Source: Photobacterium sanguinicancri
GTDB lineage: Bacteria; Pseudomonadota; Gammaproteobacteria; Enterobacterales; Vibrionaceae
Length of the DNA: 64,000 nucleotides
Reading direction: 5' to 3'
Assembly: GCF_024346675.1 (NCBI RefSeq)
Contig: NZ_AP024850.1
Span: forward strand, 1,984,001-2,048,000
The position numbers were made by a program, and so were the translations under genes. Below, piece after piece: positions 1 to 64,000 of the stretch (its first letter is position 1; the number at the start of each line of letters is the position of its first letter). Below the pieces are notes generated by a model that did not search any database, was not told the DNA's origin, and saw only the letters and a program-made list of their open reading frames with translations.

Positions 1-333
1 AACCAGGTTTTCTGGGTGGAAATCTTTCATTGATTGCAGTGAAATATTTACTTCAAATTGGCTATCATCGTTCGCCAATTTGTTATCTACTTTGTAAGAC
101 AGACTTGGGTTAATTTGGCCCATCACTGTGTCGAAGTTGTCTTTATCAACACCAGTAAACTCACGTTCTTCTAGGTCTACTTTTTCACTTTCTGGCTTGT
201 GACCAGAAAAATCACCAATAACACCAACAACAAAAGGCAGTTCTTTTGTTTCTGTTGCGCCATTAGTTTCTACATCGTAAGTAATGCTTACGCGGTTTTT
301 GCTTACACGCTTATGTTGCGAGTTGAGAGCCAT
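1..333 (-). CDS. tssB: Type VI secretion sheath small subunit TssB (VipA), 3' part missing
   Basis: The reverse strand starts at an ATG (333) and reads MALNSQHKRVSKNRVSITYD, continuing through LPFVVGVIGDFSGHKPE and LEEREFTGVDKDNFD before it runs off the window. These are the N-terminal hallmarks of the TssB/VipA sheath subunit: the VSITYDVET strand and the GVIGDFSG segment. In the family, TssB pairs with TssC to form the contractile cytoplasmic sheath that drives the Hcp tube outward. About 111 of the usual ~165-170 residues are visible. It lies 75 bp downstream of hcp on the same strand, so hcp and tssB are probably cotranscribed. tssC would be expected just outside the window. Confidence 0.93.
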   Translation of the reverse strand, partial: MALNSQHKRVSKNRVSITYDVETNGATETKELPFVVGVIGDFSGHKPESEKVDLEEREFTGVDKDNFDTVMGQINPSLSYKVDNKLANDDSQFEVNISLQSMKDFHPENLV

Positions 334-374
334 ACTTCCCTACCTATAAATATTCAAAAATAATCAATGGGTTT

Positions 375-400
375 AATGCGCTACATTGCTGTAGCGCATT
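375..400 (-). promoter_or_regulatory. Stem-loop between hcp and tssB
   Basis: A perfect 11-bp stem (AATGCGCTACA / TGTAGCGCATT) with a 4-base loop TTGC sits 8 bp after the hcp stop codon and before tssB. No U-run follows on either strand, so it is not a classical intrinsic terminator. By inference it could be an mRNA 3'-stabilising or partial-termination hairpin that raises hcp output over the downstream sheath genes. Confidence 0.55.
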
Positions 401-408
401 AAGGACGA

Positions 409-927
409 TTATTTAGCGCCAGACAGAAGTTTGCCTTGCGGTACATGGTAAGAAACTAGACCGCCGTCAACCATCTTACCGCCGTCAGCTTCATGCTTAT
501 GCTTCTGATCAAGCTGAATGTAAGAAAGTGAAATGCTTTCAAATGGTTGAGAACCATCACTACCACTTACGTTGTAAGAAACTAGACGTGCTTTTTTCAG
601 ACCAACTTGGAAGTAAATCTCAGCACCAGAACCATCGCGTGCAGGCTTAGTAAATACGATATCGATGTCTTTACCTTCTGCGCCAGGGCTGAATAGGAAA
701 GACAATAGATCTTCAGATGCGCCATCAACTTCTTTCGTGATGTTTACTTCGCTCATCGCAACCATGCCTGAATCAGCATTGTTACCGTTACCGATGTCCA
801 TCGCTACTTGACGCACTGCGCCCCAGCTGTATGAATTTAGAGCGAACCAACCGTCTTTTGGTAAACCTTCAACCGTTGCGCCGCCCTCAACCTTTACACC
901 TTCTACGCGCATATAGATGCTCGCCAT
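409..927 (-). CDS. hcp: T6SS tube protein Hcp
   Basis: This 172-residue protein has the Hcp family layout: an N-terminal MASIYMRVEGVKVEG strand, the FALNSYSWG segment, a central SEVNITKEVDGASEDLL region and a C-terminal SYNVSGSDGSQPFESISLSY strand. Hcp hexamers stack into the inner tube that is fired with VgrG and PAAR at its tip and can carry small effectors. The length is normal for Hcp and no C-terminal toxin fusion is present. The start is well supported by a GAGAGGAAA ribosome-binding site. It follows tssA with a 38-bp gap and precedes a stem-loop and tssB, all on the reverse strand. Confidence 0.96.
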   Translation of the reverse strand: MASIYMRVEGVKVEGGATVEGLPKDGWFALNSYSWGAVRQVAMDIGNGNNADSGMVAMSEVNITKEVDGASEDLLSFLFSPGAEGKDIDIVFTKPARDGSGAEIYFQVGLKKARLVSYNVSGSDGSQPFESISLSYIQLDQKHKHEADGGKMVDGGLVSYHVPQGKLLSGAK

Positions 928-966
928 AATATTTCCTCTCTTCTTTTATGTTTAAATACAGGTCGA

Positions 967-2328
967 TTACCACAGCGAGTCGCTGTTGGACGTTACTTCC
1001 TGTTCCTTTTGTTGTTCTTTTTCCGGCTCTTCCTGCACAACAGGCGAACTTGGCTCAACAGGTACTGGCGTAACTGCCGTCATCACTGTGGCCGAAGGTT
1101 GAACCTTTTGTCGTTCAGGTAAATGTGTTTGGCCGTCTTCGTCCAAACCAGATAAATTGAATACGCGATTAATCGTGTCTTGTTGATCGGAAAGCAGCTC
1201 ACTCATCAGCTCAGGCAGAGATAGATATCCCCACCGAATCGCTTTCTCTAACAAGTATGAAACTGGGCTATGTGGCTCTGTTTTTTTGAAAAACTCAGCA
1301 AGTTCACGCATTTGATAAAATGCTTGATCACGGTTTTGTACTTGAGCATTTGCAACCGTAGTAAATGACACTGGTGTGACAGTCTGAGCCGATGCAACAA
1401 CAGCAACTGAGTCAGAGTTTACAATCGTCATCGCAGTGTCTGCCCCATCGTTATTATTCGGCATGGTTGCTTCTTCAACTTGCGTTGCTTCATTCACAGG
1501 TGCAGTTTGCGCGTCTGATTCAGGCTTGATCGCCGAAATATACTCAACCACATGAAGTAACTTACCCAATAGCCCCAATACAAATTGGAAACTAGGTGCC
1601 GGCAGTAAAAACTCTTGGCAATGCTTTTTAACAACCGCTTCTATACCTGCTAGGTTTGTACGCAAAGACGCCAAATTATTGACCAATGTCGAAACTTGAC
1701 TACGATTACTCATCGCAATGCTTTGGTAAGTTTGTCTGACCTCTGCAAGGTTGCCTTTGCGTTCTTCACTTAAATAACGTGAGTAATCTAAATCACTAAT
1801 TAATGGCAACATGAGTAGTGGCGAATAAAGTAACGAGCTATCTTCCGACTCACCGACTAATTGAACAAACGCCTTTAACTTAAATTCGGCTATTTCTTTT
1901 TGCTTAGCAAAGTCATCCGATGCCTTAATCTTCCCATCCGGTAAAATTGGATGAAGGACAGGCCAATGATCCTCTACCAAGAATTTAAACCAAGAACTAA
2001 AGTGACTAGCTGTATTTATGCTAGGATCGATAATGATTTGTGCAGTAAGCATCCATGAGGCTAACTCAACGTCTCGCGAAGATGTTTTAAAAACGTCAAA
2101 GAGACTATCTGACAGGACTGACCAATTTTGTAAGTTGCTTTCTTGTAATGCATCAACCTCAGTTGGATCTGGTGTTTGAATCAGCTGACGTTGAGATGTT
2201 TGTGCGAGGTTAAACTCATTCCTTAAAGGTCTGAATACTTGTCTTTCAGATTTAAGGTAAGTACCACAAAATTGCTCATCGCTGATAGCTTGAGATAGGT
2301 TTTCAATCTTATCTTCAGTAAAGCGCAC
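967..2328 (-). CDS. tssA: T6SS protein TssA (ImpA N-terminal domain, VasJ-like)
   Basis: The protein has 453 residues and begins with a GTG codon preceded by AAGGG. The first ~370 residues hold an ImpA_N-type helical domain (DPTEVDALQESNLQNWSVL, then the conserved HWPVLHPILPDG). A Pro/Val/Glu-rich linker-like stretch follows, and the DQAFYQMRELAEFFKKTEPHSPVSYLLEKAIRWGYLSLPELM segment is typical of the family. TssA organises baseplate and sheath assembly in the cytoplasm and caps the growing tail. The low-complexity C-terminal end (VPVEPSSPVVQEEPEKEQQKE) is unusual and probably disordered. It is the first gene of the leftward tssA-hcp-tssB transcript and is divergent from vgrG. Confidence 0.88.
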   Translation of the reverse strand: MRFTEDKIENLSQAISDEQFCGTYLKSERQVFRPLRNEFNLAQTSQRQLIQTPDPTEVDALQESNLQNWSVLSDSLFDVFKTSSRDVELASWMLTAQIIIDPSINTASHFSSWFKFLVEDHWPVLHPILPDGKIKASDDFAKQKEIAEFKLKAFVQLVGESEDSSLLYSPLLMLPLISDLDYSRYLSEERKGNLAEVRQTYQSIAMSNRSQVSTLVNNLASLRTNLAGIEAVVKKHCQEFLLPAPSFQFVLGLLGKLLHVVEYISAIKPESDAQTAPVNEATQVEEATMPNNNDGADTAMTIVNSDSVAVVASAQTVTPVSFTTVANAQVQNRDQAFYQMRELAEFFKKTEPHSPVSYLLEKAIRWGYLSLPELMSELLSDQQDTINRVFNLSGLDEDGQTHLPERQKVQPSATVMTAVTPVPVEPSSPVVQEEPEKEQQKEQEVTSNSDSLW

Positions 2329-3050
2329 AGTATCCCTTTATTATTAATTGTTATTGGAATTCTTCATTTGAATAACCACCACCTACAAACAGCCTGAAAG
2401 GATGCCGTAATCTAGCAAGGGAGTGATTATTAAGCTGGTTTTAATAACAAAATTAAAAATAGTGTTTGTTTCGATTTTCACGATATCTTGTTTTCAAAAA
2501 GATAGAAACATAATTTTACTGGTACAATCAGGGTATAAATGGATGAATTATTCCACATAAAAATAAAATCTCACAAAAAACAATTATATTACAATGACTT
2601 AAATGATGAAATGAGATGTGTAATATAAAGTAAATGTGATAAATAACATAACGAGCATGTAAAATACTTATTTATAACTTTATATATATGGTTAATTAGC
2701 TGTATTTTTACGCACCATTCAATATATACAACCAAGCACATATTTACTTCGGTTATAACATTAATTAATCTATTTGGCTTAATTTTATAAATTACAATCA
2801 GGTACCAAACCTCTTTCTAATACACCAACTTAAATTGACTTTTATGCAGTCAATTTTCAGCATCAGCTCAATTCCATTGAAACACTTTATATTTAATATT
2901 AGTATTCTTAATACATAAAACTCTGACAACGAAATCAACTGAGATTGTTGTCTTAACTTTGATTAACTATATCTAGCCCTTTTATTCAACTCGATGAATA
3001 ATATTTAATTTAGAATAAAAGCTCTAATATTGTGGAGCTGAGATCTTGAA
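2329..3050. promoter_or_regulatory. AT-rich divergent control region between tssA and vgrG
   Basis: This 722-bp stretch separates the two T6SS transcripts and has no supported gene. It is strikingly AT-rich, with long A/T tracts throughout, against the mixed composition of the flanking genes. Promoters for both directions must lie here, but I could not find a convincing sigma-54 (-24/-12) element on either strand. By inference the composition would suit H-NS-type silencing, common for T6SS and acquired loci. Confidence 0.5.
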
Positions 3051-5057
3051 ATGACATCTGTAGAATATAATGACAAACAACGCCCTGTACTTGCCAAGCT
3101 CGATGACAAAGGCTCTTATATAGTTACAAAAATTAAAGTCTTTGAGCAAATTTCAGGGCCATCAACATATAATGCAACTCTACTTTCTTCCGACCTTATC
3201 TCTGATAAGTCATTGGGTAAAGTTCTCGATATTTGTTATTCACCAGGCACGGAAGGTATTCGTAAAGAAGCCAAGCGTTTCTATTCGATTATAGCTTCTA
3301 TTGAAAATGTTAAATTTGACCTTAATAAGCAGCTATATACTTACAAAATAGAAGGGATTGATCCTTTGTCTATTCTTGCATATCGGACGTCTAGTCAGGT
3401 CTTCCAAGATATGACAACCAAGCAAATCATTGAAAAAGTATTATCTGATTCAGGTTTAAAGACGCATTTTAAACTTTCAATGCGAAGTGCAGGAATCAAA
3501 CACCGCTATTGTAGTCAATTTAATGAAACTGACAGCGCATTCTTACAGCGTATGATGGCGAGCGAAGGCTGGCATCATCATGTTGACCATAGTAATAAAA
3601 AGCCAAGTGTTGTTATTGCTGATAGCAATCAGGATTTCAAAACAGTGGAAGGCACCAGCATTGCTTATATCGCAAAAGCTAAAGATAAACGTAATGCGAT
3701 TAGCCAGTGGTGTTTCAAAAACGTACTAGGAACGAGCAAGCTCTCTCTCGCTGATTTCAATCATGAGTTGGCAGAAATTATTGATAGTGGTGATCGCTTA
3801 TCAAGCAGTAAATCAAAAATGAATGCACTCGCCTGCCATTTCTTTGGCCAAGGTAATGCCGATAAATCAACGATACGCGACAGTGCTAAAAAACAAATGG
3901 AGCACCTAGATAGCCAAAAAATGCTGATTAGCGCTGCTTGTTCCAATACCGTTATCAATTGTGGTCAACGCTTCAAACTTACTGATCATACAGAGTCGGA
4001 TTTCAATCAAGAGTATGTTATCACCCAAGCCATACACGTTATTGAAGCCAATGAAGGTGGGCACAACACTGAATATAGCAATGAATTTCAGTGTGTCCCT
4101 GCAAATATCACTTGGCGACCAACGTTTCTAGCTAAACCGTCGATCTACAGTATTCAAAGCGCAGTGGTAACGGGGCCAAGTAACGAAGAGACAAATCAAG
4201 ACAACCTCGGACGTATCAAGGTGCACTTTCATTGGGATAAACATGGTCAAACCAATGAAAAAAGTTCTTGTTGGGTTCCTGTCGCCCAAGCTACGGCAAG
4301 CAATGGTTTTGGTATGCAATTTATTCCACGCGTTGGCGATGAAGTCTTAGTCAGTTTTATTGATGGAGATCCTGATAGACCAGTTGTCAGCGGATCTATT
4401 TATACCAAGAAAAACAAACCACCTTATAGCACCCCAACACAATCAGGCATAAAAACGCGCACGACCCCAAATGGTAATAACAGCACAGCAAACGAACTGA
4501 GATTTGAAGATAAAAAAGACAAAGAAGAAGTCTTCCTTCAGGCTGAAAAAGACCTAACGATTAATGTCAAAAAAGACAAAAAACAAACTATTGCTGGCTT
4601 GATGACGCTCGATGTCACTAAAACCGTGAGCATGAAAAGTAAAGAAGCCATGTCACTCGAAAGTGAGGACGCCTTTTCAAGCAAAGCAGCGAAAGACATC
4701 AGTTTAGAGTCGGATGCCAGCGTTACAACCAAAGCGGGCAAAAATGCTGAAGTTAGTGCTAGCTCAAAAGTGTCGATAGACGGCCAAACGATCGAGCTTA
4801 AAGGTAAAACTAAAATTAAACTCAGTGTTGGTGCTAACGCTATTGAAATCAGTGCAAGTGGTATCAAAATATCTGGCACACAAGTGACTATTGATGCCAA
4901 AGGTAATGCAAATATTCAAGGCACCATGGTAAAAGTAGAAGGTAAAGCCAAAGCGGATCTGAAAGGTGCACTCGTAGGGATTAACGGCAGTGCAATGACC
5001 CAAGTAAAAGCCGGTGGCATGGTTCAAATTCAAGGCGCAATCGCGAAGGTAAACTGA
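3051..5057 (+). CDS. vgrG: T6SS spike protein VgrG
   Basis: The 668-residue protein shows the VgrG order. An N-terminal gp27-like part covers about residues 1-350 (YKIEGIDPLSILAYRT, FNETDSAFLQRMMASEGW). An OB-fold gp5-like part covers about 370-460 (NLGRIKVHFHWDKHG, then GDEVLVSFIDGDPDRPVVSG). A C-terminal beta-helical needle about 500-668 is rich in short alternating Gly/Ser/Val/Lys repeats (DUF2345-like). No enzymatic domain follows the needle, so this looks like a structural spike rather than an evolved VgrG. The stop overlaps the next start by one base (TGATG), indicating translational coupling with the DUF6931-like gene, which probably acts as its partner or adaptor. Confidence 0.95.
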   Translation: MTSVEYNDKQRPVLAKLDDKGSYIVTKIKVFEQISGPSTYNATLLSSDLISDKSLGKVLDICYSPGTEGIRKEAKRFYSIIASIENVKFDLNKQLYTYKIEGIDPLSILAYRTSSQVFQDMTTKQIIEKVLSDSGLKTHFKLSMRSAGIKHRYCSQFNETDSAFLQRMMASEGWHHHVDHSNKKPSVVIADSNQDFKTVEGTSIAYIAKAKDKRNAISQWCFKNVLGTSKLSLADFNHELAEIIDSGDRLSSSKSKMNALACHFFGQGNADKSTIRDSAKKQMEHLDSQKMLISAACSNTVINCGQRFKLTDHTESDFNQEYVITQAIHVIEANEGGHNTEYSNEFQCVPANITWRPTFLAKPSIYSIQSAVVTGPSNEETNQDNLGRIKVHFHWDKHGQTNEKSSCWVPVAQATASNGFGMQFIPRVGDEVLVSFIDGDPDRPVVSGSIYTKKNKPPYSTPTQSGIKTRTTPNGNNSTANELRFEDKKDKEEVFLQAEKDLTINVKKDKKQTIAGLMTLDVTKTVSMKSKEAMSLESEDAFSSKAAKDISLESDASVTTKAGKNAEVSASSKVSIDGQTIELKGKTKIKLSVGANAIEISASGIKISGTQVTIDAKGNANIQGTMVKVEGKAKADLKGALVGINGSAMTQVKAGGMVQIQGAIAKVN

Positions 5058-5632
5058 TGCAGTATTTAAAAATCCCCCACCACAGCGCTAATGATATTTT
5101 GAGCCTATACGAGCCAAGTGATGAATTACTGGAAATAGCAGAGCAACACAGCCAACCAGCCGCGCTGATTAATGCCACATTGGAAGCTGAACTATTCTCG
5201 GATACGGCCATTTTCATTGCACATGCCCTGCCCGTGCGTGAGGCTATTTGGTGGGCATGTTGCTGTACCAGCCTTCTTAACGACTGGACTGAAGATGAAT
5301 TTAATGCCATTAGAGCGGCAAAAGCATGGGTTCATACACCAGACGAAACGGCTCGTCGCTTTGCTGAACAAATGGCAATCAAAGCTGATTTACAAACTGG
5401 GGCTGGTTGGGTCGCACAGGCTGCATTTTGGAGTGGAGGCAGCATGACTAGCCCTAGCGATCCCGTTGTACCCCCTCCCGCTAATTTGTACTCACATGCT
5501 GTTGCTGGAGCCATTAATTTAGCAGCAGCACTGCCTGATGGCGAAAATGCGCACGAACGATACGAAATGTTTTTCAACATTGGACTGGATATTGCTCAAG
5601 GCGGTAACGGTCAAATAAGCTCTCATACTTAA
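5057..5632 (+). CDS. T6SS-associated DUF6931-like protein
   Basis: A 191-residue protein with no signal peptide, translationally coupled to vgrG. It is Ala/Trp-rich and probably helical (AIFIAHALPVREAIWWACCC, TRRFAEQMAIKA, GWVAQAAFWSGGSM, SHAVAGAINLAAAL). The pattern matches what I recall of the DUF6931 proteins found between vgrG and PAAR genes in gammaproteobacteria; that assignment is from memory and unverified. Its position between spike and tip genes suggests an adaptor or chaperone for loading VgrG/PAAR. It could instead be an effector, but no catalytic motif is visible. Confidence 0.7.
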   Translation: MQYLKIPHHSANDILSLYEPSDELLEIAEQHSQPAALINATLEAELFSDTAIFIAHALPVREAIWWACCCTSLLNDWTEDEFNAIRAAKAWVHTPDETARRFAEQMAIKADLQTGAGWVAQAAFWSGGSMTSPSDPVVPPPANLYSHAVAGAINLAAALPDGENAHERYEMFFNIGLDIAQGGNGQISSHT

Positions 5633-5637
5633 ATATA

Positions 5638-5665
5638 GGTTTTAGGTTTTAGGTTTTAGGTTTTA
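5638..5665 (+). repeat. Four tandem copies of a 7-mer (GGTTTTA)
   Basis: Four exact head-to-tail copies of GGTTTTA lie just after the stop of the DUF6931-like gene and about 50 bp before the PAAR gene. A fifth copy is broken after the first bases. Such heptamer runs can slip during replication, which would change the spacing between the two genes without changing any protein. Confidence 0.9.
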
Positions 5666-5717
5666 AGTCCATTATTTAAGCCTAGTGTTTAGCACTTACA
5701 TATAGAGGTAACGCTTT

Positions 5718-6014
5718 ATGCTTCCAGCAGCAAGAGCAACCGACATGCACGTATGCCCGATGCAAACACCTGCGTTGGTACCTATTCCACATGTTGGCGG
5801 CCCGCTTTTACCGCTTCCAACAACAGTACTTATCGGTAATATGCCTGCAGCGACGTTGGGGCAAATATGTATTTGTGTTGGCCCACCCGACAGCGTAGTA
5901 AAAGGCAGTGCCACGGTGCTGATTAACAATAAGCCCGCAGCACGTATGGGCGACACAACGGCACATGGCGGTACTATTATTATGGGTATGCCAACAGTAT
6001 TAGTTGGCGGGTAA
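5718..6014 (+). CDS. PAAR-domain T6SS tip protein
   Basis: The protein has 98 residues and is almost only the PAAR fold: PAARATDMHVCPM at the start, PLLPLPTTVLIGNMPAATLGQICICVGPPDSVVKGSATVLINNKPAARMGDTTAHGG, ending in a short glycine-rich tail. The His and Cys positions expected to bind zinc are present (H11, C13, then C and H further on). PAAR proteins cap the VgrG spike and sharpen it. No effector extension is fused. A GAGG ribosome-binding site lies 9 bases before the ATG. It closes the vgrG operon and is followed by a strong terminator. Confidence 0.93.
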   Translation: MLPAARATDMHVCPMQTPALVPIPHVGGPLLPLPTTVLIGNMPAATLGQICICVGPPDSVVKGSATVLINNKPAARMGDTTAHGGTIIMGMPTVLVGG

Positions 6015-6034
6015 TATTACGTTGGAATGACATT

Positions 6035-6070
6035 AAAAAAGCCTCACTGACTATATCAATGAGGCTTTTT
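6035..6070. terminator. Bidirectional terminator, vgrG operon and dtpA
   Basis: AAAAAAGCCTCA and TGAGGCTTTTT pair around a 13-base loop, giving A/U runs on both sides. It lies between the convergent PAAR gene and the peptide transporter and can stop both transcripts. Confidence 0.88.
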
Positions 6071-6141
6071 AGTGGATCTTTTTTCATCCCATGAGTGCCT
6101 GCTTATATGGCAACTCGTGAGCGTGTTGTGTTAACTGCTAA

Positions 6142-7629
6142 CTAGTTAATTGCTAACTCAGCTTGATGCTCTTCATCTTCAGCAGACATCATACGCGTCA
6201 ACATTGGTGAAGCCAGCGCCATAACAACTGCAACTGCAAGCGTTACAAGGCCAATATTTTGGAAGACCTCGGTATACAATGGCAGGGTTTGTAGCGGATC
6301 TGTCACGTTTTCAGGTGCAGCACTAAAGGTTGCTACATAGCCACCAATAATGAACGAAGCGGCTTGTGTCAGGAACCAAGCGCCCATAGTAAAGCCCATT
6401 AAACGTTGCGGAACTAAGCTCGCGACCATCGCAAGACCAAGACCACTGATTAATAGCTCACCCAAGCTTTGGAATAAGTAAACTAGTACCATCCAACCAA
6501 CAGAGACCATACCCGTTTGGTCTGCAAACCATAGGCCCGCAGCAGCAACAGACAAGAAGCCAAATGCACACATAAACATACCCACTGTGAATTTACCCGG
6601 CATAGATAAATCACGGCCGCGGCTTCCATAATAAGTATATAGGTAAGCAAGAATTGGGCTACACAATACAACCCAGAATGGGTTCAATGCTTGCAGGCTC
6701 ACGGGGTTAATATTGAAACCAAAGAACTCAGTACGCACGTTATAAATAGCGAAGAAGTTCAGCGACGTAGGCATTTGCGCATAAAGAACGTAGAACACGA
6801 TCGCTTGTAGCATCAGTACAAATGCAACAATCATTTTCTTACGCGCCGCACCTGTCACTTTGAACGTCTCTTTCATGAAGATGCTAACAACACCAACACC
6901 AATAAGACCTAACACTAGGTTCGCCATGAAAATATTTTGCAGTAACCATGCACAAATGAGGATTGAAACAAGCGTGCCTCCTGCAACTATGCCTAGGTAC
7001 TTAACATTCATCGGTGCTGAGTCAGCATCAGAGCCAATACCATCAACAGTTCGACGCAATACTACATAACTAAGTAAACTAGCAAGCAAACCAAAACCAC
7101 AAATAACAAATGCCGTTGCATAACCATAGCTCGCTGCAATCACTGGACTTAAAGACAGCGATACTAAAGAACCAATGTTAATGGACATATAGTAAAGAGT
7201 GAACGCGCCATCTAAACGGCTATCGCCCTCGTCATAACACTTAGCAAGCAGGCTTGATGGGTTCGCTTTGAATAAACCATTACCTACCGCAATTGCACCA
7301 AGAGCGTAATAAATAAATGTAGGTTCAAGAATAGAGAACCCCATTAAGAAATAACCCGCAGCAAGGACTATGGCACCAAACACCATAGTACGTTTTGTAC
7401 CTAATATATGGTCGCCAACGTACCCACCAACAGACACCAAACCATATACAAGCGCGGCAAATGCACCAAAAGTAACGAAAGAGTCTTGCTGTGTGAAACC
7501 TAACTGCTCAACAAAATAAACAGCAAGAATGCCCTGTAAACCGTAGTAACCAAAGCGCTCCCACAGTTCGATAAAAAATATCATCTTAAATGGCTTTGGT
7601 TGGTTAAAAATACTAACTTTATTAGACAT
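6142..7629 (-). CDS. dtpA: Proton-dependent oligopeptide (POT) transporter, DtpA/DtpB type
   Basis: The protein has 495 residues, close to the 490-500 of Escherichia coli DtpA/DtpB. It shows the POT ExxER motif ([10 protein letters not shown]) in the first helix, the [19 protein letters not shown] loop after helix 2, and the [40 protein letters not shown] signature. About 14 hydrophobic helices are readable. The family imports di- and tripeptides with protons across the inner membrane. It is divergent from a TetR-type gene, and a good CRP-like site lies about 100 bp upstream of its start, which suggests carbon-status control. dtpA versus dtpB cannot be separated by eye. Confidence 0.9.
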
Positions 7630-7727
7630 TATAGCCTTAACCTCTAGTCTTGTATGATTTGAGCGGGCATTAGACCTGCATATCGAAAGTAATAAAGTGA
7701 TTTGTGTTAATGTTTCAAATTGTTACT

Positions 7728-7743
7728 AGTGATCATGATCACA
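7728..7743. promoter_or_regulatory. CRP-like binding site upstream of dtpA
   Basis: AGTGATCATGATCACA matches the CRP consensus TGTGA-N6-TCACA at nine of ten positions, and its core GTGATCATGATCAC is a perfect palindrome. The centre is about 106 bp before the dtpA ATG and 280 bp before the tetR ATG, so dtpA is the likelier target. Confidence 0.65.
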
Positions 7744-7829
7744 TCCATACAAATAAGATTGCATAATGAAAAAATAGTTGCTGATATTTTTGTAAGATAA
7801 AAAAGGCAATCAAATCAATGTAATGAAAA

Positions 7830-7848
7830 ACATAAGTTTAGCTTATGT
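7830..7848. promoter_or_regulatory. Inverted repeat, candidate operator between dtpA and tetR
   Basis: ACATAAG-TTTAG-CTTATGT is a perfect 7-bp inverted repeat with a 5-base spacer in the shared control region. The form suits a dimeric regulator such as the adjacent TetR protein. No experimental link is implied. Confidence 0.45.
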
Positions 7849-7885
7849 CAAATGACTAGATAATACTCACTCGTGGTTCAGACTC

Positions 7886-7906
7886 TTATTCGAATAAACG
7901 AATTCG
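7886..7906. promoter_or_regulatory. Adjacent palindromes upstream of tetR, candidate autoregulatory operator
   Basis: TTATTCGAATAA is a perfect 12-bp palindrome, followed one base later by the palindrome CGAATTCG. A further ATTATTCG half-site lies at about 7913. The cluster is about 110 bp before the tetR start, in the usual place for a TetR-family autoregulatory operator. Confidence 0.45.
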
Positions 7907-8013
7907 CTTACAATTATTCGTATGTTCACAAGTACAGTACTTTATGCTGTATCACACATAGCCTTGCGATATAGTGAGATCATAAAATCATGCATAAAGT
8001 AGTAAGGATACAT

Positions 8014-8643
8014 ATGCAAGCAAGAGGAATAAAACGTAGAGAACAGCTCAAAGCTGCAACCCGCGAATTACTTATTGAAATGGACATCTCAGCTATCACT
8101 TTTGCCGATATTGCGTTGCGAGCCAATGTACCAAAAAGCTCTGCATACCATTTTTACGCCAATATTGATGACATATATGCGGAAGTGGCGGCTAGCTATG
8201 GCACTGAACTACTCAATATACTATCCGTGTTACCTGACTATGATGATGTGGAACACTGGCAAGATATTGTCGACATTCTTATCGATAGATCTATTGTATT
8301 TTATGAATGTGAAACCGCGGCAAGGCAATTGATCATATCCGGTAAGACATCAGCGGCAATCAAACAGAAAGATCGCAATAATGATCTAATTCTATCCGAA
8401 AAAATTTATCATATTCTTGATAGCTTCTTCGAGTTACCACAAATAAATAACCGTTCAGATATCTTTCATATCTGGGTTGAAATTGTTGATGTAATTTTCA
8501 CTTTATCTCAAATGAAGTATGGCTTTATCACTACCAGTATGGCCAATGAAGCAAAGCGTGCATCTAAGGCATATTTAGGAACTTACCTAACAGCAAGCCT
8601 AGTAAAAAAACCAAAAGTAATACCAAGTATCGTACTAAGTTAA
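8014..8643 (+). CDS. TetR/AcrR-family transcriptional regulator
   Basis: I chose the ATG at 8014 because AAGGA lies 5 bases before it; an upstream in-frame ATG at 7990 lacks such a site. The resulting 209-residue protein has a TetR N-terminal helix-turn-helix (KRREQLKAATRELLIEMDIS, then FADIALRANVPKSSAYHFYA) and an all-helical C-terminal ligand/dimer domain without obvious relatives. The gene is divergent from the peptide transporter, and palindromes lie between them. It may regulate itself and perhaps dtpA; the ligand cannot be inferred. Confidence 0.85.
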   Translation: MQARGIKRREQLKAATRELLIEMDISAITFADIALRANVPKSSAYHFYANIDDIYAEVAASYGTELLNILSVLPDYDDVEHWQDIVDILIDRSIVFYECETAARQLIISGKTSAAIKQKDRNNDLILSEKIYHILDSFFELPQINNRSDIFHIWVEIVDVIFTLSQMKYGFITTSMANEAKRASKAYLGTYLTASLVKKPKVIPSIVLS

Positions 8644-8679
8644 GCTTAGTACTCAGCACGCATGCTAATATAAACAGCT

Positions 8680-8712
8680 AATAAAGCCCCTAATGGCTAG
8701 GGGCTTTATTTT
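8680..8712. terminator. Terminator after tetR
   Basis: AATAAAGCCCCTA and TAGGGGCTTTATT form a perfect 13-bp stem around a 5-base loop, followed by TTT. It is just after the tetR stop; it could also serve the convergent diguanylate cyclase gene. Confidence 0.88.
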
Positions 8713-8759
8713 AAGGCTAGAGGTATATGTTTAGAGCTGAATTACCCAGCAACATCAGT

Positions 8760-10631
8760 TTAAACACATTCTTTATTTTTTTCTTCCACTGCCATCACTT
8801 CCAGATGCTCATCACAAAGATAGTAACGGCAAGGCCCACTCCCCATGTCATGCAAACAGACTTTTTTAGGCTTATTTTTTTTAGATCTATACAGTGCGTT
8901 ATCTGCTGAAGAAATAACACTATCAAGCTCTCCTATCACCGCCGAAAAGCCCACACTCACGGTGTAAGTGGATTTTTTACCATTAAAGTGTACTTCTGAT
9001 TGGCTCAAAGCTAACCGTAAATCTTGAAGTTGTACATCCGCAACTAGATGTGAGCTAGCAGCAAACAGGATAGAGAATTCATCGCCACCATACCGAGCAA
9101 TAATTGCCTGATCTGGCATGATTTCTTTAAGCTTTTCTGCAACAGACAAAATCACTTGGTCACCAAATAAATGACCTAATCCATCATTAATCATTTTAAA
9201 GTCATCAATATCTAGCATCGCTAAATAATAACCAGCATGTTTTTTACTTATTACTTGCTGAATATGTGTACGAAGATAATTCTTGTTCATCAAATTCGTC
9301 ATCTGATCTTTATCTTTAATTCGCTGCCTTAATAACACATGATTTAATGCCCCTTGCGCATAAACACGGTAAATATTAACAAACCACGGTAATACAGCAG
9401 GCGTCCCCAGTAAGTAAGCAATACCTTGCAGCTGATCATTATTAATAAGAGGTATTCGAAAAACAGCACGCGTTGGTGATATATGTCGCGCAATAAGGTC
9501 ATCTCGGTTCACAGTCGAGATCCGCATGCTTTGCCGTTTATCATGAGGAATAAATTGTTCAACTTCCTCTTGCGAAAATATATACCTTTTACGAACATCG
9601 ATATATTCACGAAGATCTTCGTTATACGTAAACAATACAACATTTTCACAAGGAACCAGATCTTTAATCACGGTGTTAAGTTTTTTATCAAGGGCTACTA
9701 GCCCATCAACCTCGGTCAGTTGTCTTCCATTAATGTGAACTCGTTTCGAGATTAAATTAACAAGTACCATGATCCCGATAACACAGAATAATGTAATACT
9801 TACTGCACCTAAATTAAAAGCTTTAGAGGTAATATCTTGGGTAAGCGTACCCGATAATAAAATCCAACCAAACGTATTCTGTGCGTCATATACACTAAAC
9901 TTCCAGCGCATTTTGTACATGTACCCATCAATAGCACCTTGCGTTTTACCTTGCTTTATCTGACTAACCAACTCCGGTGAGACACTGACAGATGGCGTGC
10001 TAATACGTGATTGATCAGGATGCATAATAACCTGGCGACTATGCATATCAACGACATAAACATAGCCATTTTCCATTGTTTTCAGTAAGGCTAGTTGCTT
10101 ATATAGCTCAGTAACGTCGGTTTCCAACAAAATATAGGCAAGTTGCTGATTTGCCATCTTGATCACTTTAACAACCGTAACACTCCATTTATCTGTTGTT
10201 CGGCTCATATAAATAGGTGATATATAGCTTTCACCTATTTTGGTATCAGGGCTATACCATGGGCGACTTTCCATTTTTTTTGCAATATTATGCGCTTCAA
10301 TGCCTCGTGTGGCGTAATAACTACCTTGTGTATAAATCCCAACCTCTGAGAGGTTTGTTTGATTAACAATAAGAGCATCACCCATCGCAATATAATCATC
10401 AATTGCGACATCACGTACTAAAATTTGTCCCAATAAATACAGGTGGTTTTCAACTGAATTAAAGTGAATTCTAAGGTATTCATTTGCCACAGAGACATTG
10501 TCTTCAGCTTCTTGGTAAGCAGCTGCACGACTCACTTTCAGGTCTGAATACCCGACATATGACAACGATAGGAATACGACAACAATCAATGGAATAATTG
10601 TTTGTATTAAATGCTTCGGTTTTATATCCAT
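8760..10631 (-). CDS. Membrane-bound diguanylate cyclase with periplasmic Cache-like sensor (GGDEF)
   Basis: An ATG at 10631 is preferred over the in-frame TTG one codon earlier. The 623-residue protein has a membrane helix at about 12-30, a periplasmic double-Cache-like region to about 270 (PWYSPDTKIGESYISPIYMS), a second helix near 280-295, and a possible GAF-like segment at about 305-430. A GGDEF domain follows, with an intact ARYGGDEF active site near residue 515, so it should make cyclic di-GMP from GTP. The RxxD product-inhibition site is not conserved (PDQA at that place). No EAL domain follows. The tail after the GGDEF domain has four cysteines (VCLHDMGSGPCRYYLCDEH and KNKEC), which is atypical. 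Confidence 0.9.
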   Translation of the reverse strand: MDIKPKHLIQTIIPLIVVVFLSLSYVGYSDLKVSRAAAYQEAEDNVSVANEYLRIHFNSVENHLYLLGQILVRDVAIDDYIAMGDALIVNQTNLSEVGIYTQGSYYATRGIEAHNIAKKMESRPWYSPDTKIGESYISPIYMSRTTDKWSVTVVKVIKMANQQLAYILLETDVTELYKQLALLKTMENGYVYVVDMHSRQVIMHPDQSRISTPSVSVSPELVSQIKQGKTQGAIDGYMYKMRWKFSVYDAQNTFGWILLSGTLTQDITSKAFNLGAVSITLFCVIGIMVLVNLISKRVHINGRQLTEVDGLVALDKKLNTVIKDLVPCENVVLFTYNEDLREYIDVRKRYIFSQEEVEQFIPHDKRQSMRISTVNRDDLIARHISPTRAVFRIPLINNDQLQGIAYLLGTPAVLPWFVNIYRVYAQGALNHVLLRQRIKDKDQMTNLMNKNYLRTHIQQVISKKHAGYYLAMLDIDDFKMINDGLGHLFGDQVILSVAEKLKEIMPDQAIIARYGGDEFSILFAASSHLVADVQLQDLRLALSQSEVHFNGKKSTYTVSVGFSAVIGELDSVISSADNALYRSKKNKPKKVCLHDMGSGPCRYYLCDEHLEVMAVEEKNKECV

Positions 10632-10864
10632 CAATAAGAGCTCTTGGTAGTTATAGTAATCACCGGTTTTAAAGGGTAAATATACTTATCAACCCAATTG
10701 TATATCAACCTACCGTGCAACATATTGTTGTATATCAGCTTTGTTGACACAGAGCACATTAAAGCTTGCTAATCGTATCTGGCTTGGGTAATGCTGTTCA
10801 CTAGAAAGAAATGAGCGCTGTATTGATTATGTGGGCGTATCTACAACTCACGGAATTAAAACTG
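10632..10864. other. Intergenic region upstream of the diguanylate cyclase
   Basis: Together with the prp terminator and its flank, this makes about 355 bp without a gene. It must carry the promoter of the cyclase gene. I see no clear regulator site or open reading frame in it. Confidence 0.4.
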
Positions 10865-10893
10865 AAACGCCCAATCGAGTAGATTGGGCGTTT
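10865..10893 (-). terminator. Terminator of the prp operon
   Basis: AAACGCCCAATC and GATTGGGCGTTT form a perfect 12-bp stem with loop GAGTA. On the reverse strand it is followed by a T-rich stretch. It lies about 95 bp after the prpD stop. Confidence 0.8.
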
Positions 10894-10986
10894 AAATCGG
10901 TAAAGCGACTAGTGATAGTCCCGCAATGCTAGACAACCATGCGAACAACTACGCAAACAACGCTTAATACAACCACAGATATTTCA

Positions 10987-12438
10987 TTAATTAATAGCAA
11001 ACATCGCCATGAACTCATTCACCGGCGTTGACTCTAACTTGGCTTGGTCACTGCATAATTCAAAAATAGATTGGCTGGTTACTGCAGGAAAACGGGTCTG
11101 CAAATTACGGACAAACTTACGCTCTAATACAGGTATCCCTTCTTGACGGCGACGGCGATGCCCTATTGGGTATTCAACGGCGACTTTCTCGGTCGAACTG
11201 CCATCCGTGAAGAACACTTGTATTGCATTAGCGATAGAACGTTTATCGTCTTCAAGGTATTCTGCGCTGTAACGCTTATCTTCCTGTACTTGCATTTTTT
11301 CACGCAGCATATCAATACGGGGATCACCGCGATGAAAATCATCTTCATAATGCTCGGCCATTAAATCACCATGAATCAATGGCACCGCAATCATGTATTG
11401 TAAACAGTGGTCGCGATCAGCTGGATTGGCCAAATCACCCACTTTAGAAATAATGCGAATAGCAGATTGATGCGTGGTAATTTCAATCCGCTCAATATCA
11501 TCAAGGCGATCTTTCACTTGTTGATGTAGCGTCACCGCGCACTCAACCGCCGTTTGCGCATGAAACTCGGCTGGGAATGAAATTTTAAACAGCACATTTT
11601 CCATCACGTAGCTATCAAACGGCTGATTAACTTTAAACTGCTCGCCTTTAAACTGAACATCGTAAAAGCCCCACTGCGGCGCTGTTAATACCGATGGTAA
11701 CCCCATCTCGCCTTTCATGGTGATCATGGCAAGTCGGACTGCGCGAGAAGTCGCATCACCCGCAGCCCAAGATTTGCGTGACCCCGCATTAGGTGCATGG
11801 CGATAGGTGCGAAGTGAACAACCATCAACCCATGCTTGGGAAACGGCATCAATAATTTGGTCACGGCTACCACCGAGCATTTTCGTGATGACCGCTGTGG
11901 AAGCAACACGTACTAATAACACATGATCCAGCCCCACGCGGTTATAGCTATTCTCTAATGCCAGCACTCCTTGAATTTCATGGGCTTTGATCATGGCTGT
12001 TAATACCTCGCGCATAGTGAGCGGTGCTTTCCCCTCTGCAACAGCAACTCGACTCAAGTAATCCGCTGTCGCAAGAATCCCCCCAAGGTTATCTGAAGGG
12101 TGTCCCCACTCTGCGGCTAACCAAGTATCGTTATAATCCAGCCAGCGAATAATACAGCCGATATTAAATGCCGCCATCACAGGATCAAGTTCATGCGATG
12201 TGCCAGGAACACGTGCACCATGCCGAACAGTTGTACCCGGCACAATCGGACCTAAATGTTTGGTACATTCAGGAAAGCGCAACGCTAATAAGCCGCAGCC
12301 TAGAGTATCCATCAAGCAGTTTCGTGCCGTGTTATAGGCTTCTGTTGAATGAATATCACTATTAGCGACATAGTCTGCGATCTTTACCAACAATGCATCG
12401 GGGGCGGGACGTTCATTAATATCTACGTTCATGCTCAT
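10987..12438 (-). CDS. prpD: 2-methylcitrate dehydratase PrpD
   Basis: This 483-residue protein has the same length as Escherichia coli PrpD. It carries MmgE/PrpD family segments: [21 protein letters not shown] near the start, the [30 protein letters not shown] active-site region, and [21 protein letters not shown]. It dehydrates 2-methylcitrate to 2-methyl-cis-aconitate in the cytoplasmic methylcitrate cycle. The iron-sulfur-free PrpD form is used here; acnD and prpF, which replace it in many Vibrio, are absent from the locus. It is last in gntR-prpB-prpC-prpD, and AAGGA precedes its ATG. Confidence 0.95.
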
Positions 12439-12506
12439 GTTTTATCCTTTCTAATCCTTTAGTTTTATCTGCTGTGATCTTATCTATTGAATTTACACAC
12501 CGCACT

Positions 12507-13667
12507 TTAGTCTCGCTCTTCAATGGGCAACCAATCTTGATGCTCTGGCCCTTCATAATCTGCACTTGGGCGAATAATTCGGTTATGCGCGCGTTGTTCA
12601 AAGATATGCGCAGCCCAACCCGTTACTCGACTCATGACAAAGATAGGCGTGAATAACTTAGTAGGAATACCCATGAAATGGTAAGCAGAAGCATGGAAAA
12701 AATCGGCATTGGCGAACAAACCTTTCTCACGCTTTAATACTTCTTCAACACGCACAGAAATATCGAACAATTGTGGATCCTTCGCATTCTTCGCTAGCTT
12801 GCGCGACCATTCTTTGATTAGCGCATTTCGAGGATCAGATTCTCGGTAAATAGCATGGCCAAAACCCATGATTTTATCTTTACCATCCAGCATAAACATG
12901 ATGCCTTGCTCTGCATCATCGGGGGTGCGCCATTGTTGGATCATCGCCATTGCGGCTTCATTTGCCCCACCGTGCAGCGGCCCTCGTAACGTGCCAATTG
13001 CAGCCGTCACACAAGAATGAAGGTCTGACAATGTTGATGCACAAACGCGTCCAGCAAAAGTAGATGCGTTAAACTCATGCTCTGCATATAAAACAAGCGA
13101 ACAATGCATCACTTGTTTATGCATTGCAGACGGTTTTTTACCCGTCAGCATTTCAAGGAAATAGCCACCAATACAAGGTTCTTTACTCAATGCCGTGTCG
13201 ATGCGTACACCGTCATGGCTAAAGCGATACCAGTAACAAATAATGGCGGGTAGCATCGCTAGTAAGGTGTCTGTTTTATCTTGCTGTTGGTTAAAGTCAG
13301 TTTCTTGATCCAAATTACCTAACATAGAGCAACCCGTGCGCATTACATCCATAGGGTGTGCAGTGGCAGGTATAGCTTCTAACACTAGCTTGAGAGCATC
13401 AGGTAACCCACGCTTGGCAATTAGAGTCTGCTTGTAATCATCCAGCTCTTGCTGATTAGGCAGTTTTCCTTTCAACAATAAATAGGCAACTTCTTCAAAT
13501 TCAGCATTGTGTGCCAGATCAGTGATATCGTAACCGCGGTATGTCAGCCCAGTTCCCGTTTTACCCACTGTACATAATGATGTTGATCCCGCACTTTGAC
13601 CGCGCAGTCCTGCACCACCAACGTGACTATTATCCTTTTCTATATCAGCTACGGCGAGTATTGGCAT
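12507..13667 (-). CDS. prpC: 2-methylcitrate synthase PrpC
   Basis: The 386-residue protein belongs to the citrate synthase family. The catalytic residues are in place: the oxaloacetate-binding His in EHEFNAS, the catalytic His in GPLHGGANE and the Asp in NADFF, plus GFGHAIYRESDPRN. The short type-II-like length and the prp neighbours mark it as methylcitrate synthase, which condenses propionyl-CoA with oxaloacetate. A strong AAGGAG site precedes the ATG. It lies between prpB (112 bp away) and prpD (68 bp away). No prpE (propionyl-CoA synthetase) is present nearby. Confidence 0.95.
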   Translation of the reverse strand: MPILAVADIEKDNSHVGGAGLRGQSAGSTSLCTVGKTGTGLTYRGYDITDLAHNAEFEEVAYLLLKGKLPNQQELDDYKQTLIAKRGLPDALKLVLEAIPATAHPMDVMRTGCSMLGNLDQETDFNQQQDKTDTLLAMLPAIICYWYRFSHDGVRIDTALSKEPCIGGYFLEMLTGKKPSAMHKQVMHCSLVLYAEHEFNASTFAGRVCASTLSDLHSCVTAAIGTLRGPLHGGANEAAMAMIQQWRTPDDAEQGIMFMLDGKDKIMGFGHAIYRESDPRNALIKEWSRKLAKNAKDPQLFDISVRVEEVLKREKGLFANADFFHASAYHFMGIPTKLFTPIFVMSRVTGWAAHIFEQRAHNRIIRPSADYEGPEHQDWLPIEERD

Positions 13668-13779
13668 AGCAAACTCCTTTTGTCGATTACGTTATGAATA
13701 CTTAAATTTCACTGCACAAATGAAATGAAATGAAATTAGAGAACGAGTTAATGACTTACTTTCTGCCCTTATTTCTAGG

Positions 13780-14649
13780 CTATTTTTTTGTGAATAACTT
13801 ATCGAGTGTTTCTTCATATTGGTGGTAACCCAAGAATTGATAGAGCGCTTCTCGGGTTTGCATGGCATCAACAACCTGCCGCTGATGGCCGTCATTTTTG
13901 AGATGCTGATAGACATTAAGCGCGGCTTGATTCATGGCTCGAAAAGCACTAAGCGGGTATAGCACCATATCAACACCACACTCTGCTAACTCTTCACCTG
14001 AGAATAATGGCGTTTGCCCAAATTCGGTTATGTTCGCTAAAATAGGCACATCAACTGCTGATGAAAACTGTTTATATTGCTCTAACGTGTTTATCGCTTC
14101 GGGGAAAATCATGTCTGCCCCCGCATCAATACAAGCAATGGCTCGTTCGATTGCCGCATCTATGCCTTCAACCGCAAGTGCATCTGTGCGCGCCATGACA
14201 ACAAAATCGCTATCACTTTTTGCATCAACACAGGCTTTAATGCGATCAACCATTTCTTGTTGGCTAACAATGGCTTTATTAGGACGATGACCACACCGTT
14301 TCTGCGCTACTTGGTCTTCAATATGTACCGCTGCTGCACCCGCTTTTTCAATTTCTCGAATAGTACGCGCAATATTAAATGCCCCACCAAAACCAGTGTC
14401 TATATCGACTAATAGTGGCAACGAAGAGGCTGCCGTCACCCTGCGAACATCTTCAAGCACATCATTCAAGGTGGTGATCCCTAAGTCAGGCAAACCGTAT
14501 GACGCATTTGCAATACCGCCCCCTGATAAATAGATCGCTTGATGCCCTACTTGCTCTGCCATCATTGCGCAATACGGATTTATTGCCCCTACTATTTGGA
14601 GCGGATGGTTTGTCGCTACCGCGTGTCGAAATCGCTTTCCGGGTGTCAT
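13780..14649 (-). CDS. prpB: 2-methylisocitrate lyase PrpB
   Basis: The protein has 289 residues of the isocitrate lyase / PEP mutase barrel family. The catalytic KRCGH motif is present ([13 protein letters not shown]), along with the metal-binding DIDTGFGG and the HIEDQ strand. It cleaves 2-methylisocitrate to pyruvate and succinate, the last step of the methylcitrate cycle. A near-perfect AAGGAGAG ribosome-binding site precedes the ATG. It is the first enzyme gene after the gntR regulator, 77 bp away. Confidence 0.95.
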
Positions 14650-14726
14650 GATGCTCTCTCCTTGTCATCACTTAAGTGAAAGTCTGTCTCTAAACCTGTG
14701 ATTAGTCTTACTCACAGGCATTAAAT

Positions 14727-15392
14727 TTATTCTTCTATCAGCAGCTGTTGCTCTATCAATTGGCGGCTTCGCATAATGTGGCGGCGCATTAACATTTCGG
14801 CTAGTTCACCATCGCGTTCTTTTATTGCAGCGAGGATCTGAGCATGTTCACTCAAGGCTTGGCTTGGGCGAGAATGCGCTCGTGGAGATTGATAACGATA
14901 CATACGCAGTAAATGATAGAGCTCATCACACAGCAGACTTATCAGTTTGGAATTTCTACTGGCTTTGATGATCCGATAATGAAAATCAAAATCCCCTTGC
15001 TGATGGAAATAAGAAGCGCCTTCAACCTTTTCGATATGTTGATGATGGGTCGTTAATAAGCGCTGTAATCCTTCAATTTCTTCGTCAGAAATATGAATGC
15101 AAGCAAGTCGTGCTGCCATTCCTTCTAAGGCTTCACGCACTGCATAAATTTCAATGAGCTTCTCTTGGCTCAGTTCGACAACTCGTGCGCCAACATGCGG
15201 CACTCGCTCAATGAGCCTTAGCGCTTCAACCCGCATCAAAGCCTCACGCAATGGCCCTCGGCTTACACCAAAAGTATTAGCAAGATCGGATTCTGCAATT
15301 TTACTGCCTGCGGGATATTCACCATTAACAATGCATTCAATCAACCGTTCTGTCAGATCCTCTGACTTAGTCAACTCTTTCACCGTAACCAC
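14727..15392 (-). CDS. GntR/FadR-family regulator of the prp operon
   Basis: The 221-residue protein starts with GTG, preceded by AAGGA. It has a GntR winged helix at about 10-75 (LIECIVNGEYPAGSKIAESDLANTFGVSRGPLREALMRVEA) and an FCD-type helical effector domain (FHYRIIKASRNSKLISLLCDELYHLL) with the conserved His pattern. It is the first gene of the operon with prpBCD, so it most likely regulates propionate catabolism, with a methylcitrate-cycle intermediate as the plausible ligand. A perfect palindrome lies 50 bp upstream. It should not be confused with the sigma-54 PrpR of enterics. Confidence 0.85.
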   Translation of the reverse strand: MVTVKELTKSEDLTERLIECIVNGEYPAGSKIAESDLANTFGVSRGPLREALMRVEALRLIERVPHVGARVVELSQEKLIEIYAVREALEGMAARLACIHISDEEIEGLQRLLTTHHQHIEKVEGASYFHQQGDFDFHYRIIKASRNSKLISLLCDELYHLLRMYRYQSPRAHSRPSQALSEHAQILAAIKERDGELAEMLMRRHIMRSRQLIEQQLLIEE

Positions 15393-15441
15393 TACTGCTA
15401 TCCTTTTTACTAAAAGCTAATCAACACAGCCTCTCGACAAA

Positions 15442-15455
15442 GATTGTCGACAATC
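15442..15455. promoter_or_regulatory. Palindromic operator candidate for the GntR regulator
   Basis: GATTGTCGACAATC is a perfect 14-bp palindrome located 50 bp before the gntR start. Its TTGTCGACAA core has the GT-N-AC type symmetry expected for FadR-subfamily regulators. An additional TCGACAA half-site lies immediately beside it (15434-15440). Confidence 0.65.
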
Positions 15456-15604
15456 AGCCCGCCTAAAAACAAAAATAGTCAGATATCGCATAAAATACAA
15501 ATAAATTGTAAACAAAATGTTAATTTCATGTTTTTTATTGTTGGTTCGATGCTAAAAAGCACCTAACCATTTTTACTTATCTCGGTTAGTAAAAGGAAAA
15601 TAAA

Positions 15605-15636
15605 AAACGCCGAACCACATATGTGTTTCGGCGTTT
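15605..15636 (-). terminator. Terminator after the 15717 gene
   Basis: A 32-bp near-perfect palindrome: AAACGCCGAA pairs with TTCGGCGTTT, and CACATATGTG in the middle is itself palindromic. The reverse strand continues into a T-rich stretch. It lies about 80 bp downstream of the secreted-protein gene. Confidence 0.75.
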
Positions 15637-15716
15637 GATTCAATAAATAAAGCGTTCTACTTTATGATACTAGATCACGATCGAAATTGAGTTTATTGTC
15701 GATTCTTCGTGCTATA

Positions 15717-16382
15717 TCAATACTCTCGCTGCATTATCGCTTCCATACCAAACTGCTTATTACTTAATGTCAGCGTATTATCCGCCCCTAATTTATACTG
15801 GCTTTCATGCTGACCATCTTCATAAAGTAGGACGATATTGTTGTCTTCAAGATAGTAGATACCACGGTGTTCTTTCATCTTCCCGTCAGTGCCTTTAACC
15901 TCTACCGAGAATAAGAAATCAGGGCGTAACAGAATAGATAAACCAGTAATATGTTCATCTACATCACTTCCCGATATACGAGAGGCATGCCACTGTCCAG
16001 GGAGGTTCTCTGGTGCCAATTTAGTGAATCGTGCACCATCGAGTACAAACTGATTGTAGCTAAGCATGTACGAGTGCAATTGTTCGGGTTGGTCACTCGA
16101 CCGAAATATTATGTTTGTTTCATCAACATCGTATTGACCTTTCCACTGATCAACCGAGCCGTCGGCCCGCAGTAAACGCACAACAAAGTCATAGTTAGAC
16201 GTAAACTTAATATTCATCGCTGTATAGCTTTCACCTTCGCTTTCTATACCTTCATCGTTAGTACTAAACCAATACCAATCACCAAGTAATAATGGATAAT
16301 CAAACTCTGTTAGCTTTTCAGCAGCAACTTGGAAACTCCAAGTACTGATGAACAATGCAAAAGTGACGAGTAATGTTTTCAT
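15717..16382 (-). CDS. Secreted protein of unknown function
   Basis: The 221-residue product starts with a clear signal peptide (MKTLLVTFALFISTWSFQVAAE, cleavage likely after AAA or AAE), so it should be periplasmic. The mature part is rich in aromatic and acidic residues, with alternating strands (GDWYWFSTNDEGIE, QWKGQYDVDETNIIFRSSD, GQWHASRISGSD, HRGIYYLEDNNIVLLYEDGQ). It looks like two related beta-sheet halves, each opening with a G-x-W motif as in lipocalin-like folds. I do not recognise a named family. A GAGG site precedes the ATG. It is a single-gene unit with its own terminator. Confidence 0.75.
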   Translation of the reverse strand: MKTLLVTFALFISTWSFQVAAEKLTEFDYPLLLGDWYWFSTNDEGIESEGESYTAMNIKFTSNYDFVVRLLRADGSVDQWKGQYDVDETNIIFRSSDQPEQLHSYMLSYNQFVLDGARFTKLAPENLPGQWHASRISGSDVDEHITGLSILLRPDFLFSVEVKGTDGKMKEHRGIYYLEDNNIVLLYEDGQHESQYKLGADNTLTLSNKQFGMEAIMQREY

Positions 16383-16523
16383 AGCACGACCTCACAAAAC
16401 GAACGCTTATATAAAACCCTAGTCCTGATTGTTAGATCGAACACAAACTTTCGAGATAAATCACATTTTAGTTAGCGTTATCTCATCGCTGATACAAATT
16501 TATTGCATAGCACCTGCATAAAA

Positions 16524-16555
16524 AAACGGCCCTGATATTGCTATCAGGGCCGTTT
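16524..16555 (-). terminator. Terminator after prc
   Basis: AAACGGCCCTGATA and TATCAGGGCCGTTT form a 14-bp perfect stem with loop TTGC, followed by a T-rich run on the reverse strand. It lies 21 bp after the prc stop and could also act on forward readthrough. Confidence 0.9.
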
Positions 16556-16576
16556 CATTGTCTTTTTCAGATAACG

Positions 16577-18577
16577 TTAGCTTTGCGTATTGGTTAAATC
16601 CACAGTGATGGCCACTGCTTCATCTAAGTACGCATCGGGCGCTTCATAATCTTTTGGCACATCGTCCAGTGAAGCAAAAGGTTTTTTACCTACCGCCTTC
16701 TGGCGTTTATTCAAACGAGCTAAACGATCATGGTCATCTTTGTCTTGTTCTGCAATTCGCGTTTTTTCATTCAGCGAGATTGTCTTAATATCTTTCTCAG
16801 CTTGATACTTCGAAATATCATCAAGAATGAAACCAAATTCCATATCTTTCTGAATACGACCTTCATGCTTAGTAGATAACGACGGTAATACCGAAGAGAA
16901 GTTATCAACTTTCTGGTAACCCGCAGGTTTAATGCTATCCCAAGGTAATGCGTTATCTTCGACACTCTCACCTGTATCTGCAGGATCGATCGCCGTTGGG
17001 AAACTAATATCAGGAACAACACCTAGATTTTGCGTACTACCACCGTTGATACGGTAGAATTTCTGAATCGTGTATTGAACATGGCCAAGTGGCTTATCGA
17101 ACAAATCATAAATATGGTTTAATGAACGATGCTGTTGCACTGTACCTTTACCAAATGATTGTTCACCCAATACCACTGCTCTACCGTAATCTTGCATAGC
17201 CGCTGCAAAGATTTCAGATGCCGATGCACTGTAACGATTCACTAATACCGTTAATGGGCCATCAAAATAAACGCGATCATCAGAATCACCGTTCACTTTC
17301 ACGCGACCATAACTATCACGAACCTGTACAACAGGGCCCCCATTAATAAACAAACCCGTTAATGCTGTAGCCTCTGTTAGCGCACCACCACCATTGTTTC
17401 GTAAATCAATGACAACACCGTCGACTTGCTGATCATTCAGTGACGCAAGCTCTTTTTTAGTATCTTCAGACAAGCCAACGTAGAAACTTGGTACTTCAAT
17501 CACACCAATTTTCTTACCGCCTTCAACTTTAACTTCTGATTTTACCGCTCGGTCTTCTAAACGAATTTTGTCACGCGTAATAGTGACATCGTAACTTTTG
17601 GCATTTTTGCTTTCAGGTAAGATCTCCAGAATAACCTTACTACCTTTCGGTCCTTTGATTAACTGAACAACATCATCAAGACGCCAGCCGATAATATCGA
17701 CAATATCTTTACCTTCCTGACCAACACCAATAATGCGGTCGCCAGCAGTTAACTGTTTAGATGAAGATGCAGGACCACCAGCAACCAGTGAACGAATCAC
17801 AGTATAATCATCGACAACTTGTAATACCGCACCAATACCTTCTAGAGAAAGGTTCATTTCCGATTGGAATTGTTCAGCATTACGTGGCGATAGATAACTG
17901 GTGTGCGGATCCACTTCACGGGCAAAAGCATTCATGTAGATCTGGAACACATCTTCGCTATGCGATTGTGTTAGACGTTTAAGAGCGTTGTTATAACGCT
18001 TCCCTAATGTCTCTTTGATCTCTTTCCACTCTTTACCTGCGAGTTTTAGATTCAATGCATCATATTTAACACGCTTACGCCAAATTTCGTTCAGCTCATT
18101 ACGGTCTTTTGCCCATGCTAATTCAGAGCGATCAATTGTAATGCTTTCATCGGCATCAAATTTGATTTCTCTATCAAGCAAAGACAACGCGTATTGGTAG
18201 CGATCGAATCGACGTTGAAGTGTTGTATTAAAAATATTGAAAGCAGCTGATGAATCACCCGATTTGAGCTGATCATCAAATTGATCTTCCCACTTATCAA
18301 AAGACTGAATGTCAGATTGCGTTAGGAAACTGCGATTGAAGTCCAACATTTTGACGTAACGGTCAAACATGCTAGCTGAGAATTGATCATCAAGTGCAAA
18401 TTGCTTGTAGTGTGAACGTGTAAAACGCGATGCAATACGCTTACTAGCTGTCGCATGTTGTTTTTCAGCAGTTAACTGCGGCAAGTCACTTAATGAGTAT
18501 TTAGCCTCTAGGGCTTGCGCTGATGCTGCCAGCATCATGCCGGCAGCGATCAGTGAGAAACGGAATCGACATTTCAT
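16577..18577 (-). CDS. prc: Carboxy-terminal processing protease Prc (Tsp)
   Basis: The 666-residue protein has a signal peptide (MKCRFRFSLIAAGMMLAASAQA). A long N-terminal Tsp-specific region follows, then a PDZ domain (LEGIGAVLQVVDDYTVIRSLVAGGPASSSKQLTAGDRIIGVG) and an S41 peptidase core with the catalytic Ser in NRYSASASEIFAAAMQDYGRA and the catalytic Lys in EQSFGKGTVQQ. A DUF3340-like Tsp tail ends it. It is a periplasmic protease that trims penicillin-binding protein 3 and degrades tagged or misfolded proteins. It starts 17 bp after proQ, as in enterics, and is cotranscribed with it. Confidence 0.96.
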   Translation of the reverse strand: MKCRFRFSLIAAGMMLAASAQALEAKYSLSDLPQLTAEKQHATASKRIASRFTRSHYKQFALDDQFSASMFDRYVKMLDFNRSFLTQSDIQSFDKWEDQFDDQLKSGDSSAAFNIFNTTLQRRFDRYQYALSLLDREIKFDADESITIDRSELAWAKDRNELNEIWRKRVKYDALNLKLAGKEWKEIKETLGKRYNNALKRLTQSHSEDVFQIYMNAFAREVDPHTSYLSPRNAEQFQSEMNLSLEGIGAVLQVVDDYTVIRSLVAGGPASSSKQLTAGDRIIGVGQEGKDIVDIIGWRLDDVVQLIKGPKGSKVILEILPESKNAKSYDVTITRDKIRLEDRAVKSEVKVEGGKKIGVIEVPSFYVGLSEDTKKELASLNDQQVDGVVIDLRNNGGGALTEATALTGLFINGGPVVQVRDSYGRVKVNGDSDDRVYFDGPLTVLVNRYSASASEIFAAAMQDYGRAVVLGEQSFGKGTVQQHRSLNHIYDLFDKPLGHVQYTIQKFYRINGGSTQNLGVVPDISFPTAIDPADTGESVEDNALPWDSIKPAGYQKVDNFSSVLPSLSTKHEGRIQKDMEFGFILDDISKYQAEKDIKTISLNEKTRIAEQDKDDHDRLARLNKRQKAVGKKPFASLDDVPKDYEAPDAYLDEAVAITVDLTNTQS

Positions 18578-18594
18578 ACGTCGAGCATTCTCCT

Positions 18595-19239
18595 TTACGA
18601 ACGCAGGTGCTCCGCTTTAACAGCCATAGTTAGACCATTACTCAAACGTACACGCACATCGTCCTTATTGATTTCAACGATAGTTGCCGGCATGTTGCCG
18701 GTACCCATGTTCACATTTACATCTTTGCCAACTTTAACTTCGTCAGCGTTTAGAGCACGGGTTGTTTCAACAGGCTTTTTATCTAGCTTAGTCGTTTTTT
18801 GCTTAGTGTTCTTTGGTTTAGCTGAATTTGTGCGATTTTTTTTCGCTTTAGCTTCACCTTCTTTAGCAACAGCGGCTTTCGCAACTGCTTGCTCTTTACG
18901 ACGAGCACGTACTTTTGCTTTGCTTTCTTCTAGCGCTTTTTGTGCATGGTCAATATGCTCTTGCTCTAGCTCACCGCATGCGTTGCCATCTAGGTCTACG
19001 CGGTTTGCGCCAGCTTTGGCACCATGAAGGTAACGCCATGAAGAAGTGTATTGACGTAAAGCTGTACGTAATAATGTTTTGCTTACTTTAGGGTCGTCGC
19101 TTAGACGCGCAGCTAGATCTTGAAAGATACCAATCTTAAGTGGTTTAGCTTCACCTTCAACAGAGAAACATTTCGGGAAACGCTCAGCAATGTACGCAAT
19201 AACTTCTTTACTGTTCGTTAACTTTTCAGAGTTTTCCAT
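18595..19239 (-). CDS. proQ: RNA chaperone ProQ
   Basis: The start at 19239 ([22 protein letters not shown]) is preferred; AGGAAAA precedes it and the family begins like this. The 214-residue protein has an N-terminal FinO/ProQ RNA-binding domain at about 5-120 ([50 protein letters not shown]). A Lys/Ala-rich disordered linker and a C-terminal Tudor-like domain ([30 protein letters not shown]) follow. ProQ binds structured small RNAs and mRNA 3' ends. It is directly upstream of prc. Confidence 0.96.
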
Positions 19240-19350
19240 GGATTTTCCTGACTTAAAGCGAGACCATCTCGCTGTTAGTGCTTTGTTCAAAAAGAAATAG
19301 TTTGCGCTATTATAGTTACCTAGCGTTGAAAAACCACCGAAAGCATGAAA

Positions 19351-19809
19351 TTAGAGGTGTTTTTGTAGCGCATTAATGAAAGAAACAAGACCCTCTTCAT
19401 CAAATTGGTCAAATCTTGACAAGATAGGGCTGTCGATATCAAGCACGCCGTACAATTCGCCACCAATTCGGAACGGGATCACAATTTCAGAATTACTCGC
19501 AGCATCGCACGCAATGTGCCCTTCAAACTGATGAACATCATCAATGCGTTGAACTGTGTCTTCTGAAAGAGCAGTACCACACACCCCTCGCCCTACCGGA
19601 ATACGTACACAAGCCACTTTTCCTTGAAATGGACCTAATACTAACTGCTCGCCTTTTAACAAATAAAAGCCAACCCAGTTAATATCCTCTAACTCCATGT
19701 TGAGTAACGCACTAATATTAGAGAGGTTAGCAATGACATCTGGCTCATCTTCTATGATAGCGACAGCTTGTTTTGTTAAACGATTATAAAACGCGAGTTT
19801 ATTTTCCAT
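19351..19809 (-). CDS. msrC: Free methionine-(R)-sulfoxide reductase MsrC (GAF domain)
   Basis: A 152-residue single GAF domain protein (YebR family). The three conserved cysteines are present: Cys67 (GKVACVRIPVG), Cys77 (RGVCGTA) and Cys101 (GHIACDAASNSEIVIP). It reduces free methionine-R-sulfoxide with thioredoxin. A good AAGGAG site precedes the ATG. It lies between proQ and letA in enterics, and here it is divergent from an ABC exporter gene that separates it from letA. Confidence 0.92.
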   Translation of the reverse strand: MENKLAFYNRLTKQAVAIIEDEPDVIANLSNISALLNMELEDINWVGFYLLKGEQLVLGPFQGKVACVRIPVGRGVCGTALSEDTVQRIDDVHQFEGHIACDAASNSEIVIPFRIGGELYGVLDIDSPILSRFDQFDEEGLVSFINALQKHL

Positions 19810-19871
19810 GGCTTACTCCTTCTTTAGCCGCTAGAATGTGAATCTTGTTAATAATAGGAATCATTATCACC

Positions 19872-21725
19872 GTGAAAGATTCTGTAAATCAAATGATTAA
19901 CTGGTCTTGGCTATTAAAGCAAGCAAAACGTCATCGACCACGATTAATTGCCGCTAACCTTATCGCTATCGTTGCAACCTTGGTTAGTGTTCCTATTCCA
20001 CTATTAATGCCATTAATGGTGGATGAAGTATTACTTAATAAACCAGCCAATGGCATTGCCTTCTTAAACGCCTTTTTACCTGAATCTCTTCAAGAGGCTG
20101 GCGCTTATATTATCCTTGTACTTGTCATGATCGTTATCATGCGCATTATTAGCCAAGTCTTGAACATCCTACAAAGCCGCCAATTTACCTTGGTAGCTAA
20201 AGACGTAACTTACCTACTCCGTCAACGCTTGATCGATAAATTAGGCCGTATCAGTATGCGGCAGTACGAAGAACGCGGCAGCGGCGGTATTACATCGCAC
20301 TTAATTACTGATATTGAAACCATTGATAAATTTGTTGGCGATACACTCAGCCGATTCTTAGTGAGTTTACTAACGCTTATTGGTACCGCGAGTATTTTGC
20401 TTTGGTTAAATTGGCAGTTAGGCTTATTCATCTTATTGGTGAACCCGATTGTTGTTTACGCTTCGCGTCTAATGGGTAGCCGTGTTAAGAACCTTAAAAA
20501 ACAAGAAAACCAAGCATTTGAAAAATTCCAGCAACGCTTAGTAGAAACTCTTGATGGTCTGTATCAGCTGCGAGCCGCTAATCGTGAGAAAGAATTTTTA
20601 ACGCAGTTAAAATCAAGTGCCGATGAGATTCGCCACAATGCAGACAAATACGCATGGCAATCAGAAGCAGCTGGACGTGTTTCATTCCTATTGTTCTTAG
20701 TCGGATTCGAATTATTCCGTGCCGCAGCCATGTTAATGGTGATATTCAGTGATTTAACGATTGGACAGATGTTCGCTGTTTTTGGTTACCTTTGGTTTAT
20801 GTTAAGTCCGGTCCAAGAGTTACTCGGGATTCAATTTGCTTGGTATAGCGCTTCGGCTGCTATGCACCGCCTCAATGGCTTGATGACATTGGAAGAAGAA
20901 GTCCGCCCTGTAGCGACCGTTAACCCGTTCACCCCAAACCAAGCTTTATCGATAGATGTGCGTGATGTCCATTTTTCTTATGATGACGATAAAGAAGTCT
21001 TACGTGGCCTAAACTTAACGATTCCAGCCGGAAAACGCGTCGCATTAGTTGGAGCATCAGGTGGTGGTAAATCAACCCTTATCCAGCTGCTATTAGGTAT
21101 CTACCAAAAAGACTCTGGCGACCTATTGATCAACGGTGAGCGCATTGAAGATGTCAGCTATGAGGCATTGCGTGAAAAAATGGCGGTCGTTTTACAACAG
21201 CCCGTTCTATTTAATGACACACTGAGGCATAATCTGACATTAGGTGCTGAATATAGCGATAGTGACCTATGGCAGGCGCTTGAAATTGCACAGTTAACGG
21301 ACGTAACTAAACGGCTTACGCATGGTTTAGATACTGAGATTGGTCGCCAAGGTATTCGCCTTTCAGGTGGGCAACGTCAACGTCTTGCGATTGCAAGAAT
21401 GGTTCTGGCAAACCCTGATTTTGTGATTTTAGATGAAGCAACATCAGCCTTAGATACCGCGACAGAAGCTGCTTTACATACGGCACTTAATCAATTTTTG
21501 CGAGATAGAACGACATTAATTGTGGCGCACCGTTTATCTGCCGTTAAGCAAGCAGATATAATCTATGTACTTGAAGACGGAAAACTCAGCCAAGCTGGTA
21601 CACATGATGAACTGGTTCGAAAAGAGGGCCTATATCAAACCTTGTATGGTTCGATACAGTCATCCAATCACGAGCAGAGTGAAGATAATCAACCGCTCAC
21701 TATAGCCAGCGTCAACGTAAAATAA
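19872..21725 (+). CDS. ABC exporter, fused membrane and ATPase domains
   Basis: The start is uncertain: I favour GTG at 19872 (VKDSVNQMINWSWLLKQAK, with AGGA upstream) or ATG at 19893; an in-frame TTG at 19845 is possible. The protein of about 610-620 residues has a six-helix type-I exporter membrane domain (to about 320). Its nucleotide-binding domain has Walker A GASGGGKST, signature LSGGQRQRL, Walker B FVILDEATSALD and the H-loop AHRLSA. The substrate is unknown; the layout resembles MsbA/MdlB-like multidrug or lipid exporters. It interrupts the prc-proQ-msrC-letAB-rsmF block. Confidence 0.9.
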   Translation: MKDSVNQMINWSWLLKQAKRHRPRLIAANLIAIVATLVSVPIPLLMPLMVDEVLLNKPANGIAFLNAFLPESLQEAGAYIILVLVMIVIMRIISQVLNILQSRQFTLVAKDVTYLLRQRLIDKLGRISMRQYEERGSGGITSHLITDIETIDKFVGDTLSRFLVSLLTLIGTASILLWLNWQLGLFILLVNPIVVYASRLMGSRVKNLKKQENQAFEKFQQRLVETLDGLYQLRAANREKEFLTQLKSSADEIRHNADKYAWQSEAAGRVSFLLFLVGFELFRAAAMLMVIFSDLTIGQMFAVFGYLWFMLSPVQELLGIQFAWYSASAAMHRLNGLMTLEEEVRPVATVNPFTPNQALSIDVRDVHFSYDDDKEVLRGLNLTIPAGKRVALVGASGGGKSTLIQLLLGIYQKDSGDLLINGERIEDVSYEALREKMAVVLQQPVLFNDTLRHNLTLGAEYSDSDLWQALEIAQLTDVTKRLTHGLDTEIGRQGIRLSGGQRQRLAIARMVLANPDFVILDEATSALDTATEAALHTALNQFLRDRTTLIVAHRLSAVKQADIIYVLEDGKLSQAGTHDELVRKEGLYQTLYGSIQSSNHEQSEDNQPLTIASVNVK

Positions 21726-21740
21726 TATAGTGTTCTTTTA

Positions 21741-21762
21741 AACCGCTGCTTATGCAGCGGTT
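21741..21762 (+). terminator. Hairpin between the ABC exporter and letA
   Basis: AACCGCTGC and GCAGCGGTT form a perfect 9-bp stem with a TTAT loop; the following bases are ATTCCATTCT, so the U-run is weak. It may be a partial terminator after the ABC gene. Confidence 0.5.
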
Positions 21763-21815
21763 ATTCCATTCTGGATAAGAAAAATTTCAGAAAGACTTAA
21801 AGGATTAACCAACCC

Positions 21816-23009
21816 ATGTCGACGGCTCGCCTGTGTCCAGGCTGTGACTTGCCAGTGATGCCTAACGTCGCCCTTCGTGGTCAGAGTGCTTACTGCCCTC
21901 GCTGTAAAACACGTTTATATAGAGGTGGCTTTACCCGATTTACGGGGGAGTTTGCTATTGCATTAGCCTGTTTAATTCTTTTTATTCCGGCACATATTTA
22001 CCCCATGATCACTATCCGATTATTTGGGCAGATGATCCCAGCAACATTACCTGCAGGGACTATCACATTAGCACCTGAATTTCCGGCTGTTGCCTTTTTG
22101 ATTTTATTTTGTAGCACCATAGCCCCTCTTTTAGTGACCTTGGCAGTTATGACTGCACAAGTAAGCTTAAAAATTCAGCACTTTCGGCTATTCAAATCTT
22201 CAATGTGGATCATCCAACATCTAAAACACTGGGCTATGTATGAAGTGTTTCTTGTCAGCCTTGGAATTTCTTGCTTTAAAGTTCAAGACTATGCTGACAT
22301 TTATATTGGCCCGGGGTTGATTAGCCTTGTCATCCTTCAAATATTGATGCTGCTACTGCTTACACGGATCAGCCCAACTCGCTATTGGGAAGCATGGCAA
22401 CCTGAAACAACTCATAATCCTGATGAGCTAGTGCATCACTGCCATTCTTGCCACCTCAGTCAAGGAACGAACAGCCATTGCACACGTTGCCATAGCCCAT
22501 TGCATGCACGCCTACCCCATTCGATTCAAAAAACATGGGCGTATTTAATTTCAGCGACTATTTTTATTTTCCCAGCGAACTTATTCGCTATTTCGATCTT
22601 TTTAAATAATGGTAAACGTGCCGAAGACACCATTTTTTCAGGTGTTGCTCACTTGATTAAAACGGGTATGCCCGGCATCGCAGCCATTATTTTTATCGCT
22701 AGTATTGTTGTGCCAGTCGCCAAAATAGTGGGACTGGCCTACATATTGTTGTGTATTCAGTTTAAACGTCGTATTCACCACCGCTTTCGTATGCGCCTTT
22801 TTAGGATCATTCAGTGGATTGGTAAATGGTCAATGATGGATTTATTCGTAATTTCCATCATGGTGGCCTTGATTGACCGAGGACAAATACTCGATTTCAC
22901 ACCAGGCCCGGGCGCTGTTTCATTCGGGATTGTGGTTGTGCTAACTATGTTTGCAGCAGAAAGTTTAGATTCGCGCTTAATATGGGATAACTATGAACAA
23001 CGGAAATAA
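21816..23009 (+). CDS. letA: LetA (YebS/PqiA family) inner-membrane partner of LetB
   Basis: The 397-residue protein has two PqiA-type modules. Each starts with a zinc ribbon (LCPGCDLPVM with YCPRCKTRLY at the N terminus; HCHSCHLSQ with HCTRCHSPLHA near residue 210) followed by four membrane helices. LetA works with the MCE protein LetB to move lipids between inner and outer membranes. The last 17 bases overlap the start of letB, a typical translational coupling. AAAGGA precedes the ATG. The letA-letB pair corresponds to enteric yebS-yebT. Confidence 0.95.
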   Translation: MSTARLCPGCDLPVMPNVALRGQSAYCPRCKTRLYRGGFTRFTGEFAIALACLILFIPAHIYPMITIRLFGQMIPATLPAGTITLAPEFPAVAFLILFCSTIAPLLVTLAVMTAQVSLKIQHFRLFKSSMWIIQHLKHWAMYEVFLVSLGISCFKVQDYADIYIGPGLISLVILQILMLLLLTRISPTRYWEAWQPETTHNPDELVHHCHSCHLSQGTNSHCTRCHSPLHARLPHSIQKTWAYLISATIFIFPANLFAISIFLNNGKRAEDTIFSGVAHLIKTGMPGIAAIIFIASIVVPVAKIVGLAYILLCIQFKRRIHHRFRMRLFRIIQWIGKWSMMDLFVISIMVALIDRGQILDFTPGPGAVSFGIVVVLTMFAAESLDSRLIWDNYEQRK

Positions 23010-25617
23010 CAATCAACCAGAACCAGTAGATATTCACCGCGATAGGTCGGTATCTCCCCTTTGGTTACTTCCTATTTTAGCCTTTGCCCTTGCTGGATGG
23101 CTGGTCTTTAAAGCCGTAAATGATGCAGGTCAGCGGATTCAAATTCATTTTAATGATGCGGCAGGTCTAATTGCAGGGCGCACAACAATTCGCTATCAAG
23201 GACTTGAAGTCGGCATAGTACGCGATGTAACGCTATCTGATGATCTCGAAAGTATTTATGTTGAAGCCGATATCTATCCAGAAGCCGTTCAAACACTCAA
23301 TACTGGTACACGCTTTTGGCTAGTAAAACCGAAAGCATCTATTACTGGTATTTCAGGTTTAGATGCTTTGGTATCAGGTAACTATATCGCGCTACAACCG
23401 GGTGAAGGTGAAGCAACGCAAAGCTTTACCGCTCTCGATGGCCAACCGTCTGACACCCCAATTGGTGCAGGGCTGTCTATTCAGCTGCGAGCTCCTGACT
23501 TAGGCTCAATCAGTATTGGTTCCCAAGTATTCTATAAGAAGATCCCTGTTGGTGAAGTGTACAACTACACCTTAAGTAACAATAATAAACGTGTCCTTGT
23601 TGATGTGTTAATTCAGCCGCAATATGCCGATTTAGTTACCAATAAAAGCCGCTTTTGGAATGTCAGCGGTATGAGTGCCAACATCAACTTCAATGGCGTT
23701 GATGTTCAGTTTGAAAGCTTATCTGCCATGATCGCTGGTGCTATCGCTTTTGATTCACCCGATGAAGGTCGAGCTATTGAAGATAACCATTTATTCCGCT
23801 TATACCCTGACCTGAATACCGCAGGCCGTGGCATCGCGATTAAAGTTGAACTACCAGAAAACAGTAACATCAGCGCAAGCGGTGCTCCGATTGTTTATCG
23901 CGGCCTTCAAATTGGCCAAATTTCAGATGTTCGCCTTGATGAAGCACGCAGCAAAATCATCGCACACGCAGCAATTGAACCTAGCATGAGCGACTTACTG
24001 AACAGCGGTTCAAGCCTACTACTTGAAGAAGCTGAATTATCGCTCACTGGTGTCAAAAACATTGGTAACTTGGTACGCGGTAACTTCCTTACCCTTATTC
24101 CAGGTGAAGGCGAACCAAGTCGGTTATTTAAAGCAATCACCAAAGATGAGCTGCAAGAGAAACAACATGGTGTAGCCACTTTCGATTTATATGCTGATAG
24201 TAGTTTTGGCATCAAGCGTGGTACGAAAATTCTGCACCGTGGTATTGCCGTGGGCCGTGTAACCCATGTAAAACTAGAAAAAGACAAAGTGCGCTTTAGC
24301 GTTATTGTTAATACTGAATATACATCGCTTATTGGTTCAGCCAGTCGCTTCTATATAGATGGTGGCATTAAAGCGAATCTAAGCAGCAAAGGGTTAGATG
24401 TTAGCTTGCCACCGGCAGAACAGTTGATCAGCAACGGCATTAGTTTCACCAGTGGCGGCAGTAAGAAAATCGCGAAAAATTACACTTTATATAGCAGTGA
24501 ACGCCTAGCAACACTAGCAGCAGAGACAGCAAAAGGTTTTGCTCGCTTCACCTTAGTAGCAAACGAACTACCACCAGTTTCTGAAGGTAGCCCTGTACTC
24601 TACCGCAACCTACAAGTCGGTGAAGTTACAAGCTACGCATTAACTGCATCTGGCGTAACCTTATCGTTAAACATTGAAAATAAATACCGCCATTTAGTTA
24701 CCCAAAATACGGTTTTCTGGAATCGTTCTGGCGTTGAGGTTGAGGCAGGTTTAAGTGGCGTAAAAATTACCGCCTCCCCTGTCGCAACATTAATTAAAGG
24801 CGGCGTCGCCTTTGATGATATTGATGGTGTTAGTAACAAACAAAATGGTCGCTTTAAGCTTTATTCTAGCTTAAAGGATGCTCGTAATTTCGGACAAGAA
24901 ATCCAACTAACGGCAAGCGATGCTCGTGCACTTGCTGTAGGCACTGAAATCCGTTACCAAGGCATTGCCATTGGTAAAATTACGACTATTACGCCTAATT
25001 TCGACAAAGGGAATGTGAACATTAGCGCTCGCCTTTTCCCTCAGTTTGCCGACGTTATCGCCCGAGCGGGCAGCTACTTCTGGATTGTGAAGCCGAAACT
25101 GAGCCTGACTGAAACTAAAAACTTGGACAGCTTATTAAGCTCTTATATTTCAGTGGACCCTGGAAAAGGTATTAAACAGCAGACCTTTAACCTTGGCAGT
25201 GCTGAGTTATTAAACTCAGGGCTTACCGTGGTATTGGAAAGCGAGAAGCGTAATTCAATAAGCGAAGGGACACCGCTGCTTTACCGCGATATCCAAGTTG
25301 GCCAAGTTGTAAAAGTTAGCCTTGGTGATTTAGCCGATCGCGTAATGATTGAAGCACAAATAGAACAGAAATATCGCCATCTTGTTCGTAAAGATAGCGT
25401 GTTCTGGAATGTCTCTGGGTTTGATGTATCGATTGGCATTACTGGCGCAACCGTCAATAGCGGTACCGTCGATAGTTTGATCCGTGGTGGCATTGCCTTT
25501 GCGACACCAGAAGCTCACCCACTAGCACCTATTGCTAAAGCGGACTCACACTTCCTACTTCATAAACAGGCGAAGTCTGAGTGGAAAGATTGGCGCACTG
25601 CGATCCCGCGCGATTAA
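22993..25617 (+). CDS. letB: LetB (YebT) MCE-repeat lipid-transport tunnel protein
   Basis: The 874-residue protein is close in length to the Escherichia coli 877-residue LetB. A single N-terminal anchor helix (SPLWLLPILAFALAGWLVFKAV) precedes a chain of MCE domains. Repeated copies of the signature (RTTIRYQGLEVGIV, GSQVFYKKIPVGEV, GAPIVYRGLQIGQI, GTKILHRGIAVGRV, GSPVLYRNLQVGEV, GTEIRYQGIAIGKI, GTPLLYRDIQVGQV) give seven domains. In the family, LetB hexamerises into a periplasm-spanning hydrophobic tunnel. A terminator with a UUCG loop follows. Regular repeats about 120 residues apart are visible in the DNA. Confidence 0.96.
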   Translation: MNNGNNNQPEPVDIHRDRSVSPLWLLPILAFALAGWLVFKAVNDAGQRIQIHFNDAAGLIAGRTTIRYQGLEVGIVRDVTLSDDLESIYVEADIYPEAVQTLNTGTRFWLVKPKASITGISGLDALVSGNYIALQPGEGEATQSFTALDGQPSDTPIGAGLSIQLRAPDLGSISIGSQVFYKKIPVGEVYNYTLSNNNKRVLVDVLIQPQYADLVTNKSRFWNVSGMSANINFNGVDVQFESLSAMIAGAIAFDSPDEGRAIEDNHLFRLYPDLNTAGRGIAIKVELPENSNISASGAPIVYRGLQIGQISDVRLDEARSKIIAHAAIEPSMSDLLNSGSSLLLEEAELSLTGVKNIGNLVRGNFLTLIPGEGEPSRLFKAITKDELQEKQHGVATFDLYADSSFGIKRGTKILHRGIAVGRVTHVKLEKDKVRFSVIVNTEYTSLIGSASRFYIDGGIKANLSSKGLDVSLPPAEQLISNGISFTSGGSKKIAKNYTLYSSERLATLAAETAKGFARFTLVANELPPVSEGSPVLYRNLQVGEVTSYALTASGVTLSLNIENKYRHLVTQNTVFWNRSGVEVEAGLSGVKITASPVATLIKGGVAFDDIDGVSNKQNGRFKLYSSLKDARNFGQEIQLTASDARALAVGTEIRYQGIAIGKITTITPNFDKGNVNISARLFPQFADVIARAGSYFWIVKPKLSLTETKNLDSLLSSYISVDPGKGIKQQTFNLGSAELLNSGLTVVLESEKRNSISEGTPLLYRDIQVGQVVKVSLGDLADRVMIEAQIEQKYRHLVRKDSVFWNVSGFDVSIGITGATVNSGTVDSLIRGGIAFATPEAHPLAPIAKADSHFLLHKQAKSEWKDWRTAIPRD

Positions 25618-25649
25618 CGACATTCGCAAAAGTTAACTAATGATCTACT

Positions 25650-25677
25650 AAAAGGAGCATTTCGATGCTCCTTTTTT
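25650..25677 (+). terminator. Terminator after letB
   Basis: AAAAGGAGCAT and ATGCTCCTTTT form a perfect 11-bp stem around the very stable TTCG loop, followed by T's. Confidence 0.93.
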
Positions 25678-25782
25678 ATTCCCTTAAACCTATTTACCTC
25701 ATACTGCCTATTGCCATAGATGCTTAACGCTGTGATTTGATATACACTCTCGCCCATCAATGCCTGTTATCGAGATACTCCC

Positions 25783-27213
25783 TTGCATTCAAAAATCTAT
25801 ATCCCTGAAGACTTCATCGAACTTATTCGTCAAACCATGCCAGAAAACCTGAATATGGATGATTTTCTCGCCTGCTGTAAGACCCCACTTCGACGTAGTA
25901 TTCGTATTAATACCTTAAAGATCAGTGTGGAAGACTTCCTAGCCCGTGTTGCGGACAAAGATTGGACATTAACCCCTGTACCTTGGTGTGATACTGGATT
26001 TTGGATTGAACGAGAAGATGAAAACACCGTCTCGCTTGGCAATACAGCAGAACACCTTGCTGGGCTTTTTTATATTCAAGAAGCCAGCTCAATGATGCCT
26101 GTTACTGCACTTCTTAAAAACAACGATCAATTAGATTGCGTGTTGGATATGGCATCAGCACCGGGTTCTAAAACCACTCAGATTGCTTGCGCGATGCAAA
26201 ACAAAGGGGCATTAGTCGCCAATGAGCTAGCAGCAAGCCGTATCAAAGTGTTGCACTCTAACTTACAACGTTGTGGTGTGTATAACGCATCATTGACGCA
26301 CTTTGATGGTTGTGTCTTTGGCGGGTGGGCACCTGAAGCATTTGACTCTATTTTACTGGATGCGCCTTGTTCAGGTGAAGGGGCTATTCGTAAAGATGAA
26401 GATGCAATGGCGAACTGGTCATTAGCATCTATCGACAGTATTGCTGAAGTACAGCGCAACTTGATTGTGAGTGCATTTCAAGCCCTTAAACCGGGCGGTG
26501 TGATGGTGTATTCAACCTGCACACTCAACCAAACTGAAAATCAGCAGGTATGTCACTTCTTGAAAGAGACCTTTGGTGATGCCGTACAGTTTGAACCATT
26601 GGATGACTTATTCGACGGGGCAGCACAATCGACAACAGAAGAAGGCTTCTTGCATGTCTACCCCCAGATTTTTGATAGCGAAGGCTTCTTTGTTGCCCGC
26701 ATTCGAAAACTGACTTCGGTAGAGTCTCCTGAAGTCAAAAAACGTATGGGTAAATTCCCCTTCTCGATCTTGGCTGAAAAAGACAAACAAGATATTGCAG
26801 CAAGCCTGAAAGCAACGCTGGATATTACCCTACCGCACGAAAGCGATGTCTGGGTTCGCGACAAAGAACTGTGGTTATTCCCACAAAACTTAAAACCACT
26901 ACTCACTGAAATTCGTTTTCAGCGTATGGGCATTAAGTTGGCAGAACAACATAAAAAAGGCTATCGCTGGCAACACGAAGCGATCATGGCCCTAGCATCA
27001 GGTCAAGAAAGCGTATCGGTTGATCTAACGGCGGAACAAGCTAAAGAGTGGTTTATGGGCCGAGACATTCGCCCAGAGGACCTTTCAGGTAAAGGGGAAG
27101 TCATCGTAAACTACCGAGATTACCCAATTGGCATTGGCAAATGGGTCGGCAACCGCATCAAAAATGGTTTGCCACGAGAAATGGTTCGAGACACCAATTT
27201 ATTCGATATCTAA
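25783..27213 (+). CDS. rsmF: 16S rRNA m5C1407 methyltransferase RsmF
   Basis: The protein has 476 residues and uses a TTG start, since no in-frame ATG or GTG is available close upstream. The N-terminal part (LRRSIRINTLKISVEDFL) and the SAM-binding NOL1/NOP2/Sun domain match RsmF: DMASAPGSKTTQIA (motif I), DAPCSGEGAIRKD (motif IV with a cysteine), STCTLNQTENQ (motif VI with the catalytic cysteine). A C-terminal PUA-like region follows (ELWLFPQ, RMGIKLAEQHKKGYRWQHEAIMAL, EWFMGRDI). It methylates 16S C1407. In enterics it also follows letB. The coding start is weakly supported by a GAGA site. Confidence 0.93.
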   Translation: MHSKIYIPEDFIELIRQTMPENLNMDDFLACCKTPLRRSIRINTLKISVEDFLARVADKDWTLTPVPWCDTGFWIEREDENTVSLGNTAEHLAGLFYIQEASSMMPVTALLKNNDQLDCVLDMASAPGSKTTQIACAMQNKGALVANELAASRIKVLHSNLQRCGVYNASLTHFDGCVFGGWAPEAFDSILLDAPCSGEGAIRKDEDAMANWSLASIDSIAEVQRNLIVSAFQALKPGGVMVYSTCTLNQTENQQVCHFLKETFGDAVQFEPLDDLFDGAAQSTTEEGFLHVYPQIFDSEGFFVARIRKLTSVESPEVKKRMGKFPFSILAEKDKQDIAASLKATLDITLPHESDVWVRDKELWLFPQNLKPLLTEIRFQRMGIKLAEQHKKGYRWQHEAIMALASGQESVSVDLTAEQAKEWFMGRDIRPEDLSGKGEVIVNYRDYPIGIGKWVGNRIKNGLPREMVRDTNLFDI

Positions 27214-27560
27214 TCGACTGTATTTAGGTTGATTCCAATTCTCATTGCTAAAACTGGTAAATTGTACTGCGTGAACTAACATTGATAGTGTAATTGATCT
27301 CCATTTACTAACCAGTTAGCGCAAGGCTCTCACGAGAGCCATTCCCCTAAGCCCGAGACAGGAGTCGTTTCGGGCTATTTTTTGCCTGTTACCCACCAAC
27401 AGTCACCTTTGCAGTTCAGTTTTGAACAATAACTGCCAAGATATTTGAATACTCGTTCGGTTTTTTTGAACAAGTTGACCAAGCTTTTGAGCTGTTTCTT
27501 CTCACACAAGAAATCTATATTAATGCCTACGCAAAAAAGCATTTAATGTAGGAAAAAATA
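27214..27560 (+). other. Intergenic region between rsmF and azoR
   Basis: About 347 bp without a gene. It holds the tandem hairpins given separately (27325-27383) and the azoR promoter. I see no clear regulator palindrome in the 100 bp before azoR. Confidence 0.4.
27325..27383 (+). terminator. Tandem hairpins terminating rsmF
   Basis: GGCTCT-CACG-AGAGCC (27325-27340) is followed by AGCCCGA (27350-27356) pairing with TCGGGCT (27370-27376) and then ATTTTTTG. The second hairpin with its T run is a standard terminator; the first is a plain hairpin in front of it. Confidence 0.75.
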
Positions 27561-28154
27561 ATGGCTAACGTTCTAGTTCTTAAATCAAGCATCCTTGGTG
27601 GCTATTCACAGTCAAACGCATTAATCGATCATTTATTAACAAGCTGGGAAGGTAAAACACAATCAATTATTGAGCGTGATTTAGCTGCAAACCCAGTACC
27701 AATGTTAGATGCAGATGTCGCGAATGCACTTCGTGGTGGTGACAATCTAAGCGAGAAACAGCAAGCTGCACTAGCAATGTCAGATCAGTTAATTGAAGAG
27801 CTACAGATCAGCGATACCATTATCATTGCTGCACCTATGTATAACTTCACTATTCCGACTCAACTTAAAAACTGGTTCGATTTAATTGCACGTGCTGGTA
27901 TTACCTTCTCGTACACAGAGCAAGGCCCTGTAGGCTTACTTAAAGATAAAAAAGTGATTGTTGTGACAACACGCGGCGGCATTCACAAAGGCGCAGCATC
28001 TGACACGCTTGTACCTTACTTGCAGAATATTCTTGGCTTTGTTGGTCTAGACAATGTTGAGTTTGTTTACGGTGAAGCGCTTGCGATGGGTGATGAACTA
28101 GCGTCACAATCAATCACCGACGCAAAAAGCACTCTAGCCCAGCTAAGCGCTTAA
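27561..28154 (+). CDS. azoR: FMN-dependent NADH-azoreductase AzoR
   Basis: The 197-residue protein has the flavodoxin-like fold of AzoR (VLVLKSSILGGYSQSNALIDHLL at the start, then IIIAAPMYNFTIPTQLKNWFDLIARAGITFSYTEQGPVGLL and VVTTRGGIHKG). It reduces azo bonds and quinones with NADH in the cytoplasm and protects against thiol and quinone stress. AGGAAAA precedes the ATG. It is a single-gene unit, terminated by a bidirectional hairpin shared with yajD. Confidence 0.95.
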   Translation: MANVLVLKSSILGGYSQSNALIDHLLTSWEGKTQSIIERDLAANPVPMLDADVANALRGGDNLSEKQQAALAMSDQLIEELQISDTIIIAAPMYNFTIPTQLKNWFDLIARAGITFSYTEQGPVGLLKDKKVIVVTTRGGIHKGAASDTLVPYLQNILGFVGLDNVEFVYGEALAMGDELASQSITDAKSTLAQLSA

Positions 28155-28194
28155 TCATAGATTCAGATCGATAATACGATCCTATGGTAAAAAC

Positions 28195-28223
28195 AAAAAA
28201 CGAGGCCAAAAGCCTCGTTTTTT
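28195..28223. terminator. Bidirectional terminator azoR / yajD
   Basis: AAAAAACGAGGC and GCCTCGTTTTTT form a 12-bp stem with a 5-base loop; both flanks give U-runs. The two genes converge here. Confidence 0.92.
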
Positions 28224-28268
28224 ATGATTGCATAAGAAATGAATTCTTTGCTTAAGTCTGTGTATGAC

Positions 28269-28622
28269 TTATTTTTTCTTTTCCATCATCGCTTTTAAAT
28301 CAGCGAATGGGTTAAACGTTGCCGCTTCATGGTCGTTTTCACCCGCTTTGACTACACTGCCTGACTGCTGATCATGCTCTGTGTATTTTTCATGCTCATG
28401 GTCATGACAAAACAAGCAAAGCAGTTCCCAGTTACTACCGTCGGCTGGGTTGTTGGTGTGGTCATGGTCAGCATGGTGAACGGTTAATTCACGAAGATTT
28501 GAATACACAAACTCGCGTGAACAACGGCCGCATACCCAAGGGTATAGTTTTAATGCTTTCTCTCGGTAGCCTTGCTCTTGACGTGCATATGCAGCACTAG
28601 TGCCGTTATAATCTGATGACAT
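28269..28622 (-). CDS. yajD: HNH-nuclease-like protein YajD
   Basis: The 117-residue protein has the HNH layout: a zinc-binding pair WVCGRCSREF, the HHADHDHTNNPADGSNWELLCLFCHDHEH core with the catalytic His residues and the second Cys pair, and a short acidic/basic tail. It matches the YajD family, whose function is unknown. Nothing in the neighbourhood suggests a restriction or phage role. A GTTACTT-rich leader precedes it. Confidence is high for family, low for function. Confidence 0.88.
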   Translation of the reverse strand: MSSDYNGTSAAYARQEQGYREKALKLYPWVCGRCSREFVYSNLRELTVHHADHDHTNNPADGSNWELLCLFCHDHEHEKYTEHDQQSGSVVKAGENDHEAATFNPFADLKAMMEKKK

Positions 28623-28741
28623 AAGTAACCCTGATAATCTGTAAATCCAACACTGCGAATTTACCGCAATTCACTACTAGATTAATAGTATTTCGCACAT
28701 AAAATGTGGTCTTATACGCCATCGAACATGACAGCCAACTA

Positions 28742-29686
28742 TTAACTCGCCTTTTTAGTGACACCGTCACTCTTTTTGAGCGAATCATTCATAAATTGTG
28801 ATATCAATTTGATCGCTTCTTTAGCTTCATTCAACTGGTAAAACAACGGGTACACATGTGGCACACCTTTAACTATATTCAGTGTCACGTCGCCTCCCGC
28901 TTCTCCCATTTTTTCTGCTAAACGGATCGCATCATCCATCAGTAGTTCTTCTGTTCCTGCAGTAACAAAACACGGTGGCAATCCATTTAGCTCAGCATAA
29001 AATGGTGAGATATCTGGATCGCAAGGGTTGTTATTACCTAAGTAATTATTCCGCATTAACAATAAACTGCTTAGATCAAAAAATGGGTCATCTTTGCTTT
29101 TCACAAAGGCCGACTCTCCCGTTACTGCCATATCAGTGACTGGCGATAGCAACACAATGCCAGCAGGCATGCGCATTTTCATATCACGTAAACGTAAGAG
29201 CGTCGCAAGCGCGAGATTGCCCCCAGCAGAATCCCCTGCAAAAAGAATGTTCTGCGGCAGGTAACCTTTCACAAGTAGTGCTTGATATACGGCATAGCAC
29301 TCATCTAAAGCCGCTGGGTACGGTTTTTCAGGTGCAAGGCTGTAATTAATCATCAAACCACGAGATTTGGTTTGTTGGGCTAATCGCCCCACAAAGGCGT
29401 TGTGAATGTTTGGGCTATAAAAGCAGAAACCACCGCCGTGAAAATATAATATGATCTTGTTACCACTACTTTTGGGCATGTCGACCCAATCGCAACCAAC
29501 ATTTGCAAATTTAGTGGGTGTTACGTCAAGGCCTTTTGGAGTCGAGATTAACGCTCCAAAATTATCAATATTTAAGATCAGCTCGCGCATTTCTAATGTT
29601 GAATTACAGCGAGCAAGTCGCTGTCGCATTACACGATAAAGTAACTTATTGAATGCACGATTACGCCAACTATCCATAACCACCAC
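28742..29686 (-). CDS. HSL-family alpha/beta hydrolase (esterase)
   Basis: The 314-residue enzyme shows the hormone-sensitive-lipase family signs: the oxyanion-hole motif HGGGFCFYSP, the nucleophile elbow GDSAGGNLA, the acid (in TAGTEELLMDDAIRLA) and the catalytic His (VPHVYPLF). No signal peptide is present, so it is cytoplasmic. It should hydrolyse short-chain esters. It stands next to the PHA/phasin genes, which makes a role with hydroxyacid or lipid metabolism possible, but the sequence alone does not show it. Confidence 0.88.
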   Translation of the reverse strand: MVVMDSWRNRAFNKLLYRVMRQRLARCNSTLEMRELILNIDNFGALISTPKGLDVTPTKFANVGCDWVDMPKSSGNKIILYFHGGGFCFYSPNIHNAFVGRLAQQTKSRGLMINYSLAPEKPYPAALDECYAVYQALLVKGYLPQNILFAGDSAGGNLALATLLRLRDMKMRMPAGIVLLSPVTDMAVTGESAFVKSKDDPFFDLSSLLLMRNNYLGNNNPCDPDISPFYAELNGLPPCFVTAGTEELLMDDAIRLAEKMGEAGGDVTLNIVKGVPHVYPLFYQLNEAKEAIKLISQFMNDSLKKSDGVTKKAS

Positions 29687-29870
29687 CTTAGTTCAGTATC
29701 AGTTGGCTCCTAAAAAGGAACAACCTTGATATAAACGTAGAAGCTCACAGCTTAGTTGGTCAATGACATCTACGAGACTCGTGACAAAAATAATACATTT
29801 TCATGTCATAAGTACGTTACATGACCCGCTTTTTCTTTGTATACCGTGGCACTTTTATGTTTGATAAATG

Positions 29871-29905
29871 CAAAAAAGAGGCACATGCATGGCTCACGTG
29901 CCTCT
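29871..29905 (-). terminator. Terminator of the phasin genes
   Basis: On the reverse strand, AGAGGCAC pairs with GTGCCTCT across a 13-base loop and is followed by six T's. It lies about 80 bp after the phasin stop codon. Confidence 0.82.
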
Positions 29906-29985
29906 GAACCCTAACGTCGCTGAAACGCTAGGAAAAGACTACAGCTTCAAGGCTGGCATTCTCCGCTGTAGTCTTAAACTGGCAA

Positions 29986-30345
29986 TTATTGTACTTCAGC
30001 CAGTTTTTCGACAGCTTCTGTTAGCTTGTCGATTTTATCATCCATACGCTCTAGTTTTTCACGGTCGACACCACTTAGACGGTAGAATAAATCATTCATG
30101 CCCGCTTCCACTTCGTCAGTCGCTTTTTCTGCATTTTTACCAATGCACTCTTTTGTTTCAATCTCAACTTCTTTGCCGCGCTCTACAAGCTCGTCAAAAA
30201 CAGTTGTTGTTTTTTCGTTGATTTGTTGTGCTTCTTCAAGGGTGCGGCTGTATAAACCTAGGCCTGCAAGCCAAATGTTACGTGCAACACCTTCACCATT
30301 TTCTACGACATTTTTTGCCGCTTTCACTACTGTTTTATCGATCAT
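29986..30345 (-). CDS. Phasin-family protein, short form
   Basis: I chose the ATG at 30345, where GGGGA precedes it; a further ATG lies 21 bp upstream. The 119-residue helical protein has an ARNIWLAGLGLYSRTLEEAQQINEKTTTVFDELVERGKEVE core typical of PhaF/PhaI-like phasins, and ends in a coiled-coil leucine-type repeat (EKLERMDDKIDKLTEAVEKLAEVQ). Phasins coat polyhydroxyalkanoate granules. It is a paralogue of the next gene, sharing NIWLAGLG, FDELVERGKEVE and DDKIDKLT, so the pair arose by duplication. Confidence 0.85.
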   Translation of the reverse strand: MIDKTVVKAAKNVVENGEGVARNIWLAGLGLYSRTLEEAQQINEKTTTVFDELVERGKEVEIETKECIGKNAEKATDEVEAGMNDLFYRLSGVDREKLERMDDKIDKLTEAVEKLAEVQ

Positions 30346-30425
30346 TTTGCTATCCCCCTGCGTCAAGCGCTGGTTCTATGATTAATCAATACCAAAGCAA
30401 GCTGCCACTGCTTTAGAGTTAGAAC

Positions 30426-31070
30426 TTATACTGGTTTTGCTGCTTCTTTCTGAGCTTCAACAGGTTTAGCTGTTGGTTTCTCAGGTGTTGCTTGAACCAC
30501 TGGACGTGCTGCAATTACTGGTTTCACTTCCGTCACAGGTTTAACTGTTTCTTTTGGTGCTTCAGCAGGTTTAGTTTCTAGTGCTTTAGGCTCAGCGGCT
30601 TTCGCTGGCTTACGGCGTGCAACACTTGGCTTACGCGTAGTAGCCTTAGCTGCGGGCTTTTTTGCTTCCACTTTTTTAGCCGGCGCTTTTTTCGCGGCTT
30701 CCTGCTGACGAACAAGTAACTTCTCAATGGTGTCTGTTAGTTGATCAATTTTGTCATCAACTTGGTCTAGACGTTCATTATCTAAACCCACCAACTTTTG
30801 AACCACTTGATGTACACGTTCTTCAATAGCCACGGTTGTTTGGCTACGTGCTGTATGTACGCGCTCTTTCGTGGTTGATTCAACTTCACGACCGCGCTCA
30901 ATTAGCTCATCAAAAAGGCTCATGCCTTTGCTAGAAATTTGATTAACTTCTTCAGCACTTTTTGCATAAGCGCCTAATCCAGCTAGCCAAATGTTATAGA
31001 CCATGGCGTCACGCATTGGGCTATTCGCCACCTTGTTTGATTCGCCTGATGTACGTTTAAAGATGCCCAT
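30426..31070 (-). CDS. Phasin-family protein with Lys/Ala/Pro-rich tail (PhaF-like)
   Basis: The 214-residue protein has an N-terminal phasin domain (YNIWLAGLGAYAKSAEEVNQISSKGMSLFDELIERGREVE, coiled coil to about residue 120). A long basic tail of AK/KP repeats follows (AAKKAPAKKVEAKKPAAKA, RKPAKAAEPKALETKPAE), as in PhaF of pseudomonads, where the tail binds DNA and helps distribute granules. It is cotranscribed with the shorter paralogue just downstream. Its predicted roles are granule coating and DNA tethering, by analogy. GTGTGCTC/CTCCTT-type sequence with GGAG lies before the ATG. Confidence 0.88.
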   Translation of the reverse strand: MGIFKRTSGESNKVANSPMRDAMVYNIWLAGLGAYAKSAEEVNQISSKGMSLFDELIERGREVESTTKERVHTARSQTTVAIEERVHQVVQKLVGLDNERLDQVDDKIDQLTDTIEKLLVRQQEAAKKAPAKKVEAKKPAAKATTRKPSVARRKPAKAAEPKALETKPAEAPKETVKPVTEVKPVIAARPVVQATPEKPTAKPVEAQKEAAKPV

Positions 31071-31263
31071 GAGTGTGCTCTCCTTACATGAATTACAACT
31101 GTTGTCAGCCAGTTGTTTCCCTGACTGCTTAACTACAGAATACGAATTTCAATTAGAGTGTTCTTACTAAATAAGAAATTTATTGTGGGCAAGATCAAAT
31201 ATTTAGGAGATTGCGATTTTTAGCGTGATATAGGGAGGAAAAGTGTATTTGCTTATAACTAAT

Positions 31264-31303
31264 AAAACAAAAAGCAGCATGCTGATAAGACTAAGCATGC
31301 TGC
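31264..31303 (-). terminator. Terminator after the PHA-system gene
   Basis: AGCAGCATGCT and AGCATGCTGCT form a perfect 11-bp stem with a 9-base loop; the reverse strand continues TTTTGTTTT. It lies just after the small PHA-system gene. Confidence 0.82.
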
Positions 31304-31336
31304 TGATATAAGAGCCAGAGAGCATCGCCGTTAGTA

Positions 31337-31630
31337 TTAGAAATCAGGCGTCAGGAGTTGATCTAAGCGCTGTACAATATTTTGCTCTATAGATGAAGAA
31401 AATAAACTCGCAGCAAAACCTAAACGTAGCTCTATCGTTATTTTTCCGTCTTCTGCTAACATAAAACCACGGGCTGATGAGTGGCGAATTTCTAACTTCT
31501 CATTATTCCACCCCCAACGAATACCATATTCCTGCGCTAATTCTTCCGCGATGCTCTCAGATAAAGCGGCAATATGGTCAAACTGGTGGTCATGTTCTCG
31601 TTCAATAAAAATTGTCACAGTTGCTTCCAT
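31337..31630 (-). CDS. Polyhydroxyalkanoic acid system protein (PHA_gran_rgn family)
   Basis: The 97-residue protein matches the short conserved protein of PHA loci: an ATVTIFIEREHDHQFDHIAALSESIAEELAQEYGIRWGW opening (IEREH then AEELAQEYG.RW) and a strand-rich second half (GKITIELRLGFAASLFSSSIEQNIVQRLDQLL). Its function is not established. It is one of three genes here pointing to PHA granule biology; no phaC synthase is in the window. Confidence 0.8.
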   Translation of the reverse strand: MEATVTIFIEREHDHQFDHIAALSESIAEELAQEYGIRWGWNNEKLEIRHSSARGFMLAEDGKITIELRLGFAASLFSSSIEQNIVQRLDQLLTPDF

Positions 31631-31735
31631 TCAGTCGTGTAACTACCAATAGTCTAACTAATTAAATACTTACTCAAACGGTATATTCGCTGGTAAGGCG
31701 ATATACTCTACAAATTAGTTTAACTCTTTTCTGTG

Positions 31736-32281
31736 TTACAGGTCGGATCTCTTTAAATTTCTATTACGAAAAACACCTTTGGCTATTGAACTTACCCACA
31801 ACGCCCCACCCGCAGCAATTACCGCTCCTTTCATTGCTCTGTGGTAGGGGCTTTTTTCTGAAGGCGACAAAAAACTACCAGCCAATATCCCTAGTCCAGC
31901 TATTTTTATAAAACGATTTTTTTCACCAACCACTAAATAACCGCCAAATGCGACAACCATCAGCCGTTGGAATTGCGTACACTCCACGGGTAAACCATGG
32001 GCTTGCCGAACAAACTGCTCACAATTCTGTGTAAAGATGTTATAGGGCGTACCAACGAACTTTTTAGCATGTAAGAATGCCAGCTTTGGGTTATTACTTG
32101 TGATTGAACTCACAATAACCTCACGTCCCTCTGCAAACTCATCGATTGTATCAAATTGAACTTGCCGACGTTTTTTAGAGTTATGTATTACTCCGCCTCT
32201 ACCATCTGACATTCCATAATGCCAATATGATGTACAACGAATTTTTAAAACAGTTCCGATGGGATACGCTCTAGATTCCAT
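31736..32281 (-). CDS. LRAT / permuted-papain (NlpC/P60-like) protein with hydrophobic C-terminal end
   Basis: The 181-residue protein starts with an LRAT-like fold. His21 sits in WHYGMSDGRG, His33 in VIHN, and Cys87 in the characteristic QNCEQF motif, giving the His-His-Cys triad of LRAT/H-rev107 enzymes. A hydrophobic region follows (FQRLMVVAFGGYLVVG, then IKIAGLGILAGSFL and KGAVIAAGGALWVSSIAKG), so it may be membrane-attached. In known relatives the fold does lipid acyl transfer or phospholipase A reactions; the substrate here is unknown. Its place beside PHA genes and an esterase is suggestive, no more. Confidence 0.72.
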   Translation of the reverse strand: MESRAYPIGTVLKIRCTSYWHYGMSDGRGGVIHNSKKRRQVQFDTIDEFAEGREVIVSSITSNNPKLAFLHAKKFVGTPYNIFTQNCEQFVRQAHGLPVECTQFQRLMVVAFGGYLVVGEKNRFIKIAGLGILAGSFLSPSEKSPYHRAMKGAVIAAGGALWVSSIAKGVFRNRNLKRSDL

Positions 32282-32478
32282 GATTTGCCTTTAAACTCAC
32301 TATCACGTAAAAAGTTTAGCTGTAAATTTCCAGTTTCACCTCAGAACACCGTTTTGTCTCAATTTTAGGATTTTAATAAATCACAAATTTATTAAACAGC
32401 AGCATAAAATTTTATTGTTAATACTTTAAGTAACAAATAAAGAAATGCGTTTAATTTGTATGAGTTTATTGGCGGTAT

Positions 32479-33738
32479 ATGATGTTAATAAAGCAAATGC
32501 AACAAGCAACGATGACACTTGTATTAGCAATTTTTGTGTTAAACGGTTGCCAATCTGTCCCTAAAGAGCCTGATCAGGCAGCAATAAAAGCAGAACAAGA
32601 TTTACTGGCTTTAAACCGTGTATTTAAGCCTGTTGGTAAACTGACAGAATGTAAAATTTCCCACCATCAATTTGATGGTAGCTACATTGCAACGGGTAAA
32701 GTACCGCATTATCTTTATAACTCCCCTGTACATAATCACATTGCCCCGGTGCTTGCTGATGAAGCCACACGCCATCAATATGATATGTGGGATACACTTG
32801 CCGCCAATATGGAAATGCCCATCCCTAATAATCGCCGCATTCGTTACTACCGAAAATGGTTTATTACTAAACCTGAGCATATTGATACAGTAACAACGCG
32901 AGCCCAGCCTTTTTTATTTTATATTTATGAACAAGTTGAGGCTCGTGATTTGCCAATGGAGCTGGTACTCCTCCCTTTTATCGAAAGTTCTTTTGATCAG
33001 TTCGCCTATTCAAGCCAAGGGGCTTCAGGACTATGGCAGATTACCCGCGCAACAGGTAAAACCTTCGGCTTGAAGTATTGGCAGGGGTACGATGGTCGAC
33101 GCGATATTATTGCATCGACTGATGCCGCACTTGATCTACTTGAATATCTTCACAAAAAATTTAAAGGAAACTGGCTACACGCTATCGCAGCATACAATAC
33201 CGGTGAAGGACGTGTACGAAATGCCATTAAGAAGAATAGAGCAGCGGGGAAACCGACAGACTTCTGGTCTTTACAATTACCCAAAGAGACCCGTTTATAC
33301 GTGCCAAAACTATTAGCGATGTCTTCTATTATTCAGCATAAAAATCATTACGGTTTACAGCTTAATTCCATTAAGCCTCAGCCAGTGGTGAGCGAAGTAA
33401 TTATTAACAAACGGGTAAAGTTAAAGACTATCGCTAAAGATGCGAAGATCAGCAGCAAAGAGCTATATGCCTTAAACCCTGGTTATACTGGTGGCTATAC
33501 AGTCAAAGGACGTGACAACAAGTTACTGCTGCCAAGGGATGCACTTACCTCCTTTTATAATCGTGAAAATGTGCGATATACAAAATACCGCTTTCATATT
33601 CATCAAATTAAGCCTGGTGATTCTTTGAATGAGATTGCACAACTCAACAACACTACCGTTTCTTTGCTAAGACAACTCAACGATCTGACTGGATCCTTTA
33701 TCACTGCCGGACAGCAACTGATTATCCCCCCACGATAG
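32479..33738 (+). CDS. mltD: Membrane-bound lytic murein transglycosylase MltD
   Basis: The 419-residue protein has a lipoprotein signal (VLAIFVLNGCQSV with a lipobox Cys near residue 24). An SLT catalytic domain covers about 140-300 (ESSFDQFAYSSQGASGLWQITRATGKTFGLK with the catalytic Glu in IESSFD, then AIAAYNTGEGRVRNAI). Two LysM-like modules end it (VKLKTIAKDAKISSKELYALNPG and HQIKPGDSLNEIAQLNNTTVSLLRQLN). It cleaves peptidoglycan to release anhydro muropeptides while anchored in the outer membrane. It starts with two adjacent ATGs preceded by GGCGG. A strong terminator follows. Confidence 0.93.
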   Translation: MMLIKQMQQATMTLVLAIFVLNGCQSVPKEPDQAAIKAEQDLLALNRVFKPVGKLTECKISHHQFDGSYIATGKVPHYLYNSPVHNHIAPVLADEATRHQYDMWDTLAANMEMPIPNNRRIRYYRKWFITKPEHIDTVTTRAQPFLFYIYEQVEARDLPMELVLLPFIESSFDQFAYSSQGASGLWQITRATGKTFGLKYWQGYDGRRDIIASTDAALDLLEYLHKKFKGNWLHAIAAYNTGEGRVRNAIKKNRAAGKPTDFWSLQLPKETRLYVPKLLAMSSIIQHKNHYGLQLNSIKPQPVVSEVIINKRVKLKTIAKDAKISSKELYALNPGYTGGYTVKGRDNKLLLPRDALTSFYNRENVRYTKYRFHIHQIKPGDSLNEIAQLNNTTVSLLRQLNDLTGSFITAGQQLIIPPR

Positions 33739-33783
33739 TTTAAACAGGGTTATTAATCTTCCCCAAAAATATAAAACCCAATA

Positions 33784-33823
33784 AAAAATCTCATACTGAT
33801 ACTTAAATGGGTATGAGATTTTT
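33784..33823 (+). terminator. Terminator of mltD
   Basis: AAAAATCTCATAC and GTATGAGATTTTT form a 13-bp stem with a 14-base loop, giving U-runs on both sides; the next gene (33880-34227) reads the other way, so this can serve both. Confidence 0.9.
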
Positions 33824-33879
33824 CAGTTGTCACAAACAGTAGATGTTTATTGTTTAGGAGCTTGTTACTTAGATATCAA

Positions 33880-34227
33880 CTATTGCGAACTGTTGCTGGT
33901 TGCGGCCATTTTGGAGTAGGCAATCTTATCAAAATAGGTACTGATCTCTGTCAATGAGATTCGATCGTCACTGTAAGCTTGTGCTGTTGCTTCCATTTGA
34001 TGAAGTAGCTGTACATCTACTTCATTATGGGAAAGCGACAAACCAATCAATATCCCTGCCATTAAACAAGCTGGTGCGATAAGGCTGCGCACTCCAACTA
34101 ATGTACACAAACCAAATGCTGACATAATGGTTGCAACATAAACACTCCAGCTGCTTTCTACAAAAAAAGCCATATAAATTGCTAACCCTTGCAGCAATGC
34201 ACCTAATATCAGAAACAATAACTTCAT
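33880..34227 (-). CDS. Small inner-membrane protein, unknown function
   Basis: The 115-residue protein has three likely membrane helices in its first 65 residues (KLLFLILGALLQGLAIYMAFF; WSVYVATIMSAFGLCTLVGV; SLIAPACLMAGILIGLSL) and a soluble C-terminal helical tail of about 45 residues (VQLLHQMEATAQAYSDDRISLTEISTYFDKI). I do not recognise a family. It stands alone between mltD and a divergent short ORF. Confidence 0.65.
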   Translation of the reverse strand: MKLLFLILGALLQGLAIYMAFFVESSWSVYVATIMSAFGLCTLVGVRSLIAPACLMAGILIGLSLSHNEVDVQLLHQMEATAQAYSDDRISLTEISTYFDKIAYSKMAATSNSSQ

Positions 34228-34373
34228 TATTTATGCCCTTCCTTGTGGCCAATAAAACAAGTATAGCCACAAAAAATTACAGCTTTACTAAAAATACCTA
34301 TTAAAAAATGTCCTAATTATCAATTAGGTGTCTATGATTAAAGTAGAACTATAAACAATAATGGAGAATAACC

Positions 34374-34475
34374 ATGCACCATGACGAACTGATAGACCCT
34401 ACCGATCTTGGCATTATTGAGAAAGTCGCCTTTGTTGCTTCTGCTTTTCTTATCGCAGGATTATTTATAATGTAA
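34374..34475 (+). CDS. Candidate 33-residue single-span membrane protein
   Basis: ATG to TAA encodes 33 residues: a polar start with several acidic residues, then one hydrophobic span (IEKVAFVASAFLIAGLFIM). The ATG follows a GGAG ribosome-binding site 9 bases upstream, better than expected by chance, and a clean terminator lies about 90 bp downstream with no other forward gene to use it. Conserved short membrane peptides like this are often missed in annotation. Conservation in relatives is the deciding test. Confidence 0.6.
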   Translation: MHHDELIDPTDLGIIEKVAFVASAFLIAGLFIM

Positions 34476-34562
34476 CTTTTGTTGCATTCATTTCTCGTAT
34501 CAGCACAAAAACTGCTACTTAAAATGACAATGACAAAACAGCGCCTTCAATCAACACCGATA

Positions 34563-34592
34563 AAAAAAGCATGGCTTCTACCATGCTTTTTT
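34563..34592. terminator. Terminator after the short ORF and after the sensor-kinase gene
   Basis: AAAAAAGCATGG and CCATGCTTTTTT form a 12-bp stem with loop CTTCTA. It can stop forward transcription from the 33-residue ORF and reverse transcription from the sensor kinase gene. Confidence 0.88.
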
Positions 34593-34634
34593 ATTTAGTT
34601 CGCTGCTTAATCCTAAATCAAGCCAGTATCGCGA

Positions 34635-36689
34635 CTAGACTTGCGACTCTATTAAGTTTTCATCCATCACATCAGGACCATTTAAGGCTTTCATTGGTAG
34701 GTACACCGAAAATGTTGTCCCAACACCTAGCTTCGATTCCACGATTATCTCTCCACCACTTTGGCTCACAATACCCTGGCTTACCGATAGGCCTAGCCCT
34801 GTTCCACTGCGTCGGGTGGTATAGAAAGGGTCAAAAATACGATCAAGGTTCTCTTCCGCAATTCCGCAACCGTGATCCGTAATATGAACCACTGCGCCAA
34901 TCGCTTGTTGATTATCATCTAACCAATCTTCCGTAGCGACTCGAAGTAAACCTTTGTCATCCATAGCATGAACGCCATTCATCTGTAAATTGACCAAGAC
35001 TTGCAGCAGTTGATGTCGATTAACCTCGACACTGCAACGTGCATTTAGCTCTTTCTCAATGAAGATGTCCTGTTTTTTCGTCCCTGTTCGCACCAAGGTT
35101 AAGCTTTCTTCAACCAATGGATTGAGGTGGTGCCATGTAACTTCATCTTGCACCCCACCTTGGCGACTGTATTGCAGCAAGCTACGGGTGATATTTCGAA
35201 TTCGATCGATTTGCTCGTGAATAGCTTCGAGTTCTTCTTTAACGCGTTCAGCATCGTCTTCAAGCTCAAATTGTAATAACTCTACATTGCCTAAAATAAC
35301 AGCAGTCGGGTTATTAATTTCATGCGCAATACCCGCGGTTAATTCACCCAGCGCAGCCAGTTTTTCACTACTGACAAGTCTGCTACGTGCCTGATTAAGC
35401 AATTTGATATGTTGCTCTAGCTCTTCTGTTTTTTCATGTAGGCTTTTCGTACGTTTTGCGACTTTGTCTTCAAGTTCAACAGAAGCTTGCTTGATCTCTT
35501 CATTACGGTTTTCAAGCTGATCCAGCATAGAATCAAACTGCTTGCCAAGTATTTGCAACTCATGATCTTGACTCAAATCTAAATCACCAATACGGCGCTC
35601 TAGACCCAGTTGAACCGCTTTTGCTACTTGGTGAATCTTTTCTATCGGCTGAAACAGATCCTTCGCTCCGCGATACACAACAAACCCTGACAGTAGGAGC
35701 ACAATGGTAATACCGACCCCTAATTCAACAATATTTGTAAGGTAGACTTTAAGCATTGGCCACTCTAGGTAGCCCGTATAAAGCATGCCAATAATATTAT
35801 TATTGTGATCGTGCAGTGGCTCATAAGCAGACACATACCAATCGTCATAAACATAAGCACGGTTAAACCAGTTTTGCCCCTGCTCTAATACGGTTTGCTT
35901 CACTTCATCAGAGACTCGAGTGCCAATAGCCCGACCATTTAAGCTTTCGCTGTCTAACGGTACATTAGTACTGACACGAATATCATCCAAGAATAAAGTC
36001 ACAGTCCCGATACTGCCGTCAGGTAGTGTATTAGAGGCATAGACAAGGTCTCGAATGCGATCCACCAGCAAAGTGCTGTTATTGAGTAGCATTCCGCCAT
36101 CAACAATCCATTGCAACTGACCTTGTGCATTGAATATTGGAAATAAACTGCGGCTGACTAAACCACGCGTTTCAACGCCATTCTCATTCAACAATGGGAT
36201 ATGGGCGTATACAGGTAAATCGCGATTCAATCTTTCCAAAGCCGAGCGGTCGAGTACTTGAAAGAATGTTTGCTCTTCTCCCTTAAGTAGCAAGCCGCGG
36301 TTGAATTTTGAAAACTCACCCAATGCAGAAGCGGGATGAAGTACCACAAAATCCAACCCATAAGAGGCGGACTGTTGATTTACCCAATCACTTAAATTGG
36401 CTTCATCGGTACGAAGACGATGTTGAAAATCGTATGATGAAGCTAAAGACACCAGCTGCATCCGTTGTTCACGCTGTAACAACTCCATGCTGTGGTGCGC
36501 AACCGCCAAGTCCGCCCGCACATTTTTAAGGGCATTTTGCCAGGTATACATCACGGTCCAATACATAGTGAGCGCAATAAGCGCCAACAATGTAATGATT
36601 ATCGGCACTGACGTTAGTACCAATAACCGATAGCGCACCATAGTGCGGAATCGACGTACCCACATGACAATAAACTGTTTTATATTCAT
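34635..36689 (-). CDS. Sensor histidine kinase, Cache-HAMP type, partner of an NtrC-like regulator
   Basis: The 684-residue kinase has a membrane helix at about 20-45, a long periplasmic Cache-type region to about 325, a second helix (IVELGVGITIVLLLSGFVVYRG) and a HAMP-like linker with a coiled coil (about 345-430). The HisKA site is at His456 (AGIAHEINNPTAVI), with the N-box QVLVNLQMNGVHAM, DHGCGI, FDPFYTT and GTGLGLSVSQG of the ATPase domain. It senses a periplasmic signal and phosphorylates the regulator encoded 24 bp upstream in the same operon. Since the operon abuts the divergent tungstate genes, the signal may be linked to molybdate or tungstate; this is inference. Confidence 0.9.
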   Translation of the reverse strand: MNIKQFIVMWVRRFRTMVRYRLLVLTSVPIIITLLALIALTMYWTVMYTWQNALKNVRADLAVAHHSMELLQREQRMQLVSLASSYDFQHRLRTDEANLSDWVNQQSASYGLDFVVLHPASALGEFSKFNRGLLLKGEEQTFFQVLDRSALERLNRDLPVYAHIPLLNENGVETRGLVSRSLFPIFNAQGQLQWIVDGGMLLNNSTLLVDRIRDLVYASNTLPDGSIGTVTLFLDDIRVSTNVPLDSESLNGRAIGTRVSDEVKQTVLEQGQNWFNRAYVYDDWYVSAYEPLHDHNNNIIGMLYTGYLEWPMLKVYLTNIVELGVGITIVLLLSGFVVYRGAKDLFQPIEKIHQVAKAVQLGLERRIGDLDLSQDHELQILGKQFDSMLDQLENRNEEIKQASVELEDKVAKRTKSLHEKTEELEQHIKLLNQARSRLVSSEKLAALGELTAGIAHEINNPTAVILGNVELLQFELEDDAERVKEELEAIHEQIDRIRNITRSLLQYSRQGGVQDEVTWHHLNPLVEESLTLVRTGTKKQDIFIEKELNARCSVEVNRHQLLQVLVNLQMNGVHAMDDKGLLRVATEDWLDDNQQAIGAVVHITDHGCGIAEENLDRIFDPFYTTRRSGTGLGLSVSQGIVSQSGGEIIVESKLGVGTTFSVYLPMKALNGPDVMDENLIESQV

Positions 36690-36713
36690 TCGATTATTCC
36701 GAGTGGTCGCTCA

Positions 36714-38180
36714 TTAAAGTACGCCTTCATCAGCCCAATCTTTGAATTTTCGCTCTAGCGTTTTACGGGCAACGCCTAGTTGTCTAGCCGCTGCTGATTT
36801 ATTACCACTATGAGAGTCAACTACCTGTAAAATATGTGCTTTTTCGACATCTTTAAGCGTCCAGTCAGTCGGATAACAAAACTGTTCAACGTCGTTTTCA
36901 TCATGACAGCGGCATGGTCGGTTTGATCCAACTTCTGCATCTGCACCTACAGCCTGCATTTGATTGGGCTGCACCATTCTAGGCAACGGAATCGCATCGC
37001 CTTGTAGTTCGCGCCAATACTCCGCTGGTGGTTTCCCTAGTAAGATACAACGTTCCATCATATTACGGAGTTCACGAATATTACCCGGCCAATCATAGCT
37101 TTGCATGGCTTGGATATCTTCATGTGTCCAATTCATGGCTTGCATACCCAGCTCTTTCGCCAACACTTGTGTAAAATGATGTGCAAGCGTTGGGATGTCA
37201 TCCAACCTATCTCGTAATGCTGGTAGCTCAACGGTCAGTACATTTAGACGATAATATAAATCACGACGAAAACGCCCTTCTTCAACTTCTTGCTTCAAGT
37301 TACGGTTGGTTGCCGCCACAATTCGCACATCAATTTGCACTTCACGTTCTGCCCCTACAGGGCGAATGGCTTTCTGTTCTAATGCGCGTAATAACGACGA
37401 TTGCATTGAAAGTGGCATTTCCCCAATTTCATCGAGGAACAAGGTGCCGTTATTGGCGACGCGGAACAAACCTTCACGACCTTTTTTGGCGCCAGTAAAC
37501 GCACCTGACACATGTCCGAACAATTCACTTTCAAGTAAGTCAGGCGCTATTGCTCCACAGTTAAGCGGTACAAATGGCCCTGTTCGCTTACTCAATTGAT
37601 GAAGCGCTCGTGCCACTAACTCTTTACCTGTTCCAGACTCCCCCTCTACCAATACTGCGGCAAGGGAAGGTGCAACTTGCGCTATTACGTTTTTCATTTT
37701 CTGTGTCGTTTCTGCATCACCAATAATATCGACAGGGTGAATGCGCTCTACATCGCGCTGCAAGGCAAAGTTCTGGCGTTCGACTAATCGGTGCTCGATG
37801 CATCGACTTACAGACTGCATCATTTGTTCAAGATTAAAAGGCTTTAGAATAAAGTCAGATGCGCCCGCCCGAAGGGCTTTAATGGCAGTATCAAGATCAG
37901 CGTAACCTGTCATGAAGATAACATCGCTACGGCGCGTAGAAGGGTCAAACGCTTCATGCCATTCAATACCAGAACGACCTGGTAGATTGATATCAACAAT
38001 CAATAAATCAAAATGGCATCGCTTACGTAATGTTTCTGCTTCTTCTATACTCCCCGCAACGTCAACTTGGGCAAATTTTTTGCTGAGTGCTTTTTTTAAG
38101 ATGGCGCGCATGCCGGGTTCATCATCAACAACTAACACGGAAACGGCAGTCCAAAGTGACGTGGACGGAAAATCTGACAT
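36714..38180 (-). CDS. NtrC-family sigma-54 activator (response regulator)
   Basis: I favour the ATG at 38180 (MSDFPSTSLWTAV), since the receiver begins just after; an in-frame ATG at 38261 would add 27 residues. The product has a receiver domain with the phospho-Asp in LLIVDINLPG (residue 63), an AAA+ domain with Walker A GESGTGKE, the sigma-54 contact loop GAFTGA, and Walker B GTLFLDEIGEM. An insert with several Cys/His residues follows (NRPCRCHDENDVEQFCYP), then a Fis-type helix-turn-helix (KSAAARQLGVARKTLERKFKDW). It is divergent from tupA, and a sigma-54 promoter lies in the shared gap, so the tup-mob operon is its likely target. Confidence 0.92.
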   Translation of the reverse strand: MSDFPSTSLWTAVSVLVVDDEPGMRAILKKALSKKFAQVDVAGSIEEAETLRKRCHFDLLIVDINLPGRSGIEWHEAFDPSTRRSDVIFMTGYADLDTAIKALRAGASDFILKPFNLEQMMQSVSRCIEHRLVERQNFALQRDVERIHPVDIIGDAETTQKMKNVIAQVAPSLAAVLVEGESGTGKELVARALHQLSKRTGPFVPLNCGAIAPDLLESELFGHVSGAFTGAKKGREGLFRVANNGTLFLDEIGEMPLSMQSSLLRALEQKAIRPVGAEREVQIDVRIVAATNRNLKQEVEEGRFRRDLYYRLNVLTVELPALRDRLDDIPTLAHHFTQVLAKELGMQAMNWTHEDIQAMQSYDWPGNIRELRNMMERCILLGKPPAEYWRELQGDAIPLPRMVQPNQMQAVGADAEVGSNRPCRCHDENDVEQFCYPTDWTLKDVEKAHILQVVDSHSGNKSAAARQLGVARKTLERKFKDWADEGVL

Positions 38181-38278
38181 AATTTCTTTATTCGAGTAAT
38201 TTTGGGGTGAGACATTTTGTCTCACCAACTCATGCTTTGTCAAAAAACTTTCTGAAACCATTTCACATTCAACATTTT

Positions 38279-38321
38279 AAATATAATTATCTTGTTTTAA
38301 ATCATTGGTTTAATTATATTT
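38279..38321. promoter_or_regulatory. Inverted repeat, candidate enhancer for the sigma-54 regulator
   Basis: AAATATAATTA (38279-38289) and TAATTATATTT (38311-38321) are perfect inverse copies, centre to centre about 32 bp apart (three helical turns). The right arm ends about 31 bp before the sigma-54 promoter, and a second small palindrome CATTA-GTA-TAATG lies at 38326-38338. NtrC-type activators bind such upstream pairs. Confidence 0.5.
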
Positions 38322-38352
38322 TGCACATTAGTATAATGCGAGATCGTTAAGT

Positions 38353-38368
38353 TGGCATTGCTATTGCT
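38353..38368 (+). promoter_or_regulatory. Sigma-54 (-24/-12) promoter of the tup-mob operon
   Basis: TGGCATTGCTATTGCT fits the sigma-54 consensus TGGCAC-N5-TTGCW: GG and GC are exactly 10 bases apart. The predicted start of transcription would be near 38378, about 70 bp before the tupA ATG. Confidence 0.72.
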
Positions 38369-38446
38369 TATAGTGCGCCATAGGGCGAGGTTATTTAGAT
38401 AGCAACGCTAAGCATTCAATCAATGACATACTTGTCAGGAAGACCT

Positions 38447-39259
38447 ATGAAACTATTACAAACAACACTTGTTATTCTTTCTCTTACCACTGCAGCTGCT
38501 GTTCATGCTGCCGACGAGATGAAGATCCGTCTTGCTACAACAACCAGTACTTACCACTCTGGCTTGCTTGACTATCTTCTTCCTGAATTCAAGAAAGACA
38601 CAGGTTACACCGTTGAAGTATTAGCGGCAGGTACAGGTAAATCACTGCGTATGGGCCAAAACGGTGACGTTGATCTTGTGATGACGCATGCGCCAAAAGC
38701 TGAAGCTAAGTTTGTTGACGAAGGCTACGGTGTGCTTCCACGTAAATTAATGTATAACGATTTTGTTGTTGTTGGTCCAAATAACGATCCAGCAAAAATC
38801 GAAGGCATGAAAGACGTTACCAAAGCTCTGAAAAACATTGTGAGCTACAACGCAACATTTGTTTCTCGTGGTGATGATTCCGGCACGCACAAAAAAGAAC
38901 TAAACTTGTGGAAACAAACACAAATCGAACCAAACTTTGGTGGCTATAAGTCGGTTGGCCAAGGCATGGGTCCAACGCTAAACATGGCTTCTGAGCTACA
39001 AGCGTACACAATGACAGACCGCGGTACTTGGCTGGCTTACCAAAACAAACTTGACCTATCAATTATGGTGCAAGGTGATAAGCGCTTATTCAACCCTTAT
39101 CAAGTAATTCTGGTTAACCCAAGCCGCTACCCAGACATTAACTACCAAGGTGCGAAAACATTCAGTGATTGGCTTGTGAATCCAAAAGCACAAGCAATGA
39201 TCAATGGTTATCAACGTCATGGAGAGCAACTATTCGTTGCTGATGCTATCACTAAATAA
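38447..39259 (+). CDS. tupA: Tungstate-binding periplasmic protein TupA
   Basis: The start at 38447 (MKLLQTTLVILSLTTAAAVHAAD) is chosen because AGGA lies 6 bases upstream and it begins with a proper signal peptide. The 270-residue protein has the TupA signature: RLATTTSTYHSGLLDYLLPEF, then AAGTGKSLRMGQNGDVDLVMTHAPKAE, and NATFVSRGDDSGTHKKELNLW. In the family, TupA binds tungstate with very high affinity and hands it to TupBC. Its stop shares a base with the tupB start. It is the first gene of an operon reading through to molybdenum-cofactor genes. Confidence 0.95.
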   Translation: MKLLQTTLVILSLTTAAAVHAADEMKIRLATTTSTYHSGLLDYLLPEFKKDTGYTVEVLAAGTGKSLRMGQNGDVDLVMTHAPKAEAKFVDEGYGVLPRKLMYNDFVVVGPNNDPAKIEGMKDVTKALKNIVSYNATFVSRGDDSGTHKKELNLWKQTQIEPNFGGYKSVGQGMGPTLNMASELQAYTMTDRGTWLAYQNKLDLSIMVQGDKRLFNPYQVILVNPSRYPDINYQGAKTFSDWLVNPKAQAMINGYQRHGEQLFVADAITK

Positions 39260-39960
39260 TGAATCTTTGGTTAACAACCCAAGAAGCTGTGCAACTGCTC
39301 CTCAGTGGTGATACTGCCCTGTGGAGCATTGTTGGCGTTTCTTTCTCAGTTTCTTTACTGGCAATAGCAACAGTGCTATTGCCATCTTTACTTATTGGCT
39401 TTGCTTTGGCGTATGGGAAATTTCCCGGACGTTGGGTCATTTTGTCTCTCGTTAACACTTTCCAATCGATACCAACCGTTGTTATCGGTTTATTGCTGTA
39501 CATGCTGCTGTCTCGGGCTGGGCCGTTAGGTGACTGGAAGTTATTGTTTACTCAAGAAGCGATGATCTTGGGGCAAATCTTTATTTGTTTTCCCATTTTA
39601 GTCTCAATGATGCATGCCGCCTTTCAAAACAGTGACAAACGCGCATGGGAAACTGCCCTTACACTTGGGGCGAGTCTGCCAAAAGCTTTTTTAAGTTTGA
39701 TGTGGGAAAGTCGCTTCCCACTATTGGCCGCGATAATCGCAGCATTTAGCCGTATAATTACAGAAGTGGGTTGTTCAATGATGGTGGGTGGGAACATTCT
39801 TAATGCGACCCGTAATATCCCAACGGCCATTGCACTAGAGAGTTCAAAAGGCGCATTTGCGCAAGGTGTCGCGCTAGGGATTGTGTTACTCCTATTAGCT
39901 CTAGGGCTAAACTTCTTTTTATCTGTTGCCCGTGGCAAAGCTCACTTGCGCACAAATTAA
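39259..39960 (+). CDS. tupB: Tungstate ABC transporter permease TupB
   Basis: The 233-residue inner-membrane permease has about five membrane helices and the EAA loop (WETALTLGASLPKAF) where it docks with the ATPase. It starts one base into the tupA stop codon (TAATG), so translation is coupled. The tup-type layout (SIVGVSFSVSLLAIATVLLPSL, NTFQSIPTVVIGLLLYML) distinguishes it from ModB by context only. Confidence 0.93.
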   Translation: MNLWLTTQEAVQLLLSGDTALWSIVGVSFSVSLLAIATVLLPSLLIGFALAYGKFPGRWVILSLVNTFQSIPTVVIGLLLYMLLSRAGPLGDWKLLFTQEAMILGQIFICFPILVSMMHAAFQNSDKRAWETALTLGASLPKAFLSLMWESRFPLLAAIIAAFSRIITEVGCSMMVGGNILNATRNIPTAIALESSKGAFAQGVALGIVLLLLALGLNFFLSVARGKAHLRTN

Positions 39961-39975
39961 GTTGAGGAGCTGGTA

Positions 39976-40680
39976 ATGTCTCAAATTTCAATTCAAGCAC
40001 ACGACCTGTCAATGCGTTACAAAGATCGTCTGCTTTTTCACGTCCCTCAACTTAACATTGGCCCTCAAGAAGCCATTTATTTAAGTGGTGATAACGGCGT
40101 GGGTAAAACTACTCTACTAAAGATTTTGTCGGGGCTACAAAAGCCAACCACTGGCCACGTCAATCTACAAAACCAATCTTGGACTTCGCGACTATTTAAA
40201 AGTCAGCGCAGCGGCGGTGTGATTTACATGCATCAAACCCCCTACATGTTTGATGGTAGTGTGTTTGATAACGTATGCTACGGTTTAAAATATCGGTTCA
40301 GTGATCGTCACTCGCAACGCAGTGAAGTCATCAATGCGTTACGCTTAGTCGGGCTTGAAACATTGGCTAATGAACATATTTCTGTATTATCAGGTGGTGA
40401 ACGCCAACGCGTTGCCATGGCACGCGCTTGGGTATTAAAACCTAGCGTATTGCTGATGGATGAGTCCAGCGCCAGCCTTGATGCAGAATCCACTGAGCGC
40501 CAAGTGTTATTAGCTGAAGATTTATTAGAGCGTGGTGCTAGCCTTGTTATTACAAGCCACCAACAAAACGCACTGACTAAGCTCTGCCGTCGACACTGGA
40601 CAATCTCACATAATAAATTAGTCGAACGAGCCGATTTACAACTCGTCAATGAGGACAAAAATCACTATGCCTTTGCCTGA
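39976..40680 (+). CDS. tupC: Tungstate ABC transporter ATP-binding protein TupC
   Basis: The 234-residue ATPase has Walker [13 protein letters not shown], the Q-loop region [12 protein letters not shown], the [15 protein letters not shown] signature, Walker [13 protein letters not shown] and the H-loop TSHQQNAL. It powers uptake through TupB. It overlaps the mobA start by 14 bases, which ties tungstate uptake to cofactor assembly on one message. No C-terminal molybdate-binding (TOBE) domain is present, as expected for TupC. Confidence 0.93.
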
Positions 40681-41260
40681 AAAGACAAGCTGGGTAATTT
40701 TGGCTGGCGGACAAGCCAGCCGTATGGGGGGCAACGATAAAGGATTAGTCTCTCTTAATAACCGCACAATGATAGAGCATGTTATTGACATTCTCGCCGC
40801 ACAAACACAACACATCACCATCAATGCCAACCGTAATCATGATAAATACCAAGCGTTTGGGACAGTATTTGGTGATCAAATAAAAGACTACCCCGGCCCC
40901 TTAGGCGGTATGCATGCCGCTCTGCATACACTCGACAATGAATGGATCGGTTTTGTACCTTGCGATTGCCCGCAACTGCCTTCAGACCTTGTTGAACGTA
41001 TGTCTCAAGCCTGTGATGCCTCTACCGATATTGCTGTCGCTCATGATGGTGAACATATCCAACCTGTCGTTACCCTACTCCATCGTCGCATTCTCCCTAA
41101 GCTGGAAGCCTTTCTGGCCAATGGCGACAGGAAAATCATTTTACTGTACCGCCAATGCAATATGATAACTGTCGATTTTAGCGACCAGCCTAACGCGTTT
41201 GTAAATCTTAATACGCCAGAAGAACTCCAACAATTTGGGAAACAACATGAGTCAAATTAG
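40667..41260 (+). CDS. mobA: Molybdenum cofactor guanylyltransferase MobA
   Basis: The start at 40667 is favoured (GAGGA 11 bases upstream); an ATG at 40649 is in frame. The 197-residue protein has the nucleotidyltransferase signatures [15 protein letters not shown], the [13 protein letters not shown] loop, and the metal-binding PCDCPQLP. It joins GMP to molybdopterin to give the bis-MGD cofactor of DMSO-reductase-family enzymes. It overlaps tupC by 14 and mobB-moeA by 14 bases. Confidence 0.94.
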
Positions 41261-43016
41261 CGCTTCTTTACCTTTACTGGGCTTTGCGGCCTTTAGTGGA
41301 ACAGGCAAAACGACGTTATTAGAAGCTATGCTGCCAAAACTGGTTGAGCGTGGCATTCGTATTGCCGTGATTAAACATGCTCACCATAACTTCGATATCG
41401 ATCAAGAAGGTAAAGACAGCTACCGTTTACGCAAAGCTGGTGCTTCTCAGATGTTGATTTCTTCGCGCTACCGCCGAGCCTTAGTCACTGAAACGCCAGA
41501 AGAAGAAGCTAACCTTCCTCACCTCATTTCCCAATTAGATCAAACCGCACTGGATTTGATTTTGGTTGAAGGATTTAAAAAACTCGACTTCCCAAAAATT
41601 GAATTGCACCGTGAAGAAGTCGGCAAACCTTGGCTACACCCTGACGACAGCAATATTATCGCCGTTGCCGCTAACATCCCTGCAAACACACATCTACCGC
41701 AAATGGACATCAACAATCTCGATCAGATCACTGATTTTGTTGTCAATTTTGCTCAAGGCACGTTAGAAAAACCGAGCCTAGATTGCAGTGATGTAAACAA
41801 TAGCGACATGTTATCGGTTGACGAAGGTCGTGCTAAGATTTTAGATCAAATCGTAACGTTGCCTCGTGAAGTCGCTGTATCGCTTGAAAATGCGCTGGGA
41901 CAGATTGTCGCACAAGATATTTTATCACCAGTAAATGTTCCACAGCACACGAATTCAGCAATGGATGGCTATGCGATTCGAGGATCTGACTGCGAGCTAG
42001 AATCTTTCACTGTTGTCGGTCAAGTGATGGCTGGCCATTGCTATGACAAGCCACTTGAAGCAGGCCAAGCTGTTCGTATTATGACTGGCGCACCCGTGCC
42101 CCAAGGTGCTGACACCGTAATTATGCGTGAACAGGCAGAACAAACAGACGACCTTGTGCGCTTTGATACCACTCAATTTGGCATTAAAAAAGGACAAAAC
42201 GTACGTCAAGCAGGAGAAGACCTCGCATTAGGCCAAGTCGCCATCGCTGCTGGCAGTGTAATTACAGCTCCAGAGGTCGGTATGATTGCCTCTTTGGGCC
42301 TTAATAACGTCACCATCACGCAACCACTAAAAGTTGCTATATTCTCAACAGGCGATGAAGTACAGCAACCCGGTGAGACACAAAAAGAAAACTGTATTTA
42401 CGATTCTAACCGCTTCACCCTGCAAGCAATGCTTTCTAAAATTGGCTGTAAGGTGATTGACTTCGGTATCATTGAAGACAACGAAACATCACTTCAAACC
42501 ACGCTGAATGCGGCGAGCGAACAAGCTGATATGATTTTATCATCTGGTGGTGTTTCTGTAGGCGATGCGGACTACATCAAAACTGTGCTTGATGCTTTAG
42601 GTCAAATAAACTTCTGGCGTATCAACATGCGTCCTGGCCGCCCACTCGCGTTCGGTCAAATTAAAGACACACCATTTTTCGGATTACCGGGTAACCCTGT
42701 CGCTGTCATCGTCGCTTTCTTACAGTTTGTAGAGCCAGCACTACGCAAGATGCAAGGTTGTAATTGGCAACCAACTTGCTACACAGCGATTGCCACAGAA
42801 AAACTGCGTTCACGCCCTGGCCGTACTGAATATACTCGTGGAATTTACCAACTCGATGCCAATGGACGACTCACGGTACAATCAACAGGACAACAAGGCT
42901 CGGGGATTTTACGCTCAATGAGTGAAGCGAATTGTTTGATAGAAATTTTGCCGGAACAGCCAAATGCGGAAGTTGGTGACAAGGTCAGAGTGATCCCATT
43001 AACGGGTCGAATTTAA
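41247..43016 (+). CDS. MobB-MoeA fusion (Moco biosynthesis adaptor and molybdopterin molybdotransferase)
   Basis: The start at 41247 ([20 protein letters not shown]) follows GGGA. The 589-residue protein joins two enzymes. Residues about 1-170 are MobB, with P-loop [25 protein letters not shown] and LVEGFKK. Residues about 190-589 are MoeA, with [32 protein letters not shown] and [11 protein letters not shown] plus domain IV. MoeA inserts molybdate (or tungstate) into adenylated molybdopterin. MobB-MoeA fusions of this kind are known but uncommon; in Escherichia coli the genes are separate. It ends the tup-mob operon. Confidence 0.94.
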
Positions 43017-43114
43017 TACTGATGAAAGCGGTAATAGAAAATACCAACTAGGGATGAGACGATCTTTTTAGCCTTAACTGGAATAATGTACCTATTACTC
43101 TGACTAATATTTTT

Positions 43115-43156
43115 GCGCTCAACAAGTAACGATAGCTACTTGTTGAGCGCTTTTTT
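43115..43156 (+). terminator. Terminator of the tup-mob operon
   Basis: GCGCTCAACAAGTA and TACTTGTTGAGCGC form a 14-bp perfect stem with an 8-base loop, followed by TTTTTT. It lies about 100 bp after the moeA end. Confidence 0.93.
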
Positions 43157-43797
43157 ATTTGTAGCTTCCTTGCTACTTTATTTTTCCTTTGGCTTCTACA
43201 CGTCTAGAAGATGGTTATCTGTTATCTGTCTTATTTTATTTGTTAGAACAGAGCATAACCTAGCCAATTCTATTTAAGTGTCTGTTTTCGGTATGGTGAT
43301 ATAATACATAATTATTCCACTCGTTGCACTTAATAAATCTAACTTAACTTTATAAATTAGTTTAAGTTATTTATCCGCTCTATTTGCCATCAAAATCTGC
43401 ATTTGCGGACAAAATACAACCAACACCTATTGTAACCCTGTTGCATTTGTGAAACACGTGCCTCATAGGTACCAATGTGACAATAATTATCAATAGCACT
43501 CAGAACAAAAACGCTCAATATTAATACAACTATTATCTTTCCCTAAATGAAACTAATGTCTCTAATTAGATAACCTAGCTCTATTCAATATAAAAACTAA
43601 TACCAAGCCTAATAATCAGTACTTTGAGACAATAAAGACACACATAATATAGGGATAATTAGCTGTTATGTACAATAAAGTGAATAAGCATATGCATATT
43701 CATTCAAATTAAAGCCTTGTTTTCTAGACAGCCGTTATGGCAGCAAGTGGCTAGACCATTACTGAGAAAAAACTCATGTACAATAGGCGACAGTTAG
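43157..43797. other. Long AT-rich non-coding stretch before the DUF3581 gene
   Basis: About 640 bp with no supported gene. It is AT-rich and includes a near-perfect palindrome around GCATATGC (43682-43701). A promoter for the DUF3581 gene must be here. I found no tRNA, terminator or clear small ORF in it. Confidence 0.45.
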
Positions 43798-44541
43798 ATG
43801 AACGAAGGTATTCATAAGTTAAACATGTTTTTAAATTCGTACTTTTCAGAGCAAAATGGTGAGTTTTCTTTCTCACGCCAACAAGCAAGTCACTTCGCTA
43901 AACGTGTAGCCGGTGATTTCAACCCAATTCATGATGAAGATAATAAGCGCTTTTGTGTGCCTGGTGATCTTCTCTTCTCTGTGGTACTTGCTAAAGCAGG
44001 ACTTAGCCAAAAAATGCGTTTTGAGTTTGCGGGCATGATTAATGACGGCATTGCGCTAAACATTGATTCAAAATCTGATGCTGACCAATCGATGGTTGAT
44101 AACAACGGAAAAGAATACCTTCACATTACACGCGGCGGTGATACAACACACAGCCAAGCGTTGATTGAGCAAGTGACAAAAAGCTATGTTCAGTTCTCTG
44201 GTATGAACTTCCCGCACATCATGGTTCCTTTAATGGAATCAAAGCAAATAATGATTAACCCAGCACGTCCGTTAGTGATCTATGAAAGCATGGAACTCGA
44301 CTTTACTCGCTTAGATCTAACCTGCCCTACCGTCGAATTGACTGAATCTGAAATTGATGTCGAAGGAAAACGTGGTAGCGTTACTTTAAACTTCTGTTTC
44401 AAAGAAAATGGTGAAGTGGTTGGTACGGGTCGTAAACGCATGGTAATGAGTGGCTTGAAGCCTTATTGCCAAGATGACATCGATGATCTTGTTAATCGCT
44501 TTAATGGCCGTAAAGATCATTTCAATGCCATTGCAGCTTAA
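43798..44541 (+). CDS. DUF3581 family protein
   Basis: The 247-residue protein matches the DUF3581 family: QASHFAKRVAGDFNPIHDEDNKRFCVPGDLLFSVVLAKAGLSQKMRFEFAGMI, with the FNPIHD.D motif seen in hot-dog-fold hydratases and thioesterases, and a second half with GEVVGTGRKRMVMSGLKPYC. A MaoC-like hot-dog fold is the likely structure; the substrate is unknown. AGGCGA lies 8 bases before the ATG. It is a single-gene unit closed by a terminator shared with the convergent kinase gene. Confidence 0.85.
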   Translation: MNEGIHKLNMFLNSYFSEQNGEFSFSRQQASHFAKRVAGDFNPIHDEDNKRFCVPGDLLFSVVLAKAGLSQKMRFEFAGMINDGIALNIDSKSDADQSMVDNNGKEYLHITRGGDTTHSQALIEQVTKSYVQFSGMNFPHIMVPLMESKQIMINPARPLVIYESMELDFTRLDLTCPTVELTESEIDVEGKRGSVTLNFCFKENGEVVGTGRKRMVMSGLKPYCQDDIDDLVNRFNGRKDHFNAIAA

Positions 44542-44587
44542 CTATTTGAATCTCTGATCATTCAACAGATACCCAAATTAATGATAG

Positions 44588-44623
44588 AAAGCCTGATCGT
44601 TAGTGATAACCATCAGGCTTTTT
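44588..44623. terminator. Terminator between DUF3581 and the sensor kinase
   Basis: AAAGCCTGAT and ATCAGGCTTTTT pair over an inner GTTA/TAAC stem; U/A runs on both sides fit the convergent neighbours. Confidence 0.88.
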
Positions 44624-44644
44624 GGTCTAATTCGCTGTAAAACC

Positions 44645-45958
44645 TTAGCTAAAGTAAAGTCTAGCTCTTAAACCTGGGGTATTATCTCGGAATATAACCT
44701 CTCCGCCATGTCGCTTCATTACGGCATCAACCAAGCTTAATCCAAGCCCATAGCCTGCTTGTGTTCGGCTTTTGTCACCTCTATACATAGGTTCACAAAC
44801 GCGTGACTTATCCAAATCAGAAATACCTTCACCATTATCAATCACCACCACTCCAAATGGGTCGGTAACAACGGTTATTATTCCCTTTTCAGGCGTGTAT
44901 TTAATGGCGTTTTCAATCAAATTAATTGTGGCACGAAACAGTAAATTTGGCTCACCATCAAGCTGATAAGGCGTATCTTGGCGAATAGTGAGTTGTTGTA
45001 GTTTTTCTTCGGCTAACGGTCGTAGAAAATCAACGGCGTCTTGTGCAACTGCGGCTAAATCAACAGGCTGCTTGCTGACAAGTTGCTTACCGCTATTGAG
45101 ATTAGCAATTTCTAACATGCCATTAAACATCCCCAGTAATAGCTCAAGATCATCGTGACAAGCTTCTAACTCTTTTTTTATCTGAGGGTTATTGGCATCA
45201 TCTAACAAACTTTCTATTCGTAATTTCATTCGTGACATAGGTGTACGTAGATCATGGGCAATGCCAACAGTCAGCGCCTTTAGAGAGCTTTCCTTTTTCT
45301 CTATTTGTTCAATCATAAAATTGAGATGGATAGATAACAGATCAAACTCATCATCATTTCGACTAACAGCCAACTTGACACTTTTCTCTCCACATAACAC
45401 ACGGTTCATGGCGAAGTTTACTCGCTGTAATTTTTGAATAATATTAACTGCGAACCATACTGCGCCAGCAATCATCACAATAACAGGCAGTGCGACGCCC
45501 GATATCATCATTGGCGCCAGATCATCACGATACTGTTGTAGCAAGTCTTGGTTTATTTCAATGCGTAAAACAGTATGATCATCTAACAATAAGCTACTAC
45601 CTGATTTCAGTTCAGAAAGCTCAAAATATGGTTGATTCCCAGTTAGTGCCGCAGGGTAACTCAAACTAACCGTTTGGGTGCTAACAGGTTGAATATGGTA
45701 GGTGAATGGACTAGATATACTTTGCTTTTCAGCAATAAGCGTACGGGTGGCGTCAATCTTACCCTGTGTCGCTAACGCAGCAAAAACCTCAGTCTCTTGT
45801 GATAGTTCACGATCAAGTTGTTTACGGTGAAAGGCGTCTGAACTTAAGTAAACTTGATGAACAAATACTGTGTAAATCACACCAATGCACGCTAAAAAAT
45901 ACAGTAATAGTTTGAATGTTGAGGAACGAGACAGTAGCTCACGGTTGTCGAAGAACAT
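44645..45958 (-). CDS. Sensor histidine kinase of an OmpR-type two-component system
   Basis: The 437-residue kinase has membrane helices at about 17-36 and 153-173 enclosing a periplasmic domain of about 115 residues. A HAMP-like linker precedes the HisKA site at His235 (VGIAHDLRTPMSRM). The ATPase domain has NLIENAIKYTPEKG, VIDNGEGI and GYGLGLSLVDAVMKRHGG. It overlaps the regulator gene by 20 bases. The HDLRTP form of the H-box is typical of CusS/QseC-like kinases. The signal is unknown. Confidence 0.9.
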   Translation of the reverse strand: MFFDNRELLSRSSTFKLLLYFLACIGVIYTVFVHQVYLSSDAFHRKQLDRELSQETEVFAALATQGKIDATRTLIAEKQSISSPFTYHIQPVSTQTVSLSYPAALTGNQPYFELSELKSGSSLLLDDHTVLRIEINQDLLQQYRDDLAPMMISGVALPVIVMIAGAVWFAVNIIQKLQRVNFAMNRVLCGEKSVKLAVSRNDDEFDLLSIHLNFMIEQIEKKESSLKALTVGIAHDLRTPMSRMKLRIESLLDDANNPQIKKELEACHDDLELLLGMFNGMLEIANLNSGKQLVSKQPVDLAAVAQDAVDFLRPLAEEKLQQLTIRQDTPYQLDGEPNLLFRATINLIENAIKYTPEKGIITVVTDPFGVVVIDNGEGISDLDKSRVCEPMYRGDKSRTQAGYGLGLSLVDAVMKRHGGEVIFRDNTPGLRARLYFS

Positions 45959-46616
45959 ATCCTGCTCCTCGGATGGTATGGATTAAACTCTCACTATTTT
46001 CAACTTCTAATTTTTTATGCAAATTAGCAATGTGAACATCTATCACATTGGTCTTTGGATCGAAATGATAGCTCCATACCGCCTCAAAAAGATGCATTCG
46101 TGAAACTACTTGCTCTGCATGCTCCAGTAAATATTGTAATAAAAGGAATTCTTTTTGCTGCAGAGGTATTAAAAAGCCGCTTCGCCATACGCGGTGCGAT
46201 CTAAGATCCAGTTTTAAATCAGCATACTCATATTTAGTCACCTCCCTTTTGTCAGAAGATGCCCGCCTGATAAGTAACTGCACGCGCACTAATAACTCAG
46301 CCAATGCAAACGGTTTTATTAAATAGTCATCACTTCCTGCATTTAAGCCCGCGACACGATCTTCAATCGAATCCATCGCACTCAAAATAAGTACTGGTGT
46401 ATTATTTTCAGTTGCGCGTAACGCAGCAAGTACTTTCATTCCATCCATTAGCGGTAACATGCGATCTAGGATAATAAGTTGATAGTCACAACTGGTTGCC
46501 ATCACTAAACCTTGATGACCATCACTGGCTTCATCGACGACAAACTGCTGCTCACGTAACCCTTTGGCCACAAACTCTCTTGTTGTAGAGTCGTCTTCAA
46601 TAATCAGTATTTTCAT
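45939..46616 (-). CDS. OmpR-family response regulator
   Basis: The 225-residue protein has a receiver with phospho-Asp51 (LIILDRMLPLMDGMKV) and the conserved Lys in YLIKPFALAELLVRV. An OmpR-type winged helix follows at the C terminus (SHRVWRSGFLIPLQQKEFLLLQYLLEH, VIDVHIANLHKKLE, IHTIRGAGYVLR). It precedes and overlaps its kinase. The closest architecture is CusR/QseB-like, but specificity cannot be assigned. Confidence 0.92.
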   Translation of the reverse strand: MKILIIEDDSTTREFVAKGLREQQFVVDEASDGHQGLVMATSCDYQLIILDRMLPLMDGMKVLAALRATENNTPVLILSAMDSIEDRVAGLNAGSDDYLIKPFALAELLVRVQLLIRRASSDKREVTKYEYADLKLDLRSHRVWRSGFLIPLQQKEFLLLQYLLEHAEQVVSRMHLFEAVWSYHFDPKTNVIDVHIANLHKKLEVENSESLIHTIRGAGYVLRQP

Positions 46617-46764
46617 ACCTATAACCCTATATGCCCTTTAAATTCCATTTCCCAAAAAAGAACATAGCTCAACTACACTACACACGTCTGTAACGAGCAA
46701 ATTCACCAGTAAAGGGAGTAAAACTTATTGCTTTAACACAAAGTGCCATAATACAAAAAAGCGG

Positions 46765-46816
46765 CTTACTGAACAGCAAACCGCAAGTGGTTTAGGGGGA
46801 TAAACCACTTATTTTT
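46765..46816. terminator. Two hairpins between the PTS gene and the response regulator
   Basis: AAGTGGTTTA / TAAACCACTT (46785-46810, 6-base loop) is followed by a T run on the forward strand. A second weaker hairpin (GCGG..CCGC) lies toward the regulator and is followed by a T run on the reverse strand. They separate the PTS gene from the regulator on the reverse strand. Confidence 0.7.
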
Positions 46817-46823
46817 TATTCGC

Positions 46824-48191
46824 TTACAATTGTTTCATTTCTGTCGCTATCATTTCAGCTTGTGGCCCAAGAACCACTTGCACGTTCTTCTCACCCACAT
46901 TTACGATACCTTTCGCGCCTAGGGCCTTCACTTTGGCATCATTCACTTTACTTCGATCGAGCACCGTTAAGCGCAAGCGTGTAATACATGCGTCAATATC
47001 GGTCAGGTTTGCTTTACCACCAAGAGCGACTAAATAAGCTTGAGCTAGCTCACTAGGCTGTACATTAGATTCCAATGCACCTTCGTTATCGGTTTCATCT
47101 TCTCGACCTGGCGTTTTCAGATCAAACTTTTTAATCGCAAACGTGAATGTCACGAAATACAGCACCGAAAAAGCTAACCCGACTGGTATTAATTTCCACG
47201 CGTTGAGTGCAGCTGGTGCATTAAAGTTCAAAATATAATCAATCAAACCCGCTGAAAAACTAAAGACTAAATGCACGTCCAATAGGTAAGCAATAACCAA
47301 GCTTATTCCCATAAAGATGGCATGCACCACATACAAGGCTGGTGCCAAGAACATAAATAGAAATTCAAGTGGCTCGGTGATCCCGGTTAAAAACGCAGTA
47401 AATGCAACACTGGCTAGCATGCCTGCAACACGGGCTTTATTTTCAGGCTTAGCACAGTAGTAAAATGCAGCAGCAGCAGCGGGTAAACCAAACATCATAA
47501 TTGGGAAGAAGCCTGCTAGCATTAATCCAGCCTGTGGGTCTTCTGCCCAAAAACGCGATATTTCACCTGTTACACCGTTATATTCGCCAAACACAAACCA
47601 CACCATAGTATTTAATATATGATGCAAACCAAAAGGGATCAGTAATCGGTTAGCAAAGCCATAGGTGAACGTACCTGCGACACCACTCCCGAGCATCCAC
47701 TCTCCCAATATATTAATTGCGCTCTGAATAGGAGGCCAAATAAGGCTAAATGAAATCGCTAAACCTAAGGAAACAAGACCTGTAATGATGGGAACAAAAC
47801 GTTTACCAGCGAAGAAGCCTAAAAAGTCTGGTAATTTGATCATGTAAAAACGGTTATACAAATGCCCCGCCGTAATACCTACGATGATCCCACCAGCGAC
47901 GCTAGGATCAATATCTGCATTCATCGAACCCAATGCAGCCAGCATCACTAGATGCCCAACAACAGCGGCAATAGCCGCAGCTGCCGAGCCATCTTTTGAT
48001 AAACCGGCCGCAACACCCATAGCAAAAAGTAAGGCAATATTATCGAAAATAGCTTGGCCACCTTGAGCCATGAATGCCACATCAAGTAAATCGGGTTGAC
48101 CAAATCGCAATAGCAAGCCTGCGACAGGTAGGACTGCGATAGGCAACATCAATGCCTTACCGAGTTTTTGAAAGTAGCCAAGTATATTCAT
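46824..48191 (-). CDS. nagE: PTS permease IIBC, N-acetylglucosamine type, no IIA domain
   Basis: The start at 48191 is favoured, as GGAG lies just upstream. The 455-residue protein has an EIIC membrane domain to about 360 (YFQKLGKALMLPIAVLPVAGLLLRFG, GFANRLLIPFGLHHILNTMVWFVFGEYNG, GITEPLEFLFMFLAP) and an EIIB domain near the end with the phospho-cysteine at about residue 402 (DIDACITRLRLTV). It lacks the EIIA domain of enteric NagE, so it would rely on a separate EIIA such as Crr. GlcNAc is the best-guess sugar, fitting chitin-using marine bacteria. No nagA/nagB lies beside it here. Confidence 0.85.
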   Translation of the reverse strand: MNILGYFQKLGKALMLPIAVLPVAGLLLRFGQPDLLDVAFMAQGGQAIFDNIALLFAMGVAAGLSKDGSAAAAIAAVVGHLVMLAALGSMNADIDPSVAGGIIVGITAGHLYNRFYMIKLPDFLGFFAGKRFVPIITGLVSLGLAISFSLIWPPIQSAINILGEWMLGSGVAGTFTYGFANRLLIPFGLHHILNTMVWFVFGEYNGVTGEISRFWAEDPQAGLMLAGFFPIMMFGLPAAAAAFYYCAKPENKARVAGMLASVAFTAFLTGITEPLEFLFMFLAPALYVVHAIFMGISLVIAYLLDVHLVFSFSAGLIDYILNFNAPAALNAWKLIPVGLAFSVLYFVTFTFAIKKFDLKTPGREDETDNEGALESNVQPSELAQAYLVALGGKANLTDIDACITRLRLTVLDRSKVNDAKVKALGAKGIVNVGEKNVQVVLGPQAEMIATEMKQL

Positions 48192-48307
48192 ATTCCACTC
48201 CATAAAATAACGCTATCTATTGCGATATACTTTACTTAAGTGGCGTTAAAGCGAACCTTTTCAGAAGATTAAGAATACTTAACGTTTAGTTTAGCTATAG
48301 AAACAAC

Positions 48308-48334
48308 ACCCCCACTATCAGCCTAGTGGAGGGT
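48308..48334 (-). terminator. Possible terminator after the MviM-like gene
   Basis: ACCCCCACTA and TAGTGGAGGGT form a stem with one bulge and a short loop. The U-run on the reverse strand is imperfect (GTTGTTTC), so strength is uncertain. Confidence 0.45.
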
Positions 48335-48408
48335 ATTATTTTCATCTGTTATCTATTTTTAGCGCTATTATTTAATCGTGGGAGTTGAAGATATAGTCGC
48401 ACTCAAAG

Positions 48409-49335
48409 CTATCGAGTTAAACGTTGGCAAATTTGTTCGCATAAATAATGTGAATGAAGATTACGCGCTGTCAATTGACTATCTTGTTTACCGCTTTCTA
48501 CAACAGAGGCCCAATGTTCGTGCATTGCATGAAAGCCTTTCGTGGCAAGCATAGGCGTCCAGTCAGGACTCTGCACTCTAGATTCAACGCCTCCCTCCCA
48601 CTGTTTACCCGTAACGAATGAATCAAACTGGAACGTTTGGTTACGATAATTGGCAGTAACAATTTCTTGGGTACAACCGTGAAGGCGGTGCATAGAGGCA
48701 TGATACATCGTTTGTTTGTTCTGCCATTGCACATCTAATCTCGCCAATTGGTCACCATCAAATTGACGTATAATATGCAAATCTTCGGCTTTTACCATCG
48801 CGTTGATATTCACGCTGTCTAGCGGGTGGATGTAGTCATCAAAGACAAAGGTGCGAACATCACCGGTAAGATTGTGGCGATGTTTTTCCCACCGCAACGA
48901 TAATAAGGGTTGCTCTGTTTCGTTGCCAATCTGGTAATTCGGCATACTTTTATTAAACAGTGGAATGTAACGGCGATTAAACCCCATAAATAAAGGCAAA
49001 GATTTTATTTCTGCTAATTCATGTAAAGCTTCACAATCGGCATAATTGTCTGACAGTGGCTTATCAACAAAAACAGGTAGGCCTTGCGATAAAAAGAAAT
49101 GTGCTATCTCAAAGTGAGAAAACGTTGCACTGTGGATCATCACTGCATCAATGCCAAAAGTGAGTAGCTGGCGGTAATCAGTACATATTTCACTCACACG
49201 GTACTTTGCTGCTAGTTGCGCAACTCTTTCTGCATTACGCGTACAAAATACTAATTCAATATCAGAAAGTTGTGTTAATACGGGTAAATGTGCTTTTTCT
49301 GCAATATCACCTAACCCTATGACTCCGATCTTCAT
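48409..49335 (-). CDS. mviM: Gfo/Idh/MocA-family oxidoreductase, MviM-like
   Basis: The 308-residue protein has a Rossmann GLGDIAEKAHLPVL opening, the VDKPLSDN (EKP-type) motif and GFNRRYIPLF, which matches Escherichia coli MviM/YceM segment for segment (HSATFSHF, FVDKPLS, FMGFNRR). It should be an NAD(P)-dependent dehydrogenase with an unknown sugar-like substrate. Its stop is about 220 bp upstream of the PTS gene start. Whether it works with the sugar PTS is not clear. Confidence 0.78.
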   Translation of the reverse strand: MKIGVIGLGDIAEKAHLPVLTQLSDIELVFCTRNAERVAQLAAKYRVSEICTDYRQLLTFGIDAVMIHSATFSHFEIAHFFLSQGLPVFVDKPLSDNYADCEALHELAEIKSLPLFMGFNRRYIPLFNKSMPNYQIGNETEQPLLSLRWEKHRHNLTGDVRTFVFDDYIHPLDSVNINAMVKAEDLHIIRQFDGDQLARLDVQWQNKQTMYHASMHRLHGCTQEIVTANYRNQTFQFDSFVTGKQWEGGVESRVQSPDWTPMLATKGFHAMHEHWASVVESGKQDSQLTARNLHSHYLCEQICQRLTR

Positions 49336-49508
49336 CTACTTTCCTTTCAAATGCACATTGATTATAGGTACAAATGATAACATCGTTCTCACGATGCAAC
49401 AGAAAATGGCGCAATATAAGCTCACAAATTAAATGACGTATTTTTTACACTGACTAACTTCACTTTTGCTATAGTTGCTCTCTTTTTTGTACAACACAAG
49501 CAAACATC

Positions 49509-50228
49509 ATGTTACGCACCCAACTACAACGTAAAATACCTGGCTACAAGGTGCTTGGTTTATTCACTTTGATACTGCTAGCACTATTAGCATTATTTCC
49601 CTCGCCTTCTTTAGTTGCTCCAGCAAATGACAGTACAGGTTTTATTTTTACTCTGCTTTCAAGTTCGGCAGGTAATCCATGGTTTATTATCACAGTCGCC
49701 ATGTTATGCCTTCTGCCATTAGCTTATAAAAAAGATAAAAAAACCTGCCTAACCTTATGGTGTCAATTTGCCTTAATTTTAGTGTTAAGCTTTGCGGCCA
49801 AATCCATCATGAAGCACATTACAGAAGTGCCTCGTCCTTATACGCATGAACTTGCCGCGCTTAAGTTGGTTGACTCAGCCCCTGCGTTTTATCAATTATC
49901 AGCAGATCAAAAAGAGCTTGTTATAGAGCAGGCAAAAGAAAATGTCAGTGAATGGCGCATCCGCCACTGGGAAGGCGAAACCAACTACTCACTCCCTTCT
50001 GGTCACACTATTTTTGTTGCTGTATGCATTGTATTCTGGGGAGGTTTTTTACTTCGCAATAGGGGCTACTTACCCATTACTTTGCTATTTACTTGGGGGT
50101 TAGGTGTCGCTATGAGTCGAATCTGGCTTGGTATGCACTGGCCTACAGACCTAATTGCCTCGACTTTCTGCGCAGGGTTACTCTACCTTTTTATACCCGA
50201 ACCGATAAAAAATGGCTCGCAAGGGTAA
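49509..50228 (+). CDS. pgpB: PgpB-type membrane phosphatase (PAP2 family)
   Basis: The 239-residue protein has about six membrane helices and the three PAP2 motifs: KHITEVPRP (KxxxxxxRP), LPSGHTIF (PSGH) and SRIWLGMHWPTD (SRxxxxxH). It likely dephosphorylates undecaprenyl diphosphate and phosphatidylglycerol phosphate on the outer face of the inner membrane. It lies convergent to lpxL, separated by a terminator. Confidence 0.92.
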   Translation: MLRTQLQRKIPGYKVLGLFTLILLALLALFPSPSLVAPANDSTGFIFTLLSSSAGNPWFIITVAMLCLLPLAYKKDKKTCLTLWCQFALILVLSFAAKSIMKHITEVPRPYTHELAALKLVDSAPAFYQLSADQKELVIEQAKENVSEWRIRHWEGETNYSLPSGHTIFVAVCIVFWGGFLLRNRGYLPITLLFTWGLGVAMSRIWLGMHWPTDLIASTFCAGLLYLFIPEPIKNGSQG

Positions 50229-50238
50229 GACGGAATAC

Positions 50239-50269
50239 AAAAATGCCAACCGAATCGGTTGGCATTTTT
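50239..50269 (+). terminator. Terminator of pgpB
   Basis: AAAATGCCAACCGA and TCGGTTGGCATTTTT make a strong stem with almost no loop, then a T run. It lies 11 bp after the pgpB stop. Confidence 0.9.
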
Positions 50270-50332
50270 ATTATTTACGCCGTTGCAATTAAAACGAAAT
50301 GGCAATGCTGTACACAGCAAATCAGCATGGTT

Positions 50333-51262
50333 TTAGTCGTAAAGCGACGCTTCACCTTCTGGGCGTGTTTTAAAACGGCGGTGAAGCCACATGTATTGTT
50401 CAGGTGCTTCCAAGATAATACGCTCTACCGCTTTATTCATATAAACGGCCGCAGCTTCAGGATCACCGTGTGGAAATTCCGTCAATGGCTCCATAATTTT
50501 AGCAATATACTGCCCTGAGTCGGTATCACGTATCATCGCAAACGGCACCACAGCACAATCAGACGCATCCACTAATAAACTGGTACCCGTTGTTGTGCAT
50601 GCTTTTTCTACCGCAAAGAAGGGAGCAAAAGCAGAACGGCGTAAACCATAATCATGATCAGGTGCATACCAAACACGAGCTGTACCACGTAGCTCTCTCA
50701 GCATTCCTTTTACATCTTTACGATCAATTAACGAACGATTTGAACGAGAACGGCCTTGGTACTGAAAATAATCAAAACAAGGGCTATTATTAGGACGATA
50801 AACACCACTGCCTGACATTTTCATCCCCATAGCACGCGCTCCGAGCTCAAGGTTCATTGAATGTACAGCAACAACCAGTACGCCTTTGCCCTGCTTTTCT
50901 AGCTCTTCTAGAATCTCAAGCCCTTCATAAGTCACATGCCGTTCAACCCGAATATCTGGCCAAAACCAAGCCATGCCTGTTTCAAATAAAGCCAAACCCG
51001 TGTTATCAATATTTTTCTTTACCATCGCATCTCTTTCTTCGTCATCCATATCAGGAAAACAAAGTTCAAGATTGCGCTTGATGGTTTTAGCGCGTTTCTT
51101 TACAAATTTCAGAGCTAAACGTCCGATCCCTTGCCCCATGCGAAACTGAATGAAATAAGGTAACCAACTAATCAGGTACATCACACCGATCAAAAATAGC
51201 GTCGGCCAATAACGCGGATGCAGCAACGCTTTTGTAAAGCTTGGCGGGGTAAACTTGCTCAT
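50333..51262 (-). CDS. lpxL: Lipid A acyltransferase LpxL (HtrB)
   Basis: The 309-residue protein has a membrane anchor (PTLFLIGVMYLISWLPYFIQF) and the LpxL signature set: KALLHPRYWP, NLELCFPDM, ETGMAWFWPD, the catalytic HxxxxE (H134-E139 in AVHSMNLELG), GVYRPNN, RSLIDRKDVKGML and WYAPDHDYG. The C-terminal APEQYMWLHRRFKTRPEG is nearly identical to that of enteric LpxL. It adds a secondary acyl chain to lipid A using acyl-ACP. LpxL fits better than LpxM because of these strings. A candidate RNA on the same strand lies 165 bp or more upstream. Confidence 0.93.
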   Translation of the reverse strand: MSKFTPPSFTKALLHPRYWPTLFLIGVMYLISWLPYFIQFRMGQGIGRLALKFVKKRAKTIKRNLELCFPDMDDEERDAMVKKNIDNTGLALFETGMAWFWPDIRVERHVTYEGLEILEELEKQGKGVLVVAVHSMNLELGARAMGMKMSGSGVYRPNNSPCFDYFQYQGRSRSNRSLIDRKDVKGMLRELRGTARVWYAPDHDYGLRRSAFAPFFAVEKACTTTGTSLLVDASDCAVVPFAMIRDTDSGQYIAKIMEPLTEFPHGDPEAAAVYMNKAVERIILEAPEQYMWLHRRFKTRPEGEASLYD

Positions 51263-51427
51263 ATTGTATAAACAGTCCCTTAATTTCGTGATCGCAAGAT
51301 GAGATCGTTCAGGTAATAGATCTGATATTTTATGGTTTGACGCTAGCTATAGCAAGAAAGCATCCCATAGACGTCGTTTAGCGGTGGCGTTTTAACCGCT
51401 TGATCTCACTAAATGAAATACGCAGAC
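51263..51427. other. Spacer between lpxL start and the candidate RNA terminator
   Basis: About 165 bp without a gene; it contains an imperfect hairpin AGCGGT...ACCGCT (51380-51400) and presumably the local lpxL promoter. With the candidate RNA region (51428-51649) it completes a 506-bp gap without an ORF. Confidence 0.4.
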
Positions 51428-51613
51428 AAAGAAAAGCCACCATTACGGTGGCTGGAGGTATTACAATTTCGATACTACCGCACTAGCGCTTATCCCCCTA
51501 AGCCCGTGCTACCTCAATCGCCTACCTCTAAATAAGGAAAATTTGAACAAGAAAACTGTTTGTGGATAGAACTTTCAACTACAAAGGTTAATGCATAACT
51601 GTTGCCAACTTTT
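51428..51613 (-). ncRNA. Candidate small RNA or attenuated leader upstream of lpxL
   Basis: On the reverse strand a -35/-10 pair (51621-51649) is followed by about 185 bp without an ORF. A hairpin AGCCACC-GTAAT-GGTGGCT then ends in TTTTCTTT (51428-51453). This is the layout of a free-standing small RNA. The RNA contains ACCTCC, the anti-Shine-Dalgarno sequence, just before the terminator stem, which would allow pairing with ribosome-binding sites. Because lpxL reads in the same direction downstream, the terminator could instead attenuate an lpxL leader. I do not recognise a named RNA family. Confidence 0.5.
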
Positions 51614-51620
51614 ATAGTGC

Positions 51621-51649
51621 TTTATATTCAGCTAGTTAGTAAAAGACAA
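51621..51649 (-). promoter_or_regulatory. Sigma-70-type promoter of the candidate RNA
   Basis: On the reverse strand TTGTCT (51649-51644) is followed 17 bases later by TATAAA (51626-51621). The spacing is ideal and the elements match 4/6 and 5/6 of consensus. Predicted start of transcription is near 51613. Confidence 0.55.
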
Positions 51650-51751
51650 ACGTTCCATAGCATCCAGAGTGTAAAAAAAGCTGACAATAGATCCAGCTAA
51701 ATCAATTGATGTATATTTTATGATAAGCTCGAAAAATCAAGGACTAATCAA

Positions 51752-51772
51752 ATGGACATTTCGCTGACATGA
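51752..51772 (+). other. Six-codon leader ORF overlapping the winged-helix gene
   Basis: ATG-GAC-ATT-TCG-CTG-ACA-TGA has an AAGGA site 8 bases upstream, while the following gene at 51769 has no ribosome-binding site of its own. The leader stop and the gene start overlap as ATGA. This arrangement suggests translation of the regulator depends on termination of the leader. Confidence 0.4.
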
Positions 51773-52062
51773 GTATTAGCAAAACAAAATCAAGTTTTTA
51801 CCGCCGTCTTTACGTTGCCCATCTCATTGATACAGGCGTTTCAAGCGTGCCAGCTATTATTGAATTTAGTGGTATGCCTCGTCGTACCGCACAAGACACT
51901 ATCAAAAACCTTGCCGAGCTCGACATTATTTGTGAGTTTGAGCAAACTCAAGGTGAGCGTAATCATAGCGGCCATTATGTCATTAGAGACTGGGGGGCAA
52001 TTAATCAAACTTGGCTAAAACAACATATCGCAGAGATCAGAGGCTTGTTGGATTATCCATAA
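51769..52062 (+). CDS. Small winged-helix DNA-binding protein
   Basis: The 97-residue protein has a helix-turn-helix core: LYVAHLIDTGVSSVPAIIEFSGMPRRTAQDTIKNLAELDIICEFEQTQG, then GHYVIRDWGAIN as a wing, and a final helix. It is likely a small DNA-binding regulator; its targets are unknown. It lies upstream of the chaperone-like cluster in the same direction (273-bp gap). Its own ribosome-binding site is poor; see the overlapping leader. Confidence 0.7.
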   Translation: MSISKTKSSFYRRLYVAHLIDTGVSSVPAIIEFSGMPRRTAQDTIKNLAELDIICEFEQTQGERNHSGHYVIRDWGAINQTWLKQHIAEIRGLLDYP

Positions 52063-52335
52063 TCGAAAATATGTCACACCGAATGCCATTCACGCTGCAA
52101 CATGAATGCTAATACCGTAATAAATAGGAAAAAATGTCCTATCATAATCTTCAGAGCACGATGACAACACAATATCAGCGTATGGATTGGTTGTAAAATA
52201 CACTAAGACCCCGATTCTTCTTGCAATTCAGGTAAAAAATGCTGTCAGCCTAGGTGTAATGCGGCTTTGTTATGGTAGTATTCTGGCTAAATTGTTCATA
52301 GTGAATCGATTTTTCACTGCAAAGAGTAGACGAAT

Positions 52336-53025
52336 ATGGCTTTTGATTTTTCTAAAATGACTGTTGACCTATCGGCAATGCCGACAACTCTCGATATGGG
52401 ACACGCTTGGTTAGGTGGTTTAGTGTTAGTAATGCTAGTGCTTTACATCGCTAAAAAAGGCAAACCTGTTGAAGTTGAAAAAATTGTTGAGAAACAAGTC
52501 GAAGTAGAAAAAATCGTCGAGGTTGAAAAACCTGTCGAAAAAATCGTTGAAGTAGAGAAGATTGTTGAAATCCCTGTCGAGAAAATCGTCGAAGTGGAAA
52601 AAATCGTCGAAAAGATTGTTGAAGTTGAACCTAAGCTGAAAACATCAACACCCGACGCTGCCCTTCAACTGCTATCTTTGCTACAACAGGAAGCGCGTTT
52701 TATCGATTTTATGCAAGAAGACCTAAAAGGTTTTGCTGACGCTGATATCGGTGCCGCAGCTCGTGTTATTCACGAAGGCGGTCAGAAAGTGCTAAACGAA
52801 TACTTTAGTTTTGCGCCTGTGCGTTCTGAAGAAGAAGAAACTCGCGTAACACTACCAGCAGGCTTTAATGCCTCTGAAGTTCGCCTAACGGGCAATGTCG
52901 TTGGCGAAGCACCATTTACTGGAACACTGATCCATCGTGGTTGGAAAGTAACTGATATCAATCTGCCAAAAATGGCAGAAGGTCATGATGCTCAGATTAT
53001 TGCCGCCGCTGAGGTAGAACTGTAA
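52336..53025 (+). CDS. DUF2760 family membrane-anchored protein with VEK-repeat stalk
   Basis: The 229-residue protein has one membrane helix at about 24-39 (AWLGGLVLVMLVLYIAKK). A stalk at about 45-98 is made almost only of Val/Glu/Lys/Ile repeats (VEKIVE, VEVEKIVE). The C-terminal DUF2760 domain follows (about 105-229: ALQLLSLLQQEARFIDFMQEDLKGFADADIGAAARVIHEGGQKVLNEYF, then RLTGNVVGEAPFTGTLIHRGWKV). It is coupled to the first Hsp70 gene by a one-base overlap (TAATG). The role is unknown; by context it may anchor the Hsp70 proteins at the membrane. Confidence 0.82.
   Translation: MAFDFSKMTVDLSAMPTTLDMGHAWLGGLVLVMLVLYIAKKGKPVEVEKIVEKQVEVEKIVEVEKPVEKIVEVEKIVEIPVEKIVEVEKIVEKIVEVEPKLKTSTPDAALQLLSLLQQEARFIDFMQEDLKGFADADIGAAARVIHEGGQKVLNEYFSFAPVRSEEEETRVTLPAGFNASEVRLTGNVVGEAPFTGTLIHRGWKVTDINLPKMAEGHDAQIIAAAEVEL
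52468..52629 (+). repeat. Degenerate in-frame repeat coding the VEK stalk
   Basis: About 162 bp of imperfect GTT-GAA-AAA-ATT type units, all in frame with the protein, encode residues 45-98. The units vary by synonymous changes, so the repeat is old or kept by selection on the protein. Confidence 0.85.
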
Positions 53026-54860
53026 TGCAAGAAACACAAGAACACCGTTATAGCGTTGGTATCGACTTAGGTACAACTCACTGCGTATTGTCGTATGTTG
53101 ACCTTCAAGATGAAGATGCCAGCGTTAAAGTAATGCCTATCGCCCAGCTAACGACGCCGGGTCACGTTGAAGAAAAAGATCAACTGCCATCATTCATGTA
53201 TCAAGCACATGAATCCGAGCTAGCACAGGGCGACACAGCGTTGCCTTGGAACACGCAGCCAAAGGCAATTGTTGGTGCAATGGCACGTAACTTAGGCAGT
53301 AAAACACCAATTCGTCTTATCGCGAGTGCTAAAAGTTGGTTATGTCATGGTGGTGTGAACCGCCGCGACGCATTTCTTCCGCTAAATAGCCCAGAAGAAG
53401 TGATCAAGGCTTCACCACTCGAAGCGACGCGTTGTTATTTAGAACACCTCGTTGATGCTTGGAACCATAATCATCCTGAAACACCATTATGCGATCAAGA
53501 TGTTACGGTTACCGTTCCTGCCTCTTTTGACCCAGCAGCTCGCGAGTTAACGGCTGAAGCAGCCCGTCATGTTGGCTTTAAGCACCTTACCCTGCTTGAA
53601 GAACCACAAGCTGCGGTTTACAGCTGGATCAAAAACAATGAAGATTCTTGGCGTGACCAAGTCTCTGTTGGCGACATCGTACTTGTTGTTGATATCGGTG
53701 GTGGTACTACCGACCTTTCTTTAGTCGCTGTGACTGAAGAAGAAGGTAACTTAACCCTTAATCGTGTTGCTGTTGGCGATCACATCCTTTTGGGTGGCGA
53801 CAACATGGATTTAGCCCTTGCCTACCGCTTAAAAATGAAGCTGGCGCAAGAAGGTAAACAACTACAACCTTGGCAGATCCAAGCTATCACGCATGCATGT
53901 CGCGATGCGAAAGAAGCACTGCTAAGTGATGCTGAATTACAAGCGGTTCCAATCGTTGTACCTAGCCGTGGTTCAAAACTACTGGGTGGCACGCTTCAAA
54001 CCGAACTAACCCAAGAAGAAGTTCAACAAACACTGGTTGAGGGTTTCTTCCCTCGCACTGGCATTGAAGAGCATCCGGTACAAACGGCACGTGGCGCATT
54101 AACGCAAATGGGTCTGCCATATGCACAAGATGCAGCGGTAAGCCGTCATGTTGCTAGCTTCTTAAGCCGTCAAGCTTCTGCTGTAGACGAGCTGTTTGAG
54201 AAGTTTGAACAAATTCATGAAGATTTCATCCGCCCTACCGCTATTTTGTTTAACGGTGGTGTACTGAAGTCTGAGCTTATCTCTGATCGCTTACTGGCTA
54301 TTATCAATAGCTGGTTAACAACAGCAGGTTCAGAAGAAGCTAAATTACTTGAAGGTTTAGATCTCGATCTTGCTGTTGCAAGTGGTGCGTCTTACTACGG
54401 TTCTGTACGCAAAGGTAAAGGCGTTCGTATCCGTGGTGGTATCGCAAGCAGCTACTATGTCGGTATCGAAAGCGCGATGCCAGCCATCCCAGGTATGGAG
54501 CCACCATTAGAAGCATTGTGTGTGGCACCGTTTGGGATGGAAGAAGGCACTCATGCTGATGTTCCTAGCCAAGAGTTTGGTCTAGTGATTGGCCAACCGG
54601 TGCAGTTCCAATTCTTTGGTTCTACAGTTCGCCGCGACGACGCTGCAGGTACGCATCTTGATTGGTGGCAACCAGAAGAAATGGAAGAGCTACCTACTAT
54701 TCAGGTAACCCTACCTGTTTCTGAAGGCCGCACAGCAGGTGAAGTTGTCCCTGTTCGTCTTGCATCTCGCGTGACGGAATTAGGTACTCTTTGCTTAGAA
54801 GCTATTCCTAGCGATGGCGGCCAGAAGTGGCAAGTTGAATTCGATGTTCGTGAAAAATAA
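53025..54860 (+). CDS. Divergent Hsp70 (DnaK-superfamily) protein 1
   Basis: The 611-residue protein has an Hsp70-type actin-fold ATPase: phosphate-1 GIDLGTTHCVLSY, phosphate-2 VVDIGGGTTDLSLVAV and adenosine motif ILFNGGVLKSELI. About 150 residues with a beta-sandwich-like pattern follow (TIQVTLPVSEGRTAGEVVPVRLASRVTELGTLCLEAIPSDGGQKWQVEFDVRE). The long helical lid and the EEVD end of DnaK are missing. It is coupled to DUF2760. A terminator separates it from the second Hsp70. Function unknown; a specialised chaperone or signalling ATPase is likely. Confidence 0.88.
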   Translation: MQETQEHRYSVGIDLGTTHCVLSYVDLQDEDASVKVMPIAQLTTPGHVEEKDQLPSFMYQAHESELAQGDTALPWNTQPKAIVGAMARNLGSKTPIRLIASAKSWLCHGGVNRRDAFLPLNSPEEVIKASPLEATRCYLEHLVDAWNHNHPETPLCDQDVTVTVPASFDPAARELTAEAARHVGFKHLTLLEEPQAAVYSWIKNNEDSWRDQVSVGDIVLVVDIGGGTTDLSLVAVTEEEGNLTLNRVAVGDHILLGGDNMDLALAYRLKMKLAQEGKQLQPWQIQAITHACRDAKEALLSDAELQAVPIVVPSRGSKLLGGTLQTELTQEEVQQTLVEGFFPRTGIEEHPVQTARGALTQMGLPYAQDAAVSRHVASFLSRQASAVDELFEKFEQIHEDFIRPTAILFNGGVLKSELISDRLLAIINSWLTTAGSEEAKLLEGLDLDLAVASGASYYGSVRKGKGVRIRGGIASSYYVGIESAMPAIPGMEPPLEALCVAPFGMEEGTHADVPSQEFGLVIGQPVQFQFFGSTVRRDDAAGTHLDWWQPEEMEELPTIQVTLPVSEGRTAGEVVPVRLASRVTELGTLCLEAIPSDGGQKWQVEFDVREK

Positions 54861-54875
54861 TCATCGATAATATTA

Positions 54876-54910
54876 AAACGGCGCATCCTCGATGCGCCGT
54901 TTGTTTTAGT
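54876..54910 (+). terminator. Terminator between the two Hsp70 genes
   Basis: AAACGGCGCATC and GATGCGCCGTTT form a 12-bp stem with loop CTC, followed by GTTTTAG. The second Hsp70 gene therefore probably has a promoter of its own between here and 55042. Confidence 0.85.
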
Positions 54911-55041
54911 ATCGGACATTACCTTATTTATTAAACTGGTACCCCGCAAACACTGTACAAACAATTTAAACAATAAAAATTGCGGCTACCACTTCGCTAC
55001 CAATCAGCATTCACCATTGGTATAACTATCTGGAGTGATAA

Positions 55042-57882
55042 ATGGCTTCCCCACGCTTTCTTGTCGGTATTGATTTAGGTACAACACACACCGTTGTTGC
55101 TTATACCGAAATTACCGACAACCTTGAAAATAGCCCTACGCATATTTTCAACATCGATCAACTCATCGCCCCTGGTGAAGTTGCACGTAAACCGCTACTC
55201 CCCTCTTTTCGTTACCACCCTGCTGCCAGTGAAATTAATGAATCTGAATTAATCCTGCCATGGCAGCCAGCATTGGTCGACGGTGACATTCCGCTGGTGA
55301 TTGTTGGTGAGTATGCAAGAGAGCTTGGGGCAAAAGTTGAAGGTCGACAAGTCGTTAGTGCAAAAAGTTGGTTATCTCACCCGAATGTCGATCGTAATGA
55401 AGCCATCCTACCTTGGTCATCAGGCCAAGGCGTTGAAAAAGTATCACCAGTAATTGCCAGTGCGAGTTACTTGAATCATGTTCGCCAAGCATGGAACTAC
55501 CACAACCAAGATTGTAAGCTTGAACACCAAGAAGTGGTTATCACGGTGCCCGCCTCTTTTGACGAAGCCGCACGCGCATTAACACTTGAAGCCGCCAAAC
55601 TAGCAGGCTTGCCTAACGTTTTACTGCTTGAAGAACCACAAGCGGTTTGTTACGACTGGTATGCACAAAATAAAGACAACGCAGACACCTTACTTAAAGA
55701 TATTCCATTACTTATGGTGTGCGATGTTGGTGGCGGTACAACCGATTTAAGTTTAATAAAAGTGAGCTCAAATGAAGGTAAACTTCAGCTTGATCGTATA
55801 GGTGTAGGTGATCACCTAATGTTGGGTGGCGATAACCTTGACCTTGCTCTTGCTCATCAAGCAGAGCTTCGCCTTCATGGTAGTGATAAAAAGTTAACGG
55901 CGGCTGGGTTATCTAAACTGATCCAACAAACACGTAAAGTAAAAGAGCAACTACTGTCTGGCAATGCGCCAGACACTGCAAAAGTGACTTTACTGGGAAG
56001 TGGTTCACGTTTGATTGGTGGTGCAAAAAGCGTTGAACTAACAAAGGAAGAAGTACATACCATTGCGCTGGATGGCTTCTTCCCATTAACAGAATTTTCA
56101 GACCAACCCAATCAACGTCAAGCAGCTGTTGTCGAGTTTGGCCTGCCCTACGCAGCTGATCCAGCTATCAGTAAACACCTTGCACAATTTATTGAGTTGC
56201 ACGACGAAGTTTGTCGCGATGCACTAAACCAAAAAGGTGAAACTGCTCTAAGCGATGTCCCACCAATTCCAACAGCTGTCCTGCTTAATGGTGGGGTATT
56301 CAACAGCCCACTTTTGAGCACAAGAACGCTCGATATCTTCAAGAAATGGAAGGGTGACAGCGTCACGCAACTCGTTAATCCACACCCTGATTTATCAGTA
56401 GCTTATGGTGCAGTCGCTTATGCAAAAGCACGCCATGGCGCACAACTTAAAATCGGTGGTGGTTCTGCCCGTTCTTACTTTTTAACCATCGAAGATAAGA
56501 AATCAGCCAAACAAGGTTTGTGTCTATTACCAAAAGGAACTGATGAAGGAAGTGATATTCACCTAGAAGATCGCTATTTTGCATTAACCCTTGGCGAACC
56601 AGTACGCTTTAACTTAGTGTCATCAACCGATGATACACATACAGAAGTTGGTCAAATTGTCGATATTGATACCGACAGTTTTGTTAACTTACCGCCATTT
56701 ATCGCCACATTAGACAGCGACACAGATCGCTCATCACTTGCTGCTAACCAAAAAGAACGGGAGGTCGTCACCCTCGCCTGTCAACTTACCGAAGTTGGTA
56801 CATTGCAGGTGGAGTGTGTATCGGCTACCGATAAATCAAAGCGTTGGAAGGTTGAATTTACCGTTCGTAAAGATCTGGCCAAATTAAGCCGCAACAAAGA
56901 TAAAGACGCGACTCAGGCTGAATCCATTCTCCCTTCGCGCATAGACGATGCAATAGCTACGATAAAGTTAGTCTACGGCGGAAGTGCTAAAGTTACAGAC
57001 AACAAAACGCTCAAAACTCTGCAAAAAGATTTAGAGAAAATGCTTGGAAAACGAGATGCGTGGGAAACGCCTTGTTTGCGCGAGCTGGCAACCGCACTGC
57101 TGGATAGCAAAAAGCGCCGCCGTCGCTCTGATCTCCATGAAAGAACCTGGTTAAAACTGGCTGGCTTCACGCTTCGACCTGGCTTTGGTTACCCTTCGGA
57201 TGAATGGCGCATGGATCAAGTTTGGCAGCTGTACCAACAAGGTATTCAGTTTGAATCTAACCCACAAACTTGGAGTGATTGGTGGACATTCTGGCGCCGC
57301 GTTGCTGGCGGTCTCACCCAAGAACAGCAACTTATGATTTATAAAGACATCGCAAAATACATTAATCCAAGTGCATCACGTAATAGCAAACTGAATAAAG
57401 AACTTCAAGAACGTAGCTATCAAGATATGGTGCGTTTGGCCGCATCACTTGAACACCTTCCTTTTGAGAATAAACTTCAACTTATTGAATGGCTGTTTGG
57501 TCGCCTACAAAAAAGTCAGTACTCTCAAGCGCACTGGTGGGCTGTCGGCCGTATAGGGACTCGTAGTCCATTCTATGGGAGTGCTCATAATTTACTGACA
57601 TCCCAGCATATTGCTTATTGCTTACCTGAATTGATGGAACTTGACTGGCGAACCGACCCTAATATCGGTTTTGCTGCTGTTATGATGTGCCGAATGACGG
57701 GTGATCGCACTCTGGATATTGATGATTCAAGCCGAGCGGCAATCATTGAGAAACTGAAATCTAGTAAAGCACCAGCAAGTTGGGTTCAGATGGTTTCTGA
57801 AGTTAAAGTGCTAACAGAAGAAGAGACAAAGCGTGTATTTGGTGATGCGTTGCCCGCAGGTTTGCAGCTAATCAAGCACTAA
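55042..57882 (+). CDS. Divergent Hsp70 protein 2 with long C-terminal extension (DUF3731-like)
   Basis: The 946-residue protein is an Hsp70 paralogue: phosphate-1 VGIDLGTTHTVVAYTEI, phosphate-2 MVCDVGGGTTDLSLIKV, adenosine TAVLLNGGVFNSPLL. A beta-sandwich segment ending RWKVEFTVRKD follows at about 610. A further ~310-residue helical region then has no counterpart in DnaK (LRELATALLDSKKRRRRSDLHERTWLKLAGFTLRPGFGYPSDEWRMDQVWQLYQQGI, WWTFWRRVAGGLTQEQQLMIYKDIAKYINP). It resembles what I recall as DUF3731, a domain known from Hsp70-associated proteins; the assignment needs checking. A clean GGAG site precedes the ATG. Confidence 0.87.
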   Translation: MASPRFLVGIDLGTTHTVVAYTEITDNLENSPTHIFNIDQLIAPGEVARKPLLPSFRYHPAASEINESELILPWQPALVDGDIPLVIVGEYARELGAKVEGRQVVSAKSWLSHPNVDRNEAILPWSSGQGVEKVSPVIASASYLNHVRQAWNYHNQDCKLEHQEVVITVPASFDEAARALTLEAAKLAGLPNVLLLEEPQAVCYDWYAQNKDNADTLLKDIPLLMVCDVGGGTTDLSLIKVSSNEGKLQLDRIGVGDHLMLGGDNLDLALAHQAELRLHGSDKKLTAAGLSKLIQQTRKVKEQLLSGNAPDTAKVTLLGSGSRLIGGAKSVELTKEEVHTIALDGFFPLTEFSDQPNQRQAAVVEFGLPYAADPAISKHLAQFIELHDEVCRDALNQKGETALSDVPPIPTAVLLNGGVFNSPLLSTRTLDIFKKWKGDSVTQLVNPHPDLSVAYGAVAYAKARHGAQLKIGGGSARSYFLTIEDKKSAKQGLCLLPKGTDEGSDIHLEDRYFALTLGEPVRFNLVSSTDDTHTEVGQIVDIDTDSFVNLPPFIATLDSDTDRSSLAANQKEREVVTLACQLTEVGTLQVECVSATDKSKRWKVEFTVRKDLAKLSRNKDKDATQAESILPSRIDDAIATIKLVYGGSAKVTDNKTLKTLQKDLEKMLGKRDAWETPCLRELATALLDSKKRRRRSDLHERTWLKLAGFTLRPGFGYPSDEWRMDQVWQLYQQGIQFESNPQTWSDWWTFWRRVAGGLTQEQQLMIYKDIAKYINPSASRNSKLNKELQERSYQDMVRLAASLEHLPFENKLQLIEWLFGRLQKSQYSQAHWWAVGRIGTRSPFYGSAHNLLTSQHIAYCLPELMELDWRTDPNIGFAAVMMCRMTGDRTLDIDDSSRAAIIEKLKSSKAPASWVQMVSEVKVLTEEETKRVFGDALPAGLQLIKH

Positions 57883-58071
57883 TATCTCGTAAATAGTGTC
57901 AAATTGCCCGTCGTAACATTTACAAACATATTGTTACTGTTAGTAGCGGCATTTTGGCACTACCTATTAAGCTTCCGTTAGGGTTCAAGTAGGTATTATA
58001 GAATTATTCAATAACAAGGCATGCATGAAAGACATCTTTCATCGTCACCAAGAATAATTTGTGAGTATTCT

Positions 58072-58275
58072 ATGAACCGTAATCAATTTCAATTTATCGC
58101 TCAACGCATCTTCAAATCTCAAAACCAACGTGTAGCAGTTGAAGCTGTTATTTTTGATGGACTATCTAGCTACGAAGCAGAAAAGCGCTTTGACGTACCA
58201 AAAGGCACACTTTCTCGTAATGTTCGTAAATATAAAAGCGAAGCAGATTATATTTCTTCTGTAGCGACTGCGTAA
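58072..58275 (+). CDS. Small TrfB-like helix-turn-helix protein
   Basis: The start at 58072 is favoured (an in-frame ATG at 58021 has poor spacing). The 67-residue protein has a single helix-turn-helix: RVAVEAVIFDGLSSYEAEKRFDVPKGTLSRNVRKYKSEADYI. It resembles the KorA/TrfB domain of plasmid regulators, in which a VLVDG.S..EAA motif precedes the recognition helix. A chromosomal copy as a single small gene may be a domesticated regulator. Function unknown. Confidence 0.65.
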   Translation: MNRNQFQFIAQRIFKSQNQRVAVEAVIFDGLSSYEAEKRFDVPKGTLSRNVRKYKSEADYISSVATA

Positions 58276-58392
58276 TTATCGATTATCCTCATATTCAGAT
58301 ATGTATGACGGTAACATTCCAAGTCCCTACTTGCTTGCAAAGCCTATTAATGCATTGAATACCATACATTCTAAAATGAATATGACAGTAAT

Positions 58393-58422
58393 AAAAAAGG
58401 AGAGCTTCTGCTCTCCTTTTAC
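58393..58422. terminator. Bidirectional terminator after the TrfB-like gene and the ABC permease
   Basis: AAAAGGAGAGC and GCTCTCCTTTT form an 11-bp stem around TTCT, with A and T runs on both sides. The two genes converge here. Confidence 0.9.
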
Positions 58423-58424
58423 TT

Positions 58425-59282
58425 TTATAAACCTAAACCAAACCTTGCCAGAAAATCATCGGTTTGCCGCATCTTTACCGTTAATGCTATACAAACAGCA
58501 CTCACTATCATCAAGCCTAACCAAGAAATAGCACTCACTGAAAACAAAGTACCAATTGGGTTGTCACTGAACAAGATCGTTATTGGTAAATGATAAAGCC
58601 CTTTTATCGAGTCCCCTAACGCCGTCGTACCAAGTGCCAAAGAGGTTGTTATATTGAGCAAAAATATAGCGACTAAAAGCACAACTAATGGAGCTCTCGT
58701 AACTTGTGACAGAAGAAATATCACGCTAACAAATGGCACTAACACAATACTGACTGCAACCATTCGCCCAATAAAAGCTAACCAATGCAGTAATAGCGCC
58801 CACAAAGTAACTGTTGAGGTCGTATCTACTGTTTGTGGTACCCACAACAAAGATAAAACCCAAACAATAAAATCTGCAAATACGAGTACCGTTGACGCGA
58901 TTACAGGTAAAACCACTAACGTGAAAAGTAACTTAACCAACACGGTTTCCCAGTCTGACACTGGCATTGAACGCCAAAACATCAAGCTGCCTTCTTCACG
59001 CTCTTTACGTAAAGCTTTAGGTGTGTATACCAAAAAGAGTATGACAGCTACAATACTCGCTACCCACACATTAAAATTCCCCAAAACACCGGCAAAACCC
59101 AAAAAGTCACCCACATCAGGGATGATACTACTGCCGTTAACTTGCCATGTTACAGACACATCATTGCCAGACATAAAGAGCGCAAGGGCCAGTAATACCA
59201 CGCATGCAATCACAATAGGAAAACGAAGTAAAAACGGGTATTCAATCAATTCTTTCTTTACTAAGCATAAGAGGCGGTTCAT
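58425..59282 (-). CDS. ABC-2 type membrane permease
   Basis: The 285-residue protein has six or more membrane helices (LLRFPIVIACVVLLALALFM, WVASIVAVILFLVYTPKALRKEREEGSLMFWRSMPVSDWETVLVKLLFTLVVLPVIAS, and four more) with the typical REREEGSLMFWRSMPVS cytoplasmic loop of ABC-2 exporters. The ATPase gene ends inside its start (ATGA overlap), so they are translated together. The substrate is unknown. Confidence 0.88.
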   Translation of the reverse strand: MNRLLCLVKKELIEYPFLLRFPIVIACVVLLALALFMSGNDVSVTWQVNGSSIIPDVGDFLGFAGVLGNFNVWVASIVAVILFLVYTPKALRKEREEGSLMFWRSMPVSDWETVLVKLLFTLVVLPVIASTVLVFADFIVWVLSLLWVPQTVDTTSTVTLWALLLHWLAFIGRMVAVSIVLVPFVSVIFLLSQVTRAPLVVLLVAIFLLNITTSLALGTTALGDSIKGLYHLPITILFSDNPIGTLFSVSAISWLGLMIVSAVCIALTVKMRQTDDFLARFGLGL

Positions 59283-60136
59283 GCGTTAAGCCCCAATTGT
59301 TTTGCGAGGAAAAGATCAGACAAGCGCGTTTTGCTTACTTGCCCTAACGCCATAAGTGCTTCACTTGATTCGTTATTAAAAAGCATCAAGGTGTGTCCTT
59401 TTTCTTCTTTTGCATAAATTGGACAATACTGTTCAGCCTTTTCTCTATTCTCATGAGGAATGCTGATACTTATATATTGCTCATACAGTGAATCTAATGC
59501 ACCTTGCAATACGACATCACCCGATTTGAGTACCAATACATCTGTCAATAAATGTTCAATTTCACTAACCTCATGACTCGCTATTATCATTGAACGGTTA
59601 TGTTTCTGAACCCATGATTGAATATCATGATAAAATGTTTCTCGATAAATTAAATCTAAACCTAACGTTGGTTCATCTAATATCAAAATTTGAGCATCTG
59701 TCGCCATCACTAACGCTACATGCAGCTGAACTTTCATCCCTTTTGAAAGTTGAACAATTTTCATTTGCAACTTAAGCTCAGTATTCTGTAAATAAGATTT
59801 AGCCCTGTCAGCATCAAACTGTGGGTGCACACCTTTCATGTAATTAATAATTTGCTTAATTGTCATCCAGCTGGGTAATGAACTAACATCTGATATATAT
59901 GCCACCCGCTCCATAATTTTTGTTCTATGCTTCTCAGGTGTTAATCCGAGTAATGCTACTTCACCGTCATAATGCAGTGTGCCTAGCAATATTTTAATTA
60001 ATGTCGACTTACCTGCCCCATTGTGGCCTAGCAGCCCTAGAACTTGTCCGCCTGAAAGCGTAAAACTAATATCTGAAATAACTTCTTGACCACTAAAAGC
60101 TTTAGAAAGATGTGACACTTCTACTAAATTTTCCAA
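59279..60136 (-). CDS. ABC transporter ATPase, YtrB-like
   Basis: The 285-residue ATPase has Walker A GHNGAGKST, Walker B ILILDEPTLGLD and the H-loop ASHEVSEIEHLL. The signature is changed to LSKGMKVQLHVA (canonical LSGGQ), as in YtrB-like ATPases of the ABC-2 type. The C-terminal part (KSGDVVLQGALDSLYEQYISISIP) is short. It is coupled to the permease by an ATGA overlap. YtrB systems are often run by a small GntR regulator; none is visible upstream here. Confidence 0.87.
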   Translation of the reverse strand: MENLVEVSHLSKAFSGQEVISDISFTLSGGQVLGLLGHNGAGKSTLIKILLGTLHYDGEVALLGLTPEKHRTKIMERVAYISDVSSLPSWMTIKQIINYMKGVHPQFDADRAKSYLQNTELKLQMKIVQLSKGMKVQLHVALVMATDAQILILDEPTLGLDLIYRETFYHDIQSWVQKHNRSMIIASHEVSEIEHLLTDVLVLKSGDVVLQGALDSLYEQYISISIPHENREKAEQYCPIYAKEEKGHTLMLFNNESSEALMALGQVSKTRLSDLFLAKQLGLNA

Positions 60137-60456
60137 GTTAGTACTCTACACTTGTTGATACTGCACCACTCTGTGCGCAATATGTTAAACCAATATACCT
60201 AGCTTTATAGGCAACAAAACAATCCGATAGTTCAGTGATTTATATCCAAATAACAGGTACGGGAAAAAGGCGCTTACGAATAAGCACCTTTTTTAAATAG
60301 CAGCTATAACGATACAGTCTATATTAAGACAACAACATAGCCATACTTACCCATTGGCTAAAGGCAATACCTACAAAATAATCAGCTTCATCAGAGAAAC
60401 CGCTACAATTTACCTTTGGATAGAATATCAATCGCTAACGAGAATAGAATGAAAAC
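60137..60456. other. Gap between the ABC ATPase gene and the 98-residue gene
   Basis: About 320 bp without a gene. It carries the promoter of the ABC operon at the left side and a terminator (60264-60294). I see no other gene or RNA in it. Confidence 0.45.
60264..60294 (-). terminator. Terminator after the 98-residue gene
   Basis: AAAAAGG-C-GCTTA / TAAGC-A-CCTTTTTT forms a stem with loop CGAA; the reverse strand ends in a T run. It lies about 165 bp after the gene stop. Confidence 0.7.
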
Positions 60457-60753
60457 TTATTCTTTCTCAATTAAATCTTCAGGGTGAACACCGTCTTTTT
60501 CCATCATAGCTAAAATCTCAATCATGCGAGTATTTTTAGCTTCATCGCGAAACTCATGTAACACTGCAATTAGATTATTAATTTTATCCAGAGGGATGCG
60601 CTTAATTACCGCTTTTTGACGACCTGGTACTTCATCAGCAAAATCAATTAATGTTTGACGATAGTCTGTACGTTCGACTTTTTTGTTACCGTCTGCATCT
60701 ACGCTTTTCAGCATTGCACTTAATGCTTTTTCTGCAGCAGCAAAATTATCCAT
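60457..60753 (-). CDS. Small helical protein of unknown function with EF-hand-like segment
   Basis: The 98-residue protein is mainly helical and polar. A segment SVDADGNKKVERTDY looks like a degenerate calcium loop (D-x-D-x-N and a late acidic residue; the glycine at position 6 is replaced by lysine). The C-terminal RMIEILAMMEKDGVHPEDLIEKE superficially recalls the H-NS linker motif. I do not recognise a family. No membrane segment and no signal peptide. It has its own terminator. Confidence 0.6.
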   Translation of the reverse strand: MDNFAAAEKALSAMLKSVDADGNKKVERTDYRQTLIDFADEVPGRQKAVIKRIPLDKINNLIAVLHEFRDEAKNTRMIEILAMMEKDGVHPEDLIEKE

Positions 60754-61342
60754 GTATTACCTCTTAACTTATATGAGGAGCTCCAATCATGGCATTAGGA
60801 GATCCCTTAGAAATCATGTTCTATAGATAACGATTAACGATAGGAAATATTAACCGTCTTAATGATATATGGTTTAGAACCTCAGATAAGAGGCTTTCAC
60901 TACACTAGCAACTAACAGAGTGATCAGTGTTGATCATCAATTATAATAAGTGAGAAGGTGGTGTGTTTCTCTAGTAGCAAGAAAGGCAATATACTCCCAC
61001 TTTCCACATAAGTGAATCACTTTTTCTTATTTAAAACGTCTTTAGTATAACTTCTATCATCTGATACACCCTTAATGATAGCTGATCAGCGGAAACAAAG
61101 TGTAAATATTTAAAATGCGGCTCTATTTTCAGTGATTTCGCAGGTTACTAATGAGTAAGCGACTAAAAGGATAACGACGACCTTCAACAACAGATTTCCA
61201 AACATAAAGTACAAAATGAAACAACCACCATTTCGATTCGATAAGTATAGTTTAGGCGAACCTCATAATTTAAGTAACGACTTCTCATTGTTAACACATT
61301 GATATGTATAATTCACCAGACCATTTACGCAAGAGCACCTTT
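60754..61342. other. Long intergenic stretch before the zinc-ribbon ORF
   Basis: About 590 bp with no supported gene and no clear hairpin terminator. The composition is AT-rich. Its function is unknown; only the promoters of flanking genes are expected. Confidence 0.4.
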
Positions 61343-61510
61343 ATGGAACCTATTTATATCTGCGACCGTTGCCACCAAAGTGATGAATACCTTATTAGTG
61401 AATCTGGCACCTATACCTGTATTTGCGGCTATCAATTTGTTGTCATTCAACACGATCAAACAAGCCAAGACACAACAGAAACAATGACAATTAAGCATGC
61501 AGTACACTAA
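61343..61510 (+). CDS. Possible small zinc-ribbon protein
   Basis: An ATG at 61343 opens a 55-residue ORF with IYICDRCHQSDEYLISESGTYTCICGYQF: two Cys pairs (CDRC and CIC) 18 residues apart, as in small zinc ribbons. A longer start at 61304 is possible. The ribosome-binding site is weak (AAGAG). The motif is convincing enough to list, but the ORF could be non-functional. Confidence 0.4.
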   Translation: MEPIYICDRCHQSDEYLISESGTYTCICGYQFVVIQHDQTSQDTTETMTIKHAVH

Positions 61511-62007
61511 GCACCTAGCCCATTCTTTATTTTATGCTTCTTTTGTTTCTATTTCCTTGCATAAAGATGAACCTCCCTGCATATCATGTTAACAACTTAC
61601 TTCTATTATGAGCCCACTAAATAGGGTATATACTATTTTCGGGCTAATTGGACAGCGTTTTACCCAAAAATAAACAGAACGCAGCGGCTATAACTAACCC
61701 ATTGTATTTAGTGGCTTTATTATCAAAACCCTCCTTTCCAATTGTCTATTTTCACTCAATACATAAAAAAACGTGATCTGTGTCGTGTAGATTCTCACGT
61801 ATTTCATGCTACCTTTCAGCGCCCTTATTGCGGCAGATACACGGTTTCATGTTTCAACAATGTTAAATTAAAGACTATTAAATCCGCATAAAACATTAGA
61901 AACCAGAACAAAATATAGTTGAAACCGTTGTGGCAAAGTGTCACTAAATGGATGTTCCAGTTCGCTCGATGCTTTTTACGATTGAGCCCTTGTTACAGGA
62001 AAACAAA
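61511..62007. other. Leader region of the AGCS symporter gene
   Basis: About 500 bp with no ORF. I looked for a glycine riboswitch, since AGCS symporters in this family are often under one, but the expected conserved paired core is not visible. The ATG at 61948 is in frame but unlikely to be used. Confidence 0.45.
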
Positions 62008-63483
62008 ATGAATGTTGCTAACGAATCTTGGTTAGATGCGCTAAACAATGGACTAATGTCTATCATTGGTACTATTAATGGACTTCTTTGGGGCCAAGTT
62101 CTTATATACCTTCTCGTTGGTGTTGGTATCTACTTCACTCTGCGTTTAGGTTTTATTCAAATCCGTCAATTTAGACACGCAATCTATGTGCTAAAAAGCG
62201 GTAAAAACATCGAAAATGGCTTAAGTTCTTATCAAGTATTTTGCACCTCTATGGCTGCTCGTGTAGGTACTGGTAATATGGCTGGTGTTGCAGTTGCCCT
62301 TGCAGCTGGTGGCCCAGGCGCTATTTTTTGGATGTGGTTGATTGCCCTATTTGGTATGTCTACAGCTTTTGTTGAATCAACCCTTGCTCAAGTATATAAA
62401 GTAAAAGATGTTGATGGTCAGTACCGTGGTGGCCCAGCCTATTACATGGAAAAAGGCCTTGGTCAACGTTGGATGGGTTCACTATTCTCAGTATTCCTTA
62501 TCATTGCATTTGGCTTAGTATTTAATGCCGTGCAAGCAAACACTATTACTGATGCGTTAAACCACTCATTCGGTTTCGATGAAACTATCATGGGTGTCAT
62601 TATTGTTGCAGCATCAGCATTCTTCATTATGGGTGGCCTGCGTAAGATTGCCCAAGCCTCTGCGCGTATCGTACCTGTTATGGCTATTAGCTACCTTGCA
62701 ATTGCAATGGTGGTGGTTGTAATGAACATTTCTGAACTACCAGCAGCACTTGCGCTAATCGTTAAGAGTGCATTTGGCTGGCAGGAAGCTGCAGCTGGTG
62801 GTGTGGCTTACACAATCGCACAAGCGATGCAAAGCGGTATTGCTCGTGGTCTATTCTCGAACGAAGCTGGTATGGGTTCTGCTGCAAACGTAGCGGCATC
62901 TGCAACGCCAAACCCTAACCACCCTGCGTCACAGGGTTTTGTTCAAATGCTAGGTGTTTTTGCTGATACTATCGTTATCTGTACAGCATCAGCAGCAATG
63001 ATTATGCTTTCAGGAGTCATGGATCAACCTGATGCTGCTTCTGGTATTGGTTTGCTGCAACAAGCTCTAACCAACGAGCTAGGTAGCTGGACTGCTTACT
63101 TTATGGCAGCTGCAATCATACTGTTCTGTTTTACATCTATTATTGCGAACTACAGCTACGCAGAAACAAACATCATGTTCTTGAACGGTAATACCAAAAA
63201 AGGCCTATTTGCCTTCCGTCTACTTGTTCTGGCTATGGTTATGTTTGGGTCTATAACGTCACTACCTGTAGTATGGAATTTAGCGGATGCCTCTATGGGT
63301 ATGATGGCACTGATTAATATCGTTGCTCTTCTGCTACTGTCTAAACTTGCATTTAAAGTAATCAAAGATTACGAAGTGCAAATCAAAGCAGGTAAAACGC
63401 CGGTATTTGACCGTTCGAAGTTCCCTGAACTAGATGAACTTGATGGCGCTTGGCATCCAAAAGAAGCTAAAACTGTCAAATAA
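62008..63483 (+). CDS. AGCS-family sodium:alanine/glycine symporter
   Basis: The start at 62008 is chosen because AGGA lies 8 bases upstream and the product then begins MNVANESWLDALNNGLMSIIGTING, typical of the family. The 491-residue protein has about 11 membrane helices and the AGCS signatures FRHAIYVLKSG, MAARVGTGNMAGVAVALAAGGPGAIFWMWLIALFGMSTAFVESTLAQ, GGPAYYMEKGLG and GLFSNEAGMGSAANVAASATPNPNHPASQG. It imports alanine or glycine with sodium ions. It stands alone before an IS element. Confidence 0.95.
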   Translation: MNVANESWLDALNNGLMSIIGTINGLLWGQVLIYLLVGVGIYFTLRLGFIQIRQFRHAIYVLKSGKNIENGLSSYQVFCTSMAARVGTGNMAGVAVALAAGGPGAIFWMWLIALFGMSTAFVESTLAQVYKVKDVDGQYRGGPAYYMEKGLGQRWMGSLFSVFLIIAFGLVFNAVQANTITDALNHSFGFDETIMGVIIVAASAFFIMGGLRKIAQASARIVPVMAISYLAIAMVVVVMNISELPAALALIVKSAFGWQEAAAGGVAYTIAQAMQSGIARGLFSNEAGMGSAANVAASATPNPNHPASQGFVQMLGVFADTIVICTASAAMIMLSGVMDQPDAASGIGLLQQALTNELGSWTAYFMAAAIILFCFTSIIANYSYAETNIMFLNGNTKKGLFAFRLLVLAMVMFGSITSLPVVWNLADASMGMMALINIVALLLLSKLAFKVIKDYEVQIKAGKTPVFDRSKFPELDELDGAWHPKEAKTVK

Positions 63484-63526
63484 CAGCTAAGTCTCTAAAC
63501 TAAAAGCCAGCCTAACTAAATGAAAT

Positions 63527-63568
63527 GACCCCCAATAGTTGGACAACCAATTATTGGGGGTCTTTTTT
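63527..63568 (+). terminator. Terminator inside the IS left end, before orfA
   Basis: GACCCCCAATA and TATTGGGGGTC pair across a 14-base loop, followed by TTTTTT that runs directly into the orfA ATG. It can block readthrough from the symporter gene into the transposase, and serves as terminator of that gene. Confidence 0.82.
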
Positions 63569-64000
63569 ATGTCCAAATATAGTCGTGAATTAAAGCTTAC
63601 TATTGCTAGGCAATATCTTCATGGAACAGCATCCAGCAGACTGCTATCTAGTGAATATTCAATATCATCGAGACAAATAAGGTACTGGGCTCAGGTCTAT
63701 TCGATACATGGCACCAACTCCTTCTTACCTTCCTCACATAGCAGTAGTGCGGGTAAGAAATTGCAGGCATTGAATCTGATGTGGACGAGTGGGTGGTCTC
63801 TCAGTCACACTAGCGCTGTTTTGAACCTATCCTCTCCTGGCATCTTGTCGTCATGGCTTAAAAAGTACAATGAGGCCGGTTTAGAAGGACTAGAAAACCG
63901 CCCTATAGGAAGACCTCTCATGAAATATCAATCCAAAGCTACACCAAAACCTGATGACGAAATGACCCTTGAAGAGCTGAAAGAGGAACTGGCGTACTTG
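63569..64000 (+). CDS. IS3-family transposase OrfA (helix-turn-helix subunit), partial
   Basis: The open frame reads MSKYSRELKLTIARQYLHG, then SISSRQIRYWAQVYSIHG and LSSPGILSSWLKKYNEAGLEGLENRPIGRP, ending in an acidic helix (EEMTLEELKEELAYL-like) at the window edge. Two helix-turn-helix units and the GRP linker are typical of OrfA of IS150-type elements. 144 codons are visible. There is no ribosome-binding site, since the T run of the terminator precedes the ATG. orfB with the DDE motif would follow, with the usual -1 frameshift. Confidence 0.88.
   Translation, partial: MSKYSRELKLTIARQYLHGTASSRLLSSEYSISSRQIRYWAQVYSIHGTNSFLPSSHSSSAGKKLQALNLMWTSGWSLSHTSAVLNLSSPGILSSWLKKYNEAGLEGLENRPIGRPLMKYQSKATPKPDDEMTLEELKEELAYL

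Follow-up and report, generated by a model that had tools for sequence, protein, structure and literature searches.

Three neighbouring genes, which encode a membrane-anchored DUF2760 protein and two diverged Hsp70s (Hsp70-A and Hsp70-B), are, judged by their sequences, inherited as one unit, and apparently constitute a separate and uncharacterised chaperone machine. We consider it an even call that this trio forms an Hsp70 machine that is self-contained, works independently of J-proteins and sits on the cytoplasmic side of the inner membrane, with DUF2760 as its dedicated co-chaperone. Thus, the membrane-tethered Hsp70 assembly proposed in the preliminary description is partly supported. In the literature searched, no paper on DUF2760 or DUF3731 was found and, as far as the retrieved portions of the papers go, "DnaK-related protein" is a table entry or a passing mention; VC1374 appears as a strain name in those of PMC9608740, and the DnaK-paralogue paper PMC11019930 does not treat the trio in the portions retrieved.

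Layout, inheritance and expression of the trio

Within the window, the whole 64-kb stretch of Photobacterium sanguinicancri DNA analysed here, the three ORFs lie on the + strand where the preliminary description had placed them (Table 1). The stop codon of DUF2760 and the start codon of Hsp70-A overlap by one base (TAATG), so that the translational coupling claimed for this pair is plausible. Hsp70-B does follow as the larger protein with an extra C-terminal domain, but its join is looser than had been described, with a gap of 181 nt and a 12-bp hairpin. A hairpin between Hsp70-A and Hsp70-B is found in 20 of the 26 Vibrionaceae regions of 60 nt or more. The window proteins are members well above cut-off of PF10816 (DUF2760) and PF12531 (DUF3731, a family also named "DNA-K related protein"), neither of which has an assigned function.

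Table 1. Features of the trio locus (positions in the window)
Feature	Position	Strand	Details
Promoter-like block, degenerate here, where Vibrio/Aliivibrio have the sigma-32-like promoter	52265..52292	+	Upstream alignment
DUF2760 protein	52336..53025	+	229 aa; PF10816 E 4.9e-55, residues 106-228
Predicted TM segment of DUF2760 protein, residues 21-39	52396..52452	+	Hydropathy, K+R counts
VEK-repeat linker (stalk), ~residues 44-100	52465..52635	+	Sequence; comparison of N-termini
Conserved DUF2760 domain, with helices followed by beta strands	52651..53022	+	AF2 mean pLDDT 82.5
Hsp70-A	53025..54860	+	611 aa; PF00012 E 1.6e-17; NBD and SBD-beta-like region, no lid
Terminator/attenuator-like hairpin in the Hsp70-A/Hsp70-B gap	54876..54902	+	12 pairs, 7 G-C
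Hsp70-B	55042..57882	+	946 aa; PF00012 E 1e-17; AF2 model mean pLDDT 82.2
NBD and SBD-beta of Hsp70-B, residues 1-610	55042..56871	+	
DUF3731 domain of Hsp70-B, residues 696-943	57127..57870	+	PF12531 E 3.2e-104

A comparison of gene neighbourhoods across relatives finds the trio kept together. In the class sample (229 genomes), the Hsp70-A profile and DUF3731 occur in the identical 10 genomes and DUF2760 in nine of these, while Hsp70-A reaches the contig end in the tenth. The Vibrionaceae sample (121 genomes) holds DUF2760 in 88 genomes, spread over six of 13 genera, and DUF3731 in 89, covering all 88; the phylum sample (299 genomes) holds DUF2760 in 22 and DUF3731 in 21, with both in 21. Among the best 80 named loci, the next same-strand gene after DUF2760 is Hsp70-A in all 80, the two overlap in 57 (starts chosen by script) and Hsp70-B is adjacent in 67; where it is not adjacent, the nine genomes searched contain one DUF3731 match each. 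In a tree of both Hsp70s built from every second row, Hsp70-A is monophyletic (support 0.91) and Hsp70-B is unresolved against the root. No fixed fourth partner emerged from the clustering of neighbouring ORFs, which was swamped by GC-rich shadow frames, or from five Methylococcales Hsp70-B neighbourhoods, where neighbours are lineage-specific only.

In Vibrio, the trio is probably part of the heat-shock response. The pattern CTTGAA-N13-15-CCCCAT, which we take to represent the sigma-32 consensus, occurs with at most two mismatches, a threshold chosen after the strict-pattern results, in 23 of 27 Vibrio/Aliivibrio loci versus 16 of 665 background windows that include coding DNA, with upstream regions placed at a constant distance from the domain; it occurs in none of nine Photobacterium loci. 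The strict sigma-32-like pattern is present in 10 of 80 loci and, after dropping eight loci with no start found, in 6/23 from Vibrio/Aliivibrio and 0/6 from Photobacterium. The window matches CTTGAA-N13-15-CCCCAT only with three mismatches and elsewhere than the promoter-like block, and this block itself fits sigma-32 poorly. Moreover, in a V. cholerae delta-ribD strain, VC1373 falls together with ibpA, clpB, dnaK, dnaJ and htpX (excerpt of PMC5816637).

V. cholerae also provides hints that lead away from heat shock, namely HapR activation, biofilm repression (one hit) and a polymyxin-B/VC1639 table. HapR activates the VC1375 promoter in vivo and in vitro, and the promoter region is common to the divergent VC1376, with the nearest listed start site on the + strand (excerpt of PMC10328515); the operon VC1373-1375 is listed as biofilm-repressed through one hit, in VC1374 (excerpt of PMC9201469). 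A position weight matrix from 28 sites of PMC10328515, with the VC1375 site excluded, gave a best score in the window of 6.4 versus a shuffled median of 5.3 and 95% point of 10.2; a conserved upstream HapR site is thus unsupported. The VC1375 site scores 9.45, a value exceeded in two of the listed loci (L189, 11.9; L132, 9.7).

Catalytic, docking and lid regions of the two Hsp70s

Both Hsp70s match PF00012 over cut-off, whereas the NCBIfam equivalog and subfamily models for DnaK and HscA reach at most 89.8 bits versus cut-offs of 620-1019. Residues were compared in 34 Hsp70-A and 35 Hsp70-B rows from Gamma- and Betaproteobacteria, with one Bradyrhizobium for Hsp70-A. K70, P143, E171, D194, G196, G198, T199 and D201 are retained in all rows of both proteins, D8 and T11 in 64 of the 69 rows (the remaining five being gaps) and R151 in 66. 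The phosphate, catalytic and adenosine motifs are thus preserved, in agreement with the claim that the nucleotide-binding motifs are intact in both proteins, and from these residues both ATPases look intact.

The positions that we take to be those of J-domain docking are changed: Y145 to S, N170 to E and V218 to R in 69/69 rows, and T173 to Q in 68/69. The J-contact residue R167 persists in 18 of the 35 Hsp70-B rows and in none of the 34 Hsp70-A rows, so that Hsp70-B may keep some J-domain contact. The changed docking residues are compatible with an altered J-domain contact. The hydrophobic DVLLLD linker is also lost, its columns being gapped in nearly all rows of an automatic alignment, and VRIRGG or LKIGGG stands in its place by eye.

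The substrate-binding beta domain (SBD-beta) is present in Hsp70-A by sequence alignment, and the Hsp70-B model aligns to DnaK and BiP through residue ~610. As the preliminary description had it, neither protein carries a DnaK lid: Hsp70-A ends behind SBD-beta, and in the AF2 model of Hsp70-B an all-alpha stretch (residues 634-933), which includes DUF3731, follows at the lid position. The missing EEVD end says little, since this tail belongs to eukaryotic cytosolic Hsp70s.

The DUF2760 protein and its fold

A predicted TM segment bears out the membrane anchor assigned to the window protein, and by the positive-inside rule its DUF2760 domain is predicted to be in the cytoplasm, the side of the membrane where Hsp70s act; the K+R count is higher after the segment than before it in 69 of 71 TM-type proteins. 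The anchor is not universal, being found in 71 of 110 rows, or 66 with an alternative start choice, in a set that includes repeats of some genomes. Many Betaproteobacteria have an amphipathic N-terminus with no clear TM segment, and Bradyrhizobium has two hydrophobic segments. The VEK stalk of the preliminary description is typical of Vibrionaceae but not general: outside the family, VEK repeats occur at locus L094 and, shortened, in some Methylococcales (L117, L144, L165), and further rows have Pro/Ala-rich linkers. The domain itself has 24 invariant columns in 51 rows and is retained where no clear TM segment exists.

No J-protein or GrpE is recognised at the trio locus, as previously described, but the top fold match of the predicted DUF2760 structure is GrpE, a weak match (E 0.46, probability 0.14, rmsd ~6 A) without sequence support. 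The DUF2760 C-terminus resembles the GrpE beta-wing by eye, a likeness that prompted the sequence tests and is not counted as evidence. Two DUF2760 profiles aligned to GrpE by hhalign only in unrelated regions (E 0.24 and 0.49), our own profile alignment with column shuffles gave z values of 0.16, 0.89 and -0.87, and a PDB profile search to E 10 returned no GrpE. Neither PF01025 nor DnaJ appears among 25 of the 30 Pfam families listed for 51 DUF2760 members, and the J domain (PF00226) has no match to the window protein up to E 0.1. Homology of DUF2760 to GrpE by sequence is thus rejected. A bolder reading, which we hold to be rather unlikely, makes DUF2760 a membrane-anchored, GrpE-fold nucleotide exchange factor beyond sequence recognition, driving two Hsp70s freed of ordinary J-protein control, and hence a third bacterial Hsp70 system, run from the membrane, beside DnaK-DnaJ-GrpE and HscA-HscB.

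Proposed mechanism, alternatives and meaning

The trio resembles DnaK-DnaJ-GrpE in its Hsp70 ATPases with SBD-beta and intact catalytic residues, in its dedicated small partner gene and in the heat-shock-like promoter of Vibrio/Aliivibrio. It departs from that system in that there are two Hsp70s, Hsp70-A is lidless, the DVLLLD linker and most of the J-docking positions are altered, the locus has no gene for a J-protein, and the partner carries a membrane anchor, which, like the lack of sequence-profile similarity, also separates DUF2760 from GrpE. HscA-HscB, the iron-sulfur system, is likewise a specialised bacterial Hsp70, and the best NCBIfam matches are to HscA models, but at 84-90 bits versus cut-offs of 620 and 708.55, and the locus lacks an HscB-type J-protein. 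The eukaryotic pairs Hsp110-Hsp70 (Sse1-Ssa) and Ssz1-Ssb with RAC also join diverged Hsp70s, one larger or lidless. Fold matches of Hsp70-B include Sse1, Hsp110 and Ssz1 chains; however, it is no closer to these than to DnaK or BiP, and we know of no counterpart of DUF3731 in these systems.

In the machine we propose, DUF2760 would replace the J-protein and/or the exchange factor, bringing both ATPases to the membrane and controlling their timing there. Hsp70-A would be the working Hsp70 and Hsp70-B its partner, with the alpha-helical DUF3731 in place of a lid, somewhat as Hsp110 serves Hsp70; Hsp70-B would probably be less abundant where the hairpin attenuates. As a first guess, the clients may be membrane or envelope proteins that are under stress and still awaiting export.

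DUF2760 could instead be a membrane receptor or scaffold and not a regulator, with the Hsp70s cycling slowly without co-chaperones or borrowing the DnaJ and GrpE of the cell, merely concentrated at the membrane. The genome supplies five DnaJ-domain matches (four over the family cut-off) and one GrpE elsewhere, half of the Hsp70-B rows keep R167, and DUF2760 has no sequence similarity found to any co-chaperone; nevertheless, the four altered docking positions, and a domain conserved beyond the needs of a tether and kept even without a clear TM segment, make this unlikely in our view. An actin-like or signalling ATPase pair, a non-chaperone assembling at the membrane in a nucleotide-dependent manner and steering envelope, biofilm or quorum-sensing behaviour, would fit the lidless Hsp70-A, the HapR and biofilm reports and weak MreB matches, below cut-off and expected from the shared fold. 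However, the model of Hsp70-B is that of an Hsp70, complete with NBD and SBD-beta, and both the co-variation with heat-shock genes and the sigma-32-like promoter speak for protein stress. In addition, VC1375 and VC1376 have a promoter region in common and the window contains no conspicuous HapR-like site, so that we find this explanation quite improbable.

A role in anti-phage or other defence appears highly improbable. On Thiodictyon pTs485, annotated anti-phage genes surround DUF2760 and Hsp70-A, and among the PADLOC families the only matches, none convincing, are partial ones of NBD parts to the candidate PDC-M61B (E 1.5e-6 and 7.6e-5). Against this, the trio is common in the Vibrionaceae sample, neighbours elsewhere are mixed and phage records gave zero matches. 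Viral contigs gave 71, most of which fail to reach residue 127 and end within or close to the VEK repeats, and five of which extend to residue 146 or 169.

Hsp70 cycling is taught as J-protein-dependent. In this trio, a pair of Hsp70s whose catalytic residues are intact, and whose docking site is mostly changed in the rows examined, keeps an obligate small partner. If it is this partner that drives them, the minimum that an Hsp70 cycle requires would be different, and a function would be found for a conserved Vibrionaceae system with a probable link to heat shock.

Triad genes and host genome

The three same-strand open reading frames claimed in the preliminary description are real, and each of them matches a family profile. 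They encode DUF2760, a protein with a predicted transmembrane segment, followed by Hsp70-A, an Hsp70 protein devoid of the lid, and Hsp70-B, a larger Hsp70 protein that carries a C-terminal DUF3731 domain. Among the 120 listed homologues of DUF2760, the closest named ones belong to Photobacterium, with identities of up to 88%. The host genome contains DnaK- and HscA-like Hsp70s in addition to Hsp70-A and Hsp70-B, as well as two partial PF00012 matches apart from all of these, five DnaJ-domain matches (four of them above the cut-off) and one GrpE.

Features of the triad region, in window positions
Feature	Position	Strand	Remark
DUF2760 gene	52336-53025	+	PF10816 match
Hsp70-A gene	53025-54860	+	PF00012 match
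Terminator-like hairpin	54876-54902	+	3' of Hsp70-A
Hsp70-B gene	55042-57882	+	PF00012 plus PF12531 matches

The triad is flanked upstream by a small winged-helix protein of the HTH_43 type (window 51769-52062) and downstream by a small Psq-type HTH protein (window 58021-58275). Homologues of these proteins accompany the triad only in part of the Photobacterium loci, that of the winged-helix protein also in Hahella, and both proteins were left out of the parts of the triad because such homologues are near it in few lineages. Elsewhere in the window, an SdsR/RyeB sRNA is found at 27251-27387 on the + strand, overlapped by an antisense SraC/RyeA match.

Gene order and co-occurrence

A gene-neighbourhood check, suggested in the preliminary description, found the triad kept together in relatives. 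It was based on the best 80 of at least 425 confirmed relatives from a scan of genome contigs, a selection biased toward close relatives. Hsp70-A lies directly after DUF2760 on the same strand in all 80 loci, with a gap of at most 335 nt, and the two genes overlap in 57 of them with the starts picked by the script. Hsp70-B adjoins in 67 loci. Among the other 13, four (triad loci L149, L165, L172 and L175) show about 8 kb past Hsp70-A free of Hsp70-B, and in the remaining nine the contig soon stops. One DUF3731 match per genome was detected in all nine genomes searched from these 13 loci (L172 not among them), one match being partial, one located in a 551-aa frame and one containing an internal stop. 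In the five such genomes inspected, Hsp70-B is placed amid unrelated genes with no Hsp70-A close by.

The same association is found across sampled genomes. In the class sample (229 genomes), DUF2760 is present in 9 and DUF3731 in 10, and a search with an Hsp70-A profile (E <= 1e-70) retrieved two Hsp70s in exactly these 10 DUF3731 genomes; in the tenth, which yields no DUF2760 match, a contig edge cuts the sequence off at Hsp70-A. Hsp70-B is apart from Hsp70-A in two of the 10, about 3 kb off in one (G224) and on another contig in the other (G199). The Vibrionaceae sample (121 genomes) contains DUF2760 in 88 genomes and DUF3731 in 89, 88 being common to both; the single genome with DUF3731 and no DUF2760 match is a draft of about 790 contigs, and the module occurs in 6 of the 13 genera. 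In the phylum sample (299 genomes), DUF2760 was found in 22 genomes, DUF3731 in 21 and both in 21, the exception, with DUF2760 and no DUF3731 match, being a draft assembly (G370) in about 220 contigs. Judged from sequence, DUF2760, Hsp70-A and Hsp70-B form one unit.

DUF2760 is also encoded on 11 records of the plasmid collection. The triad is present on three of the four plasmids inspected, namely two conjugative Bradyrhizobium plasmids and one from Comamonadaceae, and the fourth, Thiodictyon pTs485 (L182), contains DUF2760 and Hsp70-A with no adjoining Hsp70-B in the stretch examined. This pair is surrounded by genes with anti-phage annotation.

Several further observations were made in these samples. 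Two Vibrionaceae genomes, G285 and G300, show a DUF3731-bearing open frame of just 433 and 477 aa, respectively, so that Hsp70-B may be split or broken there. Twelve Methylococcales-type loci encode a conserved protein about 176 aa long near DUF2760 (e.g., L157:3468-3998), with a lipoprotein-like signal as judged by eye. Moreover, nine genomes from other classes of the phylum (G350, G364, G367, G370, G373, G379, G390, G394 and G398) contain an additional, divergent GrpE gene (E 8e-20 to 9e-14); of these, G364, G370, G373 and G394 also have DUF2760.

Promoter-like block, hairpin and published expression

The pattern CTTGAA-N13-15-CCCCAT, with at most two mismatches allowed, was found upstream of DUF2760 in 23 of 27 Vibrio/Aliivibrio loci compared with 16 of 665 background windows, although these loci are related and the counts are not 27 independent events. 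It is found in none of the nine Photobacterium loci, and the promoter-like block upstream of DUF2760 in the window is degenerate.

A hairpin of the kind located 3' of Hsp70-A occurs in 20 of the 26 Vibrionaceae intergenic regions of at least 60 nt, versus 29 of 750 stretches of coding sequence, each 150 nt long. The stem of this hairpin was also recognized by eye in eight shorter Vibrionaceae regions, and three of the six regions lacking it (L111-L113) have a different stem. Outside Vibrionaceae, Hsp70-A and Hsp70-B are separated by at most 17 nt in 27 of 33 loci. Vibrionaceae therefore probably produce Hsp70-B at a reduced level, by attenuation.

The V. cholerae operon VC1373-VC1375 is probably the orthologue of the triad, as indicated by two names containing 'DnaK-related' and by the occurrence of DUF2760 in V. 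cholerae. In the published studies, VC1373 drops in a delta-ribD strain along with ibpA, clpB, dnaK, dnaJ and htpX (PMC5816637), and a HapR peak is located between VC1375 and VC1376, with the VC1375 promoter being activated by HapR in vivo and in vitro (PMC10328515). This region serves VC1376 as well as VC1375, and no HapR-like site stands out in the window. Other papers list biofilm repression for VC1373-1375, as one hit (PMC9201469), include VC1374 in a polymyxin-B/VC1639 table (PMC5636140), and report that Photobacterium angustum has a 'putative DnaK-related protein', by its name a possible counterpart, that was carbonylated under UVB (PMC3706606).

The module as a whole

The outline proposed in the preliminary description, a membrane-tethered assembly driven by Hsp70, was partly right. 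Beyond that outline, the analysis adds the changed J-docking site of both Hsp70s, the strict co-occurrence, the promoter, the hairpin, and the question that GrpE, its weak top fold match, raises about DUF2760. The triad is a conserved, apparently uncharacterised module of two Hsp70s and an obligate partner that is often anchored in the membrane.
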